Positions 1-64,000 of a DNA stretch of 64,000 nucleotides are shown piece after piece. How positions within the stretch are numbered: the first letter of the stretch is position 1; the number at the start of each line of letters is the position of its first letter. This DNA comes from Dolosigranulum savutiense (lineage in GTDB: Bacteria; Bacillota; Bacilli; Lactobacillales; Carnobacteriaceae_A): assembly GCF_039830095.1 (NCBI RefSeq), contig NZ_CP142435.1, forward strand, positions 992,001 to 1,056,000, given 5' to 3'. Under the pieces are notes generated by a model, which saw only the letters and a list, made by a program, of their open reading frames with translations, was not told where the DNA came from and did not search any database. The position numbers were made by a program, and so were the translations under genes.

Positions 1-1
1 T

Positions 2-1975
2 GGAACATTAGCTGAAGAAGCAAAAATGATGATATCTGAATCATCTTCACTAGAACTAGTACAAAAAGATGGATATATTCTACATTCTAAAGATTATAAA
101 ATTATTGATTTAGGAGATGATGAATATACTAGAGGGCGTCCACATCCAATGATTGATCCACAAACACGAATTGATAAAATCAAAGAATATGCTAATAAAG
201 ATGGAGTAGGCACTATTTTACTAGATGTTGTCCTCGGATATGGTGCTCATGAGGATATGGCTGGAGCACTAGCCCCTACGATTAAAGAGGTTAAAGAAAA
301 AGCTAAGAATCAAGGGAATATATTAAATTTTGTTGCTACTGTAGTAGGAACAGAAAATGACCCTCAAGGATATAGTGAAAGTAGAGAAAAACTTGAAGAA
401 GTAGGGGTATATGTAGAAGACTCAAATCAAAAAGCTGTAAGAAGAGCTTTAGGTTTTAGAGGAGAGAAATTTAATGAGCACGAGAAAAATTTGAAAGATT
501 ACACAGGAGAAACGGTTGATATTCCTGAAATAAGCAAAAATATTTCTGAGTTATTGTCTGAAAAGCCAAAAGTAGTAAATATTGGTATTGATAACTTTAA
601 TGAAGCTATTCGAAAATTTAAAGGAACATCAGTTCAATATAATTGGAAACCGAGAGCAGGAGGCAATAAAAAACTAATTAAAATATTAGATGAGTTAGAT
701 AAGTTAGATGAAGAAATTAACACAGAAAATAATCAAGTAATTGATAAAATTAAAAAAGCTCAACCATTTTTAGTTGATGTAGTTAAAGCAAAAGAAGTTA
801 TTTCAGAGTTCAGTGAAGTGAATGAAAAATTAATTTTACATGCTGGACCACCAATCCAATGGGAAGAAATGACTGGACCAATGAAGGGGTCTTGTATTGG
901 AGCAGCAATATTTGAAGGATGGGCAAATGATAAAGAAGAAGCAATGGAATTATTTGATAAAGGCAATATCAAATTCACACCTTGTCACCATGTAAATGCT
1001 GTAGGTCCTATGGGAGGTATTACTTCAGCTAATATGCCAGTTCTAGTTGTTGAAAACAAGCTGGAGAACATTAGAGCATATTGTACTATGAATGAAGGAA
1101 TAGGAAAAGTATTAAGATTTGGAGCTTTCTCCGAAGAAGTTGTTGAGAGATTACAATGGATGCGAGATACTTTAGGGCCAACTTTATCTAAGGCTGTAAA
1201 ATTAACAGATGAAGGCATTAATCTTAATGTAATTATTGCTAAGGCAATTACTATGGGAGATGAATTTCACCAACGGAATATTGCAGCATCACTCAATTTT
1301 CTGAAAGAAGTAGCTCCATTGATTACTAAGTTAGATATTTCTGAAGAAGAAAAATTTGAAGTAATAAAATTCCTATCTGATACAGATCAATTCTTCTTGA
1401 ACATTATGATGGCTACTGGAAAATCTATTGTAGATGTTGCAAGAAAAGAAGCTAGTGGTACAGTGGTAACAACCATGACTCGTAATGGAGTAAGATTTGG
1501 TATAAGAATAGCAGAACTGGGAAATGAATGGTTTACAGCTCCAGTAAATACTCCAAAAGGTCTATATTTCACAGGATTTTCAGAAGAAGATGGTAATCCT
1601 GATATAGGAGATAGTTCAATTACTGAAACTGTTGGTGTTGGTGGTATGTCAATGATAGCAGCACCAGGAGTAACTAGATTTGTTGGAGCAGGAGGTTTCC
1701 AAGATGCATTAGATGTAAGTAATGAAATGAGTGAAATATGTGTTGATTCCAACCAAAATTGGACTATTCCTAACTGGGATTTTAAAGGTGCGCCTACGGG
1801 GATTGATATAAGAAAAGTTGTTGAAACAGGAATTACACCTATTATAAATACTGGTATTGCACATAAAGAGCCAGGATTAGGACAAGTAGGGGCAGGTACT
1901 GTAAGAGCACCAATTGAATGTTTTGAAAAAGCTTTAGTAGCATATGCAAAATCGAAGGGTATTGAAGTTGAGTAA
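2..1975 (+). CDS. FdrA-AllG fusion, oxamate carbamoyltransferase subunits (5' partial)
   Basis: The reading frame is open from base 2, so the gene is cut by the left edge. Residues up to about 160 resemble the C-terminal part of FdrA/AllF (acyl-CoA-synthetase-like fold). After a lysine-rich linker, the remainder matches AllG/YlbE (DUF1116): LHAGPPIQWEEMTGPMKG, CHHVNAVGPMGGITSA, ITMGDEFHQRN and GVTRFVGAGG are visible. In Escherichia coli FdrA (AllF), AllG and AllH are separate proteins that together form the oxamate carbamoyltransferase of anaerobic allantoin use, turning oxalurate plus phosphate into oxamate and carbamoyl phosphate. Here two subunits are one polypeptide. The downstream DUF2877 gene and carbamate kinase complete the expected set. 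Base composition is visibly more AT-rich than in genes after 5290. The family assignment is firm; the substrate in this host is inferred. Confidence 0.88.
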   Translation, partial: GTLAEEAKMMISESSSLELVQKDGYILHSKDYKIIDLGDDEYTRGRPHPMIDPQTRIDKIKEYANKDGVGTILLDVVLGYGAHEDMAGALAPTIKEVKEKAKNQGNILNFVATVVGTENDPQGYSESREKLEEVGVYVEDSNQKAVRRALGFRGEKFNEHEKNLKDYTGETVDIPEISKNISELLSEKPKVVNIGIDNFNEAIRKFKGTSVQYNWKPRAGGNKKLIKILDELDKLDEEINTENNQVIDKIKKAQPFLVDVVKAKEVISEFSEVNEKLILHAGPPIQWEEMTGPMKGSCIGAAIFEGWANDKEEAMELFDKGNIKFTPCHHVNAVGPMGGITSANMPVLVVENKLENIRAYCTMNEGIGKVLRFGAFSEEVVERLQWMRDTLGPTLSKAVKLTDEGINLNVIIAKAITMGDEFHQRNIAASLNFLKEVAPLITKLDISEEEKFEVIKFLSDTDQFFLNIMMATGKSIVDVARKEASGTVVTTMTRNGVRFGIRIAELGNEWFTAPVNTPKGLYFTGFSEEDGNPDIGDSSITETVGVGGMSMIAAPGVTRFVGAGGFQDALDVSNEMSEICVDSNQNWTIPNWDFKGAPTGIDIRKVVETGITPIINTGIAHKEPGLGQVGAGTVRAPIECFEKALVAYAKSKGIEVE

Positions 1976-2804
1976 TAGAAGGCAAGTGAGTGAGTCTATC
2001 TTCCCAATAAATAAATTTGGGAAGATAGGCAAAATTCACAGTGTATTTGAAACGACTTTTAACATAAATGTTGGAGATCAATTGATTCACTTTAGTTTTA
2101 ATTCTAATTTTTTATCGTCATTCGGGATAAAAATTTTAGATGAAGATATTTCTTATATAAAAAAATATCTTCAAAAAAATAATATAATTTCAATCAAAGA
2201 AAATGAAATAGTTATTTATAGTAATGTAGGTATTTTGAAATTAGATTTTAGTTTAATTGATATTGTACCTTTGACAGTAGAAACTATACAAATAAACCTA
2301 GAGATGATAAAAAAATTACAAGAATTAATCAGTGAATTTGATTTTAATCAATCAGGTCTTCCAGATGATACAAGATTTAAAAATTCACTCCAAATATTAA
2401 AGACACCATACTTGAACGATCCGGATGTGTTAACTGAAATTTTGAATATCATAGTAGGTAATGGAATTGGATTAACGCCTACAGGTGATGATTTATTAAT
2501 AGGTTACATGTTTATAATGAAGATGTATGATTCTAATGTATTTGATTTATTTAGAAAAGTAATCAGCAGGGAAAAACTATCTACGACAGATATTAGTAGA
2601 GAATACTTAAGACAATGTGCGGAGGGAGTATTTAGCTCCCCATTATATAAGTTATTTGAATATATTAAAGTGAGAGATATGCTACAAGTCAAGAGACAAT
2701 TATATAAAATATCTAAATTAGGTGGAACTTCTGGACTAGATACTTTAGCCGGAATAAATGCTGGAATTGATTATATAATAGAGAGGATTAATCAAAATGG
2801 ATAA
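1968..2804 (+). CDS. allH: AllH-like DUF2877 protein, oxamate carbamoyltransferase subunit
   Basis: DUF2877/YlbF family protein. The diagnostic glycine-rich segment GNGIGLTPTGDDLLIGY lies in the middle of the protein, and SGLDTLAGINAGI near the C-terminus fits the family. I place the start at TTG 1968: GAAGGG at 1954-1959 gives an 8-base spacer, and the gene then overlaps the previous stop by 8 bases, the same overlap as at the next junction. An ATG at 1944 in the same frame has no ribosome binding site. In E. coli, AllH works with AllF and AllG in oxalurate phosphorolysis. Translational coupling on both sides argues for stoichiometric synthesis of the complex. About 278 residues, normal for the family. 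Confidence 0.82.
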   Translation: MSNRRQVSESIFPINKFGKIGKIHSVFETTFNINVGDQLIHFSFNSNFLSSFGIKILDEDISYIKKYLQKNNIISIKENEIVIYSNVGILKLDFSLIDIVPLTVETIQINLEMIKKLQELISEFDFNQSGLPDDTRFKNSLQILKTPYLNDPDVLTEILNIIVGNGIGLTPTGDDLLIGYMFIMKMYDSNVFDLFRKVISREKLSTTDISREYLRQCAEGVFSSPLYKLFEYIKVRDMLQVKRQLYKISKLGGTSGLDTLAGINAGIDYIIERINQNG

Positions 2805-4032
2805 AAAAATAACAACTGTAAGTGATAAATATTGGATTAAAATAGTTATTCTATTTTTTCTAGGATGGATATTAATGTATGGAACACGAACTATATTTAA
2901 TCCTATCATGGAAACAATAGGAGGAGAATTTGAACTAAGTAACACAGATTTAGGTTTAGCTAATAGTATTTTTTTCTTAACATATGCAATCGCTCAAATT
3001 CCGTCAGGTATATTTGGTGATAAATATGGACGTAAATTAGTTATTTCTTTAGGTTTTATAGGATTAGCAGTAACAACATTTTTAAGTGGTTTAGCCTCTA
3101 CTTTTGCTATGTTTTTAGTTATTCGAGCTCTTGCAGGAGTTGCTCAGGGAGCGTACTATGGTCCTCAATATGCAATGTCAAGTGAAGCTATTCCTAAAGA
3201 TAAAGTAACTCTAGGAAATGCGTTGATTAATAGTGGTATGGCTTTTGGTACATCAGGAGGTTATTTACTATCTAGTTTTTTAGTGCTAGAACAAGGGAAA
3301 GAATGGGGGCAACCATTCTTTTGGACAGCTATTCCAACAGTTATTGTAGGGATATTATTCTATACAATGCTTAAAGAAAAGGTAGTTGTAGAAAATGAAC
3401 AAAAACAAGAGGAATCATTGGAAGAAATAGAAGAGGATCCTTCTTTAAAAAAGATATTTACGGATAAAAATTTATTAGCTACATTTACATTAGTTTTTAC
3501 AAGTATCTATGCTAATTTTGTAATATTAACTTGGTTGCCATCATTTTTAATTGTTGAAAGAGGTTTTGAAGGTGGTAGTGTAGGATTTATTTCTTCACTT
3601 GTACCGTGGTTTTCAATTCCAGGTGCTTTATTCTTTGCATATATGAAGGATAAAGTTGGAAGTACTAAAAAGCTAGTATTATTCTTGATGCCTTTAGCAG
3701 CAATATCTGTCATTCTGATAGCACTAGTGCAAGATAAAACACTATTAATCTCAGGACTAATTCTATATGGAGTAACAGGAAAATTAGCACTAGATCCAAT
3801 ATTAATCTCGTATGTAAATGAGTTTGCTCCTTTAGGAGGATTATCTACAACACTCAGTGCTTATAATTTTATCGGGATGTCAGGATCTATATTAGCTCCA
3901 TATCTTACAGGTTTTTTAGCAGATATACAGGGGTCAATGCAAATTGGATTTTACTTAGCGGCAGGGCTTTTAATTGTTGGTATGTTCGTGTTCTTACTGG
4001 TTGCACAAGATAGTCAACTAAGTGAATCTTAG
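2797..4032 (+). CDS. MFS transporter of the oxamate/allantoin-type operon
   Basis: A 411-residue major facilitator with about 12 membrane spans. The GDKYGRK motif between helices 2 and 3 is the classic MFS loop signature, and a charged central loop rich in Glu (around residues 195-215) separates the two halves. It begins inside the stop region of allH (8-base overlap), so it belongs to the same transcript. Fold and topology resemble the anion:cation symporter branch, which moves organic anions. Uptake of a ureide (allantoin, allantoate, oxalurate) or export of the oxamate end product would both fit the context. The substrate cannot be read from the sequence. Confidence 0.82.
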   Translation: MDKKITTVSDKYWIKIVILFFLGWILMYGTRTIFNPIMETIGGEFELSNTDLGLANSIFFLTYAIAQIPSGIFGDKYGRKLVISLGFIGLAVTTFLSGLASTFAMFLVIRALAGVAQGAYYGPQYAMSSEAIPKDKVTLGNALINSGMAFGTSGGYLLSSFLVLEQGKEWGQPFFWTAIPTVIVGILFYTMLKEKVVVENEQKQEESLEEIEEDPSLKKIFTDKNLLATFTLVFTSIYANFVILTWLPSFLIVERGFEGGSVGFISSLVPWFSIPGALFFAYMKDKVGSTKKLVLFLMPLAAISVILIALVQDKTLLISGLILYGVTGKLALDPILISYVNEFAPLGGLSTTLSAYNFIGMSGSILAPYLTGFLADIQGSMQIGFYLAAGLLIVGMFVFLLVAQDSQLSES

Positions 4033-4059
4033 TAAATAAAAAATAGACAGGGGGATATT

Positions 4060-5277
4060 ATGAAATTTACAGAGAGATTAAAAAATATTGGTCCCGCTGC
4101 TATTGTTACTGGTGCATTTATTGGTCCAGGGACAATTACTACAACTACTATATCAGGAATAAAGTATAAGTATAATTTACTCTGGGTCGTACTATTTGCA
4201 ACAATTTCATTATACATTTTAATGGAGATGGCAGGAAGAGTAGGAATAATTAGTGGTAAGAGTATAACTGAAATAATAACAAAGTATACAAGAAATAAGT
4301 ATTTGAAGTTATGTTTAAAGATACTGATATCTAGTACACTTATTTCAGTTGCATTTGGATTTGAAGCAGGAAATATAACGGGTGCTAGCGTAGGGTTAGG
4401 GGATTTATTTGGAATTAATCAATTTGTAGCATCTATAATTTTAGGTATATGTATATTATATGTTACCTATGTAGGAACTGCTCAAACAGTAGAAAAATTT
4501 ATGTCTATAATAGTTGGAATAATGGGAATTATTTTTGCGATAACAATGTTTTGGGTAAAACCAAATTTTACTGAAGTAGCTCAAGGTATGATCCCATCGA
4601 GTATTAATTTAGAATCGTCAGGCGAAGCTATTGCACTCATTGGAACAATTCTAATAGGTATTAATTTACTGATGCAGACAATTACAAATGGAGAAAAGTG
4701 GAAAAGTAATGAAGATCTTAAGTATTCAAAGATTGATTCGTTTATTAATGTTAGTGTAGGGGGACTGATTGCTACAGCTCTAATTGTAACTTCGGGTAGT
4801 ATTTTATATGGTTATTCAGAAGGAGTAGTTCAATCTCCAATTATATATTCACAAATGCTAGAACCAATATTGGGAAAATATGCAAGGCAGGTAGGTAATA
4901 TAGGATTAATTGCAGCAGGATTCTCGTCAGCTGTTGCAACTCCATTAATATTGAAAACAGTTTTATCTAGGATGATGAAGTGGGATATTAATGATTGGAA
5001 ATCTAAATTACTAAGTACACTAGGGGTTGTTTTTGGTATATTATTTTCAGCTTTTGGTAAGAAACCAATTCAGATAATAGTTTTTGCATCAGCTTTAAGT
5101 GGGATATCATTACCTGTTTTGACTATATGTATTTTGATATCTGCAAATATTAAACAGGAAATGGGCAGATACAAAAATACTAGAATTCAAAATATATTAG
5201 GTATCGTTGTTGTTTTATTGACAACATTATTAGCAATTAATACTTTAATTAATTTTATTAGTTTCATTAAGCAATAG
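4060..5277 (+). CDS. Divergent NRAMP-like membrane transporter
   Basis: A 405-residue protein with about 11 hydrophobic spans and the overall NRAMP/SLC11 pattern, starting [17 protein letters not shown]. Canonical NRAMP metal carriers have DPGN in the unwound part of helix 1 and a Met-Pro-His element in helix 6. Here the helix 1 motif reads GPGT and the helix 6 region reads [16 protein letters not shown], so the Asp, Asn and Met metal ligands are missing. The fold is therefore NRAMP-related, but Mn2+/Fe2+ transport is doubtful. It sits between the MFS carrier and carbamate kinase with short gaps (27 and 13 bases) and good ribosome binding sites. An organic or other cationic substrate linked to purine or ureide use is possible. 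Composition is AT-rich like its upstream neighbours. Confidence 0.72.
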
Positions 5278-5290
5278 AAGGAGAGATATT

Positions 5291-6238
5291 ATGTCAAAAC
5301 GAAAGATTGTAGTAGCACTTGGTGGGAACGCGATTTTATCCGATAGCCCAACCGCAGAAGCACAAAAACAGGCCTTAAAAGATACAGCCAAACAATTGGT
5401 AAAACTAGTTAAAAATGGCGATGAATTAATTATTACACATGGGAACGGCCCACAAGTGGGGAACTTGCTCTTACAAAATATTGCAGCCGATTCGGAGAAA
5501 AACCCAGCCTTTCCACTTGATTCTTTAGTAGCCATGACTGAAGGAAGTATTGGCTTTTGGTTACAAAATGCGATGCAAAATGAATTAACAAAAGCAGGTA
5601 TTGACAAGTCAGTCGCTACTGTGGTGACCCAAGTTTTAGTTGATAAGGAAGATCCAGCGTTCGAAAACCCAACAAAACCGATTGGACCATTTTATAGTGA
5701 AGAAGAAGCGAAAGCGGAGATGGAAAAATCGAATGACACCTTTAAAGAAGATGCTGGTCGTGGCTGGCGAAAAGTTGTGCCATCACCAAAACCAAAAGGC
5801 ATTAAAGAAATTGACGCGATTCAAACATTAATTGACAACAAACAATTAGTGATTGCAGGTGGTGGTGGCGGAATCCCTGTCGTAGAGACAGCAGATGGCA
5901 CTTTAGAAGGTGTTGAAGCTGTTATTGATAAGGACTTTGCATCTCAAACCTTGGCGGGTTTAATCGATGCCGACTTATTTATCGTTCTAACGGGAGTTGA
6001 TAATGTGTATGTCAACTTCAACCAACCAGATCAGAAAAAATTGGAAAGTGTGACAGTCGCTGAATTAGAAGAGTATATCCAACAAGATCAATTCGCACCG
6101 GGGAGTATGTTGCCAAAAGTTCAAGCAACGATGGCCTTCGTGAGCGAAAAACCTGGAAGTAAAGCCGTTATTACCTCACTGGAGAACTTAGAGAATTTAA
6201 TCGAATCTGACGCAGGAACAATTATTACAGCCGAATAA
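5291..6238 (+). CDS. arcC: Carbamate kinase
   Basis: A 315-residue carbamate kinase with ALGGNAIL at the N-terminus, [35 protein letters not shown] and the C-terminal GSMLPKVQA segment, all typical. It transfers phosphate from carbamoyl phosphate to ADP, giving ATP, ammonia and CO2. As last gene of the operon it would harvest the carbamoyl phosphate released by AllFGH, the role of AllK in E. coli. It starts 13 bases after the NRAMP-like gene behind AAGGAGAG. Codon use and GC content change abruptly here to the style of the rest of the window, so it may be a resident arc-type kinase joined to an acquired AT-rich block. The symbol could equally be allK. Confidence 0.93.
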
Positions 6239-6249
6239 TAAATATGCAC

Positions 6250-6283
6250 CAAGAGCCGATATCCTATAAACTATCGGCTCTTC
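6250..6283 (+). terminator. Stem-loop after carbamate kinase
   Basis: AAGAGCCGATA pairs with TATCGGCTCTT across a short loop, an 11-bp stem beginning 12 bases after the arcC stop. The expected T-tract is missing because the group II intron begins a few bases after the stem. This is the usual insertion context of class C introns. Confidence 0.75.
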
Positions 6284-6287
6284 GGTA

Positions 6288-7201
6288 GTGCGCCCGGCAT
6301 GGGCGACAACTTGGTGGTGAAAGTCCACTATGAGCCTTTACAGTAGGAATTATTAGCCAAAGGCAAGGTTGTCTATCGTGAGGTGGAATCTAAAGGAAGC
6401 CAAAGGCAAACACCTGCACTGACGAACAGAAATCTCATAAAGAAGGCCGGATAGGTATGGATAAGTTTGCCAAACAAAGTGAAGTCCAATACTGTACGAA
6501 CACCGTCAGGTAAATGAGGCAGTGATACGGTATGACTGTTCAAGAAGTTGAGCATCATATTGGAGAATATTATCCATATATCAGAAAGAAGTTACTCAAT
6601 GGAACGTATCAACTACAACCAGTGAGACGAGTGGAAATTCCGAAAGGTAATGGAAAAACCCGGAAGCTGGGTATACCAGTAGCACGTGATCGAGTAATCC
6701 AAATGGCTATTAAACAGATAATTGAGCCTATAATAGATAAACACTTTTCTAATAGTAGTCATGGATTTCGACCAGGAATATTTGTGGAGATTGTGAAAGA
6801 GATCAACCAAGTGACTCAAGGTTGGATTAATTACTTTGGGTTAGGTTTTGTTAAAAGCTTCGTGAGAAGGACTGAAGAGTGGTTTCGAAGGCGACTTAGA
6901 CAGCTTATATTGAAACGTTGGAAGAAATGCTCAACCAAGATTAAGATGCTTCAGAAATATGGACTAACAGAAGATGAGGCAAAACGAATTGCCTTCTCTC
7001 GGAAAGCCTATTGGCATCTATCTCAAACATATGAAGTCAATAAGGCAATTACAACAAAGAGACTCCACAAATGGGGATTAAAATCATTAACCACCGTAGC
7101 GGAGTCTGCTTATGCAAGGTATTGAACCGCCGTATACGGATCCGTACGTACGGTGGTGTGAGAGGTCGACTAGTCAATTAATGGCTAGTCTCCTACTCGA
7201 T
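6288..7201 (+). mobile_element. Degenerate group II intron
   Basis: The 5' end GTGCGCCCGGCATGGGCGAC is a typical group II intron start. It is followed by a GC-richer structured region, a damaged maturase frame, and a 3' end with a domain V-like hairpin (about 7126-7165), a domain VI-like hairpin (GACTAGT paired with GGCTAGTC, 7168-7190) and a terminal AT at 7200-7201. Total length is about 0.9 kb against roughly 1.9 kb for a complete bacterial intron of this kind. Insertion directly after a terminator stem and a maturase without an endonuclease domain both suggest class C, but I did not fold the RNA. Confidence 0.8.
6532..7125 (+). pseudogene. Group II intron reverse transcriptase/maturase, internally deleted
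   Basis: The frame encodes the end of RT block 0/1 (VQEVEHHIGEYYPYIRKKLL), RT blocks 1-2 (RRVEIPKGNGKTRKLGIP, RVIQMAIKQIIEPI, FSNSSHGFRPG) and then jumps straight to the maturase X domain (QGWINYFG to the C-terminus). The whole palm region with the YADD catalytic pair is absent, and the N-terminal residues before DGMTV are also lost, since a stop codon lies just upstream in frame. At 197 residues it is less than half of a normal intron-encoded protein of about 420. No endonuclease domain follows. It cannot be an active reverse transcriptase; the maturase domain alone might still bind RNA. Confidence 0.85.
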
Positions 7202-7235
7202 TGCCCCCAACAGTTGGAGTTTTGAATAGTGACGA

Positions 7236-7440
7236 TTAAGCACGTGATTGAGTGGTTTGTTTCCGGTAATTAACCGGAGATAAGCCGCTCAATTTTATTT
7301 TTACTCGATCGTTATTGTAGAAATGAATGTAGTTTCTGATTCTGCGTTTGAGTTCGACATAAGATATTTTATTTTGACTATAATATATTTTTGCTTTAAG
7401 AGTCTAAAGAAATTTTCCATCGGTGACCAGTTTCTGAAGT
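7236..7440 (-). pseudogene. 3' remnant of an IS3-family (IS150-group) transposase
   Basis: Read on the minus strand, this gives NWSPMENFFRLLKQ, then after a one-base frameshift NYIHFYNNDRVKIKLSGLSP and a short tail to a stop at 7236. These are the last conserved segments of IS3-family OrfB (DNSPMENFFG and YIxxYNxxRIKxKLxGLSP), holding the final catalytic Glu region. The rest of the element is missing. The segment CCCCCAACAGTTGGAG just outside may be its terminal inverted repeat. It abuts the group II intron, so mobile elements have accumulated here. Confidence 0.75.
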
Positions 7441-7673
7441 GGAAAGGATGTCGTAAATCGACGATTCACCTGATTTCTGGCCACTTTACCTACTTTTCCT
7501 TTATAGAAATAGCACTACACAGCATAGTATTATTAAAGAATAGCGATGCTGTTGATTTAGAATACTTTGATTATCTTTTTAACCAACTGTCAATGAAAGA
7601 ATTAACGGATGAGACGATTAGTCTGTTAATTGACGAGTTGAAGTGTAGTTCTGATTCGTTGGCTAAAAACTAA
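7323..7673 (+). CDS. Doubtful ORF over the IS remnant, unknown C-terminal part
   Basis: A 116-codon frame whose first third lies antisense to the IS3 remnant and is probably not genuine. The last 60 residues (rich in Leu, Asp and Glu, ending in LIDELKCSSDSLAKN) have a normal protein composition and may be the tail of an older gene truncated by the insertion. No convincing ribosome binding site precedes the ATG. I do not recognise a family. Treat it as a remnant unless homologues show otherwise. Confidence 0.2.
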   Translation: MNVVSDSAFEFDIRYFILTIIYFCFKSLKKFSIGDQFLKWKGCRKSTIHLISGHFTYFSFIEIALHSIVLLKNSDAVDLEYFDYLFNQLSMKELTDETISLLIDELKCSSDSLAKN

Positions 7674-7841
7674 ATGTAACTGACGAGGTAATAAATAAAA
7701 ATTCCCGAGTAATGCGATATTTACTTAGTTTAAAGAGTACCTTCAAAAATTAACAATGAACTCTATAAAATGTTTCAACAATTATATGTAAAATCTATCT
7801 ATATTCCTAAAATCCTGATACCGGTAACAGCTGAAAAACTA

Positions 7842-7870
7842 TTGCAATTAAATCGCGCATCTAATAAAAT
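7842..7870 (+). promoter_or_regulatory. Promoter of the maltodextrin operon
   Basis: TTGCAA at 7842-7847 and TAAAAT at 7865-7870 are separated by 17 bases. The first gene starts at 7915. Confidence 0.6.
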
Positions 7871-7875
7871 TATAT

Positions 7876-7889
7876 TGTAAACGCTTGAG
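7876..7889 (+). promoter_or_regulatory. Candidate cre or LacI-family operator
   Basis: TGTAAACGCTTGAG matches the left half and the CG core of the cre consensus TGWAANCGNTNWCA but not the last three positions. It lies 6 bases after the -10 box, where binding of CcpA or a MalR-type repressor would block transcription. This suits a maltodextrin operon, but the match is imperfect. Confidence 0.4.
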
Positions 7890-7914
7890 AATAAAAGAGA
7901 AAGAAGGAAAAGAA

Positions 7915-9192
7915 ATGAATAAATTTTATAAAGCAGGTTTATTATTAACGACAGCAGGCTTGCTCGCTGCATGTAGCAGTGGCGGCGGTGCTGATGTGGC
8001 AGAAGAGACACAAGGTGGGGAGCCAAAAGCAACCTTGAGCGAAGGCGATATTCCTGAGAAGCCAGAAAAACTTCAGATGTGGGTCAACAATGAAGATGCT
8101 CAAATCGAAGCTTACGAAGAAATTACGCAGAAATTCACGGAAGAAACAGGTATTGAAGTTGAGATGACACCTTACGATATGTTGGAACAGACAGAGGGAA
8201 TGAGCTTAGATGGTCCTTCTGGGCAAGGAGCCGACTTATTCTTCCAACCGCACGACCGAGTAGGGGATGTTTATCACCAAGGTCTGGCAGCAGAGTTAGA
8301 ATTTACAGATGAGCAATTAGCGAAGTTAGAAGAATACAATGAAGATGCGGTCAGCTCATTCAACTACGAAGGTGCACAGATGGGAATTCCAGCTGTTGTT
8401 GAAACGTACGCGATGTTTATTAATACTGATATTGTTGATAAAGTGCCCGAAACAGCGGAAGACTTATTGGAATTAGCGCGTGAGAAGACAGAAGGCGACC
8501 AATATGGATTCTTAGCAGATATGCAAAACTTGTACTTCATGTACCCATTCATTACATCAGAAGGTGCTTACTTGTTTGGCCAAGATGATACAGGTCACTA
8601 TGATGCATCAGATATTGGATTGAATACACCAGAAGCAGTCTCAGCGTTAGAATACTACCAAACATTCTTTAATGAAAAATTGATTCCTGAAGGGACTGAC
8701 TTAGAAGTTGCAGCTAGTCTATTCCAAGATGGAAAAGTGGGTGCCATTATTGACGGACCTTGGGCAATCCCACAACACCGTGAAGCATTAGGAGATAAAT
8801 TACAAGTTATCGAAATGCCTAAATACAATGGTGAAGCAATGAAGACGTTTGCGGGGAACAAAGGTTGGTTAGTGAACGAATACTCTGAGAACAAATACTG
8901 GGCAACTGAATTAGCACTTCACTTAACAAGTGCAGAAAGCTCACAAATTTACTACGAAAAAGCCGGTGAATTACCAGCTCATAAAAATGTAACAATTGAA
9001 GATGAATTCATGCAACCAATCTTCGAACAAACGAAAAATTCAAATCCAATGCCAAACATTCCAGAAATGGGACAAGTTTGGGATCCAATGGCAGACGCCT
9101 TCACCTTTATCCAAAAAGGAGAAAGTCCACAAGAAATCTTAGATGAAACAGTTGAACAAATTAAAGCTGACATCCAAATGATGGGACAATAA
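7915..9192 (+). CDS. Maltodextrin/maltose ABC importer, substrate-binding lipoprotein
   Basis: A 425-residue solute-binding protein of the MalE/MdxE family. The signal peptide ends in the lipobox LLAAC followed by a Ser/Gly linker, so it is anchored to the outer face of the membrane. The mature part has the two-lobe MalE pattern (LQMWVNNEDAQIEAY, DLFFQPHDRVGDVY, DGPWAIPQH). I start at ATG 7915, with AGAAGG about 8 bases upstream; a longer frame from 7885 would put charged residues in front of the signal peptide. The two permeases and a pullulanase follow, so imported sugars are probably linear maltodextrins released from glycogen or starch. Expression of this gene is likely higher than that of the permeases because a hairpin follows it. 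Confidence 0.9.
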   Translation: MNKFYKAGLLLTTAGLLAACSSGGGADVAEETQGGEPKATLSEGDIPEKPEKLQMWVNNEDAQIEAYEEITQKFTEETGIEVEMTPYDMLEQTEGMSLDGPSGQGADLFFQPHDRVGDVYHQGLAAELEFTDEQLAKLEEYNEDAVSSFNYEGAQMGIPAVVETYAMFINTDIVDKVPETAEDLLELAREKTEGDQYGFLADMQNLYFMYPFITSEGAYLFGQDDTGHYDASDIGLNTPEAVSALEYYQTFFNEKLIPEGTDLEVAASLFQDGKVGAIIDGPWAIPQHREALGDKLQVIEMPKYNGEAMKTFAGNKGWLVNEYSENKYWATELALHLTSAESSQIYYEKAGELPAHKNVTIEDEFMQPIFEQTKNSNPMPNIPEMGQVWDPMADAFTFIQKGESPQEILDETVEQIKADIQMMGQ

Positions 9193-9209
9193 AAGCTAAA
9201 GATTAAGAT

Positions 9210-9238
9210 AAATAGGAAGGTTTATCCTTCCTATTTTA
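9210..9238 (+). terminator. Intercistronic hairpin after the binding-protein gene
   Basis: AATAGGAAGG (9211-9220) pairs with CCTTCCTATT (9226-9235) around a short loop, followed by a weak T-run. It probably acts as partial terminator or mRNA stabiliser, giving more binding protein than permease. Confidence 0.65.
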
Positions 9239-9265
9239 TCTTAAGAAATGAAAGGAATGACATGA

Positions 9266-10558
9266 ATGAGCCAACCGGATGTACAATCAAATCAAAATCA
9301 TAGTTCAAAGAAAGCGATGTTGCTTTCTATTATTCCTGGCTTGGGTCAATGGTATAACCAGCGACGCATTAAAGGTAGTGCTATTTTTATTTTATTTTTA
9401 TCTTTTACATTATTGATGTTTGATTATATAGCGACAGGATTCCAAGGATTAATTACGTTAGGAACCATTCCTAGAGAGCATGATTCGCGTGTGCTATTGA
9501 TCGAAGGACTTATTGCACTTATTTTTACGGTATTTTATATTGTTTTTTATATTGCACAGTTGAATGATGCGAAGAATGAAGCCAAGCGTATTCAACGAGG
9601 AGAGCAACCATCGAGTGTTATGAAGCGATTCCGTCAATCATGGGATACCGCTTTCCCGTATGTTTTAATTGGACCCGGATTTTTAATGTTAATCTTCGTC
9701 GTCTTGTTGCCGCTTTTATTTATGGCAGCTTTGGCTTTCTCGAACTACAATTTATATAATGCTCCACCGCGAAATGTGCTGGACTGGATTGGATTCAGTA
9801 ACTTTACGAACTTATTTACATTAACGCAATGGCGCGATACCTTCTTCAGCGTTTTCACTTGGACTTTGACATGGACGTTCGTGGCTACAACGCTACAAAT
9901 TGCCCTGGCGATGTTCTTGGCGATTATTGTTAATGATCCACGCGTGAAGTTTAAGAAGTTTATCCGAACGATTTTGATCTTACCATGGGCGGTCCCAGGA
10001 TTTGTATCAATTATTGTTTTTTCTGCTTTATTTAATGATAACTTTGGGGCGATTAATACGACGATTATTCAGCCACTCTTTAATACGTCCATTCCGTGGA
10101 TGTCTAGTGTGATGTGGACACGAATTGCGATTATTTCTATTCAAGTATGGTTAGGATTCCCATATGTTTATGCCTTATTTACCGGAGTTCTTCAGAGTAT
10201 TTCCCGGGATTGGTACGAAGCAGCAGAGATGGATGGAGCTAGTCGTTGGCAGAGTTTCAAAAATATTACGTTCCCACACTTAATGTATGCAACGGGCCCA
10301 CTTTTACTCACGCAGTACACCTTTAACTTTAATAACTTCAATATTATTTATCTATTCAATGAAGGGGGACCAGCTGTTCGTGGACAAAATGCAGGTGGAA
10401 CGGATATCTTGATTTCATGGGTATATAACTTAACGTTTAACAACCAGCAATTCAGTATGGCTGCTGCCATTTCATTGATTTTAGGACTTGTGATTGCGGT
10501 CTTTGCCTTCTTCCAATTCCGCCGTTCAAGCTCATTTACTGACGAAGGGAGATTTTAG
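9266..10558 (+). CDS. Maltodextrin ABC importer, MalF-type permease
   Basis: A 430-residue permease of the binding-protein-dependent family. The EAA loop that docks the ATPase is visible as EAAEMDGASRWQSFKNITFP near residue 320. An N-terminal extension of about 125 residues with two or three extra spans (PGLGQWYNQRRIKGSAIF) precedes the core, as is usual for MalF/MdxF of Firmicutes. AAAGGA at 9251-9256 supports the ATG at 9266. It pairs with the MalG-type protein that starts 2 bases after its stop. No ATPase gene lies in the cluster, so a shared MsmX-type ATPase is expected elsewhere. Confidence 0.9.
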   Translation: MSQPDVQSNQNHSSKKAMLLSIIPGLGQWYNQRRIKGSAIFILFLSFTLLMFDYIATGFQGLITLGTIPREHDSRVLLIEGLIALIFTVFYIVFYIAQLNDAKNEAKRIQRGEQPSSVMKRFRQSWDTAFPYVLIGPGFLMLIFVVLLPLLFMAALAFSNYNLYNAPPRNVLDWIGFSNFTNLFTLTQWRDTFFSVFTWTLTWTFVATTLQIALAMFLAIIVNDPRVKFKKFIRTILILPWAVPGFVSIIVFSALFNDNFGAINTTIIQPLFNTSIPWMSSVMWTRIAIISIQVWLGFPYVYALFTGVLQSISRDWYEAAEMDGASRWQSFKNITFPHLMYATGPLLLTQYTFNFNNFNIIYLFNEGGPAVRGQNAGGTDILISWVYNLTFNNQQFSMAAAISLILGLVIAVFAFFQFRRSSSFTDEGRF

Positions 10559-10560
10559 AG

Positions 10561-11412
10561 ATGTTAAATCTATCAAGAAAGAACAAAAGCCGTATAGAAG
10601 TGGGATTGATTTATCTAGTATTGCTCGTTATGTTTGTTGTTATTTTGTACCCACTTGTTTGGGCATTGGCGATTTCGATGAATACGACGACCAGTCTGTA
10701 CGGGGCATCACTCTCGCCAGAGAATTGGTCATTGGATAATTATGTATGGTTGTTTACGAGTCCGCGCAGTCAGTATTTGACATGGTACAAAAATACATTA
10801 TTTATTGCTACAATTTGTTCTGTTTTAAGTACCTTTTTTGTGGCGATTACAGCATATGCTTTTTCTCGTTATCGTTTTAAAGGACGTAAATACGGGCTGT
10901 ACGCGTTCTTGCTTCTCCAAATGTTCCCGGTATTGATGGCAATGGTGGCTATCTATATCTTATTGAATACAATTGGCTTGATTGATACATTGTGGGGACT
11001 GATTATTGTTTATGTTGGCGGAAGTATTCCGATGAATGCCTTTTTAGTGAAAGGATACTTCGATACGATTCCGAAATCATTGGATGAATCAGCGAAAATG
11101 GACGGTGCTGGTCATTTCCGTATATTCTTCCAAATTCTCTTGCCGTTAGCGAAGCCAATCTTAGCGGTAGTGGCGCTCTTTAATTTCATGGCACCATTTA
11201 TGGACTTTATCTTGCCACGAATTATTTTACGTAGCCCACAAAACTTTACATTAGCGTTAGGATTGTACAACTTTGTTAACTCACAATTCTCTAACAACTT
11301 TACCCGTTTTGCTGCTGGAGCTATCTTAATTGCCTTACCAATTGCAGCGGTGTACTTGTACTTGCAAAAATACCTTATTACTGGACTCTCAGCGGGTGCA
11401 ACAAAAGGATAA
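10561..11412 (+). CDS. Maltodextrin ABC importer, MalG-type permease
   Basis: A 283-residue permease with six predicted membrane spans and the EAA-type loop ESAKMDGAGHFRIFFQILLP. It begins 2 bases after the MalF-type gene, and the ribosome binding site GAAGGGAG lies inside the end of that gene, indicating coupled translation. Together the two proteins form the membrane channel for maltodextrins delivered by the lipoprotein encoded at 7915. A strong terminator follows. Confidence 0.91.
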   Translation: MLNLSRKNKSRIEVGLIYLVLLVMFVVILYPLVWALAISMNTTTSLYGASLSPENWSLDNYVWLFTSPRSQYLTWYKNTLFIATICSVLSTFFVAITAYAFSRYRFKGRKYGLYAFLLLQMFPVLMAMVAIYILLNTIGLIDTLWGLIIVYVGGSIPMNAFLVKGYFDTIPKSLDESAKMDGAGHFRIFFQILLPLAKPILAVVALFNFMAPFMDFILPRIILRSPQNFTLALGLYNFVNSQFSNNFTRFAAGAILIALPIAAVYLYLQKYLITGLSAGATKG

Positions 11413-11418
11413 TTTAGT

Positions 11419-11452
11419 AAAACCTCCGCTTAGAAATAGGCGGAGGTTTTTT
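11419..11452 (+). terminator. Rho-independent terminator of the maltodextrin importer
   Basis: AAAACCTCCGC pairs with GCGGAGGTTTT, followed by further T residues. It ends only 15 bases before the pullulanase start, so pullulanase may be reached by read-through. Confidence 0.88.
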
Positions 11453-11467
11453 AGAAAGGAAATGACG

Positions 11468-14400
11468 ATGAAACCACGAAAAAACTTACGATATCGAATG
11501 GCAGTAGGTGCTTCATTATCAGCATTTGTTTTAATGTATATGACTCAAGAGGTAGTTTATGCAAGTGAGGAAATTGAACAGGCTGAATTATCAAGTTTAG
11601 AGGAGTCCACTCAGTCAGTTGTAACCTCTGAGGTAAATGATTTTGAACCAAACATAGATACCAATAATTTACCTGAACAGCAAAAACAGGAAGAAACATC
11701 TAAAAATGAGAACGTAGAAGTAGTTGATGATGTTGAGAAGGACACTCTAATTAGCAATCAAATAGAGCCTAATCAGAGTGATCAAATTGAATCAGGACAT
11801 TTACGTGTTCATGTCAATAAAGAGCTCACTCATGATGAAAACAGTCATTTAGGTCTTTGGGTATGGGAAGACGTAGAATCACCTAGCGAAAACTGGCCTA
11901 ATGGGGCGCTCCAATTAAATCAGGCTGCTAAAGATGATTACGGACGATATTTAGATGTGAAGTTGTCAGGGGATAGCGCCAAAAAAGTGGGTGTCCTTAT
12001 TAATAATACAACCGGTGATCATTTAACGGGTGATATTAACATAGAGATTATCCATAAAGCGATGAATGAAGTATGGCTAGGAGCGAATAAACAGGTCTAT
12101 ACGTACAAACCATTAGAGCAAGAAGGTTATCTTCGGGTTAACTATTATGACCCTGATGGAAATTATGATAATTTAGGTGTTTGGACATGGGGTGATGTAA
12201 GACAACCAAGTACTGATTGGCCTAACGGAATGGAGTTAGCGCAAGAAGGAAAATACGGTCGTTACGTGGATATTCCATTGGCAGAAGCAGCCAAAATAGT
12301 AAATTTTTTAGTCGTTAATAAGATGAATGAAGAAAAGACAGTTGATTATAAATTTAGTGAGTTAACTACGCATTCACAAGTTTTTTTGAAGGCTGGTGAT
12401 CATACAGTGTATACTAATCCTTATTATATTTCTGATGTTCGAGCTGAAGCAGTGCAGCATATTAGTCGTTCAACAATTGAAATTACATTTAACACGGATA
12501 AATTACCTGAGAATTTAAGGGATACAATGAATGTCACAGACAAATCCGGACAGCCGGTAGCCATACAATCGGTGAATATTAAAGGGAATACTGTTCAATT
12601 CACTGGACAATTTGCTCCTGAAAAAGGGAGTTACCAAGTAACTATAGATGGTGAGACCTATGAAGCGAGCACAACTTGGCAACTAAAAGATGAATTATAC
12701 GCGACTGATGAATTCTTAGGGTCTCAATTATATGATGATGGATCGGCTGACGTGGCGGTTTGGTCCCCGAGTGCTGAGGCAGTGAGTGTTGTTGTTTACG
12801 ATAAGAATAGTCCAGATAAAGTAATTGCTGATATATCACTTAGACAAGGAGATAAGGGAGTTTGGTCTGGGCGACTTAATAAAAATAATGTTGGAATCAC
12901 TAATTTACGTGGGTATTATTATCAGTACAGAATTACACGAGATGGTAAGGATATATTAGCGTTAGATCCGTATGCCAAGAGTTTATCAGCTTGGGATAAT
13001 AATGGTGCAGATAAAATTGCTAAGGCAGCTTTTGTCAATCCAACTAATATGGGACCGGCGTTAGATTATGCTAATATTCCTGGTTATAGTAAACGAGAAG
13101 ATGCTATTATTTATGAAACACATGTTCGTGACTTTACATCAGATCCTAATCTGGAAGGAAGGTTGAGCACTAAATTTGGAACATTTAGCGCCTTTATTGA
13201 AAAACTTGATTATTTAAAAGATTTAGGTGTCACACATATTCAACTTCTTCCGGTTATGAGCTATTACTTTGCTAATGAGTTTGCACGTGAGAAGCGTATG
13301 CTGGATTATCAGTCAAAAAATACCAATTATAATTGGGGATACGATCCTCAGAGTTATTTTGCCTTAACAGGTATGTATTCAGAAGATCCAACTAATCCCG
13401 AGAAGCGGATCGAAGAATTCAAACATCTTATACACGCCATTCACGAAAGAGGGATGGGAGTTATCTTAGATGTGGTTTATAACCACACCGCAGCAGAGCA
13501 TTTATTTGAAGATTTAGAGCCTAATTATTATCACTTTATGGATAAAAACGGCACTAGCCGAACAAGTTTCGGTGGTGGACGATTAGGGACAACTCATTAT
13601 ATGGCTCGTCGAATATTGGTTGATTCCATTAAATTTTTGACTGATGAGTATAAAATTGATGGGTTCCGCTTTGATATGATGGGAGATCATGATGCGACTA
13701 GTATCCAAAAAGCTTATGATGAAGCAGCAAAAATAAATCCAAATATATTAATGCTTGGTGAAGGATGGCGAACATATGTAGGTGATGAAGGGATCAACAA
13801 ACAAGCTGCAGACCAAGATTGGATGGTAAATACGAATAGCGTGGGTGTGTTTTCTGATGAAATACGTAATGAACTTAAATCAGGATTTGGAAGCGAAGGC
13901 CAACCGCGATTTTTAACTGGGGGAGCACGTAATATTAAACAGCTTTTTGATAATATAAAAGCTCAGCCACATAACTTCAAGGCGAACGATCCAGGAGATG
14001 TTATCCAATATATTGCAGCACATGATAACTTAACATTATTTGATGTGATTGCGCAGTCAACTAAAAAAGATCCAAGTAAATATGCAGAAGAAATTCATCG
14101 TCGTGTTCGATTAGGGAATGCATTGGTTCTGACAGCACAAGGAACTGCTTTTCTTCATTCTGGTCAAGAATATGGTCGTACGAAACAATTCAAACACCCT
14201 GACTACCGCGGGAAAGTAGATGAAGCACCTTATAAATCAACGTTTATGACTGATGAACAGGGTAAGCCGTTTAATTATCCATACTTTATTCATGATTCAT
14301 ACGATTCATCAGACATTATCAACCACTTTAACTGGCAAAAAGCTACGGAAGATCCACTTGGGTTAGCAACTAGATTATATACACGTGGATTGATTCACTT

Positions 14401-14998
14401 AAGACGATCGACTGATGCTTTTAGCCTTGGAACGCAGTCATTGGTAGATAAGAATGTAGCTCTTATTACAGAACCTGGACAAAGCGATATTCGTGATAAT
14501 GATTTAGTGATTGGATATCAAAGTAAAGCGACAGATGGAACCACCTATGGAGTCTTTGTGAATGCAGATAGCAAGCCACGGACAATTGATTTATCCAAGT
14601 TTGCTCATTTAATGAATAGTCACGTGCTTGTCGATGCCACTCGAAGTGGAACAGTTGCTATTGATAATCCGACAGGTGTCACATTTGATCGGTTAAATAA
14701 TAAAATAACTATTGATGCCTTAACAACAATTGTTTTGCAGGCAATCTTAAATAGCAGTCACGCGATTGAGGAAGATAACTATCAACAACCTTCTGAAACG
14801 TTACTTGCATCAAATACACCAAAAGAGAAGAATGGAGTTGCACAAGCTGCACCTCAATCAGAAGAAAGTAAACGGGCAAATTCAACCGTAATGGGCCAGC
14901 GTTTACCTGACACAGCTACTAGTGCATGGGTATTAGGATTGGTTGGTGTCATTTCCTTATCTTCAGGTATAGGGATAGGTTGGGGAAAAGAGAAATAA
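11468..14998 (+). CDS. pulA: Cell-wall-anchored type I pullulanase
   Basis: About 1176 residues. The order is: signal peptide with basic N-terminus (KPRKNLRYRMAVGASL), acidic linker, two tandem CBM41 starch-binding modules (about 110-215 and 220-325; both have LGxWxWxDV), an Ig-like segment, CBM48 (about 420-520), then a GH13 catalytic barrel. Signatures are YNWGYDP (about 620), DVVYNHT (667), GFRFDMMG with the nucleophile Asp (about 735), LGEGW with the acid/base Glu (763) and AAHDN (851). The C-terminus has the sortase signal LPDTA, a hydrophobic span and KEK; the A in place of G is unusual. It cuts alpha-1,6 links in glycogen and branched dextrins at the surface, feeding the importer upstream. 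ATG 11468 is preferred over 11462 because AAAGGA then has a 7-base spacer. Confidence 0.93.
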   Translation: MKPRKNLRYRMAVGASLSAFVLMYMTQEVVYASEEIEQAELSSLEESTQSVVTSEVNDFEPNIDTNNLPEQQKQEETSKNENVEVVDDVEKDTLISNQIEPNQSDQIESGHLRVHVNKELTHDENSHLGLWVWEDVESPSENWPNGALQLNQAAKDDYGRYLDVKLSGDSAKKVGVLINNTTGDHLTGDINIEIIHKAMNEVWLGANKQVYTYKPLEQEGYLRVNYYDPDGNYDNLGVWTWGDVRQPSTDWPNGMELAQEGKYGRYVDIPLAEAAKIVNFLVVNKMNEEKTVDYKFSELTTHSQVFLKAGDHTVYTNPYYISDVRAEAVQHISRSTIEITFNTDKLPENLRDTMNVTDKSGQPVAIQSVNIKGNTVQFTGQFAPEKGSYQVTIDGETYEASTTWQLKDELYATDEFLGSQLYDDGSADVAVWSPSAEAVSVVVYDKNSPDKVIADISLRQGDKGVWSGRLNKNNVGITNLRGYYYQYRITRDGKDILALDPYAKSLSAWDNNGADKIAKAAFVNPTNMGPALDYANIPGYSKREDAIIYETHVRDFTSDPNLEGRLSTKFGTFSAFIEKLDYLKDLGVTHIQLLPVMSYYFANEFAREKRMLDYQSKNTNYNWGYDPQSYFALTGMYSEDPTNPEKRIEEFKHLIHAIHERGMGVILDVVYNHTAAEHLFEDLEPNYYHFMDKNGTSRTSFGGGRLGTTHYMARRILVDSIKFLTDEYKIDGFRFDMMGDHDATSIQKAYDEAAKINPNILMLGEGWRTYVGDEGINKQAADQDWMVNTNSVGVFSDEIRNELKSGFGSEGQPRFLTGGARNIKQLFDNIKAQPHNFKANDPGDVIQYIAAHDNLTLFDVIAQSTKKDPSKYAEEIHRRVRLGNALVLTAQGTAFLHSGQEYGRTKQFKHPDYRGKVDEAPYKSTFMTDEQGKPFNYPYFIHDSYDSSDIINHFNWQKATEDPLGLATRLYTRGLIHLRRSTDAFSLGTQSLVDKNVALITEPGQSDIRDNDLVIGYQSKATDGTTYGVFVNADSKPRTIDLSKFAHLMNSHVLVDATRSGTVAIDNPTGVTFDRLNNKITIDALTTIVLQAILNSSHAIEEDNYQQPSETLLASNTPKEKNGVAQAAPQSEESKRANSTVMGQRLPDTATSAWVLGLVGVISLSSGIGIGWGKEK

Positions 14999-15008
14999 TA
15001 ATAAATAG

Positions 15009-15047
15009 AAAAACGTAAGAGCTGATAGAAAGCTCTGCGTTTTTTTA
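15009..15047 (+). terminator. Terminator after pullulanase
   Basis: AAAACG-AGAGCT pairs with AGCTCT-CGTTTT around a short loop, with small internal mismatches, followed by a T-run. Confidence 0.82.
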
Positions 15048-15119
15048 TAAAAATTTATATGAGTTAATTACTGGTTATTTTTATGCAAATGGGTGGCTCG
15101 AGTAGAGCTGCCTGTTTAG

Positions 15120-15148
15120 TTGAGTTTAAGGTCAAGATATCGTATACT
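15120..15148 (+). promoter_or_regulatory. Promoter of the 15224 lipoprotein gene
   Basis: TTGAGT (15120-15125), 17-base spacer, TATACT (15143-15148). Confidence 0.65.
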
Positions 15149-15223
15149 TAAGGTGAGGAATGGCATCGGTTAGGGTTGGTTTTGTGGGAATGTTTGTCGA
15201 GGTTTGGTTAGGGAAGGAGTGGT

Positions 15224-16015
15224 GTGGTGGATAAGATAAGGAAGAGTGTGCGGTGGAGTCTGCTGCTGATTCTGAGTGTTATGATGTTAACGGCTTGTGC
15301 GCCAGCGAGTTTACGTACGGATGTAAAGGAACGCTTAGAGGCGTACAATAAGGGGCAAGATGGTCAACAATTGATTGATGAGATCATGGAAGAGCAAAAA
15401 TACTTGGTTGATGAAGGAAAAGTGGGATCAGATACACCGACAGAAGAGGTTATTGCGATATATTACACGGATCATACGCGTCTGAGTGAGGAATTACTGG
15501 ATCTACTGGAGAAGGAGCAAGAACGCTTATCAGAACGCTTAGAGGAACTGGGGATGAAGGAGGATACTAAGCAACGTATTGTGACCGTAAAGGTGGATAA
15601 GCATGAGGATGCTTTGTCGGATTATATTAGACGTCATGTGAGTGAGGAGTTTATTGAGCAATACGAGCTTGAGCGACCGGAGACAATGATGGTCAATTAT
15701 GTGACACGGCAATCGCTTTTGACTGATACATATAACGTCACGTACAATCCAACTAAAGAAGAGGCTATATACAATGCTATCTGGGGCGAGCGTTATGACG
15801 GGCTGGATTTTCAGTATCCTAAGGGTCGTCTTAAGGAAGAAAAAGTGGAGCAAATTATAGAAGTTGAGTTGACAGCGGAAGAGCGGTCGTTCTTGCAAGA
15901 GGAAGCGGAATCGCGCAATATGAGTGTTGCTGATCTCTTGAAACAACAAGCAATTGAACGTCTGCACGAAAGTCCACTCGATGCTTTCATGAACCAAGAT
16001 GATAGTGATAAATAA
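15224..16015 (+). CDS. Hypothetical lipoprotein with a CopG/RHH-like C-terminal segment
   Basis: A 263-residue lipoprotein of unknown function. The signal peptide ends in the lipobox MLTAC. The mature protein is acidic and mostly helical, with a coiled-coil-prone stretch at about 85-110 (LLEKEQERLSERLEEL). The end, roughly residues 210-248, reads as VELTAEERSFLQEEAESRNM followed by SVADLLKQQAIE. That pattern, strand-turn-helix-turn-helix with SVADLL, resembles a ribbon-helix-helix domain. Such a domain in an exported protein would be odd, so it may serve dimerisation or be chance. GTG start at 15224 (or 15227) behind GGAAGGAG. It has its own promoter and stem-loop. Confidence 0.72.
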   Translation: MVDKIRKSVRWSLLLILSVMMLTACAPASLRTDVKERLEAYNKGQDGQQLIDEIMEEQKYLVDEGKVGSDTPTEEVIAIYYTDHTRLSEELLDLLEKEQERLSERLEELGMKEDTKQRIVTVKVDKHEDALSDYIRRHVSEEFIEQYELERPETMMVNYVTRQSLLTDTYNVTYNPTKEEAIYNAIWGERYDGLDFQYPKGRLKEEKVEQIIEVELTAEERSFLQEEAESRNMSVADLLKQQAIERLHESPLDAFMNQDDSDK

Positions 16016-16028
16016 GACGATAGAAAAG

Positions 16029-16079
16029 TGAGCCAGCGATAATTCTGATGCAGAGTTGTCAACTGGCTCATTGCTTTGT
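16029..16079 (+). terminator. Stem-loop after the lipoprotein gene
   Basis: GTGAGCCAG pairs with CTGGCTCAT across a loop of about 25 bases, with only a broken T-run after it. Confidence 0.55.
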
Positions 16080-16108
16080 TATGAAGGAATGGAGCTCCTG
16101 GTCAGTTG

Positions 16109-16137
16109 TGGACAGACGGGCAACTTTTCGCTATACT
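16109..16137 (+). promoter_or_regulatory. Promoter of the apbE-type gene
   Basis: TGGACA (16109-16114), 17-base spacer, TATACT (16132-16137). Confidence 0.6.
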
Positions 16138-16173
16138 AAGGAGAGATTAACCGTGGGAAAGGATAGATAAGTT

Positions 16174-17301
16174 GTGAAGAGACGATCGACTAGTTTGATA
16201 ATCATGATAATGTGTACCTTGATGTTAGCTGCTTGTGCCGGAAAATCTGTGGAGGATGCTAATGAAGGAGCTGATTCAGCCCAAGTAGAAGAGACAAGGC
16301 AGTTAGTGGATGAGCCCTTTGTTCGAGAAGAATTCTTATTGGGCACGTTGGTGACTCTTACTGTCTATGATGAAGGGGGCGAAGAAGCATTAGATAAGGC
16401 CTTCGAACGTGTAGAGTCATTAGACAATACGTTTTCTATGCGTTATGAGGGATCAGAAGTCTATGAGATTAATGAGAAAGCCGGTATTGAACCGGTTCAA
16501 GTATCGGATGAAGTGTTTCATGTAATAGAACGAGCTGTCCAGTTCGCAGAAGATTCGAATGGGCGCTTCGATCCAACAATTGGGGCTTTGACTGGCCTAT
16601 GGGGGATTGGTGAGACGATTGCAAGTGATGATCCTGAATTGGAAGGTGCGAGTGTCCCAACTCCTGAAAAGATTAAGGAAAAAGTAGACTTGGTTGATTA
16701 CCGCAAAATTACTTTAGATCCGGGAGAAAAAACGGTCTATCTGGAAGAAAAAGGGATGAAGTTGGATCTTGGCGCAATTGCAAAAGGTTATATCACCGAT
16801 CAAGCGGCAGCTTCGTTGAAAGAACAGGGCGTAACGACGGCAATTGCTGATTTAGGAGGCGATATTTTCCTAGTGGGGTCAAGTGCGCGCGGTGTGGATG
16901 ATCCATGGAAAATTGGCATTCAGAATCCATTCGCTAACCGTGGAGAAATTGTCGGAGCCTACAATACACAAGATAAAGCAGTTGTGACGTCTGGGATTTA
17001 TGAACGGTTTATTGAAGAAGATGGGAAACAATATCACCATATCTTGAGCCCGGAAGATGGGTATCCGATTGATAATGAACTAGCTGGACTCAGTGTAATC
17101 GCGAATACAGCCATGGAAGCTGATGCTTTAGCGACCGTTATCTTCTCGATGGGATTGGAAGAAGGACTCAATTATGTCGATACATTGGATGATGTGGTGG
17201 CGATCGCTATTACGAAAGATAAAAAGATTTATATCTCAGATGGAAAACACCCAGAGTTTAAAGTGACAGATTCTGACTTTGAACTCATTGAACGAGAGTA
17301 A
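16174..17301 (+). CDS. apbE: FAD:protein FMN transferase, ApbE family lipoprotein
   Basis: A 375-residue exported flavin transferase. Lipobox LMLAAC, then the ApbE core: DLGAIAKGYITDQ, a VNLGGD-like ADLGGDIFLVGSS, DPWKIGIQNP, VTSGIYERF, YHHILSPEDGYP and the metal-binding end ADALATVIFSMG. ApbE cleaves FAD with Mg2+ and attaches FMN to Thr of FMN-binding proteins outside the membrane, for example the PplA lipoprotein of extracellular electron transfer. No flavin acceptor with an obvious FMN-binding domain lies in this window. GTG start with GGGAAAGGA upstream. Confidence 0.92.
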   Translation: MKRRSTSLIIMIMCTLMLAACAGKSVEDANEGADSAQVEETRQLVDEPFVREEFLLGTLVTLTVYDEGGEEALDKAFERVESLDNTFSMRYEGSEVYEINEKAGIEPVQVSDEVFHVIERAVQFAEDSNGRFDPTIGALTGLWGIGETIASDDPELEGASVPTPEKIKEKVDLVDYRKITLDPGEKTVYLEEKGMKLDLGAIAKGYITDQAAASLKEQGVTTAIADLGGDIFLVGSSARGVDDPWKIGIQNPFANRGEIVGAYNTQDKAVVTSGIYERFIEEDGKQYHHILSPEDGYPIDNELAGLSVIANTAMEADALATVIFSMGLEEGLNYVDTLDDVVAIAITKDKKIYISDGKHPEFKVTDSDFELIERE

Positions 17302-17352
17302 GGAAAAGAGATCGCTCGTATTCAGGGATGGCAGACTAGATAGGAGGCAGTA

Positions 17353-19098
17353 ATGCTACAATTATTTCTACACATGATTGAGCGCTTAGGGATGATTATT
17401 TTGATTGCGTATTTGTTAGTACAGACGCGGTTATTTAAGCATATTTTAGCTAAACGAGATCAATGGTCCGTGAAGGTGCAGCTAATTCTTATCTTCAGTG
17501 TCTTTGCTTTATTGTCCAATTTGAATGGGGTTGAAGTAAGTAGTGGAGAGATTGTTGTGGGCAACCTTCTGACTAGTTTGTCGCCAGGCTCCTCGCTAGC
17601 AAATACCCGCGCACTGACAATTGGGATTTCCGGTTTAATTGGTGGGCCGATTGTTGGTGTTAGTGTCGGGCTTATTTCGAGTTTGTTCCGCTTCATTCAG
17701 GGAGGGTTGGATCCGATCGTGTATGTGATCTCATCCGTCTTGATTGGTGGTGTATCGGGCGGTATTGGCTATGCATTGGCTAAGGAAGGAAAGTTGCCGA
17801 GTGTAGCGATGGGGTCACTGTTAGGAGCACTTTTCGAAAGTATTCAGATGGTCATTATTTTGGCGTTCAGTCATAATTTTTGGGATGCTTGGGAGTTGGT
17901 GCAGTTTATTTTTTGGCCGATGATGTTGATTAATAGTTTAGGGATGGCGATATTTTTGTCGTTCATTCAGTCGACGCGGATGAAGGAAGTACAAGATCGA
18001 GCAGTTCAGACGCATGATGTGTTGCGGCTAGCTAATGCGACCTTGCCTTATTTCCGTCAAGGGTTGAAAACCACGCCCTGTATGCAAGCAGCGAAAGAAA
18101 TTCTGAACTATATTCAAGTATCAGCGGTAAGTATTACTGATACGAAGGAAGTCATTGCTCATGTGGGGGCTGGGAGTGATCATCATAAGCCGGGACGTCA
18201 AATTTTGACCGAAATGTCAACCGGTGTGCTGGAGACCAGACAAGTAAAAATCGCTCGAGATCAGGAAGAGATTGGCTGTCCTCATCATCATTGCCCTTTA
18301 GAAGCAGCCATCGTCGTACCGCTGATGACACGTAAGGGGATTGTGGGGACGTTGAAGTTGTACTTTACGGATGCACAAGATTTGACCTATATTGAGAAGA
18401 ACTTAGCTGAAGGATTGGGGAATATTTTCTCGACGCAGATTGAGTTGGGGAATAGTGAGACAGAAGCACGTTTATTGCAAGATGCCGAAATTAAGTCGCT
18501 CCAAGCCCAAATTAATCCTCATTTTTTATTCAATGCGATGAATACTATCTCAGCCATGATTCGAATTGATAGTGAAAAAGCACGCGAATTATTGTTGAAG
18601 CTAAGTGGGTACTTCCGGGCAAATATTGCTGGAGCGCGTTCAAATTTAATTAGCCTCGACCAGGAATTGAGTCATGTGAATGCTTATACGACTCTGGAGA
18701 CAACGCGATTTCCTGATCGGTATACGATTAATATTACGGTAGGATCGGGTCTGGATGATTTGTTGGTGCCGCCGTTTATTATTCAAGTGTTGGTGGAGAA
18801 TGCGTTCAAGCATGCTTTCGCTGAGCGCAAAACAGAAAATATTATTGATATTAGTGTTCAAGCAGTAGATGATCAGGCCACTATTAGAGTGCAAGATAAT
18901 GGAATCGGAATTAATAGTGAGAAGCTGGACCAGGTGGGGAAAGAAGCGGTCTATTCCGATAGTGGCACGGGGTCTGCGCTGATGAATTTGAACAAACGAT
19001 TAGTTCACTTGTTCGGTAAGGAGGCGCGGTTGCGGTTTTCGGTCGAGCAAGGGACAACAATTTATTGTCATATTCCGATGAAGAAGAGAGGGGATTAA
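17353..19098 (+). CDS. LytS/BtsS-type sensor histidine kinase
   Basis: A 581-residue sensor. The N-terminal 200 residues hold about six spans of the 5TM-Lyt receptor type (NGVEVSSGEIVVGNLLT, IVGVSVGLISSLFRF). A GAF-like domain follows at about 225-350 and contains the Cys/His cluster GCPHHHCPLEA. The kinase part has the phosphoacceptor motif INPHFLFNAMNTIS at about 385 and the ATPase motif DNGIGI at about 514. It phosphorylates the LytTR regulator that starts 2 bases after its stop. E. coli relatives (BtsS, YpdA) respond to pyruvate and control carriers like the one encoded downstream at 19984, so pyruvate or a related acid is the likely signal. Confidence 0.9.
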   Translation: MLQLFLHMIERLGMIILIAYLLVQTRLFKHILAKRDQWSVKVQLILIFSVFALLSNLNGVEVSSGEIVVGNLLTSLSPGSSLANTRALTIGISGLIGGPIVGVSVGLISSLFRFIQGGLDPIVYVISSVLIGGVSGGIGYALAKEGKLPSVAMGSLLGALFESIQMVIILAFSHNFWDAWELVQFIFWPMMLINSLGMAIFLSFIQSTRMKEVQDRAVQTHDVLRLANATLPYFRQGLKTTPCMQAAKEILNYIQVSAVSITDTKEVIAHVGAGSDHHKPGRQILTEMSTGVLETRQVKIARDQEEIGCPHHHCPLEAAIVVPLMTRKGIVGTLKLYFTDAQDLTYIEKNLAEGLGNIFSTQIELGNSETEARLLQDAEIKSLQAQINPHFLFNAMNTISAMIRIDSEKARELLLKLSGYFRANIAGARSNLISLDQELSHVNAYTTLETTRFPDRYTINITVGSGLDDLLVPPFIIQVLVENAFKHAFAERKTENIIDISVQAVDDQATIRVQDNGIGINSEKLDQVGKEAVYSDSGTGSALMNLNKRLVHLFGKEARLRFSVEQGTTIYCHIPMKKRGD

Positions 19099-19100
19099 CG

Positions 19101-19859
19101 GTGAGATTATTAATTGTGGATGATGAGCCACTTGCACGTCATGAGTTACGTTATTTGTTAGAAGGGTTCGAGCAGGTGGAGCAGGTATTGGAAGCAGATG
19201 ACGGGGCGAGCACATTGGCTATTGTACAAGATGAAGCGATTGATGGTGTGTTTTTGGATATTCATCTGACAGCTGAATCGGGTCTGGATGTAGCGAAGAC
19301 AATCAACCAGTTAGATCAACCGCCGATGATTATCTTCGCAACGGCGTACGATGAATATGCGCTAAAAGCGTTTGAGCGGAATGCCCGAGATTATATCATG
19401 AAACCCTTCGACCAAGCGCGAGTGAAGCAAGCTGTCATGAAATTACACAAGGCGCTAGAACAGCACACAGTTTCGGATGCAGCATCGGAACCAGCAGCTC
19501 TGCAACAGACCCCAACAGAGCCTCCACTCGAATCGGCAGCCATTCCGATTTATTCGGATGATCGCTTCCAGTTGGTAAAGCCACGCGATATTATGGCAAT
19601 TGAAGTTCAACAAGGATCCATTATATTGTACTTAACGAATAAAGTCTTAACGACACAAGGCACACTGAAAGAATGGGAAGAAAAATTATCGAATGATCCT
19701 TTTCTCCGTGTGCACCGGTCGTATATGATTCATATCGATCATATTAAAGAAATCCAGCCGTGGTTCAACAATACGTACCAAGTTATTATGAGTGATGAGC
19801 TCAAAATTCCGGTTAGCCGGACCTATCTGAAAACGTTTAAACAAGTTATTGGGCTTTAG
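19101..19859 (+). CDS. LytTR-family response regulator
   Basis: A 252-residue regulator starting at GTG 19101, with GAGAGGGG as ribosome binding site and only 2 bases after the kinase stop. The receiver domain has the acidic pair in VDDEP, phosphoacceptor Asp in GVFLDIHLT, Thr in FATAYDEYAL and Lys in YIMKPF. A Pro/Ser/Ala linker leads to a C-terminal LytTR DNA-binding domain (DPFLRVHRSYMIHIDHI, KIPVSRTYL). LytTR proteins bind direct repeats with two-helical-turn spacing; such repeats occur in the cstA promoter immediately downstream. Confidence 0.93.
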   Translation: MRLLIVDDEPLARHELRYLLEGFEQVEQVLEADDGASTLAIVQDEAIDGVFLDIHLTAESGLDVAKTINQLDQPPMIIFATAYDEYALKAFERNARDYIMKPFDQARVKQAVMKLHKALEQHTVSDAASEPAALQQTPTEPPLESAAIPIYSDDRFQLVKPRDIMAIEVQQGSIILYLTNKVLTTQGTLKEWEEKLSNDPFLRVHRSYMIHIDHIKEIQPWFNNTYQVIMSDELKIPVSRTYLKTFKQVIGL

Positions 19860-19862
19860 TGA

Positions 19863-19915
19863 TGTAACTCACAGAGGCTATTGTGTGACTTAGCAACGAA
19901 AACGTGCAACTTAGC
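19863..19915 (+). promoter_or_regulatory. Three 21-bp-spaced direct repeats upstream of cstA
   Basis: TGTAACTCAC (19863), TGTGACTTAG (19884) and TGCAACTTAG (19905) share TGYRACTYA and start exactly 21 bases apart, so all face the same side of the helix. The last copy ends about 10 bases before the -35 region. This is the arrangement of LytTR-type activator sites, and the regulator gene ends directly upstream. Confidence 0.75.
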
Positions 19916-19923
19916 GAGAATTC

Positions 19924-19952
19924 CCCATAAATAAGTGATTGTGAGCTATAAT
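19924..19952 (+). promoter_or_regulatory. cstA promoter with weak -35
   Basis: A perfect TATAAT lies at 19947-19952. At the proper distance the -35 is poor (around CCCATA), as expected for a promoter that needs an activator bound to the repeats upstream. Confidence 0.6.
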
Positions 19953-19983
19953 GTAATTAACAACTTAGAGGGGGACGATTAAT

Positions 19984-21483
19984 ATGGCAACATTTTTAGG
20001 GGGTATTGCCCTACTTGTTATTGGGTACTTTACTTACGGGAAATTTATTGAGAAGAATTTCCAAGTTGAGCCAGACCGCAAGACACCTGCAGAGGTCCTG
20101 CGAGATGGGTTCGACTTTGTACCGATGAAGAAGCAGACAAATGCGATTATTGAATTATTGAATATTGCGGGAACGGGACCGATTTTTGGACCGATTATGG
20201 GAGCTCTATATGGCCCGGTCGCGTACTTATGGATTGTTTTTGGGTGTATCTTCGCGGGTGCGGTACATGATTACATGACAGGGATGATTTCTCTACGTAA
20301 TAATGGGGCGCAATTGCCTGAATTAGCTGAGAAATATTTAGGAAAATCTGTGAAGCATGTGGTGAATGTCTTTGCGATGTTATTGTTAATTTTGGTCGCA
20401 ACTGTATTCGTCTTGACGCCAGCCACTTTAATTGCCGATGTGACACCGGCTTGGATGACACCGACGTTAGCGATTGGCTTAATTTTTGTCTACTACTTAA
20501 TTTCAACGGTTTTACCAATCGATAAGGCAATGGGTAAGGTATACCCAATCTTTGGTGGAATTCTGATTATTTCAACCTTTGCAATCGGTGGGATGTTGAT
20601 TTACGGGGGCGTGACAGGAGCGCATGTTTTACCGAACTTGACAGCTAATACATTGGGGAACTTTCACCCAGAAGGAACGCCAATTTTTCCAATTATTTTC
20701 TTCACCATTAGCTGTGGTGCAATGAGTGGATTCCATGCGACACAAGCGCCAATGGTTTCACGAACAATGACGAACGAATCAGAAGGGCGTTACACATTCT
20801 ATGGTATGATGATCGCAGAAGGTGTTATCGCGATGATCTGGGCTGGGGCAACTATGACTTTATTCGATGGTCAGACGGTTTCCCAAATGATTGCAGAAGG
20901 AACACCATCTGTTGTTGTTAATAATGTGTCTACCTTACTACTTGGAAATGTACTTGGTATGATTGCTATTCTTGGTGTTATTGTTTTGCCAGTTTCATCA
21001 GGATTATCTGGATTCCGTAGTTTACGTACAATCTTGGCAGACTACTTGAGCATTCCACAAGATTCATTGAAAAAAGTCTTAGCTGTAACGATTCCGTTGT
21101 TTGTTGTATCATTCTTCTTGACAATGGTTGACTTCCAATTAATTTGGCGCTACTTCAACTGGGCTAACCAAGTGACAGCCGTGATTGCATTATTCGTGGC
21201 AACACGTTACTTATACTTGAAAGGCCGCAACTGGTTAGTGACCTTCGTGCCAGGCTCATTGATGTTATATGCTGTATTCGTCTACATCTTAACGCAACCG
21301 ATTGGATTCAATATGGCACTTGATGTGACAGCATACATTCTTGCAGCTATCTTGACAGTGGGACTGATTGCACTATTCTGGTACTCAGGTTCAAAACAGA
21401 AGAACAGTTTATCACCACAAAGTCCATTACTCAATGATCACTTGCCGATTGAAGAGGTTAGACGTCTACAATCACAATCATAA
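19984..21483 (+). CDS. cstA: CstA-family carbon-starvation/pyruvate transporter
   Basis: A 499-residue membrane protein with many spans. CstA signatures are present: KKQTNAIIELLNIAGTGPIF, GPVAYLWIVFGCIFAGAVHD, MSGFHATQAPMVSRTM and LPVSSGLSGFRSLRTILADY. E. coli CstA and BtsT import pyruvate (and possibly peptides), and BtsT is controlled by the BtsSR LytTR system. The same gene pairing here supports pyruvate uptake under control of the sensor/regulator encoded just upstream. Length is in the range of the shorter Firmicutes members. A terminator follows. Confidence 0.9.
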   Translation: MATFLGGIALLVIGYFTYGKFIEKNFQVEPDRKTPAEVLRDGFDFVPMKKQTNAIIELLNIAGTGPIFGPIMGALYGPVAYLWIVFGCIFAGAVHDYMTGMISLRNNGAQLPELAEKYLGKSVKHVVNVFAMLLLILVATVFVLTPATLIADVTPAWMTPTLAIGLIFVYYLISTVLPIDKAMGKVYPIFGGILIISTFAIGGMLIYGGVTGAHVLPNLTANTLGNFHPEGTPIFPIIFFTISCGAMSGFHATQAPMVSRTMTNESEGRYTFYGMMIAEGVIAMIWAGATMTLFDGQTVSQMIAEGTPSVVVNNVSTLLLGNVLGMIAILGVIVLPVSSGLSGFRSLRTILADYLSIPQDSLKKVLAVTIPLFVVSFFLTMVDFQLIWRYFNWANQVTAVIALFVATRYLYLKGRNWLVTFVPGSLMLYAVFVYILTQPIGFNMALDVTAYILAAILTVGLIALFWYSGSKQKNSLSPQSPLLNDHLPIEEVRRLQSQS

Positions 21484-21515
21484 TCAACTCTAAGTCAATA
21501 GAACTGAATCATCAT

Positions 21516-21554
21516 AGCTTGCTCTACTGTTCTAGCGGTGGGGCAAGTTTTTTT
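21516..21554 (+). terminator. Terminator after cstA
   Basis: GCTTGCTC pairs imperfectly with GGGGCAAGT, followed by a run of T. Confidence 0.75.
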
Positions 21555-21589
21555 CATACGAAAGGATAGTCGAATTGCCGGGGAAGCAT

Positions 21590-21618
21590 TTGACGAATGA
21601 CGAATTGTATGCTATAGT
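21590..21618 (+). promoter_or_regulatory. Promoter of rpmG-secE(-nusG)
   Basis: TTGACG (21590-21595), 17-base spacer, TATAGT (21613-21618). Confidence 0.75.
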
Positions 21619-21658
21619 TTAATCGCTAGTTATTGTGTATTCGGAGGAGATGAATCGC

Positions 21659-21814
21659 ATGAAAAAGAAAACGAAAGTCGGATTAGCGTGTACAGATTGT
21701 GGATCACGTAATTATTCAAAAAATAAAAGTGCCAAATTACAAACAAAACGTTTAGAAATAAAAAAATACTGTAGTCGTTGCGACGAACATACAATTCATA
21801 GAGAAACACGGTAG
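21659..21814 (+). CDS. rpmG: Ribosomal protein L33
   Basis: A 51-residue L33 beginning [20 protein letters not shown], with a second cysteine pair CSRC. CxxC...CxxC makes this the zinc-binding (C+) form. GGAGGAG at 21643-21649 gives a 9-base spacer to ATG 21659; an in-frame ATG at 21650 touches the ribosome binding site and is less likely. It stands directly before secE and nusG, the usual Firmicutes order. Confidence 0.95.
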
Positions 21815-21833
21815 AAGAGAGGAGTCCAATAAA

Positions 21834-22007
21834 GTGAAACTATTTAATTTTTTCGGTGAAGTAAAAGAAGAAATGCAAAAAACAACTTGGCCGAGTGGAA
21901 AAGAATTGCGAAAAGATTCAGCCACTATTTTTGGCGTCATTATCTTCTTCTCGATATTTTTCTACGTATCAGATATTGTTTTAAACTTTTTGTTGAATTT
22001 GATCTAA
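21834..22007 (+). CDS. secE: Preprotein translocase subunit SecE
   Basis: A 57-residue SecE with a short amphipathic N-terminal helix, the conserved TTWPSGKEL segment (TWP plus basic residues) and a single membrane span at the C-terminus. It stabilises SecY in the translocon. GTG start at 21834 behind GAGAGGAG. Position between rpmG and nusG is the family's normal neighbourhood. Confidence 0.94.
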   Translation: MKLFNFFGEVKEEMQKTTWPSGKELRKDSATIFGVIIFFSIFFYVSDIVLNFLLNLI

Positions 22008-22052
22008 AATCAGTGTAGAATGTAAGAAAAGCGGAATAATAATTAGTTAAGG

Positions 22053-22080
22053 AACTTTGCTCACAGTGGCAAGGTTTTTT
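22053..22080 (+). terminator. Hairpin with T-run between secE and nusG
   Basis: AACTTTGC pairs with GCAAGGTT, followed by TTTTTT. It would partly terminate rpmG-secE transcripts ahead of nusG. No separate promoter for nusG is obvious. Confidence 0.7.
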
Positions 22081-22109
22081 GATTGCAATTCTTTAGGGGG
22101 AATCAAGTA

Positions 22110-22673
22110 ATGTCAAGAGAAATTGAAACAGCAGAAGAGTGGTACGTGCTCCATACATACTCAGGCTATGAGAACAAGGTGAAAGAAAACTTGGAATCTC
22201 GAACGGAAAGTATGGGAATGGAAGATAATATTTTAGAGATCTTAGTTCCTGAGATGGAATCTTATCAGAAGGATGCTGAAGGTGAGTTAGAACGTGTGAA
22301 GGAAAAAACGTTCCCAGGTTATGTTCTAGTTAAGATGATTATGTCTGATGAAGCGTGGTATGTTGTTCGTAATACGCCGAACGTAACAGGGTTTGTGGGC
22401 TCACATGGCGCGGGAAGTAAGCCATCACCATTATTCCCAGAAGAAGTAGATTCTGTCTTGCGTAGTATGGGACTGAACCCACGCAAAGTTCAGATCGATT
22501 TGGAAATTGGTCAGACCGTCCGCATTATTTCGGGAACATTCTCGGGTATGGAAGGGATTGTCGAAGAGATCGAATCCGATAAAGGTAAGATAAAAGTAGC
22601 TGTCGAAATGTTCGGTCGCGAAACTACCACTGAGATTGACTATGACCAAATTGCTGAATTAAATAACTACTAA
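22110..22673 (+). CDS. nusG: Transcription termination/antitermination factor NusG
   Basis: A 187-residue NusG: N-terminal NGN domain (EEWYVLHTYSGYENKVKENL, FPGYVLVKM, VRNTPNVTGFVG) and C-terminal KOW domain (GQTVRIISGTFSGMEGIVEE). It binds RNA polymerase and the ribosome and modulates pausing. I start at ATG 22110 behind AGGGGG; a TTG at 22083 in frame lacks a ribosome binding site. Confidence 0.96.
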   Translation: MSREIETAEEWYVLHTYSGYENKVKENLESRTESMGMEDNILEILVPEMESYQKDAEGELERVKEKTFPGYVLVKMIMSDEAWYVVRNTPNVTGFVGSHGAGSKPSPLFPEEVDSVLRSMGLNPRKVQIDLEIGQTVRIISGTFSGMEGIVEEIESDKGKIKVAVEMFGRETTTEIDYDQIAELNNY

Positions 22674-22753
22674 CTAGCAGTAAGATAGGTAAGAGACAGA
22701 ACGCAACAGTGTGACTAAATGGTCCCGAGATGAATAAGTTTTTGAGGTTGTAT

Positions 22754-22782
22754 TTGACAAAGGTTAAGATATAGTGTAAAAT
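22754..22782 (+). promoter_or_regulatory. Strong promoter of rplK-rplA
   Basis: Consensus TTGACA (22754-22759), 17-base spacer, TAAAAT (22777-22782). An untranslated leader of about 105 bases follows before rplK. Confidence 0.85.
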
Positions 22783-22895
22783 GTCAAGGTGCGCTTGTTT
22801 TGGTTCAGCCATGCAAGTGTGCTGGAATAAGAAGTGGGAGAAGAAATCTAAATCTTCACTGAACCACTCACGGACACAACAAGGAGGTATGTCAC

Positions 22896-23321
22896 GTGGC
22901 GAAAAAAGTTATTGATGTCGTAAAATTACAGATCCCTGCAGGTAAAGCAAGCCCTGCGCCACCCGTTGGACCAGCTCTTGGTCAAGCCGGTGTTAACATT
23001 ATGGGATTCACTAAAGAATTTAACGCGCGAACAGCAGACCAAGCAGGAATGATTATTCCGGTTGTTATTACGGTTTACGAAGATCGCTCGTTCACATTCA
23101 TTACTAAGACTCCACCAGCAGCAAACTTATTGAAAAAAGCAGCCGGTATTGAGTCTGGTTCTGGTGAACCTAACAAGAAAAAAGTTGCTAATGTTACAAG
23201 TGATCAAGTGAGAGAAATTGCAGAAACAAAAATGCCTGACTTGAACGCAGGAGACATTGAAGCAGCAATGCGTATCGTAGAAGGTACAGCACGTAGCATG
23301 GGAATCACAGTCGACAAATAA
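22896..23321 (+). CDS. rplK: Ribosomal protein L11
   Basis: A 141-residue L11 with the conserved start [20 protein letters not shown] and [13 protein letters not shown]. It binds 23S rRNA at the GTPase centre. GTG start behind AAGGAGG. The RNA-binding C-terminal domain is complete ([13 protein letters not shown]). Confidence 0.97.
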
Positions 23322-23376
23322 TTGTTGACACATACAAGTCGGTTTCTCGTGCTGATTTAACGAAGAGTTAAATTTA

Positions 23377-23402
23377 GTGGGAGGTTAACCCGTTATTACC
23401 AC
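23377..23402 (+). promoter_or_regulatory. Candidate L1-binding site in the rplA leader
   Basis: GTGGGAGG is followed by a complementary CCCG and closing ACCAC, an asymmetric helix resembling the GUGGGAG element of the L1 stalk in 23S rRNA. L1 autoregulates its own operon in several bacteria. It ends a few bases before the rplA ribosome binding site, where binding would block translation. Confidence 0.5.
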
Positions 23403-23420
23403 AAAAGGAGGACAAATTTA

Positions 23421-24116
23421 ATGGCTAAAGGAAGTAAAAAATATTTAGCGGCACTTGAGCAAGTTAACCGCGATAAAGAATATGATTTAAAAGAAGCAAT
23501 CGAATTAGTAAAAGAGATTGACTTTGCTAATTTCGATGCAAGTATTGAAGTAGCTTACAAGCTAGGTGTTGATCCAAAACAAGCGGACCAACAGCTTCGT
23601 GGTGCAACTGTCTTGCCTCACGGAACAGGTAAAACACAATCTGTTGTTGTTTTTGCAAAAGGACAAGCAGCAAAAGATGCGGAAGAAGCAGGTGCTGATT
23701 TCGTTGGAGACTCAGACTTAGTCGAAAAAGTACAAGGTGGCTGGTTAGACTTCGATATCGTTGTTGCTGCACCTGACATGATGGCTGAAGTTGGTAAATT
23801 GGGTCGAGTTTTAGGACCAAAAGGCTTAATGCCAAACCCTAAAACTGGTACTGTAACACCTAACGTGAAAAAAGCTGTTGAAGACATCAAGGCTGGTCAA
23901 GTGACTTACCGCCTCGACCGTCAAGCTAACGTTCACGTGCCAATTGGTAAAGTTTCATTCTCAACTGAACAATTAGCTGAGAACTTAGCAGCAATTCACG
24001 ACATTATTGTCAAAAACCGTCCAGCGTCAATTTCTCGTCTTGCATACATTAAAAACATGGCAATTGCGAGCACATTCGGCCCTGGGGTAAAAATTGATAA
24101 AGAGTCAGTATTATAA
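23421..24116 (+). CDS. rplA: Ribosomal protein L1
   Basis: A 231-residue L1 with conserved [54 protein letters not shown] and [11 protein letters not shown]-like [16 protein letters not shown] segments. Binds the L1 stalk and probably represses its own translation. Start follows AAAGGAGG. Confidence 0.97.
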
Positions 24117-24124
24117 AAAAAGTA

Positions 24125-24153
24125 TTGATTTAATGCAGCAGTCTTGCTATAAT
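24125..24153 (+). promoter_or_regulatory. Promoter of rplJ-rplL
   Basis: TTGATT (24125-24130), 17-base spacer, perfect TATAAT (24148-24153). Confidence 0.8.
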
Positions 24154-24176
24154 GCATTAGGTTAATAAAATATGAT

Positions 24177-24280
24177 TCAACCGAAGACAGTATGTGGCGC
24201 AAGCCTTAATCTCATACCGAGGTGACGTGTAAACACTACACTTCCTCTATGTCTTTAGGTGGACATGGAGGTTTTTTTGA
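24177..24280 (+). promoter_or_regulatory. L10 leader RNA with attenuator
   Basis: The segment CCGAAGACAGTATGTGGCGC, AAGCCTTAAT and CATACCGAGGTG is the conserved kink-turn core of the ribosomal protein L10 leader. It is followed by a terminator hairpin (CCTCTATGTC with GGACATGGAGG, then seven T, 24244-24278). Excess L10(L12)4 is expected to bind the leader and favour termination. Confidence 0.85.
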
Positions 24281-24323
24281 ACAAAAAACTTCCAACAATC
24301 CAAGTAAAGGGAGGTGGACATGT

Positions 24324-24830
24324 ATGCCAAAAGAACAAGTACTCAATGAGAAAAAACAGTTAGTCACTGAACTAGCTGAAAAATTCCAAGCGTCTAAATC
24401 AACTATTATCTTTAACTACCGTGGATTAACAGTTCAGGAAGTTACAGACTTACGTGCGCAATTGCGTGAATCAAACGTTGAAATGAAAGTTGTGAAGAAC
24501 ACATTGCTTCGTTTTGCTGCTGAAGAAGCAGGTTATGAAGGATTGGAAGACATTTTCAAAGGACCTACGGCAATCGCGTTCAGTAATGAAGAAGTGGTTG
24601 CACCAGCTAAGATTATTTCAGAATTCGCTAAAGAAGCGGAAGTTGTTGAAATTAAAGGTGGTGTCATTGAAGGAAAAGTAGCAAGCCTTGAATTAATTAG
24701 CAAGATTGCGAAATTACCAAGCCGCGAAGGTCTATTATCTATGCTTCTTTCAGTGCTTCAAGCACCTATTCGAAACACTGCACTTGCAGTCAAAGCAGTG
24801 GCAGAGAAGAAAGAAGAAGAAGCTGCTTAA
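24324..24830 (+). CDS. rplJ: Ribosomal protein L10
   Basis: A 168-residue L10 starting [20 protein letters not shown]. The rRNA-binding NTD ([39 protein letters not shown]) and the L12-binding C-terminal helix are present. ATG 24324 lies behind GGGAGGTGG; in-frame codons further upstream fall within the leader and are not used. It forms the base of the ribosomal stalk with L7/L12, encoded next. Confidence 0.96.
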
Positions 24831-24896
24831 TATTTTATTGGCAAGCTTCAGTAACACATTAACTATATAATTACAAAAAATGGAGGAAAAATAATT

Positions 24897-25262
24897 ATGG
24901 CACTAGATATCCAAAAAATTATTGAAGATTTAAAAGAATCTACTGTTGTTGAACTAAACGAATTAGTTACAGCAATCGAAGAGGAGTTTGGCGTTGAAGC
25001 AGCAGCACCAGTTGCAGCAGCAGCGGCAGCAGACGGTGGCGCTGCAGAACAAACAGAATTTACTGTTGAATTAGTAACTGCTGGTTCTGCTAAGATTAAA
25101 GTTATTAAAGCTGTTCGTGAATTAACTGGCTTAGGCTTGAAAGAAGCAAAAGGTCTTGTTGATAACGCACCTTCACCAATTAAAGAAGGCGTTGAAAAAG
25201 CTGAAGCTGAAGAAATTAAAGAAAAAATCGAAGAAGCTGGAGGAGAAGTTGAAATTAAATAA
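24897..25262 (+). CDS. rplL: Ribosomal protein L7/L12
   Basis: A 121-residue L7/L12. The N-terminal dimerisation helix ([20 protein letters not shown]), an Ala/Gly hinge and the C-terminal factor-binding domain ([32 protein letters not shown]) are complete. It recruits translation GTPases to the ribosome. Preceded by TGGAGGA; followed by a strong terminator, so rpoB is not cotranscribed. Confidence 0.97.
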
Positions 25263-25283
25263 TTTCAATCTTTCTGACAGATG

Positions 25284-25316
25284 GGCGCCTGCCGCGAGAG
25301 CGGTAGGCGTTTTTTC
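25284..25316 (+). terminator. Terminator after rplL
   Basis: GCGCCTGCCGC pairs with GCGGTAGGCGT around GAGA, followed by a T-run. A very stable hairpin. Confidence 0.9.
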
Positions 25317-25591
25317 GAGCATTATTTTATATTAAATACATATCAAAACAAGAAATTAATCGGGTTCAGATACATTGGTACTGGGCTAGTCTTATGTGGT
25401 CAGGAAACCGACCTAAGTACAAGGTCTCGAGATTTTTTTCAAGAATGTCTAAAAATCGAAAAGAAAATAATACGTCATATTTAAAACGAATAAAATTCAT
25501 AAAAAAGACAAAAACATAGCTATTTATTTAATGGAAAAAGTGGTATTATTTTTCTTAATAAATAAAGGGTTTTAATAAGTAGAAATGTTAA
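25317..25591. other. AT-rich stretch without a supported gene
   Basis: No family-like reading frame, RNA gene or clear promoter is visible. A 24-codon lysine-rich frame starting at ATG 25445 lacks a ribosome binding site. Confidence 0.5.
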
Positions 25592-25699
25592 ATGATATCG
25601 GGGAATTATGATGGGAAGAAAATTTCTGACTACAGAAGCCATGTGGTTGTGACACCTAAAAAAGATTATCGTGTTGGAACAATTACTTCTGGATCTTAG
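25592..25699 (+). CDS. Possible small ORF (35 aa), unknown
   Basis: ATG to TAG frame of 36 codons containing VVVTPKKDYRVGTITSGS at its end, ending 17 bases before the lipoprotein gene. The composition looks like real protein, but the ribosome binding site is weak. It could be a small peptide gene or the eroded tail of a longer gene. Not recognised. Confidence 0.25.
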   Translation: MISGNYDGKKISDYRSHVVVTPKKDYRVGTITSGS

Positions 25700-25716
25700 A
25701 TAAAGGTGGAGAGAAC

Positions 25717-26667
25717 ATGACAATGAAAATGTTTGGTGTGTTGGCAGTGGCTGGTATATTACTTGGAGCGTGTGGGCAATCTTCTGAAACAGATAGTAAG
25801 CAAACTGGTCAGGTTCAGACGACTCAAAAAACTTCTGAGATTTCAGCTAGCCAACAAGTCACTTCAAAAGAAGTAGAGCTAACAGGGGAGCTAGTATTTA
25901 ATCCATTACTGCTTGGAATTATGCATTACGACCGTGATACCGGTGAATATGAGCATTATATTAATGATGAGATGCACCATCAACAGCGGGTTAAAGGAGA
26001 GGATGAGTTATATATTGATGGTCATTCAAAGGATGATCAGTATCGATTGCTCAGAGTGACAGCTGATTCAGTAGAAGAGTTGCATGTCTTTCCGCCTCGG
26101 GAAGGAATTTTCCCGTTAGGTGTTCATGAAGATAAGTTGTATGTCTCTCATTACTATTATGATGAAAATGGAGAAGAGCAGGAAAATCGGCGAACAATTG
26201 CTGAATTTGACTTGAAGACACATGAACTGGTTGATTACACGAATGTATCGGGGTTAGTCACGGATGGAGCAGTTGGTGCAGAAAAGGTGTATTACGCAGT
26301 CTATGATGGAGCAACGGAACTGTTTACGATTATGTCGGTTCCCCTCGATGACAAGGAAGCAACACCAACTGTTCAGCAAACTAATGCAACAGGTGATAAT
26401 GTATTAACTTACGGTGATACATTCTTTTATGAAAATGGGGATACCTTAAGTTCAGATACTAGCGATTATCCCAATGAACCGGATAGTTTTATCCATGGTG
26501 ATTCATTCATTCAATTCTACATTGATGCTGATCAGGAACTGGCAGTTCGCATAACTCATCTTCAAACAGATGTCATCCAAAAAGAAGAAAATATTTTAGG
26601 GGTTCGGTTCGAACCGAGTAAATTAATTGTTGTAAAAAGTGAAGAGACTGTCGAAATTGATGTGTAG
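25717..26667 (+). CDS. Hypothetical lipoprotein, possibly beta-propeller-like
   Basis: A 316-residue lipoprotein of unknown function. The signal peptide ends in the lipobox LLGAC, followed by a Ser/Thr/Gln-rich linker to about residue 55. The mature part alternates short beta-type segments such as ELYIDGHSKDDQYRLLRV, KLYVSHYYYDENGE, KVYYAVYDGATELFTI and TYGDTFFYENGDTL. These look like successive propeller blades of the kind seen in DUF5050-type proteins; this is inference from pattern only. Start at ATG 25717 or 25723 behind AGGTGGAGA. It is a single gene with its own terminator. Confidence 0.72.
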   Translation: MTMKMFGVLAVAGILLGACGQSSETDSKQTGQVQTTQKTSEISASQQVTSKEVELTGELVFNPLLLGIMHYDRDTGEYEHYINDEMHHQQRVKGEDELYIDGHSKDDQYRLLRVTADSVEELHVFPPREGIFPLGVHEDKLYVSHYYYDENGEEQENRRTIAEFDLKTHELVDYTNVSGLVTDGAVGAEKVYYAVYDGATELFTIMSVPLDDKEATPTVQQTNATGDNVLTYGDTFFYENGDTLSSDTSDYPNEPDSFIHGDSFIQFYIDADQELAVRITHLQTDVIQKEENILGVRFEPSKLIVVKSEETVEIDV

Positions 26668-26723
26668 CCCAAGAAATTAATCACGCCTTCAACATTAACG
26701 ATTGATGGCAATGTTGAATATAG

Positions 26724-26755
26724 AAAAAGCTAGCCGGTAGCACGCTAGCTTTTTT
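26724..26755. terminator. Bidirectional terminator
   Basis: AAAAAGCTAGC pairs with GCTAGCTTTTTT. It serves the lipoprotein gene on the plus strand and the three-gene minus-strand cassette that ends at 26770. Confidence 0.88.
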
Positions 26756-26769
26756 CAATGTTAATTTGA

Positions 26770-26940
26770 TTAAATAGCTTCGATAGCAATCAGCAGTGTG
26801 TAGATGAAAACTAGAGCAAAGTAATACGGGATCAGCTTGTCCACAACAGGATATTTTTCACGATCCAGATAAAAAACCATCATCCCCAAAGTGAGAACGG
26901 GAGTCAAGAATTTTATCCATGTGGTTAGTTGTGCCAACAT
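26770..26940 (-). CDS. Small membrane protein, 56 aa, third gene of microcassette
   Basis: A 56-codon frame on the minus strand starting MLAQLTTWIKFLTPVLTLGM, with two hydrophobic stretches separated by the charged motif FYLDREKYPVVDKLIPYY. An AGGTGA-like ribosome binding site precedes the ATG. The charged motif and layout are shared with the 48-residue product of the gene just upstream in the same cassette (YREREKYPIVETLTLWY), so the two are paralogues. Possible roles are immunity or accessory protein for the peptide encoded first in the cassette, but nothing proves it. Too short to have been called by length-based gene finders. Confidence 0.6.
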   Translation of the reverse strand: MLAQLTTWIKFLTPVLTLGMMVFYLDREKYPVVDKLIPYYFALVFIYTLLIAIEAI

Positions 26941-27005
26941 ATAATCACCTATTCCTTATTGAGCATATTAGAATTGCCGATTATTTGGTGTCGTTTAGAT
27001 CTGTG

Positions 27006-27152
27006 TTAGATAAAATTTGACATTTTTAGGACAAAGTAGAGCCCAATGACGGCAATATACCAAAGTGTTAATGTCTCAACAATCGGATATTTTTCACGCT
27101 CCCGATAGAACATCAGTAACACTAAACTGATAAACGTCAACATAGCTTCCAT
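27006..27152 (-). CDS. Small membrane protein, 48 aa, second gene of microcassette
   Basis: A 48-codon frame on the minus strand starting MEAMLTFISLVLLMFYRERE, with two hydrophobic segments around REREKYPIVETLTL. AAAGGAGA six bases before the ATG is an excellent ribosome binding site. It begins 11 bases after the stop of the 75-residue peptide gene and is a paralogue of the 56-residue protein downstream. Size, double-span topology and tight coupling are typical of small immunity or toxin-type membrane proteins; function unknown. Confidence 0.65.
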   Translation of the reverse strand: MEAMLTFISLVLLMFYREREKYPIVETLTLWYIAVIGLYFVLKMSNFI

Positions 27153-27163
27153 AATAATCTCCT

Positions 27164-27391
27164 TTATTGAGAGGTCACCCAATGTACTGTATATCCAAAT
27201 GGGACAGTAGGAATTTTTGCAACAGCTACAATGACACCGTTCCCTTTATTGTTATGACTCAATAATAAGCTACTAGCTGTTAAGGCAGCCGCAACTCCTT
27301 TGGTGATTATTGGTTCAGGTAACATGGTATTGAGTAGAGAAGTTATTCCAGCTCCGGTAGTTATCGCGTTAACGCTACTACTACTACACAA
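27164..27391 (-). CDS. Bacteriocin-like small hydrophobic peptide, 75 aa
   Basis: A 75-codon frame on the minus strand starting at TTG 27391, with AAGGAGGAG placed ideally upstream. The product starts MCSSSSVNAITTGAGITSLL, has a long hydrophobic middle (GVAAALTASSLLLSH) and ends NNKGNGVIVAV, then IPTVPFGYTVHWVTSQ. A Ser/Gly/Ala-rich hydrophobic body with a GNGV element and no charged core suggests a secreted or membrane-active peptide. I cannot place it in a named bacteriocin class. A clear minus-strand promoter lies upstream, and two tiny membrane proteins follow in the same transcript. No dedicated exporter or processing enzyme is adjacent. Confidence 0.6.
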   Translation of the reverse strand: MCSSSSVNAITTGAGITSLLNTMLPEPIITKGVAAALTASSLLLSHNNKGNGVIVAVAKIPTVPFGYTVHWVTSQ

Positions 27392-27462
27392 TTCTCCTCC
27401 TTTTTAGGGCCGGGGACATTATTGTGAGAGGCGTATACCTCCAATTATCTTTACCTAAGCTC

Positions 27463-27491
27463 ATTATATAGTATTTTCAAATAAAAGTAAA
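27463..27491 (-). promoter_or_regulatory. Promoter of the three-gene microcassette
   Basis: On the minus strand, TTTACT (27486-27491), 17-base spacer, perfect TATAAT (27463-27468). A leader of about 65 bases with a small hairpin (GAGGTATACGCCTC) follows before the TTG start at 27391. Confidence 0.7.
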
Positions 27492-27712
27492 GCGCTAACA
27501 TTATGTTTTGAAAAATATTTTTTAGGTTAGTTTCTAGTTTAATACAGGAGAGTCAATAATCAACACTAAGATTAACTAATTTGCACTCCATAGTCAAAAA
27601 ATCATGAAAAAACTTTGAAGTTTCTGTTTTTCTCTTTCTGATTAAGGTTAATTGACTTATACTTAGATAGAGTGTGTAGAAGCGAGAGTGATTAGGTGAG
27701 GAGTTATGAATA

Positions 27713-28897
27713 ATGGAGCAACAGTCCCCGCAACGTATTGATTATGGCATTATTTTTCCAGTATTGACGCTATGTATTATTGGTATTGTATTTTTATATT
27801 CGACAACGGTGGTGATTCAAGGTGAATCCATGGCTATGACATTGCGACAGTTGATTTGGTACGGTGTTGGGATTAGTTTGGCTGCTTTGATGCTATTATT
27901 CGACTCCAAGTTGTTATGGCGAATGACACCGTATGTCTATTGGGGCTCTATTGCATTATTAGTGGGGACGATTTTTATTTATGATCGTGATTTGGCAGCT
28001 GTGGCGGGAGCGCGGCGGTGGGTGACCATTCCAGGGATTAATATGACCTTCCAGGTGACTGAGTTTGTTAAGATTCCGTTTATTTTGCAATTATCCCGCA
28101 TTGTGACGAAACATAATAGTGATTTTCCGAAGCGCAATAATGTCAGTGATTTTAGATTATTAGGGAAGATTGCGCTTTACACAGCCATTCCCCTCTTATT
28201 GATCTTAAATCAACCAGATTTAGGGACAGCACTAGTTTTTGTAGCGGTAGCAGTGAGTATTACGTTAATGTCGGGGGTTCGTTGGCGTATTTTAGTGCCA
28301 TTATTTGGAGTGACGCTGTTAGTAGCTATTTTATTCGTCATTATGGTGATGTATAATCGTGAGTTTCTCCAAAATGTCCTCGGCTTCCATGAATATCAGT
28401 TCCGTCGTATCGATACGTGGTTGAATCCTACCTTGGATACCAGTTCAAGTAGTTATCAAATTACCCAAACGTTCAAGGCAATTGGCTCGGGTGGATTATT
28501 TGGGAAAGGATTTGGGGTCTCTGAAGTTTATGTGCCGGTCCGTGAGTCAGATATGATTATGTCAACAATTGCAGAGAATTTTGGCTTCGTAGGGGCATCA
28601 GCTGTTATTTTTACGTACTTCTTATTAGTGTACAATATGATTAAAGTTGTCTATGATACGCGTAATGAGTTTTACGCTTATATTGCAACAGGTGTCATTA
28701 CGATGATTGTTTTCCACGTGTTTGAGAATATTGGGATGAATATTGGTCTCTTACCATTGACCGGTATTCCGTTACCGTTTATTTCTCAAGGTGGATCGGC
28801 CTTGATTGGAAATATGATGGGGGTTGGCTTGTTGATGTCGATGCGATTTAATCATAAGTCATATTTCTATTCAGGATCCTTGCGAGGTCGTCGTTGA
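27713..28897 (+). CDS. rodA: SEDS peptidoglycan glycosyltransferase, RodA-like
   Basis: A 394-residue SEDS protein with about ten spans. The segments GARRWVTIPGINMTFQVTEF, NQPDLGTALVF, GSGGLFGKGFGVSE, RESDMIMSTIAENFGFVG and LTGIPLPFISQGGSALIGN match RodA, which polymerises glycan strands for side-wall or peripheral growth together with a class B PBP. The catalytic-loop Asp in PVRESD is present. No ribosome binding site problem: GAGGAG precedes ATG 27713. It is followed by an ftsW-like gene with a 36-base gap, so both SEDS enzymes are probably cotranscribed. Confidence 0.88.
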   Translation: MEQQSPQRIDYGIIFPVLTLCIIGIVFLYSTTVVIQGESMAMTLRQLIWYGVGISLAALMLLFDSKLLWRMTPYVYWGSIALLVGTIFIYDRDLAAVAGARRWVTIPGINMTFQVTEFVKIPFILQLSRIVTKHNSDFPKRNNVSDFRLLGKIALYTAIPLLLILNQPDLGTALVFVAVAVSITLMSGVRWRILVPLFGVTLLVAILFVIMVMYNREFLQNVLGFHEYQFRRIDTWLNPTLDTSSSSYQITQTFKAIGSGGLFGKGFGVSEVYVPVRESDMIMSTIAENFGFVGASAVIFTYFLLVYNMIKVVYDTRNEFYAYIATGVITMIVFHVFENIGMNIGLLPLTGIPLPFISQGGSALIGNMMGVGLLMSMRFNHKSYFYSGSLRGRR

Positions 28898-28933
28898 GGT
28901 CGTCATTAATGATTGTTGAGAAAGGAGCATCAT

Positions 28934-30106
28934 ATGATCCGACAAAAATTAGCTTACTTAGATAAATGGTTACTCGTGCCGTATATGATACTACTAACAT
29001 TGAGTATTATTATGGTCTATAGTGCCAGTAGTTATACGGAAGTAGCTAATGATGGAAGTCCACATAGTTTTTTAAGAAAGCAAGCCTTATTTGTCGTGAT
29101 GGGTATTGGGTTAATGTTTGTGAGTGCGATGATGAATACAAAGTACTGGCGAGATATACGTCTAATTAAGATCGCGGCTGGGGTGATTTTTATTTTGCTG
29201 GTGGGGGTGTTATTCACGTCCCCAATCAACGGTGCACGACGTTGGATTCCGTTAGGGTTTATGAATTTGCAACCAGCTGAGCTAGCGAAATTCTTCACAG
29301 TGTGGTACTTTTCTTATATACTATCCCAAAAACAGCATAAGACTTCTGAATTTAAGGAATTTGCACAGTCAATGATTGCACCGACTGCTTTGTTAGTAGT
29401 GATGGCATTTATTATTTGGTTACAGCCAGATACAGGAACGCCTATTACTATTGCGGTTGTTTCTTATACAATGGTCGTGATGAGTGGTATTCCCTTAAAA
29501 AAAGGCTTCATCATGGGCGGTATCGGTGCAGGATTAATTTTATCAGCGTATAACCTGTTATATTTCTTTGGACATTATATTCCTGGGTTTAGCGGCAGTT
29601 ACGGGCATGCTCGTTTTTTAGCTGTTCGTTATCCATTTAAGTTGATGCAGGCAGAAGGATTACAGTTAGTTAACTCTTATCAAGCATTAGCAAATGGTGG
29701 ATTAACCGGTGTAGGCATTAGTGAAAGTATTCAAAAAACAGGCTATTTACCCGAAGCGCATACCGATTTTATTCTCTCGATTATTGGGGAAGAATTAGGG
29801 TTAGTGACAATTATTGGGATTATTGTATGTTTGATGGTTATTATTGGCCGAATTTATATTATCGGAATTCGCAGTCAGGTATCGTTTTATTACTTTATGT
29901 GTATGGGAATTGGCTTGTTATTCTTCATTCAAGTCTGCCTGAATTTAGGCGCTGTGAGTGGGATGCTTCCGATTACGGGTGTGCCATTTCCCTTCTTAAG
30001 TTATGGAGGATCCAGTTTATTGATGTCCTCACTATCGATTGGAATGGTCTTGAATATTCGTATTCGTTATCGTTTATCTCAACAGTATCAGGAAGGAGAT
30101 GCTTAA
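28934..30106 (+). CDS. ftsW: SEDS peptidoglycan glycosyltransferase, FtsW-like
   Basis: A 390-residue SEDS protein, paralogue of its upstream neighbour. The segments NSYQALANGGLTGVGISES, LPEAHTDFILSIIGEELG, LNLGAVSGMLPITGVPFPFL and SYGGSSLLMSS match FtsW, the septal polymerase. I start at ATG 28934 behind GAAAGGAG; a TTG at 28913 in frame is less likely. Its stop overlaps the start region of the LURP-one-like gene. Confidence 0.87.
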   Translation: MIRQKLAYLDKWLLVPYMILLTLSIIMVYSASSYTEVANDGSPHSFLRKQALFVVMGIGLMFVSAMMNTKYWRDIRLIKIAAGVIFILLVGVLFTSPINGARRWIPLGFMNLQPAELAKFFTVWYFSYILSQKQHKTSEFKEFAQSMIAPTALLVVMAFIIWLQPDTGTPITIAVVSYTMVVMSGIPLKKGFIMGGIGAGLILSAYNLLYFFGHYIPGFSGSYGHARFLAVRYPFKLMQAEGLQLVNSYQALANGGLTGVGISESIQKTGYLPEAHTDFILSIIGEELGLVTIIGIIVCLMVIIGRIYIIGIRSQVSFYYFMCMGIGLLFFIQVCLNLGAVSGMLPITGVPFPFLSYGGSSLLMSSLSIGMVLNIRIRYRLSQQYQEGDA

Positions 30107-30107
30107 G

Positions 30108-30584
30108 GTGTCATATCATATCAAACAAAAAATGCTCACTTTTAAAGATGAGTTTACTATTTATAATGATCAAGGACGTGAGTTGTTTTACGTCGAGGAG
30201 AAGTTGTTGAGTTTTGGGAAGAAGTTCTTTATGCGCGACCACGAAGGTAGAGAAGTGTTGTCGATTGAAGAGAAGGTGTTGTCATTATTGGCGACATATG
30301 AGGTGTATATCGGGGGTCAATTGGCAGCTGCTGTGAAGAAGGATGTGTCTTTCTTTCGACCGAAGTATACGATTGAAGGTTTGGATTGGGAAATTCAAGG
30401 CGACTTCTTAGCACATGATTACCGCATTACCGAAGATGGGCGGACGATTGCTAATATATCCAAGGCATACTTATCTTGGAGTGATACGTATCAGATTGAT
30501 ATTGTTTATGAGGATTATGCTGATGTTTTGCTAGGGATTGTAATTGTGATTGATGCCGTACTTGCATCAGAACAGAAGAAGTAA
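30108..30584 (+). CDS. LURP-one-related (tubby-like C2) protein
   Basis: A 158-residue cytosolic protein of the LURP-one-related/YxjI family. It is built of repeated beta hairpins (KQKMLTFKDEFTIYNDQGRE, EVLSIEEKVLSLLATYEVYI, WEIQGDFLAHDYRITEDGRT) and ends in a hydrophobic helix, the tubby-like layout. Function in bacteria is not established; phospholipid-scramblase-like membrane binding is suggested for the fold. GTG 30108 is preferred over ATG 30099 because AAGGAG directly abuts the ATG. The ftsW stop lies at 30104-30106, so translation is coupled. Confidence 0.75.
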   Translation: MSYHIKQKMLTFKDEFTIYNDQGRELFYVEEKLLSFGKKFFMRDHEGREVLSIEEKVLSLLATYEVYIGGQLAAAVKKDVSFFRPKYTIEGLDWEIQGDFLAHDYRITEDGRTIANISKAYLSWSDTYQIDIVYEDYADVLLGIVIVIDAVLASEQKK

Positions 30585-30613
30585 TTTATTTAAGGGGAGA
30601 TGCGTGCTAAGGC

Positions 30614-30642
30614 TTGCATTTCCATAGTAAAATTGATAAGAT
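30614..30642 (+). promoter_or_regulatory. Promoter of the uracil permease gene
   Basis: TTGCAT (30614-30619), 17-base spacer, TAAGAT (30637-30642). Confidence 0.5.
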
Positions 30643-30655
30643 AATCAAGGCGCAA

Positions 30656-30700
30656 ATGGGGAACTTACCGTATAGATAGTAGAGTTTCCCTCTTTTTGTG
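30656..30700 (+). terminator. Leader hairpin with T-run before the uracil permease
   Basis: GGGGAACT pairs with AGTTTCCC across about 19 bases and is followed by TCTTTTT, an attenuator-type terminator between promoter and gene. Pyrimidine genes of Firmicutes are often attenuated by PyrR, but I do not see the consensus PyrR-binding loop, so the effector is open. Confidence 0.55.
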
Positions 30701-30731
30701 CGCAAAATACGAGTAGAAAAGGATGAGAAAA

Positions 30732-32027
30732 ATGGCAATGGGAACGAAGGGATTAATATTAGATACACACGAGAAGCCGTCAACGGGTGAAGGGTTATTA
30801 TTAAGTATTCAACATATATTTGCCATGTTTGGAGCAACGATATTGGTGCCACTTTTGTTAGGTATGCCAGTATCTGTTGCTCTTTTTGCTAGCGGAATTG
30901 GGACATTAATTTATCACTTTATTACACAATCGAAGGTGCCGGTTTATCTTGGGTCTTCATTTGCCTATATCGGTGCGATGCAAATTGCGATTGAACAAAT
31001 GGGAGGCGATATAAGTGCTGCCCAGACAGGAATTGTACTGACAGGATTGGGATATGTTTTGTTAGCAACAGTAATTAAATTCTTCGGAAGTGACTGGTTG
31101 GATAAGTTATTACCATCAATCGTGATCGGACCGATGATTATGGTGATTGGACTTGGTTTGTCCAGCACAGCTATTAAGAGTGCGGGCTTAATTGATGATG
31201 GCAACTGGCGCAATATGGTTGTCGCGTTGGTAACATTTTTGGTAACAGCCTTCGTGAATACCAAGGCCAAAGGGTTTTTGAAAATTATTCCGTTCTTAGT
31301 TGGAGTGGTTGCTGGGTATGTAACAGCTGTTATATTTGGCCTTGTTGATTTTACGCCGGTAATGGAAGCGAGCTGGTTGACCATTCCTGAATTCTACTTC
31401 CCATTTAGTACAGGAGGCGCCTTTTCTGAATTTGAATTATACTTCGGACCCGAAACATGGGCAATAACGCCCCTCTTATTAGTGACCGCTGCGGAACACA
31501 TTGGGGATCACGCTGTCTTAGGACAAATCTGCCAACGTAATTTCTTAAAAAATCCCGGCCTGATGCGAACGTTGATGGGCGATGGAGTGGCGACGACACT
31601 TTCTGCCTTATTCGGTGGGCCAGCGAATACAACTTATGGAGAAAATACGGGGGTGATCGGGATGACACGGATTGCTTCGGTATCCGTTGTACGGAATGCA
31701 GCGATTTTATCTGTTTTTATTGCCTTCTTAGGAAAATTCACTGCTTTAATTTCAACTATTCCTGAACCCGTTCTTGGTGGGATGTCTATTCTTCTGTACG
31801 GTGTCATTGCCAGCAACGGACTGAAAGTGATGATTGAAGATCGCGTTGACTTCACACAGTCGCGTAATCTTATTATTGCCAGTTCTATGCTAGTTGTCGG
31901 AATCGGTGGAGCTGTCTTAGATCTGGTATTTGTCACGTTTTCTGGGACTGCTTTAAGTGCCATTGTTGGAATTGTGATGAATCAGATCTTACCGCAAGAG
32001 AGTGAGTATAGTGGAGACTTAACATAA
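30732..32027 (+). CDS. pyrP: Uracil permease, NCS2 family
   Basis: A 431-residue nucleobase:cation symporter. Motifs FGATILVPLLLGMPVSVALF, QSKVPVYLGSSFAYIGAM, the substrate-binding AEHIGDHAVLGQ and PANTTYGENTGVIGMTRIAS match UraA/PyrP rather than the xanthine branch. It brings uracil into the cell for pyrimidine salvage. ATG 30732 has a better spacer to AAAAGG than the ATG at 30723. Single gene with attenuator-like leader and terminator; the neighbouring cell-wall genes are unrelated. Confidence 0.88.
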   Translation: MAMGTKGLILDTHEKPSTGEGLLLSIQHIFAMFGATILVPLLLGMPVSVALFASGIGTLIYHFITQSKVPVYLGSSFAYIGAMQIAIEQMGGDISAAQTGIVLTGLGYVLLATVIKFFGSDWLDKLLPSIVIGPMIMVIGLGLSSTAIKSAGLIDDGNWRNMVVALVTFLVTAFVNTKAKGFLKIIPFLVGVVAGYVTAVIFGLVDFTPVMEASWLTIPEFYFPFSTGGAFSEFELYFGPETWAITPLLLVTAAEHIGDHAVLGQICQRNFLKNPGLMRTLMGDGVATTLSALFGGPANTTYGENTGVIGMTRIASVSVVRNAAILSVFIAFLGKFTALISTIPEPVLGGMSILLYGVIASNGLKVMIEDRVDFTQSRNLIIASSMLVVGIGGAVLDLVFVTFSGTALSAIVGIVMNQILPQESEYSGDLT

Positions 32028-32058
32028 GTGAGAAGAATGTAGTATCATAGTTAAAATA

Positions 32059-32098
32059 AAGAACATTTTGTCGGCTAAGCTGAGAAGTGTTCTTTTTT
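32059..32098 (+). terminator. Terminator after the uracil permease
   Basis: AAGAACA pairs with TGTTCTT across a long loop, followed by a T-run. Confidence 0.75.
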
Positions 32099-32166
32099 AA
32101 TAGCATTCAAAAAGTTATTGCATCTTTTGTTGCAATTCAGAAAAAGGGAGATATATTATTTTTTAT

Positions 32167-32195
32167 TTGCATTCTTATTCTAGATGAGGTATACT
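32167..32195 (+). promoter_or_regulatory. Promoter of rpoB-rpoC
   Basis: TTGCAT (32167-32172), 17-base spacer, TATACT (32190-32195). It opens an untranslated leader of more than 200 bases. Confidence 0.65.
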
Positions 32196-32265
32196 TAACA
32201 AACGCAACATGTATGGAAATAGGTAGTCTTGCGAAATATTGTCCGTAAGCTAGCCGTGGAATAGA

Positions 32266-32317
32266 GCAAAAGATGAGGGAGTATTATCAAAAAACCGGGA
32301 ATCTTTTGTCTTTTTTT
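32266..32317 (+). terminator. Attenuator-like hairpin in the rpoB leader
   Basis: CAAAAGAT pairs with ATCTTTTG across about 26 bases, followed by TCTTTTTTT. It lies between the promoter and rpoB, so part of the transcripts would stop here. The remaining leader up to 32429 shows no other feature I can name. Confidence 0.6.
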
Positions 32318-32429
32318 GTGTCTAAAAGGGATTTAAAATTTAAATGTCATATAATTGTAATGTTTGTTATGTGAATGTAATATTCCTAGGGCGCAAGTCT
32401 GTACATAATAATTATGAGAGGTGAACAGC

Positions 32430-35400
32430 TTGGTTGGAAAAGATGTGAAGTTTGGTAGACATCGCGTACGTCGTAGTTATTCAAGAATTAATGAAGTATT
32501 AGATCTTCCCAATTTGATCGAAATTCAAACCCAGTCATACGATTGGTTCTTGTCAGAAGGGTTGAATGAAATGTTTGGCGATATTTCGCCGATTGATGAT
32601 TTCTCTGGGAACTTGTCATTGGAGTTTGTCGACTTCCAGTTTCAAGAAGAGAAATATACAGTAGATGAGGCGCGCGAGCATGATGCGAACTATTCAGCCC
32701 CATTATACGTAAAATTACGTTTGATTAATAAAGAGACCGGTGAAGTGAAAGAGCAAGAAGTGTTCTTTGGAGACTTCCCACTGATGACAGAACAAGGAAC
32801 ATTTATTATTAACGGGGCAGAGCGTGTTATTGTCTCACAACTTGTGCGATCACCAGGTGTATATTACAGTCCAAAAGTTGAAAATAATGGTCGTGAAGGA
32901 TTCAGTACGGTTGTTATTCCAAACCGTGGTGCTTGGTTAGAATACGAAACAGATACAAAAGGCTTATCGAATGTACGAATTGACCGGACTCGTAAGATTC
33001 CAATCACAGTCCTTATGCGTGCGCTTGGTATTGGCTCAGATGATGAGATTTTAGATATTCTTGGACCTAATGAAAGCCTTGAAGCAACCTTGGAAAAAGA
33101 TGTGCATAAATCAACCTCAGACTCACGTGTAGAAGAAGCGTTGAAAGATATTTATGAGCGTCTACGCCCAGGTGAGCCTAAAACAGCCGAATCAGCTCGT
33201 AGCCTTTTAAACACACGATTTTTTGATCCGAAGCGTTATGATTTAGCTTATGTTGGTCGCTTCAAGATGAACAAGAAGTTGGACTTGAAGAATCGAATGA
33301 TGGGGACCATTTTAGCGGAATCACTTGCTGATCCAGAGACAGGCGAATTGCTTGCTTCAGAAGGAACAGAAGTCACAAGAGAAGTGATGGATACGCTAGC
33401 TCCTCACTTGGATAACGGCTTAGGAATGATCACGATTGAACCGTCTGAAGATGCCGTTGTGACAGATCCAATTGATTTACAACTGATTAAAGTTTATTCG
33501 AAAGAAAACCCTGACCAAGTGACTCATTTAATTGGGAACGGTCAACCTGATAAAGATGCGAAGTGGATTGTGCCGGCTGATATGATTGCGGCTATCAGTT
33601 ACTTCTTTAACTTACAAGAAGGTATTGGTGAAGTGGATGATATTGACCACTTAGGAAACCGTCGTATTCGTTCAGTAGGGGAACTCTTACAAAACCAGTT
33701 CCGTATTGGGCTTAGCCGAATGGAGCGTGTTGTCCGCGAACGTATGTCGATTCAAGATACGTCAAGTATGACACCGCAACAATTAATTAATATCCGTCCT
33801 GTGGTAGCATCGCTGAAGGAATTCTTCGGATCATCTCAATTATCTCAGTTCATGGACCAGACAAACCCATTAGGCGAGTTGACGCATAAGCGTCGTCTGT
33901 CAGCTCTGGGACCAGGTGGATTAACACGTGACCGTGCTGGATATGAAGTTCGAGATGTTCACTATTCTCACTACGGTCGTATGTGTCCAATCGAAACACC
34001 TGAGGGGCCGAATATTGGATTGATTAACAGTTTATCTACTTACGCGAAGATTAACGAGTACGGCTTTATCGAGACGCCTTACCGTAAAGTGGTCGATGGA
34101 AAAGTTACCGATGAAATCGAATATCTATCGGCGGATGAAGAAGATTTATACGTTGTCGCGCAGGCAAACGCTGAATTAAATGAAGATAATACCTTCAAAA
34201 ACGATATGGTCTTGGCACGATACCTAGATGTCAACGAAGAATTAAGTGTCGATCGTGTGGATTATATGGATGTATCGCCGAAGCAAGTTGTCTCGGTCGC
34301 TACAGCCAGCATTCCATTCTTAGAGAATGATGACTCGAACCGAGCTTTAATGGGAGCTAACATGCAACGTCAAGCGGTGCCGCTAATGAAGCCCGCTGCT
34401 CCACTTGTCGGAACTGGAATGGAACACCGATCTGCTCGCGATTCAGGATCTGCTGTAATTGCGAAGAACAACGGAACCGTTGAATATGTCGATGCGAAGA
34501 AAATTCACGTCCGCGAAGAAGACGGCACGAAGCGTGAATACACGTTAATGAAATTCCAACGTTCAAACTCGGGAACATCTTACAATCAAGTACCGATTGT
34601 CAAGCGTGGGGACCAAGTTGAAAAAGGTGAAATCCTAGCAGATGGACCATCAATGGATAAAGGAGAAATGGCACTCGGGAAAAACCCGCTTATTGCCTTT
34701 ACTTCCTTCGATGGATACAACTTCGAGGATGCCATCATTATGAGTGAACGCTTGGTGAAAGACGATGTGTATACATCGATTCACATTGATGAGATGGAAT
34801 CTGAAGCACGAGATACGAAGCTAGGACCGGAAGAAATTACTCGTGAAATTCCAAACGTTGGGGATAGTGCGCTGAAAGATTTGGATGAACGAGGTATTAT
34901 CCGTGTTGGAGCAGAAGTTCAGGATGGCGATATTTTGGTAGGTAAAGTAACACCAAAAGGAGTTTCTGAACTATCAGCGGAAGAAAAATTACTTCACGCT
35001 ATCTTCGGGGAAAAAGCCCGTGAAGTTCGCGACACCTCATTGCGTGTACCTCACGGTGGAGGCGGAATCGTTCATGACGTGAAAGTCTTTACCCGCGAAG
35101 CTGGGGATGAGCTGTCACCAGGAGTGAATTACCTTGTCCGCGTCTTTATTGCCCAAAAACGTAAGATTAGCGTTGGGGATAAATTAGCTGGACGTCACGG
35201 TAACAAAGGGGTTGTTTCCCTCATTTTACCAGAAGAAGATATGCCATTCTTAGAAGATGGAACGCCAGTTGATATTATGTTGAACCCACTTGGGGTGCCA
35301 TCGCGTATGAATATCGGTCAAGTTATCGAGCTTCATATGGGAATGGCTGCACGAAAACTCGGCATTCACTTGGCAACACCTGTCTTTGATGGTGCGTCAG

Positions 35401-36002
35401 AAGAAGATGTCTGGGAGACGATTCGTGAAGCAGGAATGGATGACGATGCGAAGAGCGTCTTGTATGACGGACGAACTGGTCAGAAATTTGACCAAAAAGT
35501 ATCCGTTGGGGTCATGTACTTCTTGAAACTGGCTCACATGGTTGATGACAAACTGCACGCTCGTTCAACTGGACCATACTCACTTGTTACGCAACAACCA
35601 CTGGGAGGTAAAGCACAATTTGGTGGACAGCGATTCGGTGAGATGGAGGTATGGGCTCTGGAAGCTTACGGGGCAGCATACACCTTGCAAGAGATTCTAA
35701 CGTACAAATCGGATGATATCGTCGGACGAGTTAATACGTATGAAGCGATTGTTAAAGGAGAACAAATCCCACGTCCAGGTGTACCCGAATCCTTCCGCGT
35801 GCTTGTTCATGAATTGCAATCACTGGGTCTAGACTTAAAAGTACTTGATAAAGATAAGAATGAAATTAACTTAATTGAGACCGATCAAGATGATGGCGAA
35901 GGGTATGTTGACTCCCTAGAGCAAATGAAAAAAGAACAAGAAGCGAAACGGGCTAAAGAAAAAGCAGAAAAAGAAGAAGCCGAAAGTAAGAAAAATAAAT
36001 AA
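32430..36002 (+). CDS. rpoB: RNA polymerase beta subunit
   Basis: About 1190 residues, full length. TTG 32430 is the likely start: the product then begins [20 protein letters not shown] as in other Firmicutes, and GAGAGGTGA is well spaced, while GTG 32421 overlaps the ribosome binding site. The rifampicin region reads [20 protein letters not shown], then RLSALGPGG, with wild-type residues at the usual resistance positions. Lys/His residues of the active centre ([10 protein letters not shown]) are present. The C-terminus has a Lys/Glu-rich tail typical of lactic acid bacteria. Forms an operon with rpoC, 90 bases on. Confidence 0.98.
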
Positions 36003-36092
36003 TGCAATGACATAAATGTCGTAGAGTCGCCGGGGAGTTCCCCGGCAGAGCATAGGGCAGCTCAAAAAAACTTATAAGGGAGGTTTGCCCCC

Positions 36093-39000
36093 TTGGTAGA
36101 TGTAAATAATTTCGAAAGTATTCAAATTGGCTTAGCTTCACCCGATAAGATCCGTAGTTGGTCGCGCGGGGAAGTTAAAAAACCGGAAACAATCAATTAC
36201 CGTACACTAAAACCAGAAAAAGATGGACTGTTTTGTGAGAGAATCTTCGGTCCAACTAAAGACTATGAATGTTCATGTGGAAAATATAAACGTGTGCATT
36301 ATAAAGGTATTGTCTGTGATCGTTGTGGAGTAGAAGTTACGAAATCTAGTGTCCGTCGTGAACGTATGGGCCACTTAGAACTTGCTGCACCAGTAACGCA
36401 TATCTGGTATTTCAAAGGGATTCCATCACGTATGGGTCTGATTCTAGATATGAGTCCGCGATCATTAGAAGAGATTATCTATTTCGCATCTTATGTTGTT
36501 ACCGATGCGGGTGATACGCCACTAGAAGAAAAACAATTATTGACAGAACGCGAATACCGTCAGTACCGTCATAAATACGGGACAGATTTCCAAGCTGATA
36601 TCGGTGCGGAAGGTGTCCGTACATTATTGAAGAATCTTGACATTCAAGCAGAGATTGATGAATTAAAAGAACTTCTTCAAACAGCAACGGGACAAAAACG
36701 TTCACGAGCGATTCGTCGTTTGGATATTTTGGATGCGTTCAACGATTCGAATAATAAACCAGAGTGGATGATCTTAGATGTTATTCCGATTATCCCACCA
36801 GAATTACGTCCAATGGTGCAACTAGAAGGGGGGCGTTTTGCAACAAGTGACTTGAACGACTTATACCGTCGTGTCATTAACCGAAATAATCGTCTGAAAC
36901 GTCTCCTAGACTTGAATGCACCGCACATTATCGTCCAGAACGAGAAACGTATGCTTCAAGAAGCAGTAGATGCATTGGTTGATAATGGTCGTCGCGGTCG
37001 TGCTGTGACTGGACCAGGTAACCGTCCGTTGAAATCTCTCTCTCACATGTTGAAAGGGAAGCAAGGACGATTCCGTCAGAACTTGCTCGGGAAGCGTGTC
37101 GACTACTCAGGCCGTTCGGTTATTGTTGTTGGACCGAAATTGAAGATGTATCAATGTGGTCTACCGAAAGAAATGGCACTGGAGCTCTTCAAACCATTCG
37201 TTATGCGCGAATTAGTGGAGCGCGAAATTGCTAATAACATTAAAAATGCGAAGCGCAAAGTGGAGCGTATGGATGAATCAGTCTGGAATGTACTAGAAGA
37301 TGTCATTCGAGAACACCCAGTTCTTCTAAACCGAGCACCGACCTTGCACCGTCTGGGTATCCAAGCATTCGAGCCGGTATTAGTTGAAGGGAAAGCCATT
37401 CAATTACACCCACTTGCTTGTGAGGCGTACAATGCCGACTTCGATGGGGACCAAATGGCGGTTCACGTGCCACTAAGTGATGAAGCACAAGCTGAAGCAC
37501 GTATCCTCATGCTTGGGGCGCAGAACATCTTGAATCCAAAAGATGGAAAACCAGTCGTGACACCATCGCAAGATATGGTCTTAGGAAACTATTACTTGAC
37601 GATGGAAGATGATGGTAAATTGGGCGAAGGATCACGTTTTTCAAGTGTCTCCGAAGCCATTCAAGCTTACCAAACGGGTTATGTTCACTTGCATACGCGA
37701 GTAGCTGTCCAAACAGCTGACTTACCACATAAACCATTTACCGACGAGCAACGTAAGCAATACCTCGTCACAACGGTTGGAAAATTAATCTTCAACGAAA
37801 TTATGCCAGATGAATTCCCGTACTTGAACGAACCATCTCAAGTTAACTTAGAAGAAAAAACACCAGACAAGTATTTCTTAGATTACGGAACAGACATTCC
37901 AAAAGTAATCAGTGAAATGCCACTTGTTAAGCCATTTGGGAAGAAAGACTTAGGAAACATTATCGCCCAAGTCTTCAAGGACTTCCAAGTGACTGAAACT
38001 TCTAAGATGCTTGACAGAATGAAGAATCTCGGGTACAAATATTCAACTATTTCGGGAATTACAGTCGGAATTGCGGATATTTCTGCCCTAGAAGAAAAAC
38101 CGGTCATCTTAGAGAAAGCTCATGCCAAAGTGGACAAGATCAATGCCACACACCGCCGTGGATTGATCACGGAAGATGAGCGTTATGCAAAAGTTATTGA
38201 AGTTTGGAACCAAGCGAAAGATGATATTCAAGAAGCCTTGAAAACCTCGCTGGACCGTAAGAACAATATCTTCATGATGAGTGATTCTGGTGCCCGTGGT
38301 AATATCTCCAACTTTACCCAACTTGCGGGTATGCGTGGATTGATGGCCGCACCGAGTGGAGAAATTATGGAACTTCCAATCACATCGAACTTCCGTGAAG
38401 GATTGTCTGTCTTAGAGATGTTCATCTCGACTCACGGTGCCCGTAAAGGAATGACCGATACTGCGCTGAAAACAGCCGACTCAGGTTACTTGACGCGTCG
38501 ATTAGTTGATGTGGCACAAGATGTCATTATTCGAGAAGAAGACTGTGGAACGAAACAAGGATTAACTGCCCGTGCTATTAAGGTAGGTAATGAAGTAATC
38601 GAGCCACTGATTGACCGAATTATTGGTCGTTATGCTCGCGTTACAGTACGTCATCCAGAAACAGATGAAGTAATCGTTCGTGAGAATGAAATTATTACCG
38701 AAGATAAGGGCCGTCAAATTGTTGATGCCGGTATCGAAGAAGTAACAATCCGTTCCGTCTTCAGTTGTAATACGCAACATGGTGTCTGCAAGCACTGTTA
38801 TGGACGTAACTTAGCAACTGGTCGCGAAGTTGAAGTCGGAGAAGCAGTTGGAACAATTGCTGCTCAGTCAATTGGTGAACCAGGTACTCAGTTAACGATG
38901 CGTACCTTCCACACCGGGGGAGTTGCCGGAGATGATATTACACAAGGTCTTCCGCGTGTCCAAGAGATCTTCGAAGCCCGTCATCCAAAAGGGCAAGCAA

Positions 39001-39740
39001 CGATTACTGAAGTATCCGGAGAAGTTGCTGATATTACTGAAAAAGCTGAAGAACGCACAAAAGTAGTTACCATTAAAGGAGAAGTTGATACCCGTTCATA
39101 CGAAATCCCAATCAATGCGCGTATGAAAGTGGAAGTTGGGGACCGAATCGAACGTGGTGACCCATTGAATGAAGGGTCGATTGATCCGAAAGAACTCCTT
39201 GCCGTCAGTGATGCTGAAAAATTGAAGAACTATCTCTTACAAGAAGTACAGTACGCTTACCGTTCACAAGGAGTGGAGATCGGCGATAAACACGTCGAGG
39301 TAATGGTACGTCAGATGTTACGTAAAGTTCGCGTACAAGATCCAGGTGATACAGATATCTTACCAGGAACAATGATTGACTTACATGAATTCAAGGAACA
39401 GAACAAAAAAGCCCTTATGTCAGGTGGTCAACCAGCGACCGCACGCTTAGTTCTCCTAGGAATTACAAAAGCATCATTAGAGACTGACAGTTTCCTATCC
39501 GCTGCTTCATTCCAAGAAACAACACGTGTCCTTACTGATGCTGCAATCCGTGGTAAAACAGATAACTTAATCGGATTGAAAGAGAACGTTATTATCGGTA
39601 AGAATATCCCGGCTGGAACAGGAATGGGTATCTACAGCAACATCGAACCAAAATCAGTTGGTGTCGTTAGCGAAAATGTTTATAGCATCAATGATCAAAG
39701 CGAAGCAATCGATGCTATAGAAGATATTGAAGAAAACTAA
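36093..39740 (+). CDS. rpoC: RNA polymerase beta' subunit
   Basis: 1215 residues, full length. N-terminal zinc site CSCGKYKR with CDRCG, the catalytic [15 protein letters not shown] with its three Asp, and the second zinc site at CGTKQG / [18 protein letters not shown] start at 36093 behind GGGAGG gives [20 protein letters not shown] as in Bacillus. Cotranscribed with rpoB. Confidence 0.98.
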
Positions 39741-39753
39741 TTAAATAGATATG

Positions 39754-39801
39754 ATGCAGAAGACTGAAGTTGTCGTAATATGGCTCCGGTCTTCTGTATT
39801 C
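39754..39801 (+). terminator. Stem-loop after rpoC
   Basis: ATGCAGAAGAC pairs with GTCTTCTGTAT across about 24 bases. No clean T-run, so termination may be partial. Confidence 0.55.
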
Positions 39802-39859
39802 ATATGATTTAGCTAAAAGCAGGTTATCGATCTTTTTCATTAAAAATTTCTTATTTTAT

Positions 39860-39888
39860 TTGACGAATAGCCAATCATATGGTATATT
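39860..39888 (+). promoter_or_regulatory. Promoter of rpsL-rpsG-fusA
   Basis: TTGACG (39860-39865), 17-base spacer, TATATT (39883-39888). Confidence 0.75.
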
Positions 39889-39907
39889 GTGTAAGGTGCT
39901 TTTGTTA

Positions 39908-40020
39908 GAGGACTGAGTTCTGATAACAAAGTCAGTCTCGTAGTCAGAAGCCACCCCACATAATTCGCCAAGAAGCGAGTGTTTCTTTTTTCTAAAAAAT
40001 GAAACACCTGGATGTGTGGG
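39908..40020 (+). promoter_or_regulatory. Structured leader of the str operon
   Basis: Two nested or adjacent structures: GACTGA (39911-39916) with TCAGTC (39932-39937), and CCCACA (39955-39960) with TGTGGG (40015-40020), enclosing GTGTTTC (39979-39985) with GAAACAC (40001-40007). It ends about 30 bases before the rpsL ribosome binding site. Autoregulation by a ribosomal protein is plausible; no known leader family is recognised. Confidence 0.6.
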
Positions 40021-40066
40021 AATAGATTTACAATTAGATTATTCAATGAAGGGAGGACTCAAACTT

Positions 40067-40477
40067 ATGCCTACAATTAACCAATTAGTACGTAAACCGC
40101 GTAAAACGAAAAAGGAGAAGTCAGAATCTCCAGCGTTAAACAAAGGATACAACACACTAAAACGTAAGCAAACAACAGTGTACTCACCGCAAAAACGTGG
40201 TGTGTGTACGCGTGTCGGAACGATGGCACCGAAGAAGCCGAACTCAGCGTTACGTAAATACGCACGTGTTCGCTTATCGAACCAAATCGAGGTTACAGCT
40301 TACATTCCAGGAGAAGGCCACAACTTACAAGAACACTCTGTTGTTCTTATCCGTGGAGGTCGTGTAAAGGATTTACCTGGTGTACGTTACCACGTTGTCC
40401 GTGGAGCGTTAGATACAGCTGGTGTGTCAGAACGTCGCAATGGTCGTTCTAAATACGGTACAAAAAAACCTAAATAA
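40067..40477 (+). CDS. rpsL: Ribosomal protein S12
   Basis: A 137-residue S12 starting [20 protein letters not shown], with the conserved [18 protein letters not shown] and the [17 protein letters not shown] segment. The lysine of PKKPNS that mutates to give streptomycin resistance is wild type. ATG 40067 lies behind GGGAGGA; an earlier in-frame GTG falls in the leader hairpin. Confidence 0.97.
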
Positions 40478-40533
40478 TTACTAAATAATTAATAGATTAA
40501 ACTGAAAAAATATTTGTCGGAAGGAGGGGTGTC

Positions 40534-41004
40534 ATGTCACGAAAAGGTCAAGCAGAGAAACGCGAAGTATTAGCGGATCCAATTTACAATTCAAAATTAG
40601 TTACACGTTTAATTAACCGATTGATGGTTGATGGTAAGCGTGGTAAGGCGTCAACGATTTTATACAAAGCATTTGATGCCATTAAAGAGCAAACAGGTGA
40701 TGATCCAGTTGAAGTATTCGAACAAGCACTTGAGAACATCATGCCTGTGTTAGAAGTTAAAGCGCGTCGTGTTGGTGGTTCGAACTACCAAGTACCAGTT
40801 GAAGTTCGTCCAGAGCGTCGAACAACTTTAGCGCTACGTTGGTTAGTGAATTACGCTCGTTTGCGTGGAGAATACAACATGGAAGAGCGTTTAGCTAAAG
40901 AAATTATGGATGCAGCAAACAACACAGGTGCATCTGTCCGTAAACGTGAAGAAATGCACCGAATGGCTGAAGCGAACAAAGCATTCGCTCACTATCGTTG
41001 GTAA
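40534..41004 (+). CDS. rpsG: Ribosomal protein S7
   Basis: A 156-residue S7 with [36 protein letters not shown] and the C-terminal [18 protein letters not shown]. Organises the 30S head and often represses the str operon. Starts behind GGAAGGAGG. Confidence 0.97.
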
Positions 41005-41100
41005 TTTTCCTAAGCTTACCCCGCTAATTAGCTATTATACAGTTCATTATGGGTAAACGAACACTTGCAGACACATAGATATAGAGAGGTGTAAAGATAA

Positions 41101-43188
41101 GTGGCAAAAAGAGCATTTCCACTAGAGAGAACTCGTAATATTGGTATCATGGCCCACATTGATGCTGGTAAAACAACAACAACTGAGCGTATTTTATACT
41201 ACTCAGGTCGAATCCACAAAATCGGTGAAACTCACGAAGGAGCTTCACAGATGGACTGGATGGAACAAGAACAAGAACGTGGGATTACCATTACTTCAGC
41301 TGCGACAACAACTTCATGGTTAGATCACCGTATCAACATCATTGATACACCTGGTCACGTGGACTTTACCGTCGAAGTTGAACGTTCACTCCGTGTATTA
41401 GATGGAGCCGTAGCGGTTTTAGATGCACAATCAGGAGTAGAACCACAAACTGAAACAGTTTGGCGTCAGGCAACAACTTACCATGTTCCACGTATCGTAT
41501 TCGTCAACAAGATGGATAAACTTGGAGCAAACTTCATTAGCGCATCTGAATCATTACATGATCGTTTAGATGCAAACGCCCACCCAATTCAATTGCCAAT
41601 TGGTGCGGAAGATGATTTCGAAGGAATTATTGATCTTGTCGAAATGAAAGCTTACGTATACGGTAACGACTTGGGAACTGAAATTAATGAAGTTGAAATT
41701 CCTGACGAATACAAAGAACAAGCAAAAACATACCGTGAAAAATTAGTTGAAGCGGTTGTTGAACTTGATGAAGAGTTAATGATGTCTTATCTTGAAGGAG
41801 AAGAGATTACTAACGAACAACTGAAAGCAGGAATCCGTCAAGCGACTCTTGACGTTGAATTCTTCCCAGTACTTTGTGGTACAGCCTTCAAGAACAAAGG
41901 GGTACAATTAGTCTTGAACGCAGTCGTAGATTACCTACCTGCACCAACTGACGTACCTGCAATTGAAGGTCACGTACAAGATGATCCAGATGCTGTTGTT
42001 AAGCGTGAAGCTGGCGACGACCAACCATTCTCAGCACTTGCCTTCAAGGTAATGACTGACCCATATGTTGGACGTCTAACATTCTTCCGTGTATACTCTG
42101 GAACATTGGAATCAGGTTCTTACATCTTGAACGCAACGAAAGATACGCGTGAGCGTGTTGGACGTATCCTTCAGATGCACGCAAACTCGCGTGAAGAAAT
42201 TCCAGAAGTCTTCTCTGGCGATATCGCCGCAGCAGTTGGACTTAAGGATACAGGAACAGGGGACACGTTATGTGACCTAGATGATCCAGTTATCCTAGAA
42301 TCAATGGAATTCCCTGATCCAGTTATCCAAGTAGCGATCGAACCAAAATCTAAAGCAGACCAAGATAAGATGTCTGTAGCGTTATCTAAATTAGCTGAAG
42401 AGGATCCAACCTTCAAAGCTGAAACAGATCACGAAACAGGTGAAACATTGATCGCTGGTATGGGTGAGTTACACTTAGATATTATCGTGGATCGATTGAA
42501 GCGTGAATTCAAAGTTGAAGCGAATATCGGTAACCCACAAGTATCTTACCGTGAAACATTCACCAAAACAGTTGAAGCAGAAGGTAAATTCGTTCGTCAG
42601 TCTGGTGGTAAAGGTCAATTCGGTCACGTCTGGATTGAATTCTCACCAAACGACGAAGGTGAAGGATACGAATTCGAAGACGCAATTGTCGGAGGATCTG
42701 TTCCGAGAGAATACATCCCTTCAGTTGATGCTGGACTTCAAGACGCAATGGAAAATGGTGTCTTAGCTGGTTACCCATTAGTTGACGTAAAAGCGAAACT
42801 ATACGATGGGTCATACCACGATGTCGACTCGAGTGAAGCGGCCTTCAAAGTAGCTGCTTCCTTAGCCCTAAGAAACGCTGCCAAATCTGCTGGACCTGTT
42901 ATTTTGGAGCCAATGATGGCTGTTGAGATTACAGTGCCAGAAGAATACTTGGGAGATGTTATGGGACACATCTCAAGTCGTCGTGGACAAATCGAAGGTC
43001 AAGAACCTCGCGGGAATGCCTTAATCGTTAAAGGAACTATTCCTTTATCAGAAATGTTCGGATATGCAACAACACTCCGTTCATCAACACAAGGACGCGG
43101 AACCTTCTCTATGCAATTTGCCCACTATGCACCAGTTCCAACAAGCATTGCAGAAGAAATTATTAAGAAAAACGGTGGCCAAGCTTAA
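41101..43188 (+). CDS. fusA: Elongation factor G
   Basis: 695 residues with the GTPase motifs [24 protein letters not shown] and NKMDK, then domains II-V ([20 protein letters not shown]). It translocates the ribosome and, with RRF, recycles it. GTG start behind AGAGAGGTG, 96 bases after rpsG. Last gene of the str transcript before tuf, which has its own promoter. Confidence 0.98.
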
Positions 43189-43225
43189 TTCCACCTATAA
43201 ACTACAGAATATCAATGCACATTTA

Positions 43226-43254
43226 TTGAAGTTATGAACTGAAAAAGGTATAAT
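43226..43254 (+). promoter_or_regulatory. tuf promoter
   Basis: TTGAAG (43226-43231), 17-base spacer, perfect TATAAT (43249-43254). Confidence 0.8.
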
Positions 43255-43323
43255 GAAGATAAATGTGCAGAGAATATCTGTACGATAAACTAAACAACAA
43301 AATCCTTAAGGAGGATATCATTC

Positions 43324-44508
43324 ATGGCAAAAGAAAAATTTGATCGTTCGAAAGAGCATATGAATATTGGTACACTAGGACACGTCGACCACGGTAAAAC
43401 TACCTTAACAGCAGCTATCACTTACGTATTAGCTGAATTAGGTCTTGCAGAAGCATCTGCTTACGACCAAATCGATGGTGCGGCAGAAGAGCGTGAACGT
43501 GGAATTACAATTGCGACTTCTCACGTTGAGTACTCAACTGAAAAACGTCACTACGCACACGTTGACTGCCCAGGACACGCCGACTACATCAAAAACATGA
43601 TTACCGGTGCTGCACAAATGGATGGTGCTATCTTAGTAGTATCTGCTGCAGATGGTCCAATGCCACAAACTCGTGAGCACATCTTGCTTGCACGTCAGGT
43701 TGGTATTGAGCACTTCGTAGTCTTCTTGAACAAAGTTGACCAAGTTGATGATGAAGAATTACTAGAATTAGTAGAACTAGAAGTTCGTGACCTATTAAGC
43801 GAATACGACTTCCCAGGTGACGATGTACCAGTAATCGCTGGTTCAGCACTTCTAGCACTTCAAGATGACCGTGCACACATGGACAAAGTTAAAGAATTAA
43901 TGGACGCAGTTGACGAGTACGTTCCATCACCAGCTCGTGACGCTGACAAAGACTTCTTGATGCCAGTTGAGGATGTTTTCTCAATTACTGGTCGTGGTAC
44001 AGTTGCAACTGGTCGTGTAGAACAAGGTCAAGTTAAAGTTGGAGACGAAGTAGAAATCGTTGGTATTAAAGATACTACTACTTCAACTGTTACTGGTGTT
44101 GAAATGTTCCGTAAGTTATTAGACTACGCGGAAGCTGGAGACAACATTGGAGCACTTTTACGTGGACTTTCTCGTGATGACGTTGAACGTGGACAAGTAT
44201 TAGCTGCTCCAGGTTCAATTACACCTCACACAAAGTTCGAAGCTGAAGTGTATGTATTGTCTAAAGATGAAGGTGGACGTCACACTCCATTCTTCTCAAA
44301 CTACCGTCCACAGTTCTTCTTCCGTACAACTGACGTAACAGGTGTTGTACACTTACCAGAAGGAACTGAAATGGTAATGCCTGGAGACAACACTGAAATG
44401 ACTGTTGAGTTAATCTCACCAATCGCGGTTGAAGCTGGTACGAAATTCACTATTCGTGAAGGTGGACGTACAGTTGGAGCCGGCGTTGTTTCTACAATCG
44501 TCGAGTAA
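43324..44508 (+). CDS. tuf: Elongation factor Tu
   Basis: 394 residues with [29 protein letters not shown] and NKVDQVDD, the GTP-binding set, and the three-domain length of EF-Tu. It delivers aminoacyl-tRNA to the ribosome. Codon use is strongly biased, as expected for a very highly expressed gene. Start behind AAGGAGG. Confidence 0.98.
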
Positions 44509-44538
44509 TTTTTCGGCTAACGTAATGAAATAAACACT

Positions 44539-44582
44539 TAAAAGTCCTGAGTTTGGTTTCGGCCCAACTTAGGGCTTTTATT
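44539..44582 (+). terminator. tuf terminator
   Basis: AAAAGTCCTGAGTTTGG pairs with GCCCAACTTAGGGCTTTT with few mismatches, followed by T residues. Confidence 0.88.
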
Positions 44583-44586
44583 TATA

Positions 44587-44640
44587 GATAAAAAAGCTGG
44601 GAATAATGCAATGTTGATGCATTATTCCCAGCTTGCTTTT
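44587..44640. terminator. Perfect-stem terminator at the tuf / ABC exporter convergence
   Basis: A 17-bp perfect stem: AAGCTGGGAATAATGCA with TGCATTATTCCCAGCTT. A T-run follows on the minus strand, so it ends the ABC exporter operon and backs up the tuf terminator. Confidence 0.88.
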
Positions 44641-44683
44641 GATTTAGCTTCTTTTCAATCTTTTTTATAAACTATCTTTACTC

Positions 44684-45487
44684 TTATCCATGTTCGGCCA
44701 AGGTCAATTGCGCTCGGTTAATCACGTAGCTTGCAACAGCAATTGAGGCTGCTGATAATAGAACAAGCCATAATATACCGATAAAATCTCCCTCTAAGAA
44801 AAATAAATCACGCATGAATTGTAATTGATGGGTTAATGGGTTAAACTGTACAGCGAGCTGTAACATGCGTGGTGCTAACTCAACTGCAAAGAATGTTGGT
44901 GCTGCAAAGCTGACGGGAATCACAACAAATGATACAAAGTTATCTCTCGTCTTGTAATCTTTAATTTTAACAGTAATCATAACCCCAATCGATGTCCAAA
45001 ATAGCGACATCAACATAACAAGTGCATACACGCCTAATGATTGCATGAGCGTGAATCCATGTCCTAATAAAGCAGCCAATACCAATAATACAGCGGATTT
45101 TAAAGAGGTACTTAACAGCGAGTACGTACTCATTCCAATGACGTAATATACTGGACGAATACCACTGAGTAACTTCATACCTAATAATCCATACTGTTTG
45201 TCAATCGTCACCCGATAGATGGCATGTGACATATCAGTCAACATCATCATTGCTAAGATTCCTGTCAGTGCATATTGACTATACGGGAGTGTTAATCCTT
45301 TGTATGGAACAACACTTTGCATTGAGCTGACTCCTAGAACAATAAACAAGAAATAAAGAATGGGTGTGAGTAAATGTTGAAACACGGCCCCTTTATAGGC
45401 AAAAAATGCCTTTATTTCATTCTTGACAATTGAGACATAACCCTTCGATCCCAATAAGTTGATCTGTCTAAAATGAGTTGGTTTCAT
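44684..45487 (-). CDS. ABC-2 type exporter permease
   Basis: A 267-residue permease with six spans of the ABC-2 family (FFAYKGAVFQHLLTPILYFL, FFAVELAPRMLQLAVQFNPL, TTHQLQFMRDLFF-like region). It pairs with the ATPase encoded just upstream; the ATPase stop and this ATG overlap as TAATG. The half-size pair would export a drug, lipid or polysaccharide. The nature of the cargo is not evident. A structured leader with short ORFs upstream of the operon favours an inducible drug-efflux role, but that is inference. Confidence 0.83.
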   Translation of the reverse strand: MKPTHFRQINLLGSKGYVSIVKNEIKAFFAYKGAVFQHLLTPILYFLFIVLGVSSMQSVVPYKGLTLPYSQYALTGILAMMMLTDMSHAIYRVTIDKQYGLLGMKLLSGIRPVYYVIGMSTYSLLSTSLKSAVLLVLAALLGHGFTLMQSLGVYALVMLMSLFWTSIGVMITVKIKDYKTRDNFVSFVVIPVSFAAPTFFAVELAPRMLQLAVQFNPLTHQLQFMRDLFFLEGDFIGILWLVLLSAASIAVASYVINRAQLTLAEHG

Positions 45488-46410
45488 TATGATTCTCTCC
45501 CTTCCCGCATAGATAAATACGCTTCTTTGAGAGAAATCATCTCTGGTTCAACACTTTTAATCGGAGTGTCTTCCCCGAACACTCGCAGGACTTCTCTAGC
45601 CAATGTCCCTTTAGGAACGGTAAGTTTTACCTTGTCCTCTTCTATTTGTTCAACTTTATAATTGTATTTATTCGCTCTCTGGTACGCTTCATCTGATAAA
45701 TCATAATCCTCAGCAAATAAAACTTCATACGCATCCCGGTCGTCTTTGCTCTGAGCAAAAGCCGTCATTTCTCCATGATATAGAAGCTCGCCATGATCCA
45801 TAAAGAGTAAATCATCGCAGTGCTCCTCTAACAGGGATAAATCATGAGACGAAATAATCACAATTTTTCCTGCAGCGGCCTCTTCTTTTAAGTAAGATAA
45901 TAATTCTCGACCGGTTTCCTGATCCATGCCTACTGTTGGTTCATCAAGAATATAAATATCTGGACGATGAACTAAGGCCCGTGCAATCTGAACACGTTGT
46001 TGTTGTCCACCTGATAATTGCTCTAGACTTCTATCTTTTAAGTCAAAAATATTCATCAATTTAAGCGCCTGTTCAGTTAGGTTATCCGCCTCTGACGTCG
46101 GACAATTGCCTAGTAATGTGCCTAAATAGACATTATCATAGACACTATTGTACCAATCAAGCATCGTCGTCTGTGGGGAAAAGCCAATAACTGAAAATCC
46201 TCTTTCTTCAATATTTTCAGCTTCGATCAATAACTCCCCGCTAGTCGGTGCTTGAAATCCCACAATCGTATTGATTAATGTTGATTTCCCAGCCCCATTA
46301 TGTCCGACCAAAGCGATGAAATCACCATCAGTTAATTCGACTGAAAAATCTTTCACGGCATGAACATCTTCAAATTTAATATTTAAATCTTTTATACTTA
46401 TTTTAGTCAA
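45487..46410 (-). CDS. ABC transporter ATPase, exporter type
   Basis: About 307 residues: Walker A GHNGAGKST, signature LSGGQQQR, Walker B IYILDEPTVGMD and switch His in ISSHD. A C-terminal extension of about 90 residues is typical of DrrA/NodI-type exporters. I prefer TTG 46410 (AGAGGTGA upstream) over GTG 46419, which overlaps that ribosome binding site. It is the first gene of the two-gene exporter operon transcribed from a strong minus-strand promoter about 350 bases upstream. Confidence 0.88.
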   Translation of the reverse strand: MTKISIKDLNIKFEDVHAVKDFSVELTDGDFIALVGHNGAGKSTLINTIVGFQAPTSGELLIEAENIEERGFSVIGFSPQTTMLDWYNSVYDNVYLGTLLGNCPTSEADNLTEQALKLMNIFDLKDRSLEQLSGGQQQRVQIARALVHRPDIYILDEPTVGMDQETGRELLSYLKEEAAAGKIVIISSHDLSLLEEHCDDLLFMDHGELLYHGEMTAFAQSKDDRDAYEVLFAEDYDLSDEAYQRANKYNYKVEQIEEDKVKLTVPKGTLAREVLRVFGEDTPIKSVEPEMISLKEAYLSMREGRES

Positions 46411-46740
46411 CCTAATCACCTCTATAATTTAACATTATTGACTTGATGAGCTCTCACTCATCCTTGGGCCAATAATCTTAAATTAAGTTCCGTATACCCA
46501 TGTCATCACCTTCCTAGGTTGTTGGTTATGTACGAAGAAGGAAAGAAGTCATTCCTTCTTCGCTCGGGTCAACAGACAGATAAGAATTTAATCTTTGTCT
46601 GCTAATGGTGTATGAGTCCACCGTTTGTTATCTGAGTTCTTTCTGTTGGCATCGTGCATGCTTAAAATTCGAATCGGATACTCATAGGTAACACCCCCGT
46701 AAATTTTTTGGTCGCGTATCAATAGATATCAAGCAACCAC
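46411..46740 (-). promoter_or_regulatory. Long leader with short ORFs upstream of the ABC exporter
   Basis: About 320 untranslated bases on the minus strand. It holds uORF 46685-46662 (MSIRFEF, with GGGGGTG upstream), a 23-residue frame 46659-46588 (MHDANRKNSDNKRWTHTPLA and three more residues, no clear ribosome binding site), a perfect 11-bp hairpin CGAAGAAGGAA with TTCCTTCTTCG (46533-46562), and uORF 46501-46478 (MGIRNLI, behind AGGAAGGTGA). The layout is that of ribosome-mediated attenuation. No known riboswitch is recognised. Confidence 0.6.
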
Positions 46741-46744
46741 TTAC

Positions 46745-46772
46745 ATTATAACATAATTGTTGTTTTTGTCAA
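46745..46772 (-). promoter_or_regulatory. Promoter of the ABC exporter operon
   Basis: On the minus strand, perfect TTGACA (46767-46772), 16-base spacer, perfect TATAAT (46745-46750). Confidence 0.8.
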
Positions 46773-47011
46773 AGTTTTCTCAATTAAAGTTAACATTTAT
46801 TATGTTTTTATCATTTTTAAGTGATATGTATTTAGGTAAGTAGAGGATGACTGCCCCTATAACGAAGGATAGTGTAGATATTTTGTAATAGTACAAATTA
46901 AGATAATGTGAAATGAGCTGAGAATGATTAGGATAACAATAATAGTTGTTGTCTGCTGACCTAAAGTGATATACTACATTTAATATAATGATAATGGAGA
47001 GTGGGAGAGTG

Positions 47012-47710
47012 ATGATTAATTTACATGAATTGAATATTTGGACAATTATGTTGCGCTTAGGATTGTCGTTGTTGCTGGGGTCGATTGTTGGAACAGAACG
47101 TGGGGTAAAAAATCGACCAGCAGGATTACGGACATACAGTTTAGTTTGTTTAGGATCCGCCTTGATTATGCTGACGAATCAATATATTACAGAACAATAT
47201 GGTGTGGGCGATCCGACACGTATGGCTTCGCAGGTCATTAGTGGCATCGGGTTCTTAGGAGCCGGAACGATTTTAGTGACTGATCGCAATAAGGTAAGTG
47301 GGTTGACGACAGCAGCTGGTTTATGGACAGTTGCATCAATTGGATTGGCAGTTGGAGCTGGCTTCTATATGGGAGCGATCGTGGGGGCCGTATTGCTATT
47401 TACTGTAATGGGCTATTTTTTACGGTTTAAAGAACGTCTCGGACAATATTTTCTTGAAATGGACTTATTTATTGTACTAGAATCCCAAGAAGCCTATCAC
47501 CGCTTGCTTATTTATTGCTCACAAGAAAATATTGGCATTTATAATATTAATAGTCGCATTGAGGATGAAGAGCTACTGGACTATCCGGGGCATTCTTCTG
47601 AGGATACGTGCTGTATTCTCTCTATTAATTTACAAGAACGCTACCGCAAACAAATATTGGTTGAGACTTTGAGTACCTTCGATGGCGTAAAGCACTTGGA
47701 GGAGTTGTAA
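47012..47710 (+). CDS. MgtC/SapB family membrane protein
   Basis: A 232-residue protein with four or five spans in the first 150 residues and a C-terminal cytosolic ACT-like domain. Conserved MgtC motifs are GSIVGTERGVKNRPAGLRTY, ISGIGFLGAGTIL and VSGLTTAAGLWTVASIGLAV. In pathogens MgtC affects Mg2+ homeostasis and the F-type ATPase; in other bacteria the role is unclear. ATG 47012 fits the GGGAGAG ribosome binding site better than ATG 46988. A TATACT -10 box lies about 45 bases upstream. Confidence 0.87.
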   Translation: MINLHELNIWTIMLRLGLSLLLGSIVGTERGVKNRPAGLRTYSLVCLGSALIMLTNQYITEQYGVGDPTRMASQVISGIGFLGAGTILVTDRNKVSGLTTAAGLWTVASIGLAVGAGFYMGAIVGAVLLFTVMGYFLRFKERLGQYFLEMDLFIVLESQEAYHRLLIYCSQENIGIYNINSRIEDEELLDYPGHSSEDTCCILSINLQERYRKQILVETLSTFDGVKHLEEL

Positions 47711-47786
47711 ATAGAGGGATTTTAGCATATAATTTCCATTCCAAGCGGGTGTGTGATACGATGATAAAAAAGGAAGAGGGGGATTT

Positions 47787-48017
47787 ATGATGTTGATTGA
47801 TATTACGAAGAATGTGTATGAGTTAGTGAAAGATAATCCAAAGTTGAAGCGTGATTTGATTGAGATGGGATTCGAGCCGTTAGCGAATGAGAAGATGCTT
47901 CATACGGTAGGGCGTATGGTGTCGCCTAAAAAGGGAGCTAAGCAAATTGGAATTAGCGTAGAGACGTTAGTGCGTAAATTAGAAGATCTCGGTTATGAGG
48001 TTAAGGGACATGAGTAA
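47787..48017 (+). CDS. DUF1858 domain protein
   Basis: A 76-residue cytosolic protein made of one DUF1858/ScdA-N-like domain (DITKNVYELVKDNPKLKRDL, IEMGFEPLANEKMLHTVGRM). This domain is often fused to or encoded next to hemerythrin-like proteins involved in iron-sulfur or nitric-oxide stress. Its stop overlaps the next gene's start by 8 bases, so the two are translationally coupled and probably act together. Start behind GGAAGAGGGGG. Confidence 0.83.
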   Translation: MMLIDITKNVYELVKDNPKLKRDLIEMGFEPLANEKMLHTVGRMVSPKKGAKQIGISVETLVRKLEDLGYEVKGHE

Positions 48018-49251
48018 AGAACGTAAGCGTAGTAATCGAACACTCCAACAAGAGAAGCGTCAGCAAAAGTTGAAAGAGTTAATTCTGCGACTGCATGAAG
48101 GAGAAGGCGAAGAGAGTGTCAAGGCTGATTTTCGGAAGTACTTCAAGGATGTTAGTGCCTTGGAGATTTCGGTGATGGAGCGCCGATTGATTGCTGATGA
48201 AGGCATTCATGCGGATGACATTATGAAGCTATGTAATGTGCATGCAGCCATTTTTTTAGAAAATATTCAGCTAGCCGATGAAGCGCCACATGATTTCGAG
48301 AAGCCGGGCCACCCAGTTCATGTGCTTAAGCAAGAAAATATAGCACTAGAAGGAGCGGTTGACCGAATCGAACGATTATTGGAGTTCTACGTGACGGATC
48401 CTGCTGAGGATGTGTTGGCTGGCTTGAAGTTGCAAGCACAGATCTTATGGGAGATTGACAAGCACTATGCTCGCAAGGAGAATTCGTGGTTCCCGATTAT
48501 GGAGGCGAATGATATTACTGCACCGCCAAAAGTGATGTGGGGCGTGGATGATATGATTCGCGACTTGATTAAGGAATTTATGACTATGTTGGAGCAGAAT
48601 AAGCTTGATCAGATGCTGGATCATTATGCTGAGACAAAGTACGAAATTCTGGAAATGATTGTGAAAGAAGAAGATATCTTAATTCCAATGGTGACAGAGG
48701 TATTTACCGAAGATGATTGGATGAAGATTGCTGATGAGATGGATGAGATCGGCTATTGTATTGTGAAGCCGGAAGGAAAATGGGTGCCAGAACGAACTGA
48801 TTTCGAGGCGAAAGATGCTACTGATGAATCAATGAACTTAGCCGGCAATCTTAAGCTTGGACACGGGGCACTGACATTAGAAGAAGCAGATTTGATCTTA
48901 GATCAGTTGCCGCTGGAGCTGACCTTTGTGGATAAACATAATAAAGTGAAATATTTCAATCGAGGCGAGAAGATTTTGCCCCGAACACCGAATGCGATTG
49001 GGCGGGATGTCTTCATGTGCCACCCACCGCGCGTCCATGATACCGTCAAGCAATTATTGCAAGAATTACGTGAGGGAACGCGTGATACGGCGAGTGCTTG
49101 GTTTGAAGCACGCGATACCTTCGTAATGATTACGTACGATGCGATTCGTGATAAGACTGGCGAGTATCTTGGATGTTTGGAGTATGTGCAAGACATTAGC
49201 GGGATTAAACAAATTGATACAGAGAAAAAAGACGTGTTTGACGAAGCCTAA
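48010..49251 (+). CDS. DUF438 / hemerythrin-like PAS domain protein
   Basis: A 413-residue protein: N-terminal DUF438 (about 15-85), a hemerythrin-type HHE region (about 105-230; HPVHVLKQENIALEGAVDRI, EIDKHYARKENSWFPIME, with His and Glu candidates for a di-iron site) and a C-terminal PAS domain (about 290-400; ELTFVDKHNKVKYFNRGEKI, GRDVFMCHPPRVHDTVKQL). These proteins are thought to sense or repair oxidative or nitrosative iron damage, but no activity is proven for this branch. ATG 48010 overlaps the DUF1858 stop. The last codons lie within the left arm of the terminator shared with the NADH oxidase gene. Confidence 0.85.
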   Translation: MSKERKRSNRTLQQEKRQQKLKELILRLHEGEGEESVKADFRKYFKDVSALEISVMERRLIADEGIHADDIMKLCNVHAAIFLENIQLADEAPHDFEKPGHPVHVLKQENIALEGAVDRIERLLEFYVTDPAEDVLAGLKLQAQILWEIDKHYARKENSWFPIMEANDITAPPKVMWGVDDMIRDLIKEFMTMLEQNKLDQMLDHYAETKYEILEMIVKEEDILIPMVTEVFTEDDWMKIADEMDEIGYCIVKPEGKWVPERTDFEAKDATDESMNLAGNLKLGHGALTLEEADLILDQLPLELTFVDKHNKVKYFNRGEKILPRTPNAIGRDVFMCHPPRVHDTVKQLLQELREGTRDTASAWFEARDTFVMITYDAIRDKTGEYLGCLEYVQDISGIKQIDTEKKDVFDEA

Positions 49252-49275
49252 GCTCCGTCATTACACGTCTTTTTG
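49224..49275. terminator. Bidirectional terminator overlapping the DUF438 stop
   Basis: AAAAAGACGTGT pairs with ACACGTCTTTTT, with inner TGACG/CGTCA pairing. The left arm encodes the last residues of the DUF438 protein, so the hairpin lies inside the coding region. It also serves the minus-strand gene ending at 49319. Confidence 0.8.
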
Positions 49276-49318
49276 TCTTGTTTATTCAATTTTATTCAAG
49301 GTGTGATCTGTTGTTGGT

Positions 49319-50677
49319 TTAGAACAATAATTTGTCTGCGCCACCAAGTTTGTAATCTAGAGCAGCCATTGCTAGGACGTTCAAGTAGTGCCATGGACGG
49401 TCAAAGCGTGGTTGGAAGAAGAAGTCAGCAAGTGCTAAATCTTCTAATGTCCACTTCGCTGCAATAGCAACAGATAGTGTATCGATCGCTGTTGAGATGT
49501 CTTCTTTAGACATCAACTGTGCACCTAGAATGCGGTGATCATCTTCGTCATAGTAAATTTTCATCATCACTTTACCTGGTTTACGCATGAACTCAGGGTA
49601 TAATGGCTCTTCAACATACTTGCTAGCCACATTACCCTCATACGAATCAGCGCTTGTAGCGTTCAAGCCTGTGTTGACGAATTTGTAGTCAAAGAGTGAT
49701 AAAGCACTTGTTCCGGTCATTTCCGGTATCTTCATCTCTTTGCCCATTGCGTTCATCGCTGCGACAACTCCTTGACGACGTGCCATGGTAGCAAGAGCAA
49801 TACTTGTCTTACCTTCAGTTGGCGCGTAAGGGACGAAGGTTGCATCTCCACCAGCGTAGACATCTTTCACGCTAGTTTGCAAGTAGTCATCAGTAACGAC
49901 AAAGCCTTTGTCTGTCATCTCTAATTCATCAGCTAACCAGCCGGCATCAGGTTTGACACCCATTGATAGAACAACAGTGTCTGCTTCATGGGTTTGCTTG
50001 TCTGTTACGACAGCAGCCACTTTACCATCTTTACCTTGGAATGACTGGACGCGTTCGCCCCCGTAGAATTCAACACCATTTTCTTTGGCATGTGCTTCTA
50101 AGACATCAGTGAATTCTTTGTCCAAGTAAGTGGGTAAGAAACGCTCAGCCATATCGATTACGCGAACATCGACACCTGCTTTAGCGAAAGCTTCAACAAC
50201 TTCTAGTCCAATGTAGCCGGCACCGATAACGACCGCTTTCTTAGATGCTTTCATATCATCTAAAACTTTTTGGGTGTCTTCTGGTCCACGGAATGTATTG
50301 ACATTATCTAACTCGACCCCTTCGAATGGTGGCTTCACAGCAACACCACCTGGGCTAAGTAGTAATTTGTCGTATGACATGGTAGACTTCTCGCCGTCTA
50401 CAATAATGTCAACCGTCTTCTCATCGGCGTTCAGGCCCACTACATCACTATTACAGTGCATGTGGATGCCTTGTTCGCGGTAAGAATCTTCTGTTGCAAA
50501 GTGTAATTCATCTAAACTTTTAGAGGTCCCCTCTAAGTAAGATTGGCTCCCTCAACCCATGAACGAGGCTTTATCGCCACGCTCGAATAAATGAATTTCT
50601 GCTTCTGGTTCGTTCTTCAGGATCGTCTGTACAGCTTCGTAACCGAAGTGTGACGTTCCAACAACAACATATTTCAT
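49319..50677 (-). CDS. NADH oxidase / CoA-disulfide reductase family protein with in-frame UGA at the catalytic Cys codon
   Basis: The frame from ATG 50677 (AAGGAGG upstream) to 49319 is 452 residues, the normal length, with a single internal TGA at 50554-50552, codon 42. In Nox/Npx enzymes residue 42 is the redox-active Cys in SxLxCG. Here SFMG-UGA-GSQSYL stands at that place, and the active-site His10 (GTSHFG) is present. Everything downstream is intact: KAVVIGAGYIGLEVVEAF (NADH site), VYAGGDATFV (FAD site) and FFFQPRFDRPWHYLN. The UGA is followed at the right distance by a hairpin (50536-50520) fitting the bacterial SECIS pattern. So this is either a selenocysteine enzyme or a recent nonsense mutant. 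Residues from 73 (MHCNSDVV) form an open frame by themselves. Confidence 0.8.
50520..50536 (-). promoter_or_regulatory. SECIS-like hairpin after the in-frame UGA
   Basis: On the minus strand TTAGAGG-GGA-CCTCTAA forms a 7-bp perfect stem whose loop starts with G. The loop begins 22 bases after the UGA. Known bacterial SECIS elements have 16-37 bases between UGA and apical loop and a G in the first two loop positions. Confidence 0.55.
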
Positions 50678-50707
50678 AGTATTCCTCCTTTAAGATGTTA
50701 CTGTCAC

Positions 50708-50736
50708 ATTATAACACTGACCCCCAAAAATGTCGA
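50708..50736 (-). promoter_or_regulatory. Promoter of the NADH oxidase gene
   Basis: On the minus strand TCGACA (50731-50736), 17-base spacer, perfect TATAAT (50708-50713). Confidence 0.7.
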
Positions 50737-50965
50737 CTTTAGCCAACTACAGTTTATCTGTAGAAAAAGATGAAGGGCTCAGAGCTCACCTAAGGTAAAA
50801 ATTATCCAATATAGGCAATAACTTTCACAATAAAAACCGGTTACGTGAAAAAATGTACAATAATAAAAAATGATAATGATACAAGTAAGGCAATGAAATG
50901 GTTGTTATAGCAATAAAAAAACAAAGAATCTGGGAAAATTTTAAGCTGTGACGTATATAGAATCA

Positions 50966-51043
50966 GAAAGTAGTTGCAGAAGATGGAGAAAAAGTTGCAA
51001 GTAAAAATGAAATGGGTTACAATATGGTTGTAAGTGATTACAA
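50966..51043 (+). promoter_or_regulatory. Promoter and operator of the sialic-acid ABC/sialidase operon
   Basis: TTGCAA (50995-51000), 17-base spacer, TACAAT (51018-51023). TTACAA (51017), TTGTAA (51028) and TTACAA (51038) alternate over and just after the -10 box; the last pair is an inverted repeat with a 4-base spacer (GTGA). An ungapped similar copy lies at 59529-59606 before nanA. Probable target of the RpiR regulator encoded at 62670. Confidence 0.7.
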
Positions 51044-51077
51044 ATAAAAATACATAAAAAATATGGAGGGAAGCATT

Positions 51078-52424
51078 ATGTGGAAACGAATGGGTAAGAT
51101 GTTGTTAGGAATTACTGCGGCTGGAGTATTAGGCGCATGTTCAAGTGGTGGTGGGAGTGAGGAAGTAGTTGAATTACCTGAAGAAGGTGAAGAACTATCA
51201 GGTGACATTACTATGTGGCACTCCTTTACACAAGGAGCTCGATTAGAAAATATTCAATCAGCTGCTGATGAATTTATGAAAGAACACCCAAATGTTAACA
51301 TTACAATTGAAACATTTTCTTGGGATGACTTCTATACTGTCTGGACAACAGGTCTTCAATCAGGGGAAGTTCCAGATGTCAGTACTGCACTTCCCAATCA
51401 CGTTATGGAGATGGTAAATGCTGATGCAATTTTACCATTAAATCCATTAGTAGATGCATTGGGCAAAGATATGTTCCATGAGAATGCTTTAAATGAAGGA
51501 TTAGTAGATGACAACTACTATTCTGTTCCGCTATATTCTCATGCTCAAGTTATGTGGGTTCGTGATGATATCCTAGAAGAGCATAATCTAGAAGTACCTG
51601 AAACTTGGGATGAATTACAAGAAGCTGCAACAAAAATTTCCGAAGATGGAGACAACTATGGCCTATCTGTTCCAATGGGGACAAATGATTTAATGGCTAC
51701 GCGATTCTTAAACTTTTATGTACGTAGTGGTGGTGGAAGCTTATTAAATGAAAATAATGAATTAGACTTGACTAACGAATTAGCTCAAGAGGGAATTAAA
51801 TACTGGGTGGATATGTATAAAAAGGCATCACCTAGCGATTCAATTAACTATAATGTGTTAGATCAAGCGACACTATTCTACCAAGGACAAACAGCATTCG
51901 ACTTTAACTCTGGCTTCCATATTAGTGGAGTTGAGGCTAACAGTCCAGATTTACTAGAAACAATTAGTGCACATCCAATTCCAAAGATTAACAAAGATGA
52001 TGAACGTCAAGGAATCGAGACATCCAATATTCCAATGGTTGTCTGGAAGAATTCTGATCATCCAGACGTAGCAATGAAATTTGTAGAGAGCTTGTATGAT
52101 AAAGGCTTTTACACTGACTTTTTAAACTCCGTTCCAGTTGGTATGTTGCCATCAATTGAAGGAATCGTTGATTCTGAAGAGTTCCGTTCAAACGAAACAG
52201 TTCAAAAGTTTTCTGAGGCAGTGGATGTTATTCAAGAAGCTGTTGAATCAGGTACAGCGATTGGATATGAAAATGGGGCAAGTGTTGAAGCGGGTATGTT
52301 AGCAGGACAGCACGTGATTGAAAAAATGTTCCAAGATATTATTTCTAACGGTACTGATCCAATGGAAGCAGCAGAAAAAGCAGAAACAGAAATGAATAGT
52401 ATTTTTGAAGCATCTATAAGATAA
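51078..52424 (+). CDS. Sialic-acid-type ABC importer, substrate-binding lipoprotein
   Basis: A 448-residue family 1 solute-binding lipoprotein. Lipobox VLGAC with a Ser/Gly linker; ITMWHSFTQGARLENIQSAA and WDDFYTVWTTGLQSGEVPDV are typical of carbohydrate-binding proteins of the SatA type. ATG 51078 is the start; an in-frame ATG at 51063 lies inside the ribosome binding site region. With the next two permeases and the sialidase it resembles the streptococcal and Ruminococcus gnavus sialic-acid importers. The ligand could be Neu5Ac or 2,7-anhydro-Neu5Ac; the Gfo/Idh/MocA gene in the operon favours the latter, by inference. Confidence 0.85.
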   Translation: MWKRMGKMLLGITAAGVLGACSSGGGSEEVVELPEEGEELSGDITMWHSFTQGARLENIQSAADEFMKEHPNVNITIETFSWDDFYTVWTTGLQSGEVPDVSTALPNHVMEMVNADAILPLNPLVDALGKDMFHENALNEGLVDDNYYSVPLYSHAQVMWVRDDILEEHNLEVPETWDELQEAATKISEDGDNYGLSVPMGTNDLMATRFLNFYVRSGGGSLLNENNELDLTNELAQEGIKYWVDMYKKASPSDSINYNVLDQATLFYQGQTAFDFNSGFHISGVEANSPDLLETISAHPIPKINKDDERQGIETSNIPMVVWKNSDHPDVAMKFVESLYDKGFYTDFLNSVPVGMLPSIEGIVDSEEFRSNETVQKFSEAVDVIQEAVESGTAIGYENGASVEAGMLAGQHVIEKMFQDIISNGTDPMEAAEKAETEMNSIFEASIR

Positions 52425-52435
52425 TTTTAGTTTAA

Positions 52436-52461
52436 AAGAGGGGAGGACATCTCCCCTCTAA
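52436..52461 (+). terminator. Intercistronic hairpin after the binding-protein gene
   Basis: AGAGGGGAG pairs with CTCCCCTCT around a 5-base loop, without a clean T-run. It probably raises binding-protein over permease levels, like the hairpin at 9210. Confidence 0.65.
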
Positions 52462-52483
52462 TTATTAAGAGAGGTGACAGACA

Positions 52484-53365
52484 GTGGTTGAAGAAAAAGG
52501 ATTTACACGTTGGATTTTTGTTTTACCAGCAATGATTATGGTACTTGCGCTATTCTTATATCCAGCCTTATCAAGTGTATTTTATAGTTTTACGAATAAA
52601 CACTTAACTATTCCTGGATATAATATAGTTGGGTTTGACAACTATAAAGCTATTTTATCAGATGCTGGATTTTGGAGAGCATTTTTAAATTCATTAAAAT
52701 GGACCATTTATTCATTGGTTGGACAAGTATTGACTGGTTTTTTCTTAGCATTATGTTTGAATAGAATAAAAAAATTTAGAGGGTTATATCGTATCTTATT
52801 AATTATACCATGGGCATTCCCTACTATTGTTATTGCATTCTCATGGCAATGGATTTTGAATGGAGTATATGGGTTCTTACCTAATTTAATTGTAGAGTTA
52901 GGTATTTTAGAACATACTCCTGCGTTTTTAACAGACAGCACATGGGCGTTTATAAGCTTAGTTTTTATTAATATTTGGTTTGGAACACCGCTTATGATGG
53001 TAAACATTTTATCAGCATTACAAACAGTGCCTGCGGAGCAATATGAGGCAGCTGAGATGGATGGTGCTTCAAAATGGCAGCAATTTAAGCACATTACGTT
53101 TCCGCACATCAGAATTGTTATTGGATTATTAGTTGTATTAAGAACAGTATGGATTTTCAATAACTTTGATATTATTTATCTAATCACTGGTGGGGGGCCT
53201 GGTGGATCCACAATGAGTCTTCCGATTTATGCATATGAAATGGGCTGGGGTACTCAATTAATTGGTCGATCATCAGCAGTAACAGTATTGTTGTTTGTTT
53301 TCTTATTAGCAGTGAGTTTCTTATACTTTAAAGTTATCGCAGGATGGGAAAAGGAGAGAGGATAA
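52484..53365 (+). CDS. Sialic-acid-type ABC importer permease 1
   Basis: A 293-residue MalF-type permease with six spans and the EAA loop EAAEMDGASKWQQFKHITFP. GTG start behind GAGAGGTGA. Its stop overlaps the next permease start as TAATG. Belongs to the sugar subgroup that uses a shared MsmX-type ATPase; none is encoded here. Confidence 0.9.
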   Translation: MVEEKGFTRWIFVLPAMIMVLALFLYPALSSVFYSFTNKHLTIPGYNIVGFDNYKAILSDAGFWRAFLNSLKWTIYSLVGQVLTGFFLALCLNRIKKFRGLYRILLIIPWAFPTIVIAFSWQWILNGVYGFLPNLIVELGILEHTPAFLTDSTWAFISLVFINIWFGTPLMMVNILSALQTVPAEQYEAAEMDGASKWQQFKHITFPHIRIVIGLLVVLRTVWIFNNFDIIYLITGGGPGGSTMSLPIYAYEMGWGTQLIGRSSAVTVLLFVFLLAVSFLYFKVIAGWEKERG

Positions 53366-54201
53366 TGGATGGAAAACTAAAAGAAAGACTTATAGATTTT
53401 GGAGCTTATTTGGTTTTAACGCTTGCTACGATTATCTCAGTATTCCCATTGTTATGGATGATTCTATCCTCGTTTAAAGGAAGAGGAGAATTATCGGCTA
53501 ATCCAACACGTTTTATCCCACAATTTTTTACTTGGGAATACTATGAGCATGTATTATTTGAACTAAACTTCCTAGAGAACATTAAAAACAGTTTAGTTAT
53601 CTCATTATCAACTACACTGATTGCAATTGTGATTTCTTCAATGGCTGCATATGGAATTGTTCGGTTTTTCCCTAAATTAGGAGCTATTATGTCAAAAGTA
53701 CTAGTGACTACGTACATTTTTCCTCCTATATTATTAGCAATTCCATATTCAGTTGTAATGGCTAGAGTAGGACTGACGAATAGTCAAATTGGATTAATTA
53801 TTATCTATCTATCATTCAGTATTCCGTATGCGGTATGGTTATTGGTTGGTTTTTTCCAAACAGTACCTATTGGAATTGAAGAAGCTGCTAAGATAGATGG
53901 TGCAAATAAATATGTAACATTTACAAAAGTTGTTCTACCAATTGTTGCACCTGGAATTGTTGCAACTGCGATTTATACGTTTATTAATGCATGGAATGAA
54001 TTCTTGTACGCATTAATTTTAATTAATTCAACAGAAAAAATGCCGGTATCAGTTGCTCTTCGTCGATTAAGCGGATCAGAAATTCTTGACTGGGGAGACA
54101 TTATGGCTGCCTCAGTAATTGTTGTTATCCCATCAGTCATTTTCTTCACATTTATCCAACGTAAAATTGCCGGAGGTCTTTCAGAAGGGTCAGTTAAATA
54201 A
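53365..54201 (+). CDS. Sialic-acid-type ABC importer permease 2
   Basis: A 278-residue MalG-type permease with six spans and the EAA loop EEAAKIDGANKYVTFTKVVLP. ATG 53365 overlaps the previous stop by one base and has AAAGGAGAGAGG upstream; an in-frame ATG at 53344 is inside the previous gene. Forms the channel with permease 1. Confidence 0.9.
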   Translation: MDGKLKERLIDFGAYLVLTLATIISVFPLLWMILSSFKGRGELSANPTRFIPQFFTWEYYEHVLFELNFLENIKNSLVISLSTTLIAIVISSMAAYGIVRFFPKLGAIMSKVLVTTYIFPPILLAIPYSVVMARVGLTNSQIGLIIIYLSFSIPYAVWLLVGFFQTVPIGIEEAAKIDGANKYVTFTKVVLPIVAPGIVATAIYTFINAWNEFLYALILINSTEKMPVSVALRRLSGSEILDWGDIMAASVIVVIPSVIFFTFIQRKIAGGLSEGSVK

Positions 54202-54216
54202 GAAGGAGTGTTAAAG

Positions 54217-56457
54217 GTGATAATTAGAATTCGAAGAAAGTATCTTTATCCAGCGTCGGTAGCTGTTTGCTTTATGTCACCATTTATTCTTGAGAAAGAG
54301 TTAGTAAGTGCACAAGAAGTAAGTGAAATATCTGAAGTAGAAACTAAAGATAATGCTTCACAATTAGTAACGGAAGAGGTCGAACCGCTATCAACAATAG
54401 TACCAGAAGCTAACTTGGATAGTGAGGCTCTACAGGATATCCAACTAAGAGACGGTTCATCTAATGAGAGCAGTATTCAGCCAAAATATCACTCTGAAAA
54501 TGTAGATTTAAGTAATGATGGTTACGCTGTAGAAAAACCAGATGATGTCTTAACAGCAGAAAGTCAGACTGTAACTATAGAATATTCAAGTTTGCATAAA
54601 GCTAAATTACAAGCAATAGTTGGTTATTCTAATGACCAAAATGATCAGACAAATAATTATTTCTCACTTTATGTAAGGGATGACGGAACAGCCGGGTTCG
54701 AATTGCGAAGTCCCAAACATGGTGTGAATTACTTATACGAACGACCGGCAGCTGTTGCGGGTAAACGAAATGGAGAGGTGGCAACAAACAAGTTAGCATT
54801 TGTAGCTGATCGAGAGAATAAGCGTTATAAATTATTTGCTAATGGGGTAAAAATTATTGATCAACAAGTAAAGAATTATGTTGGGTTAAATGATTTAGAA
54901 AAATTGAATTCGTTCACACTCGGAGGTGTGAAGAGAAATAAGGCATTAGCGTATGGGTTCACTGGTACTATACAGCAATATAATGCAGTAGGAACAGCTT
55001 TGTCTGATGAGGAATTGAAAAAACTTACTCAAGTAAATGACAATAAACATCTAATTTTTAAAGCTAATGATGAGACGAAGGCGAATTACTTCAGAATTCC
55101 TACATTATATACATTGAAGAATGGACGTGTTCTATCTAGTATTGATGCACGACATGGTGGTACACATGATTCTTACAGTAATATAAGTATTGGACTGGCT
55201 CACAGTGATGATAATGGGCAAACATGGAGTCAACCAAGATTACCTTTGAAATTTAATGATTATGAAAATCAATCAATTAATTGGCCACGGGATGCTAAAG
55301 GAAAAGAATTTAGGATTAAAGGAAGTGCATCATTTATTGATTCGGCATTAGTACAAGATCAGAGTAGTGGGCGTGTGCATATGCTAGTTGACTTTATGCC
55401 AGCCGGTATCGGGAATATGAATGCTGATAAAAATGATTCGGGCTATAAAGAAATAAATGGGAATAAATATATTAAACTAAAAGCAGATAATGAAGAAGGA
55501 TACAATTATACTATTAGAGAAAATGGTTTAATTTATGATGATCGTACAGATAAACCAACAGAGTTTTCAGTAGATGGGCAATATAATTTGAAAAAGAACA
55601 ATGAGCCTATCATGCAAGAACAATATTCTGTAAGGGTACGTTCAGATAAATTGGAAGAATATAAGAATGGCAATAAAGTTCAAAGTAATATTTTCTACAA
55701 GGATGCTCCATTTAAAATCACTCCAACAAATTATATAGGTGTTATTTCAAGTGATGACAACGGTGAAACATGGAGTGATCCAAAGCTATTACCACCATTA
55801 CTAGGTTTAAAACACAATGCGCCGTATCTAGGCCCAGGTCAAGGACTTCAGTTATCAACTAATGGCCGACTAATATTTACTGCATATACTCAAGGCAAAA
55901 TGACATATATCTATAGTGATGATAATGGGAAGACATGGGGAATAAAAGAAGCCTCTTTACCATTTTCAAATGCAACTGCTGAAGCTCAGATGGTTGAGTT
56001 AAAACCTGGCATAATTAGAACCTATATGAGAACATCAACAGGGAAAATAGGATATATGACTAGTAGAGATGGTGGAGATACTTGGAGTAAAGTGAGTTAT
56101 TTGGACCATATTCATAATACGAAATATGGGACCCAAGTAACAGTTGTAAAACTCTCTAAACTAGTGGATGGTAAGCCCGCATTAGTCATGGCAACTCCAA
56201 ATAGTACAAAAGGTCGTCGTAACGGCCAATTATGGTTAGGATTAATTGATGAAGAGACGCTAAGTGTTGATTGGAAATATTCTTTGAATATTGATGGTGA
56301 AAAATTTGGTTTTTCATACTCTGGGCTAACAGAATTAGCTAATGGGGATATTGGATTATATTATGAAAAATATGATTCGTGGTCACGCAATGAACTTCAT
56401 TTACAAGATGTGTTAACATTTGAAAAATTTACAATTAAACAAATAAAAGAAGGGTAG
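54217..56457 (+). CDS. Secreted sialidase, GH33 with N-terminal lectin-like domain
   Basis: About 746 residues. Signal peptide (RIRRKYLYPASVAVCFMS, cleavage near VSAQE), a disordered acidic linker, a laminin-G/CBM40-like domain (about 105-270) and a six-blade catalytic domain. The FRIP motif lies near 292, followed by four Asp boxes (SDDNGQTW, SDDNGETW, SDDNGKTW, SRDGGDTW), with an inserted domain between boxes 1 and 2 as in pneumococcal NanB/NanC. The Tyr/Glu pair region EKYDSWSRNELH is near the end. There is no LPxTG, so the enzyme is probably released or held through its lectin domain. GTG 54217 is preferred; the GTG at 54208 overlaps AAGGAG. Neighbouring NanOx-like gene suggests an intramolecular trans-sialidase giving 2,7-anhydro-Neu5Ac. 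Confidence 0.9.
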   Translation: MIIRIRRKYLYPASVAVCFMSPFILEKELVSAQEVSEISEVETKDNASQLVTEEVEPLSTIVPEANLDSEALQDIQLRDGSSNESSIQPKYHSENVDLSNDGYAVEKPDDVLTAESQTVTIEYSSLHKAKLQAIVGYSNDQNDQTNNYFSLYVRDDGTAGFELRSPKHGVNYLYERPAAVAGKRNGEVATNKLAFVADRENKRYKLFANGVKIIDQQVKNYVGLNDLEKLNSFTLGGVKRNKALAYGFTGTIQQYNAVGTALSDEELKKLTQVNDNKHLIFKANDETKANYFRIPTLYTLKNGRVLSSIDARHGGTHDSYSNISIGLAHSDDNGQTWSQPRLPLKFNDYENQSINWPRDAKGKEFRIKGSASFIDSALVQDQSSGRVHMLVDFMPAGIGNMNADKNDSGYKEINGNKYIKLKADNEEGYNYTIRENGLIYDDRTDKPTEFSVDGQYNLKKNNEPIMQEQYSVRVRSDKLEEYKNGNKVQSNIFYKDAPFKITPTNYIGVISSDDNGETWSDPKLLPPLLGLKHNAPYLGPGQGLQLSTNGRLIFTAYTQGKMTYIYSDDNGKTWGIKEASLPFSNATAEAQMVELKPGIIRTYMRTSTGKIGYMTSRDGGDTWSKVSYLDHIHNTKYGTQVTVVKLSKLVDGKPALVMATPNSTKGRRNGQLWLGLIDEETLSVDWKYSLNIDGEKFGFSYSGLTELANGDIGLYYEKYDSWSRNELHLQDVLTFEKFTIKQIKEG

Positions 56458-56466
56458 GAATAGGAA

Positions 56467-57573
56467 ATGATTAATTATGGAGTAGTAGGAACAGGATATT
56501 TTGGAGCAGAATTAGCTCGGTATTTAGTAGCTGAAAACGATGATGCGAATGTGTCAGTAGTTTTTGATCCAGACAATGCAGGTGAAGTTGCTGAGGAATT
56601 GAATTGTGATGTAGCAGATTCAATGGAAGAATTGGTACAACGCGAAGATGTAGATTGTGTTATTGTAGCAAGTCCAAACTACCTACACCGTGATCCAGTA
56701 ATTGCTGCAGCAGAAAATGGGAAGCATGTTTTCTGTGAAAAACCTATTGCTTTAAGTTATAAAGATTGTGCTGATATGGTGGAAGCATGTAAAAAAAATG
56801 GTGTAATCTTTATGGCAGGACACATTATGAACTTCTTTAATGGTGTTCGTAAAGCTAAACAAATGGTAAATGATGGTGTGATTGGAAAGGTACTATTTTG
56901 TCATTCAGCACGTAATGGTTGGGAAGAAGAACAAGATAGCGTATCTTGGAAAAAAATTAGAGAAAAATCAGGGGGACATTTATATCACCACATTCATGAA
57001 CTAGACTGTGTTCAGTTTATCATGGGAGGATTACCTGAACAAGCTACAATGGTTGCAGGAAATGTAGCTCATGAGGGTGAGAACTTTGGTGATGAGGATG
57101 ATATGATTTTTGTAACACTGGAATATGATGATGATCGGTATGCACTTTTAGAGTGGGGATCAGCATTTAGATGGCCGGAACACTATTTGATGATTCAAGG
57201 AACAGAAGGTGCTATTAAGTTAGACATGCAAAATACAAGAGGGACTTTGCGTAAAGACGGAAAAGAAGAATATTTCTTAATTCACGACACTCAAGAAATT
57301 GATGATGACCGTACACGAATTTATCAAGGAACTGAAATGGACGGTGCTATTGCTTATGGAAAACCAGGTCGTCGCACGCCATTATGGTTGGGATCGGTGA
57401 TTAAACACGAAATGAATTATCTACACAAAATTATTAAAGGTGGCGAAGTTGATCAAGAATTTGAAAAATTATTGACAGGTGTTGCTGCCAAAGAAGCAAT
57501 TGCTACTGCTGATGCATGTACACTATCAAGAGAAGAAGATCGCAAAGTAAAACTGTCAGAAATTACAAAATAA
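56467..57573 (+). CDS. Gfo/Idh/MocA oxidoreductase, NanOx-like
   Basis: A 368-residue NAD(P)-dependent oxidoreductase: N-terminal Rossmann fold (YGVVGTGYFGAELARYLV) and the CEKPIAL motif with the catalytic Lys, then the C-terminal substrate domain (GGHLYHHIHELDCVQFIMGG with conserved Asp/His). It lies 9 bases after the sialidase. In R. gnavus the equivalent NanOx converts 2,7-anhydro-Neu5Ac to Neu5Ac with NAD as recycled cofactor, and pneumococcus has a similar gene beside nanB. The same role is the best guess here. The family as a whole is broad, so the reaction is inferred from context. Confidence 0.82.
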   Translation: MINYGVVGTGYFGAELARYLVAENDDANVSVVFDPDNAGEVAEELNCDVADSMEELVQREDVDCVIVASPNYLHRDPVIAAAENGKHVFCEKPIALSYKDCADMVEACKKNGVIFMAGHIMNFFNGVRKAKQMVNDGVIGKVLFCHSARNGWEEEQDSVSWKKIREKSGGHLYHHIHELDCVQFIMGGLPEQATMVAGNVAHEGENFGDEDDMIFVTLEYDDDRYALLEWGSAFRWPEHYLMIQGTEGAIKLDMQNTRGTLRKDGKEEYFLIHDTQEIDDDRTRIYQGTEMDGAIAYGKPGRRTPLWLGSVIKHEMNYLHKIIKGGEVDQEFEKLLTGVAAKEAIATADACTLSREEDRKVKLSEITK

Positions 57574-57592
57574 GTTAGAATACTATTTTTTG

Positions 57593-57620
57593 ATGGCGGT
57601 AGATATTAATCTATCGTCAT
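57593..57620 (+). other. Hairpin between the oxidoreductase and YhcH genes
   Basis: ATGGCGGTAGAT pairs imperfectly with ATCTATCGTCAT. No T-run; a possible processing or partial termination point. Confidence 0.45.
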
Positions 57621-57646
57621 CTTTAACGTCTGGAAGGAGAATAAAA

Positions 57647-58093
57647 ATGGAGCTTTTAAATATTAATCATATTGATGAATTAAGTCATCCCGTGATCCAT
57701 CCTATTATTAAACGAATCAGAGAAAAAGGACTAGAAAATTTATGTCAGTTAAATAGTGATGCATTTGAAGATAAAAAATTAAATATAGTAGAATTTGAAA
57801 CGGTCCCTGCAACAGAAAAAGAATGGGAAAGTCATAAAAAGTTTATTGATGTATTTATTCCAATTGAAGGTTCTGAAATTGTTTATCATAATTTTATGTC
57901 GAATTTAGTTGAAGGTGAATATGATGCAGAGAAAGATTTAATTGTCAGTGAAGGACCACATGCATCTAAAATAACTATTCATCCCGGTGATATTTTAATT
58001 CTTTATCCAGAAGATGCACATAAACCAGGTATTCAAGTGGATGTACCCCAAAAAATGGTGAAAGCAGTGGTTAAGGTACCAGTTGATTCATAA
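57647..58093 (+). CDS. YhcH/YjgK/YiaL family protein 1
   Basis: A 148-residue cupin-like protein. The family segments ESHKKFIDVFIPIEGSEIVY, ILYPEDAHKPGI and KAVVKVPV are present, with the metal-binding His/Glu set. Family members occur in sialic-acid and other sugar operons; E. coli NanQ (YhcH) speeds anomerisation of sialic acids. ATG 57647 sits behind GGAAGGAGA. A second family member is encoded at 62160 and is only moderately similar. Confidence 0.86.
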   Translation: MELLNINHIDELSHPVIHPIIKRIREKGLENLCQLNSDAFEDKKLNIVEFETVPATEKEWESHKKFIDVFIPIEGSEIVYHNFMSNLVEGEYDAEKDLIVSEGPHASKITIHPGDILILYPEDAHKPGIQVDVPQKMVKAVVKVPVDS

Positions 58094-58130
58094 GAAATAT
58101 AAATATATAAGAGAAAGGATTTAATCGACT

Positions 58131-59387
58131 ATGGAATTTAAACGCGTGTATAAATATTTAATTGGACTGAGTGCAGGAGTATTGTTAGCTGCATGTTCGC
58201 CAGATAATGGAGCGGTCGATGAAGCGGAAGCCCCAACCGAAGAAGTGACGGATGAAACAGCTGCTGAGGAAACAACGCCAAAAGATGAAAAAACGGATGA
58301 ACAAGCAACTGACGAAACAAAAGAGACAGCTGATATGGCAGAGGCGAGTCACCAAATTGATTGGGAAAAAATCGGGGAATTACCCGCGCCAGATGGTTAT
58401 GATGAAAACATTGGTGTAGCAGGTATTATTGGCGGGGTGATTGATGGCAAGATTGTTACTGGTGGAGGTGCTAATTTCCCAGATGGCCCACCAACTGAAG
58501 GTGGCGAAAAAGTGATCCACAAAGATCTGTATCTCTTCGATGTGGAAAACGGTGAAATTAATGTCTTAGATCAAATCAGTTACGAGTATGGGTTAGGGTA
58601 TGGGGCCAGTGTTGTTCATGAAGATACCTTATACTATGTCGGTGGTGGCGAAACCCCAGAAACTTCCGCTGATGTCTTAGCGATTACGACTGAGAATGAC
58701 AAATTAAATGTTGAAAAAATTGGTGAGTTAGAGGTGCCATTCGAGAATGGTATCGCTGAATACCATGATGGAAAAATTTATTATGGAGTGGGTAAATTAG
58801 ATGGAGAGGCATCATCTGATTTTTATGCATTCGATATTGAGTCAGGCGAGAATACATCATTAGCTGCTTTCCCAGGTGAAGCTCGTTCACAGAGTGTCTC
58901 TGAAATCTTTGGTAATGAAATAGTTGTCTTCGGTGGGGGATCATCCGTGACATATCAAGATGGTTATCGCTACAATATTGAAGAAGATACATGGGAAGAA
59001 CTTGCTAATGTCGCGATTGATGGCCAGGAAATCTCAGTACTTGGAGCTGATTCCACCAAAATTAGTGACACTGAGATGTTAGTGGTCGGTGGATTTGATG
59101 AAGAAGTATGGAACCGAGTGAACGCGGACCTCGCTGATCTTGAAGGGGAAGAAAAAGATGCGTATATGAAAGAGTACTACTCACATCCAGTTGAGTACTA
59201 CAATTGGAATAAACAAATGCTCGTTTACAATATTGAAACAGATGAGTGGACCACATTAGGTGAGATTTCATTCGACGCTCCAGCTGGTGCAGCGTTACTT
59301 AAGGATGGCGAGAACGTGTACTCCATTATGGGTGAAATTAAGCCAACTGTCCGCACACCGAATATTTATCAAGGCGTTCTACAATAA
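58131..59387 (+). CDS. nanM: N-acetylneuraminate mutarotase (NanM-like) lipoprotein
   Basis: A 418-residue lipoprotein. Lipobox LLAAC, then a long acidic Thr/Glu/Asp linker to about residue 75, then a Kelch-type propeller of the cyclically permuted mutarotase family with the GGANFPDGPP signature near residue 115, VYYVGGGETPE-like and IVVFGGGSSV blades. It equilibrates alpha and beta anomers of sialic acid. Gram-negative NanM is periplasmic; tethering to the membrane surface is the Gram-positive equivalent, so substrate would be processed before uptake. Confidence 0.88.
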   Translation: MEFKRVYKYLIGLSAGVLLAACSPDNGAVDEAEAPTEEVTDETAAEETTPKDEKTDEQATDETKETADMAEASHQIDWEKIGELPAPDGYDENIGVAGIIGGVIDGKIVTGGGANFPDGPPTEGGEKVIHKDLYLFDVENGEINVLDQISYEYGLGYGASVVHEDTLYYVGGGETPETSADVLAITTENDKLNVEKIGELEVPFENGIAEYHDGKIYYGVGKLDGEASSDFYAFDIESGENTSLAAFPGEARSQSVSEIFGNEIVVFGGGSSVTYQDGYRYNIEEDTWEELANVAIDGQEISVLGADSTKISDTEMLVVGGFDEEVWNRVNADLADLEGEEKDAYMKEYYSHPVEYYNWNKQMLVYNIETDEWTTLGEISFDAPAGAALLKDGENVYSIMGEIKPTVRTPNIYQGVLQ

Positions 59388-59390
59388 GTG

Positions 59391-59404
59391 TGAAAACTTT
59401 CAGA
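59391..59404 (+). promoter_or_regulatory. Candidate cre site after nanM
   Basis: TGAAAACTTTCAGA matches the cre consensus at all but two positions. It lies about 180 bases upstream of the nanA -10 box, so any effect on nanA would be from a distance. Confidence 0.3.
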
Positions 59405-59528
59405 CAAAATATCTAGTTTGTGAATGATTATTGTAATTGGTGAAAGTGGATTCATAAGGAATCCATCTCAAAAGGCTACCACAAAGGGATATTACTAAAA
59501 CTATAAATAAAAATTATATGAAAGTTAT

Positions 59529-59613
59529 GAAAGTATTTGCAGAAGAAGGCAAAATTCTTGAAAGAAAATTTGGAATGGGTTACAATGTATATGTAAATGA
59601 TTACAACTTGTAA
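59529..59613 (+). promoter_or_regulatory. Promoter and operator of nanA
   Basis: TTGAAA (59558-59563), 17-base spacer, TACAAT (59581-59586). Half-sites TTACAA (59580), TGTAA (59592), TTACAA (59601) and TTGTAA (59608) follow the -10 box. The distance from the shared GAAAGTA to TACAAT is 52 bases, as in the promoter at 50966. Confidence 0.7.
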
Positions 59614-59633
59614 AAATATTAGGAGGAGATAAT

Positions 59634-60524
59634 ATGTTAAGAGAAGATTTGAAAGGGTTATATTCAGCGTTATTAGTACCATACAATGAAGATGGTAGCG
59701 TAAACGAAGAGGGCTTACGCAAAATTATTCGTCACGTCATCGATAAGATGGAACTTGACGGATTGTACGTCGGCGGATCAACAGGGGAGAACTTCTTACT
59801 AGACAAAGAGACAAAGAAACAAATCTTTGATATCGCAAAAGATGAAACAGGCGATGCAGTGAAGTTAATCGCACAAGTGGGAAGCCCAAATGTCTATGAA
59901 GCAATTGAATTAGGACAGTATGCAACAGAATTAGGTTACGACGCAATTTCTGCGGTGACACCATTCTACTACAAGTTCTCATTCAAAGAAGTTAAACAAT
60001 ACTACAAAGACATTACAGATGCTGTAGACAACGATTTAATTGTTTACTCTATTCCAGTTCTAACGGGTGTTGAGATTGGATTGGATGACTTCGGTGAGTT
60101 GTTCGAATTAGACAGAGTGGTTGGAGTTAAATTTACTGCAGCAGACTTCTTCTTACTTGAGCGACTACGTAAGAAATTCCCAGAGCACTTAATTTTCTCT
60201 GGTTTCGACGAGATGTTACTACCAGCTGTTGTGAACAAAGTGGACGGAGCAATCGGTTCAACTTACAATGCGAATGGTCCACGTTCTAAACAAATCTTCG
60301 AATTAGCAAAAGAAGGTAAAGTAGAAGAAGCACTTGAAATCCAAAACGTGACAAATGACTTCATCTCAGCGGTACTTGAAAATGGCTTGTACCCAACATT
60401 GAAGTACATCTTACAACAAGAAACAGGATCAGAAGAGCGCTTCTACGCACGTAAACCAATGGCTCAAAGTACAGATGCTCAACTGGAACGTGCTCAAGAA
60501 ATTTACGAAAAATACATTAAATAA
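59634..60524 (+). CDS. nanA: N-acetylneuraminate lyase
   Basis: A 296-residue TIM-barrel lyase. The [10 protein letters not shown] motif, the catalytic Tyr in [11 protein letters not shown] and the Schiff-base Lys in [17 protein letters not shown] are in place. It splits Neu5Ac into pyruvate and ManNAc, the first committed step of catabolism. Ribosome binding site TAGGAGGAG. Host-like codon use, unlike the more AT-rich sialidase gene. Confidence 0.95.
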
Positions 60525-60531
60525 AATATCA

Positions 60532-60590
60532 TAACTACCTGAATGAAGTGAGAATAGCTCAGTCTAGAGCTATTCTCTTCAGGTAGTAAA
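60532..60590 (+). terminator. Strong two-part hairpin between nanA and the symporter
   Basis: Outer ACTACCTGA with TCAGGTAGT and inner GAGAATAGCTC with GAGCTATTCTC form one long stem. No T-run follows, so it is more likely to stabilise the nanA mRNA or attenuate than to end transcription. Confidence 0.65.
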
Positions 60591-60609
60591 AAAGAAAAGG
60601 AGAGAAAAT

Positions 60610-62157
60610 ATGGGAGTAGCTGGAGCATTTACAACAGTTGACTTTATCGTTCTTATTGTTTATTTATTAGCCGTTCTTGCAGCTGGTGTATACTTCACAG
60701 ATAAAGATATGACCGGTAAGGAATTCTTCCGTGGCGATGGAACAATTCCATGGTACGTTACATCAATGTCTATTATGGCGACATTGTTAAGTCCGATTTC
60801 ATTCATGACATTGGCAGGGAACTCTTATGCAGGATCATGGTTAATGTGGTTCGCACAGTTAGGAATTTTTATTGCGGTGCCGTTCGCGATTAAGTTTTTC
60901 CTACCAATCTATGCGAAGTTAGATATCGATACAGCTTATGATTATTTAGAAAGACGGTATTCAGGACGTTCACTACGTTACATTGGGTCAATTTTCTTTG
61001 TTGTTTACCAACTTGGACGTATGTCAATCATTATGTATCTACCGTCAATCGCACTCGCACAAGTTACGGATATTAGTGCGGTTACCTTAACCATCTTAAT
61101 GGGAATCATTGCTTTAATTTATTCATATACAGGTGGTATGAAGGCCGTCTTATGGACTGACTTTATTCAGTCAGTTATCTTAATTGGTGGGGTTGTCTTA
61201 TTACTCGTCTTCTTGGTTTCAGATATTGATGGTGGATTTGCACCTGTCTTCGAAGCATTAGGAGATAACAAGTTCTTAGGTAACGATCAACCACTCTTCT
61301 CAGCAAATCTTGTTCAAGATTCTGTCTTCTTGCTTATTATCGGAGCAGGATTCAACACCTTATCTAGTTACGTATCATCACAAGATATTGTGCAACGATT
61401 TACGACAACAAATGACTTGAAAAAATTGAACAAAATGATGTTAACAAACGGATTTGTGGGCTTGGCACTAACAGCGATCTTCTACTTGATCGGTACTGGA
61501 TTATTCATCTACTACACGGTTCAGAACCCGGGACTTGCAGAAGGTGTGCCACAAGATGAGATCTTCATCTACTACATTGCTCACCGTATTCCACAAGGTA
61601 TTACTGGTATTATCATTGCAGCGCTTTATGCAGCAGCTCAGTCTACCTTATCAACTGGAATTAACTCTGTAGCCTCTTCATGGACAATGGACTTACAGAG
61701 CCTCTTCATGAAAGGTGAATTGAGCGAAAAACAAAACAAACGTATTGGACAAATTGTATCACTAGTGGTTGGTATTGTTGCTACGGGTGTTGCTATTCTA
61801 ATGACAAAAGCAGATATCGTATCCGCTTATCGTTGGTTCAACGGATTCATGGGACTCGTCTTAGGTATCCTTGGGGGTACATTCGGTCTGGGAATCTTTA
61901 CTAAACGCGGAAACATCTATGGTGCGTACGCTGGATTGGTTGCCTCTACTTCAATTATGATTTGGATTCAATACTTCTTACCATCAGGAACGGTTTCTAT
62001 TTGGGCGAACTCATTGATCTCAATTTCAACATCAATGATCGTTGGTTACATTGTTTCACTATTAACTAAGAAAGTAGAAGCACCAGCATACACAACTGTT
62101 TACGACATTCCTAAGATCAAAGAGGAAATGGACAACATGAATTGGATGAGTGAATAA
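60610..62157 (+). CDS. Sodium:solute symporter for sialic acid
   Basis: A 515-residue SSS-family protein with about 13 spans. FIVLIVYLLAVLAAGVYFTD, MTGKEFFRGDGTIPWYVTSM and SYTGGMKAVLWTDFIQSVIL match the SiaT-type branch. It couples Neu5Ac uptake to Na+. This gives the locus two uptake routes, an ABC importer and a symporter, controlled by similar promoters. It is followed 2 bases later by a second YhcH gene. Confidence 0.87.
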   Translation: MGVAGAFTTVDFIVLIVYLLAVLAAGVYFTDKDMTGKEFFRGDGTIPWYVTSMSIMATLLSPISFMTLAGNSYAGSWLMWFAQLGIFIAVPFAIKFFLPIYAKLDIDTAYDYLERRYSGRSLRYIGSIFFVVYQLGRMSIIMYLPSIALAQVTDISAVTLTILMGIIALIYSYTGGMKAVLWTDFIQSVILIGGVVLLLVFLVSDIDGGFAPVFEALGDNKFLGNDQPLFSANLVQDSVFLLIIGAGFNTLSSYVSSQDIVQRFTTTNDLKKLNKMMLTNGFVGLALTAIFYLIGTGLFIYYTVQNPGLAEGVPQDEIFIYYIAHRIPQGITGIIIAALYAAAQSTLSTGINSVASSWTMDLQSLFMKGELSEKQNKRIGQIVSLVVGIVATGVAILMTKADIVSAYRWFNGFMGLVLGILGGTFGLGIFTKRGNIYGAYAGLVASTSIMIWIQYFLPSGTVSIWANSLISISTSMIVGYIVSLLTKKVEAPAYTTVYDIPKIKEEMDNMNWMSE

Positions 62158-62159
62158 TT

Positions 62160-62600
62160 ATGAAGGTATTAAACTTAAAACATTTAGACAGAAGTGAACA
62201 TGAAGATATTCGTGAAGTGTTAGAATTTATGGACCAGCATGACTTAACAGAATATGATGGTGCCAATAATGAAGTCTCAGAAGACACATTTTTCAACGTA
62301 GCGCGTTATACAACAGGATCACCTGAGAATGCGCAGTGGGAATCACATAAGCGCTATATCGACGTGCATGTCCCGTTATCTGGGATTGAGCGTATCCACC
62401 ACAACTTCTTATCCAACTTAGAGCAAGTGGACTATGATGAAGAAGGCGACTCGGTGGCTAGTCGCGGCAAGCACGCGAGCGAATTAGTGGTTCAATCTGG
62501 TGATATTGTCGTCTTTTACCCAGAAGATGCTCACCAAACGGGCGTGGCAGCTGATGGACCAGACGATGTACACAAAGTTATTTTTAAAGTAAAAATTTAA
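62160..62600 (+). CDS. YhcH/YjgK/YiaL family protein 2
   Basis: A 146-residue protein with ESHKRYIDVHVPLSGIERIH, VFYPEDAHQTGVA and HKVIFKVKI, the same family as the 148-residue protein encoded at 57647. Coupled to the symporter by a 2-base gap. A role as sialic-acid anomerase (NanQ-like) fits. Having one copy beside the ABC importer and one beside the symporter suggests different substrate forms for the two routes. Confidence 0.86.
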   Translation: MKVLNLKHLDRSEHEDIREVLEFMDQHDLTEYDGANNEVSEDTFFNVARYTTGSPENAQWESHKRYIDVHVPLSGIERIHHNFLSNLEQVDYDEEGDSVASRGKHASELVVQSGDIVVFYPEDAHQTGVAADGPDDVHKVIFKVKI

Positions 62601-62608
62601 CGTCAAAC

Positions 62609-62650
62609 CACAAAAATAGCGCTGGGTAACCCTCAGCCTATTTTTGTTTG
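62609..62650 (+). terminator. Terminator before the rpiR-type regulator
   Basis: AAAAATAG-GCTG pairs with CAGC-CTATTTTT around a small loop, followed by a T-rich run. Confidence 0.8.
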
Positions 62651-62669
62651 TTCAGAAAGGAGATTAGCG

Positions 62670-63512
62670 GTGAAACCATTCCAAAAAAACTTAGTGCCAC
62701 TGATCGAATCGAGCTATGATGGCTTGACATTGACCGAGCAGGAGATTGCGGATTTTTTTATTAAGTCCGTGCATGAAGACCGTGACTTTTCAGCTGAAAA
62801 AGTTGCAGAAGAGCTGCATGTTTCTGTATCGACGCTGACTCGCTTTGCGCAGAAATGTGGCTTTAGCGGCTATCGGCAATTTATCTTCGAATATGAATCG
62901 GTTGAGAATAGTACATCGCGGATTACGGATGCGTTAATTCAACGTGTGATGTACGATTATGAAGAATTAATTAATAAGACGTATTCCTTAGTGGATGAGG
63001 AGCAGTTCTCGCGGATTACCAGCATGCTTAGAGAAGCGAAGCGTGTGTATATTTATGGAAAAGGGAGTTCCGGTCTCGTGAGTCGTGAGATGAAGTTGCG
63101 CTTTATGCGGATTGGCTTGATCTGTGAGGCGATTACGGAAGAAGATATGATGCGCATGAATCACATCTTGATTGATCCAGATTGTGTGGTAATGGGGCTG
63201 ACCGTCTCTGGTAAGACGAAGCCGGTGTTAGAGGCGTTACACCAGGCCAAAAATCACGGAGCCAAGACCGTCTTATTAACGACCAATCATAGTGAAAGTT
63301 TTTCTCAAGAGTTCGATGAAGTGTTACTTATTGCGCAGAAGAAAACACTTAGTCAAGGGAATAAGATTTCGCCGCAATTTCCACTATTAATTATGGTTGA
63401 TATCTTTTATGCGTACTTCCGAAATTCAGATACGGAGATGCGCCAGAATTTGTTCCAACATACACTAGATGCCTTAAATATTAGAGAGGAAGATCAGAAT
63501 GGAAAGAGTTAA
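62670..63512 (+). CDS. nanR: RpiR-family transcriptional regulator of sialic-acid genes
   Basis: A 280-residue regulator: N-terminal RpiR helix-turn-helix (SAEKVAEELHVSVSTLTRFA followed by QKCGFSGYRQF) and a C-terminal SIS domain (RVYIYGKGSSGLVSREMKLR, MGLTVSGKTKPVLEAL) that binds phosphosugars such as ManNAc-6-P or GlcNAc-6-P in related NanR proteins. It overlaps nanE by 14 bases. The TTACAA/TTGTAA half-sites in the promoters at 50966 and 59529 are its likely targets. GTG start behind AAAGGAGA. Confidence 0.88.
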   Translation: MKPFQKNLVPLIESSYDGLTLTEQEIADFFIKSVHEDRDFSAEKVAEELHVSVSTLTRFAQKCGFSGYRQFIFEYESVENSTSRITDALIQRVMYDYEELINKTYSLVDEEQFSRITSMLREAKRVYIYGKGSSGLVSREMKLRFMRIGLICEAITEEDMMRMNHILIDPDCVVMGLTVSGKTKPVLEALHQAKNHGAKTVLLTTNHSESFSQEFDEVLLIAQKKTLSQGNKISPQFPLLIMVDIFYAYFRNSDTEMRQNLFQHTLDALNIREEDQNGKS

Positions 63513-64000
63513 GAATCAATTAATTGTATCATGTCAAGCACTGGAAGAAGAACCGCTCCACAGTTCGTTCATTATGGGACGGATGGCTGTGGCGGCAGAA
63601 GAAGGTGGAGCGAAAGGGATTCGTTCCAATTCAGTGGCGGATGTGAAAGAAATCAAGTCACAAGTTGATTTGCCGGTCATTGCGATTATTAAGCGAGAAT
63701 ATGACGATGCAGAAGCCTTCATTACACCGACGATCAAAGAGGTCGATGAATTGATGGAAGCCAAACCTGATGTGATTGCAGTAGATGCGACAAGCTCAAC
63801 GCGACCCAATGGCGAGACACTAGATGAATTCTTCGCCCAAATTAAAGCAAAATATCCTGACCAACCATTAATGGCGGATTGTTCGACATTGGAAGAGATG
63901 CTGTATGCGGATCGACTTGGCTTTGATTATATCGGAACTACCTTGGTCGGCTATACATCTCAGAGTAAGGGGACCAAAATCGAAACAAATGACTTCGAAA
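63499..64000 (+). CDS. nanE: N-acetylmannosamine-6-phosphate 2-epimerase (3' partial)
   Basis: Open from ATG 63499 to the window end, 167 codons. The product starts MERVKNQLIVSCQALEEEPL; family segments are MAVAAEEGGAKGIRSNSVAD, LPVIAIIKREYDD, VIAVDATSSTRPNG, MADCSTLEEMLYADRLGFDY and IGTTLVGYT, including the catalytic Lys and Asp/Glu. It converts ManNAc-6-P to GlcNAc-6-P. It overlaps the end of the rpiR-type gene by 14 bases. ManNAc kinase is not in the window and probably follows. Confidence 0.95.
   Translation, partial: MERVKNQLIVSCQALEEEPLHSSFIMGRMAVAAEEGGAKGIRSNSVADVKEIKSQVDLPVIAIIKREYDDAEAFITPTIKEVDELMEAKPDVIAVDATSSTRPNGETLDEFFAQIKAKYPDQPLMADCSTLEEMLYADRLGFDYIGTTLVGYTSQSKGTKIETNDFE

Follow-up and report, generated by a model that had tools for sequence, protein, structure and literature searches.

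A gene on the minus strand of the Dolosigranulum savutiense genome very likely encodes, judged from its sequence, a selenoprotein of the NADH peroxidase and NADH oxidase type (Npx/Nox), with an in-frame UGA at the position of the redox-active cysteine. It lies in a window of 64,000 nucleotides (contig NZ_CP142435.1, positions 992,001 to 1,056,000), and plain positions below refer to this whole analysed stretch. The explanation that we hold with high confidence is that a full-length FAD/NADH peroxidase or oxidase would be made with selenocysteine (Sec) in place of the catalytic Cys42, and that SelA, SelD and SelB would bring about the readthrough together with a hairpin behind the codon. The features are as follows.

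49319..50677, minus strand: Npx/Nox-type flavoprotein gene, UGA codon 42 proposed as Sec (from the frame, the family, the conserved TGA and purifying selection in homologues)
50520..50536, minus strand: SECIS-like hairpin TTAGAGG-GGA-CCTCTAA, with a loop that starts 22 nt after the TGA; within the limits for bacterial SECIS elements
50552..50554, minus strand: TGA in frame at codon 42, where Npx has its catalytic Cys, and proposed to code for Sec (from the frame and the homologues)
50675..50677, minus strand: ATG start, with an AAGGAGG ribosome-binding site upstream
50708..50736, minus strand: promoter-like site TCGACA-17-TATAAT (by consensus match only)

The frame from 50677 to 49319 runs from ATG to TAA over 452 codons with a single internal stop, the TGA at codon 42, which agrees with the sequence-only reading that the gene is complete save for this codon, with its ATG at 50677 and its AAGGAGG. 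The same reading spoke of a good promoter; the site upstream is indeed there and matches the consensus in 11 of 12 positions, but five sites of this class were found against 3.4 expected. The listed open reading frame, taken without readthrough, begins at 50461 and thus lacks the first 72 residues, and with them the FAD-binding segment at the N-terminus as well as His10 and position 42.

The selenocysteine system and the conserved TGA

To our knowledge, the Lactobacillales have long been thought to make almost no selenoproteins, and the sequence-only reading had likewise held that they are not generally known for Sec. That view needs correction, since tRNA-Sec is present in 33 of 295 genomes in an even sample of the order, and Sec decoding is thus not rare there; at the same threshold it was found in 3 of 14 control genomes. 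The proposal had also been staked on the presence of selA, selB and selC in this genome, and tRNA-Sec, SelA, SelB and SelD all exceed their curated cut-offs. The tRNA-Sec gene (G000:C1:1106750-1106843) scores 64.5 bits against a cut-off of 47, with 11 other matches at a loose threshold all below it, and ARAGORN also calls this tRNA SeC, with the anticodon TCA. SelB reaches 351.9 bits (cut-off 242.25), SelA 595.7 (cut-off 267.9) and SelD 361.2 (cut-off 125), the last with one in-frame TGA just before the AKIGP segment, and the genes are ordered selD-yedF-(small ORF)-selB-selA. SelA and SelD would load tRNA-Sec, and SelB would bind the hairpin just after the UGA and bring Sec, whereupon the ribosome would read through.

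A survey of TGA-containing genes in the window and in the surroundings of the tRNA and sel genes (about 40 kb) gave further candidates. GrdB (687.9 bits, cut-off 602.2), with a TGA, adjoins the sel cluster, and GrdA (260.7 bits, cut-off 130), also with a TGA, lies about 10 kb from it. A PrdB-like gene at L141:17139-17960 has an in-frame TGA (SPG-U-FMCH) and scores 152.0 bits, below the PrdB cut-off of 300; it may belong to a separate selenoprotein family. With SelD, GrdA, GrdB and the PrdB-like gene, all of which carry a TGA, the Npx-like gene brings the number of likely selenoprotein genes to at least five. The genome encodes, with GrdA, GrdB and a subunit of the E/G type, a glycine/sarcosine-type reductase (L039:14585-15148, L141:5079-7690), which is common in Clostridia but would not be expected in Lactobacillales. 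At the left end of the window, where fdrA-allGH genes had been suggested, there is an AllG/CoA-ligase-type gene at 26-1975 (PF06545, PF00549), which agrees with the suggestion, and near that end are matches to group II intron RNA at 6372-7201 (RF02001, RF00029).

Homologues were read at codon 42, as had been proposed. Sixty genomes, the own one and those of relatives, were searched by protein, and 4 of the 30 best-hit loci have TGA at this codon, the window gene included, and the other 26 have TGC or TGT. Both tRNA-Sec and selB exceed their cut-offs in the same 5 of the 60 genomes, including all 4 with a TGA homologue; the fifth, G045, has no TGA homologue among the matches listed and no motif in the scan of the order sample. 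A pattern scan of a collection of genome contigs yielded 50 stretches; 18 proved to be chance frames and were set aside. The other 32, each in a further genome record, are genuine homologues that have TGA at this codon, and they come from Enterococcus, Vagococcus, Facklamia, Gemella, Alloiococcus otitis and Atopococcus tabaci (three of the records match contigs of G001, G007 and G033, already in the 60-genome set). Every one of the 32 has tRNA-Sec, and every one has selA over its cut-off; in Alloiococcus otitis the tRNA-Sec gene lies only some 360 bases from the enzyme gene. In the even sample of 295 genomes the motif was found in 15, all within the 33 that have tRNA-Sec (Fisher p = 1.7e-16, with species counted as independent, which they are not). 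The other 18 of the 33 have no Npx motif, and other selenoproteins presumably maintain the system there. Eleven pairs of related species were chosen for a comparison downstream of the TGA; dN/dS was 0.010-0.082 in ten of them and dS was saturated in the other, and purifying selection acts on the protein encoded there.

TGA is one base away from TGC and TGT and related Cys enzymes exist, and it could be argued that a nonsense mutation or a sequencing error has hit an ordinary Cys-type gene, which would then be a pseudogene or an artefact. Such an accident does not agree with the same codon being TGA in 32 further records that all have tRNA-Sec, with motif carriers that all fall among the tRNA-Sec carriers, or with the low dN/dS after the TGA among homologues, and we reject it as extremely improbable. 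The frame that is open beyond the UGA would also fit a UGA at which the ribosome inserts some other amino acid, e.g. Trp, by readthrough or by reassignment of the codon, with no selenium involved. However, of the 76 ORFs listed for the window 43 were picked, and two of these end in TGA, followed after only 11 and 3 codons by the next stop; TGA thus still serves as a stop, and a global reassignment is rejected. The genome also has a complete Sec system, and the affected residue is the redox-active one, which leaves another amino acid at codon 42 with hardly any probability. Decoding as selenocysteine is the explanation that we retain.

The hairpin behind the UGA

If the UGA is decoded as Sec, a SECIS element should follow it, and the sequence-only reading had pointed to a 7-bp hairpin with a G-first loop at the expected distance. 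The limits for a bacterial SECIS given in the Fig. 2 legend of PMC13188914 are a loop of 3-9 nt, a stem of 4-16 bp, G in the first two loop bases, a spacing of 16-37 nt and a minimum free energy (MFE) of -7.5 or lower; some bacterial SECIS elements fall outside the model, according to the available part of the same review. The window hairpin lies within these limits (7 bp, 3-nt G-first loop, spacing 22, MFE -9.5 in the 47 bases after the TGA) and the published model thus accommodates it, but in folds of 45 or 51 bases that include the TGA the minimum-energy structure is a different one (-9.9).

Hairpins were also scored by a fixed criterion, which demands GG in a loop of 3-5 nt, G in the first two loop bases, a score of at least 5 and a loop 14-26 nt after the codon. 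Among 15,539 codon positions of the window, 1.36% score 5 or more and 0.15% score 7 or more, as the window gene does. Such a hairpin is present in the window gene and in 11 of the 11 scored homologues from Gemella, Facklamia, Alloiococcus and Atopococcus, and in 0 of the 19 scored from Enterococcus and Vagococcus (L102, which is the same stretch as L087, and L074 were left out of the scan). Its place varies somewhat, with the GGA loop 17 nt after the TGA in Facklamia and Atopococcus as against 22, and one of the 11 homologues in the group of the window gene, L075 (-6.3), misses the energy limit. So do GrdB (-6.0) and GrdA (-4.8) of the same genome; in all five TGA genes there, 16-23 nt after the TGA, a hairpin of 5 or more pairs has a G among its first two loop bases, and the loop holds GG in 3 of the 4 other than the window gene.

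A hairpin pair at columns 24-30 is A-U, U-A or G-C across species. Change on both sides was counted in one pair, which is no more than by shuffling (486 of 500 shuffles reach it); the covariation score, and likewise the proportion of cells that are paired, exceed the shuffles (2 of 500 reach each). Compared with codon shuffles the free energy has a z-score of -2.38 in the window gene, and means of -1.18 in its group (12 genes) and -0.12 in Enterococcus and Vagococcus (12 of 20). The Cys control gave -0.48 (16 of 26), with three Cys genes at -2.2 or below. The excess is modest, and some Cys genes, which need no SECIS, score alike.

A SECIS common to all homologues was rejected on the strict scan, with its 0 of 19 in Enterococcus and Vagococcus, and on RNAalifold, which for 19 of the 20 loci of these genera predicted 12 pairs, none with a two-sided change (L074 was left out because its locus ends early). 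Under the looser published limits for stem, loop and spacing, 11 of the 13 Enterococcus and Vagococcus loci that were scanned (of 20) have a hairpin of at least 4 pairs, at differing places. From the strict scan and the lack of two-sided change, we claim no SECIS for Enterococcus and Vagococcus. The residues under the window hairpin, GSQSYLEG, had been taken for the least conserved part of the protein, as if constrained by the RNA. This does not hold, as Cys homologues have GIQSYLEG, GAQSYLEG and GMQLYLEG and the segment is ordinary for its branch; the earlier comparison had used the branch with GIALYVGG.

Enzyme family and the exchange of Sec and Cys

Over residues 1-440 the window protein aligns with NADH peroxidases of known structure from Enterococcus, best with 1joa (378.7 bits, 3.3e-112). 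TGA42 falls on the cysteine of 1joa (SFLSCG), i.e. on the redox-active Cys42 as the sequence-only reading had it, and the partner His10 is retained as was also claimed. The QxYLEG segment is kept, and the residue that aligns with Arg303 of Npx is likewise Arg; Cys42, His10 and Arg303 have catalytic roles in Npx. Three Pfam families exceed their cut-offs, PF07992 and PF00070 (FAD/NADH) and PF02852 (dimerisation). The gene had earlier been named an NADH oxidase, but in the structure alignment its sequence has NADH peroxidases as the nearer relatives. All 25 NCBIfam models among the matches listed stay below their cut-offs, which makes the name NADH oxidase insecure and NADH peroxidase-like the better label. 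Since codon 42 is TGA and the catalytic Cys42 by which Npx is recognised is absent, we regard the gene as an Npx-like Sec variant and not as Npx in the strict sense.

What the enzyme would do with selenium is another matter. That the selenoprotein acts mainly as a water-forming NADH oxidase, or as a CoA-disulfide or persulfide reductase, is a choice of substrate compatible with Sec at position 42. The best NCBIfam models point that way, namely the H2O-forming NADH oxidase NF046103 at the top (364.8 bits, cut-off 600) and a CoA-disulfide reductase (300.7 bits, cut-off 458), both below their cut-offs, as is TIGR03385, CoA-disulfide reductase (295.6 bits, cut-off 578.8). The nearest solved structures are on the other hand NADH peroxidases, with the best NADH oxidase at 328.2 bits against 378.7, and the Arg at the place of Arg303 and the QxYLE segment are retained. 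We therefore find these other activities possible but rather unlikely, and a peroxidase would be our first choice for the Sec42 enzyme. Npx works by a cycle of Cys-SH and Cys-SOH, and in the peroxidase Sec42 would replace this pair. The selenolate would be oxidised by peroxide (or O2) to a selenenic form, which FADH2, recharged by NADH, would reduce back with the assistance of His10. Sec insertion, the function of the hairpin, this cycle and the preferred substrate are all what we infer from the data above.

A tree was made of 52 proteins, 30 with Sec and 22 with Cys, and alignment columns 34-52 were excluded. It took 28 of the 32 TGA loci (L074, L082 and L088 were cut by locus ends, and for L098 the same gene was taken from L025) and 22 of the 26 Cys loci (L032, L033, L036 and L038 were not used). 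The tree needs four changes between Sec and Cys, gains or losses, and all four are forced by supported branches. All Sec genes as a single clade are rejected (p-AU 1e-7); the 13 Sec rows from outside Enterococcus and Vagococcus as one clade gave a p-AU of 0.013, a result weakened by the long branches of Alloiococcus and Atopococcus. The window protein groups with Gemella (support 100/98) and then with Facklamia (100/99), even though its own family seems to include Alloiococcus and Atopococcus, which makes it likely, as far as sequences can tell, that the Npx-like Sec gene has been transferred horizontally.

The residue before position 42 is Gly in 30 of 30 Sec rows and Ser in 22 of 22 Cys rows. 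The Sec rows were partly selected for Gly41 by the search pattern, the first four having come from the protein search without such selection. With any residue allowed at codon 41, a looser pattern matched 22 stretches in 21 of the 295 genomes, the same 15 genes and 7 others, and none of the 22 has Ser before the TGA (the 7 extra were judged from the matched letters, unaligned). That the link between Gly41 and Sec is a mere artefact of a pattern that demands Gly was thus rejected; either the chemistry or the mRNA context before the UGA could be its cause. We consider it fairly probable that a widespread and overlooked Sec-based branch of the NADH peroxidases exists in Lactobacillales and Gemella, and that Sec and Cys have replaced each other in it four or more times, always with a switch between Gly and Ser at the preceding residue.

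Meaning and known relatives

A flavoenzyme that handles peroxide or oxygen would thus be among the users of Sec in an order where 33 of 295 genomes have tRNA-Sec, and the carrier genera include human- and animal-associated species. If true, the repeated exchange is a natural experiment on what a flavoenzyme requires to work with selenium in place of sulfur. The advantage of Sec, e.g. resistance to over-oxidation, can be tested on matched pairs because Cys forms are close on the tree. A gene caller that stops at UGA would call an Npx-like Sec gene broken, or start it late. The Enterococcus raffinosus homologue in a plasmid collection (L162:5991-7349) is annotated as one CDS through the TGA (WP_261321796.1, FAD-dependent oxidoreductase), in a table that does not display whether a CDS is flagged as a pseudogene, and annotation pipelines thus seem to read through. 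It lies on a replicon of about 1 Mb filed as a plasmid, and by overall similarity a stretch of this kind is also present in four more records of E. raffinosus, 1.0-1.2 Mb in size.

Among the literature matches listed, from a search that covered few subscription journals and no supplements, none deals with a Sec-containing NADH peroxidase from this order. For Enterococcus durans, the part of PMC8894896 available lists selA and selB in the genome and names other proteins as its selenoproteins. Sec in the same superfamily has been published for Geobacter metallireducens, in a protein named NADH oxidase in PMC1794560 and later listed as FAD-dependent oxidoreductase/CoA-disulfide reductase (PMC9312934, PMC13188914, both in part), and an excerpt of PMC2398784 has one Sec sequence of the superfamily from an ocean survey. 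The Npx-like group with UG[STA]Q in Lactobacillales and Gemella is, by its sequence, a new variant.

The closest known system is the Npx of Enterococcus (1joa, 1npx), with which the window protein shares the alignment over residues 1-440, His10, the catalytic position 42 and the QxYLEG segment, and from which it differs in having a Sec codon for Cys42 and Gly for Ser41. The nearest Cys-type homologues, which are found in relatives, with matches also on plasmids of Listeria and Enterococcus casseliflavus, are about 53-56% identical over the full length; the 22 Cys rows compared have SCG where the Sec proteins have GUG, a comparison at codon 42 in which the plasmid matches took no part. The Geobacter protein is a member of the same superfamily of flavoproteins and resembles the window protein in that Sec, at a position likely to be homologous going by published descriptions and not by alignment, is followed by Gly. 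It differs in its motif, which is UGxP in the available part of the newest review (PMC13188914), in its TIGR03385 family and in its host among the Deltaproteobacteria, as against UG[STA]Q in Npx-like proteins of Lactobacillales and Gemella.
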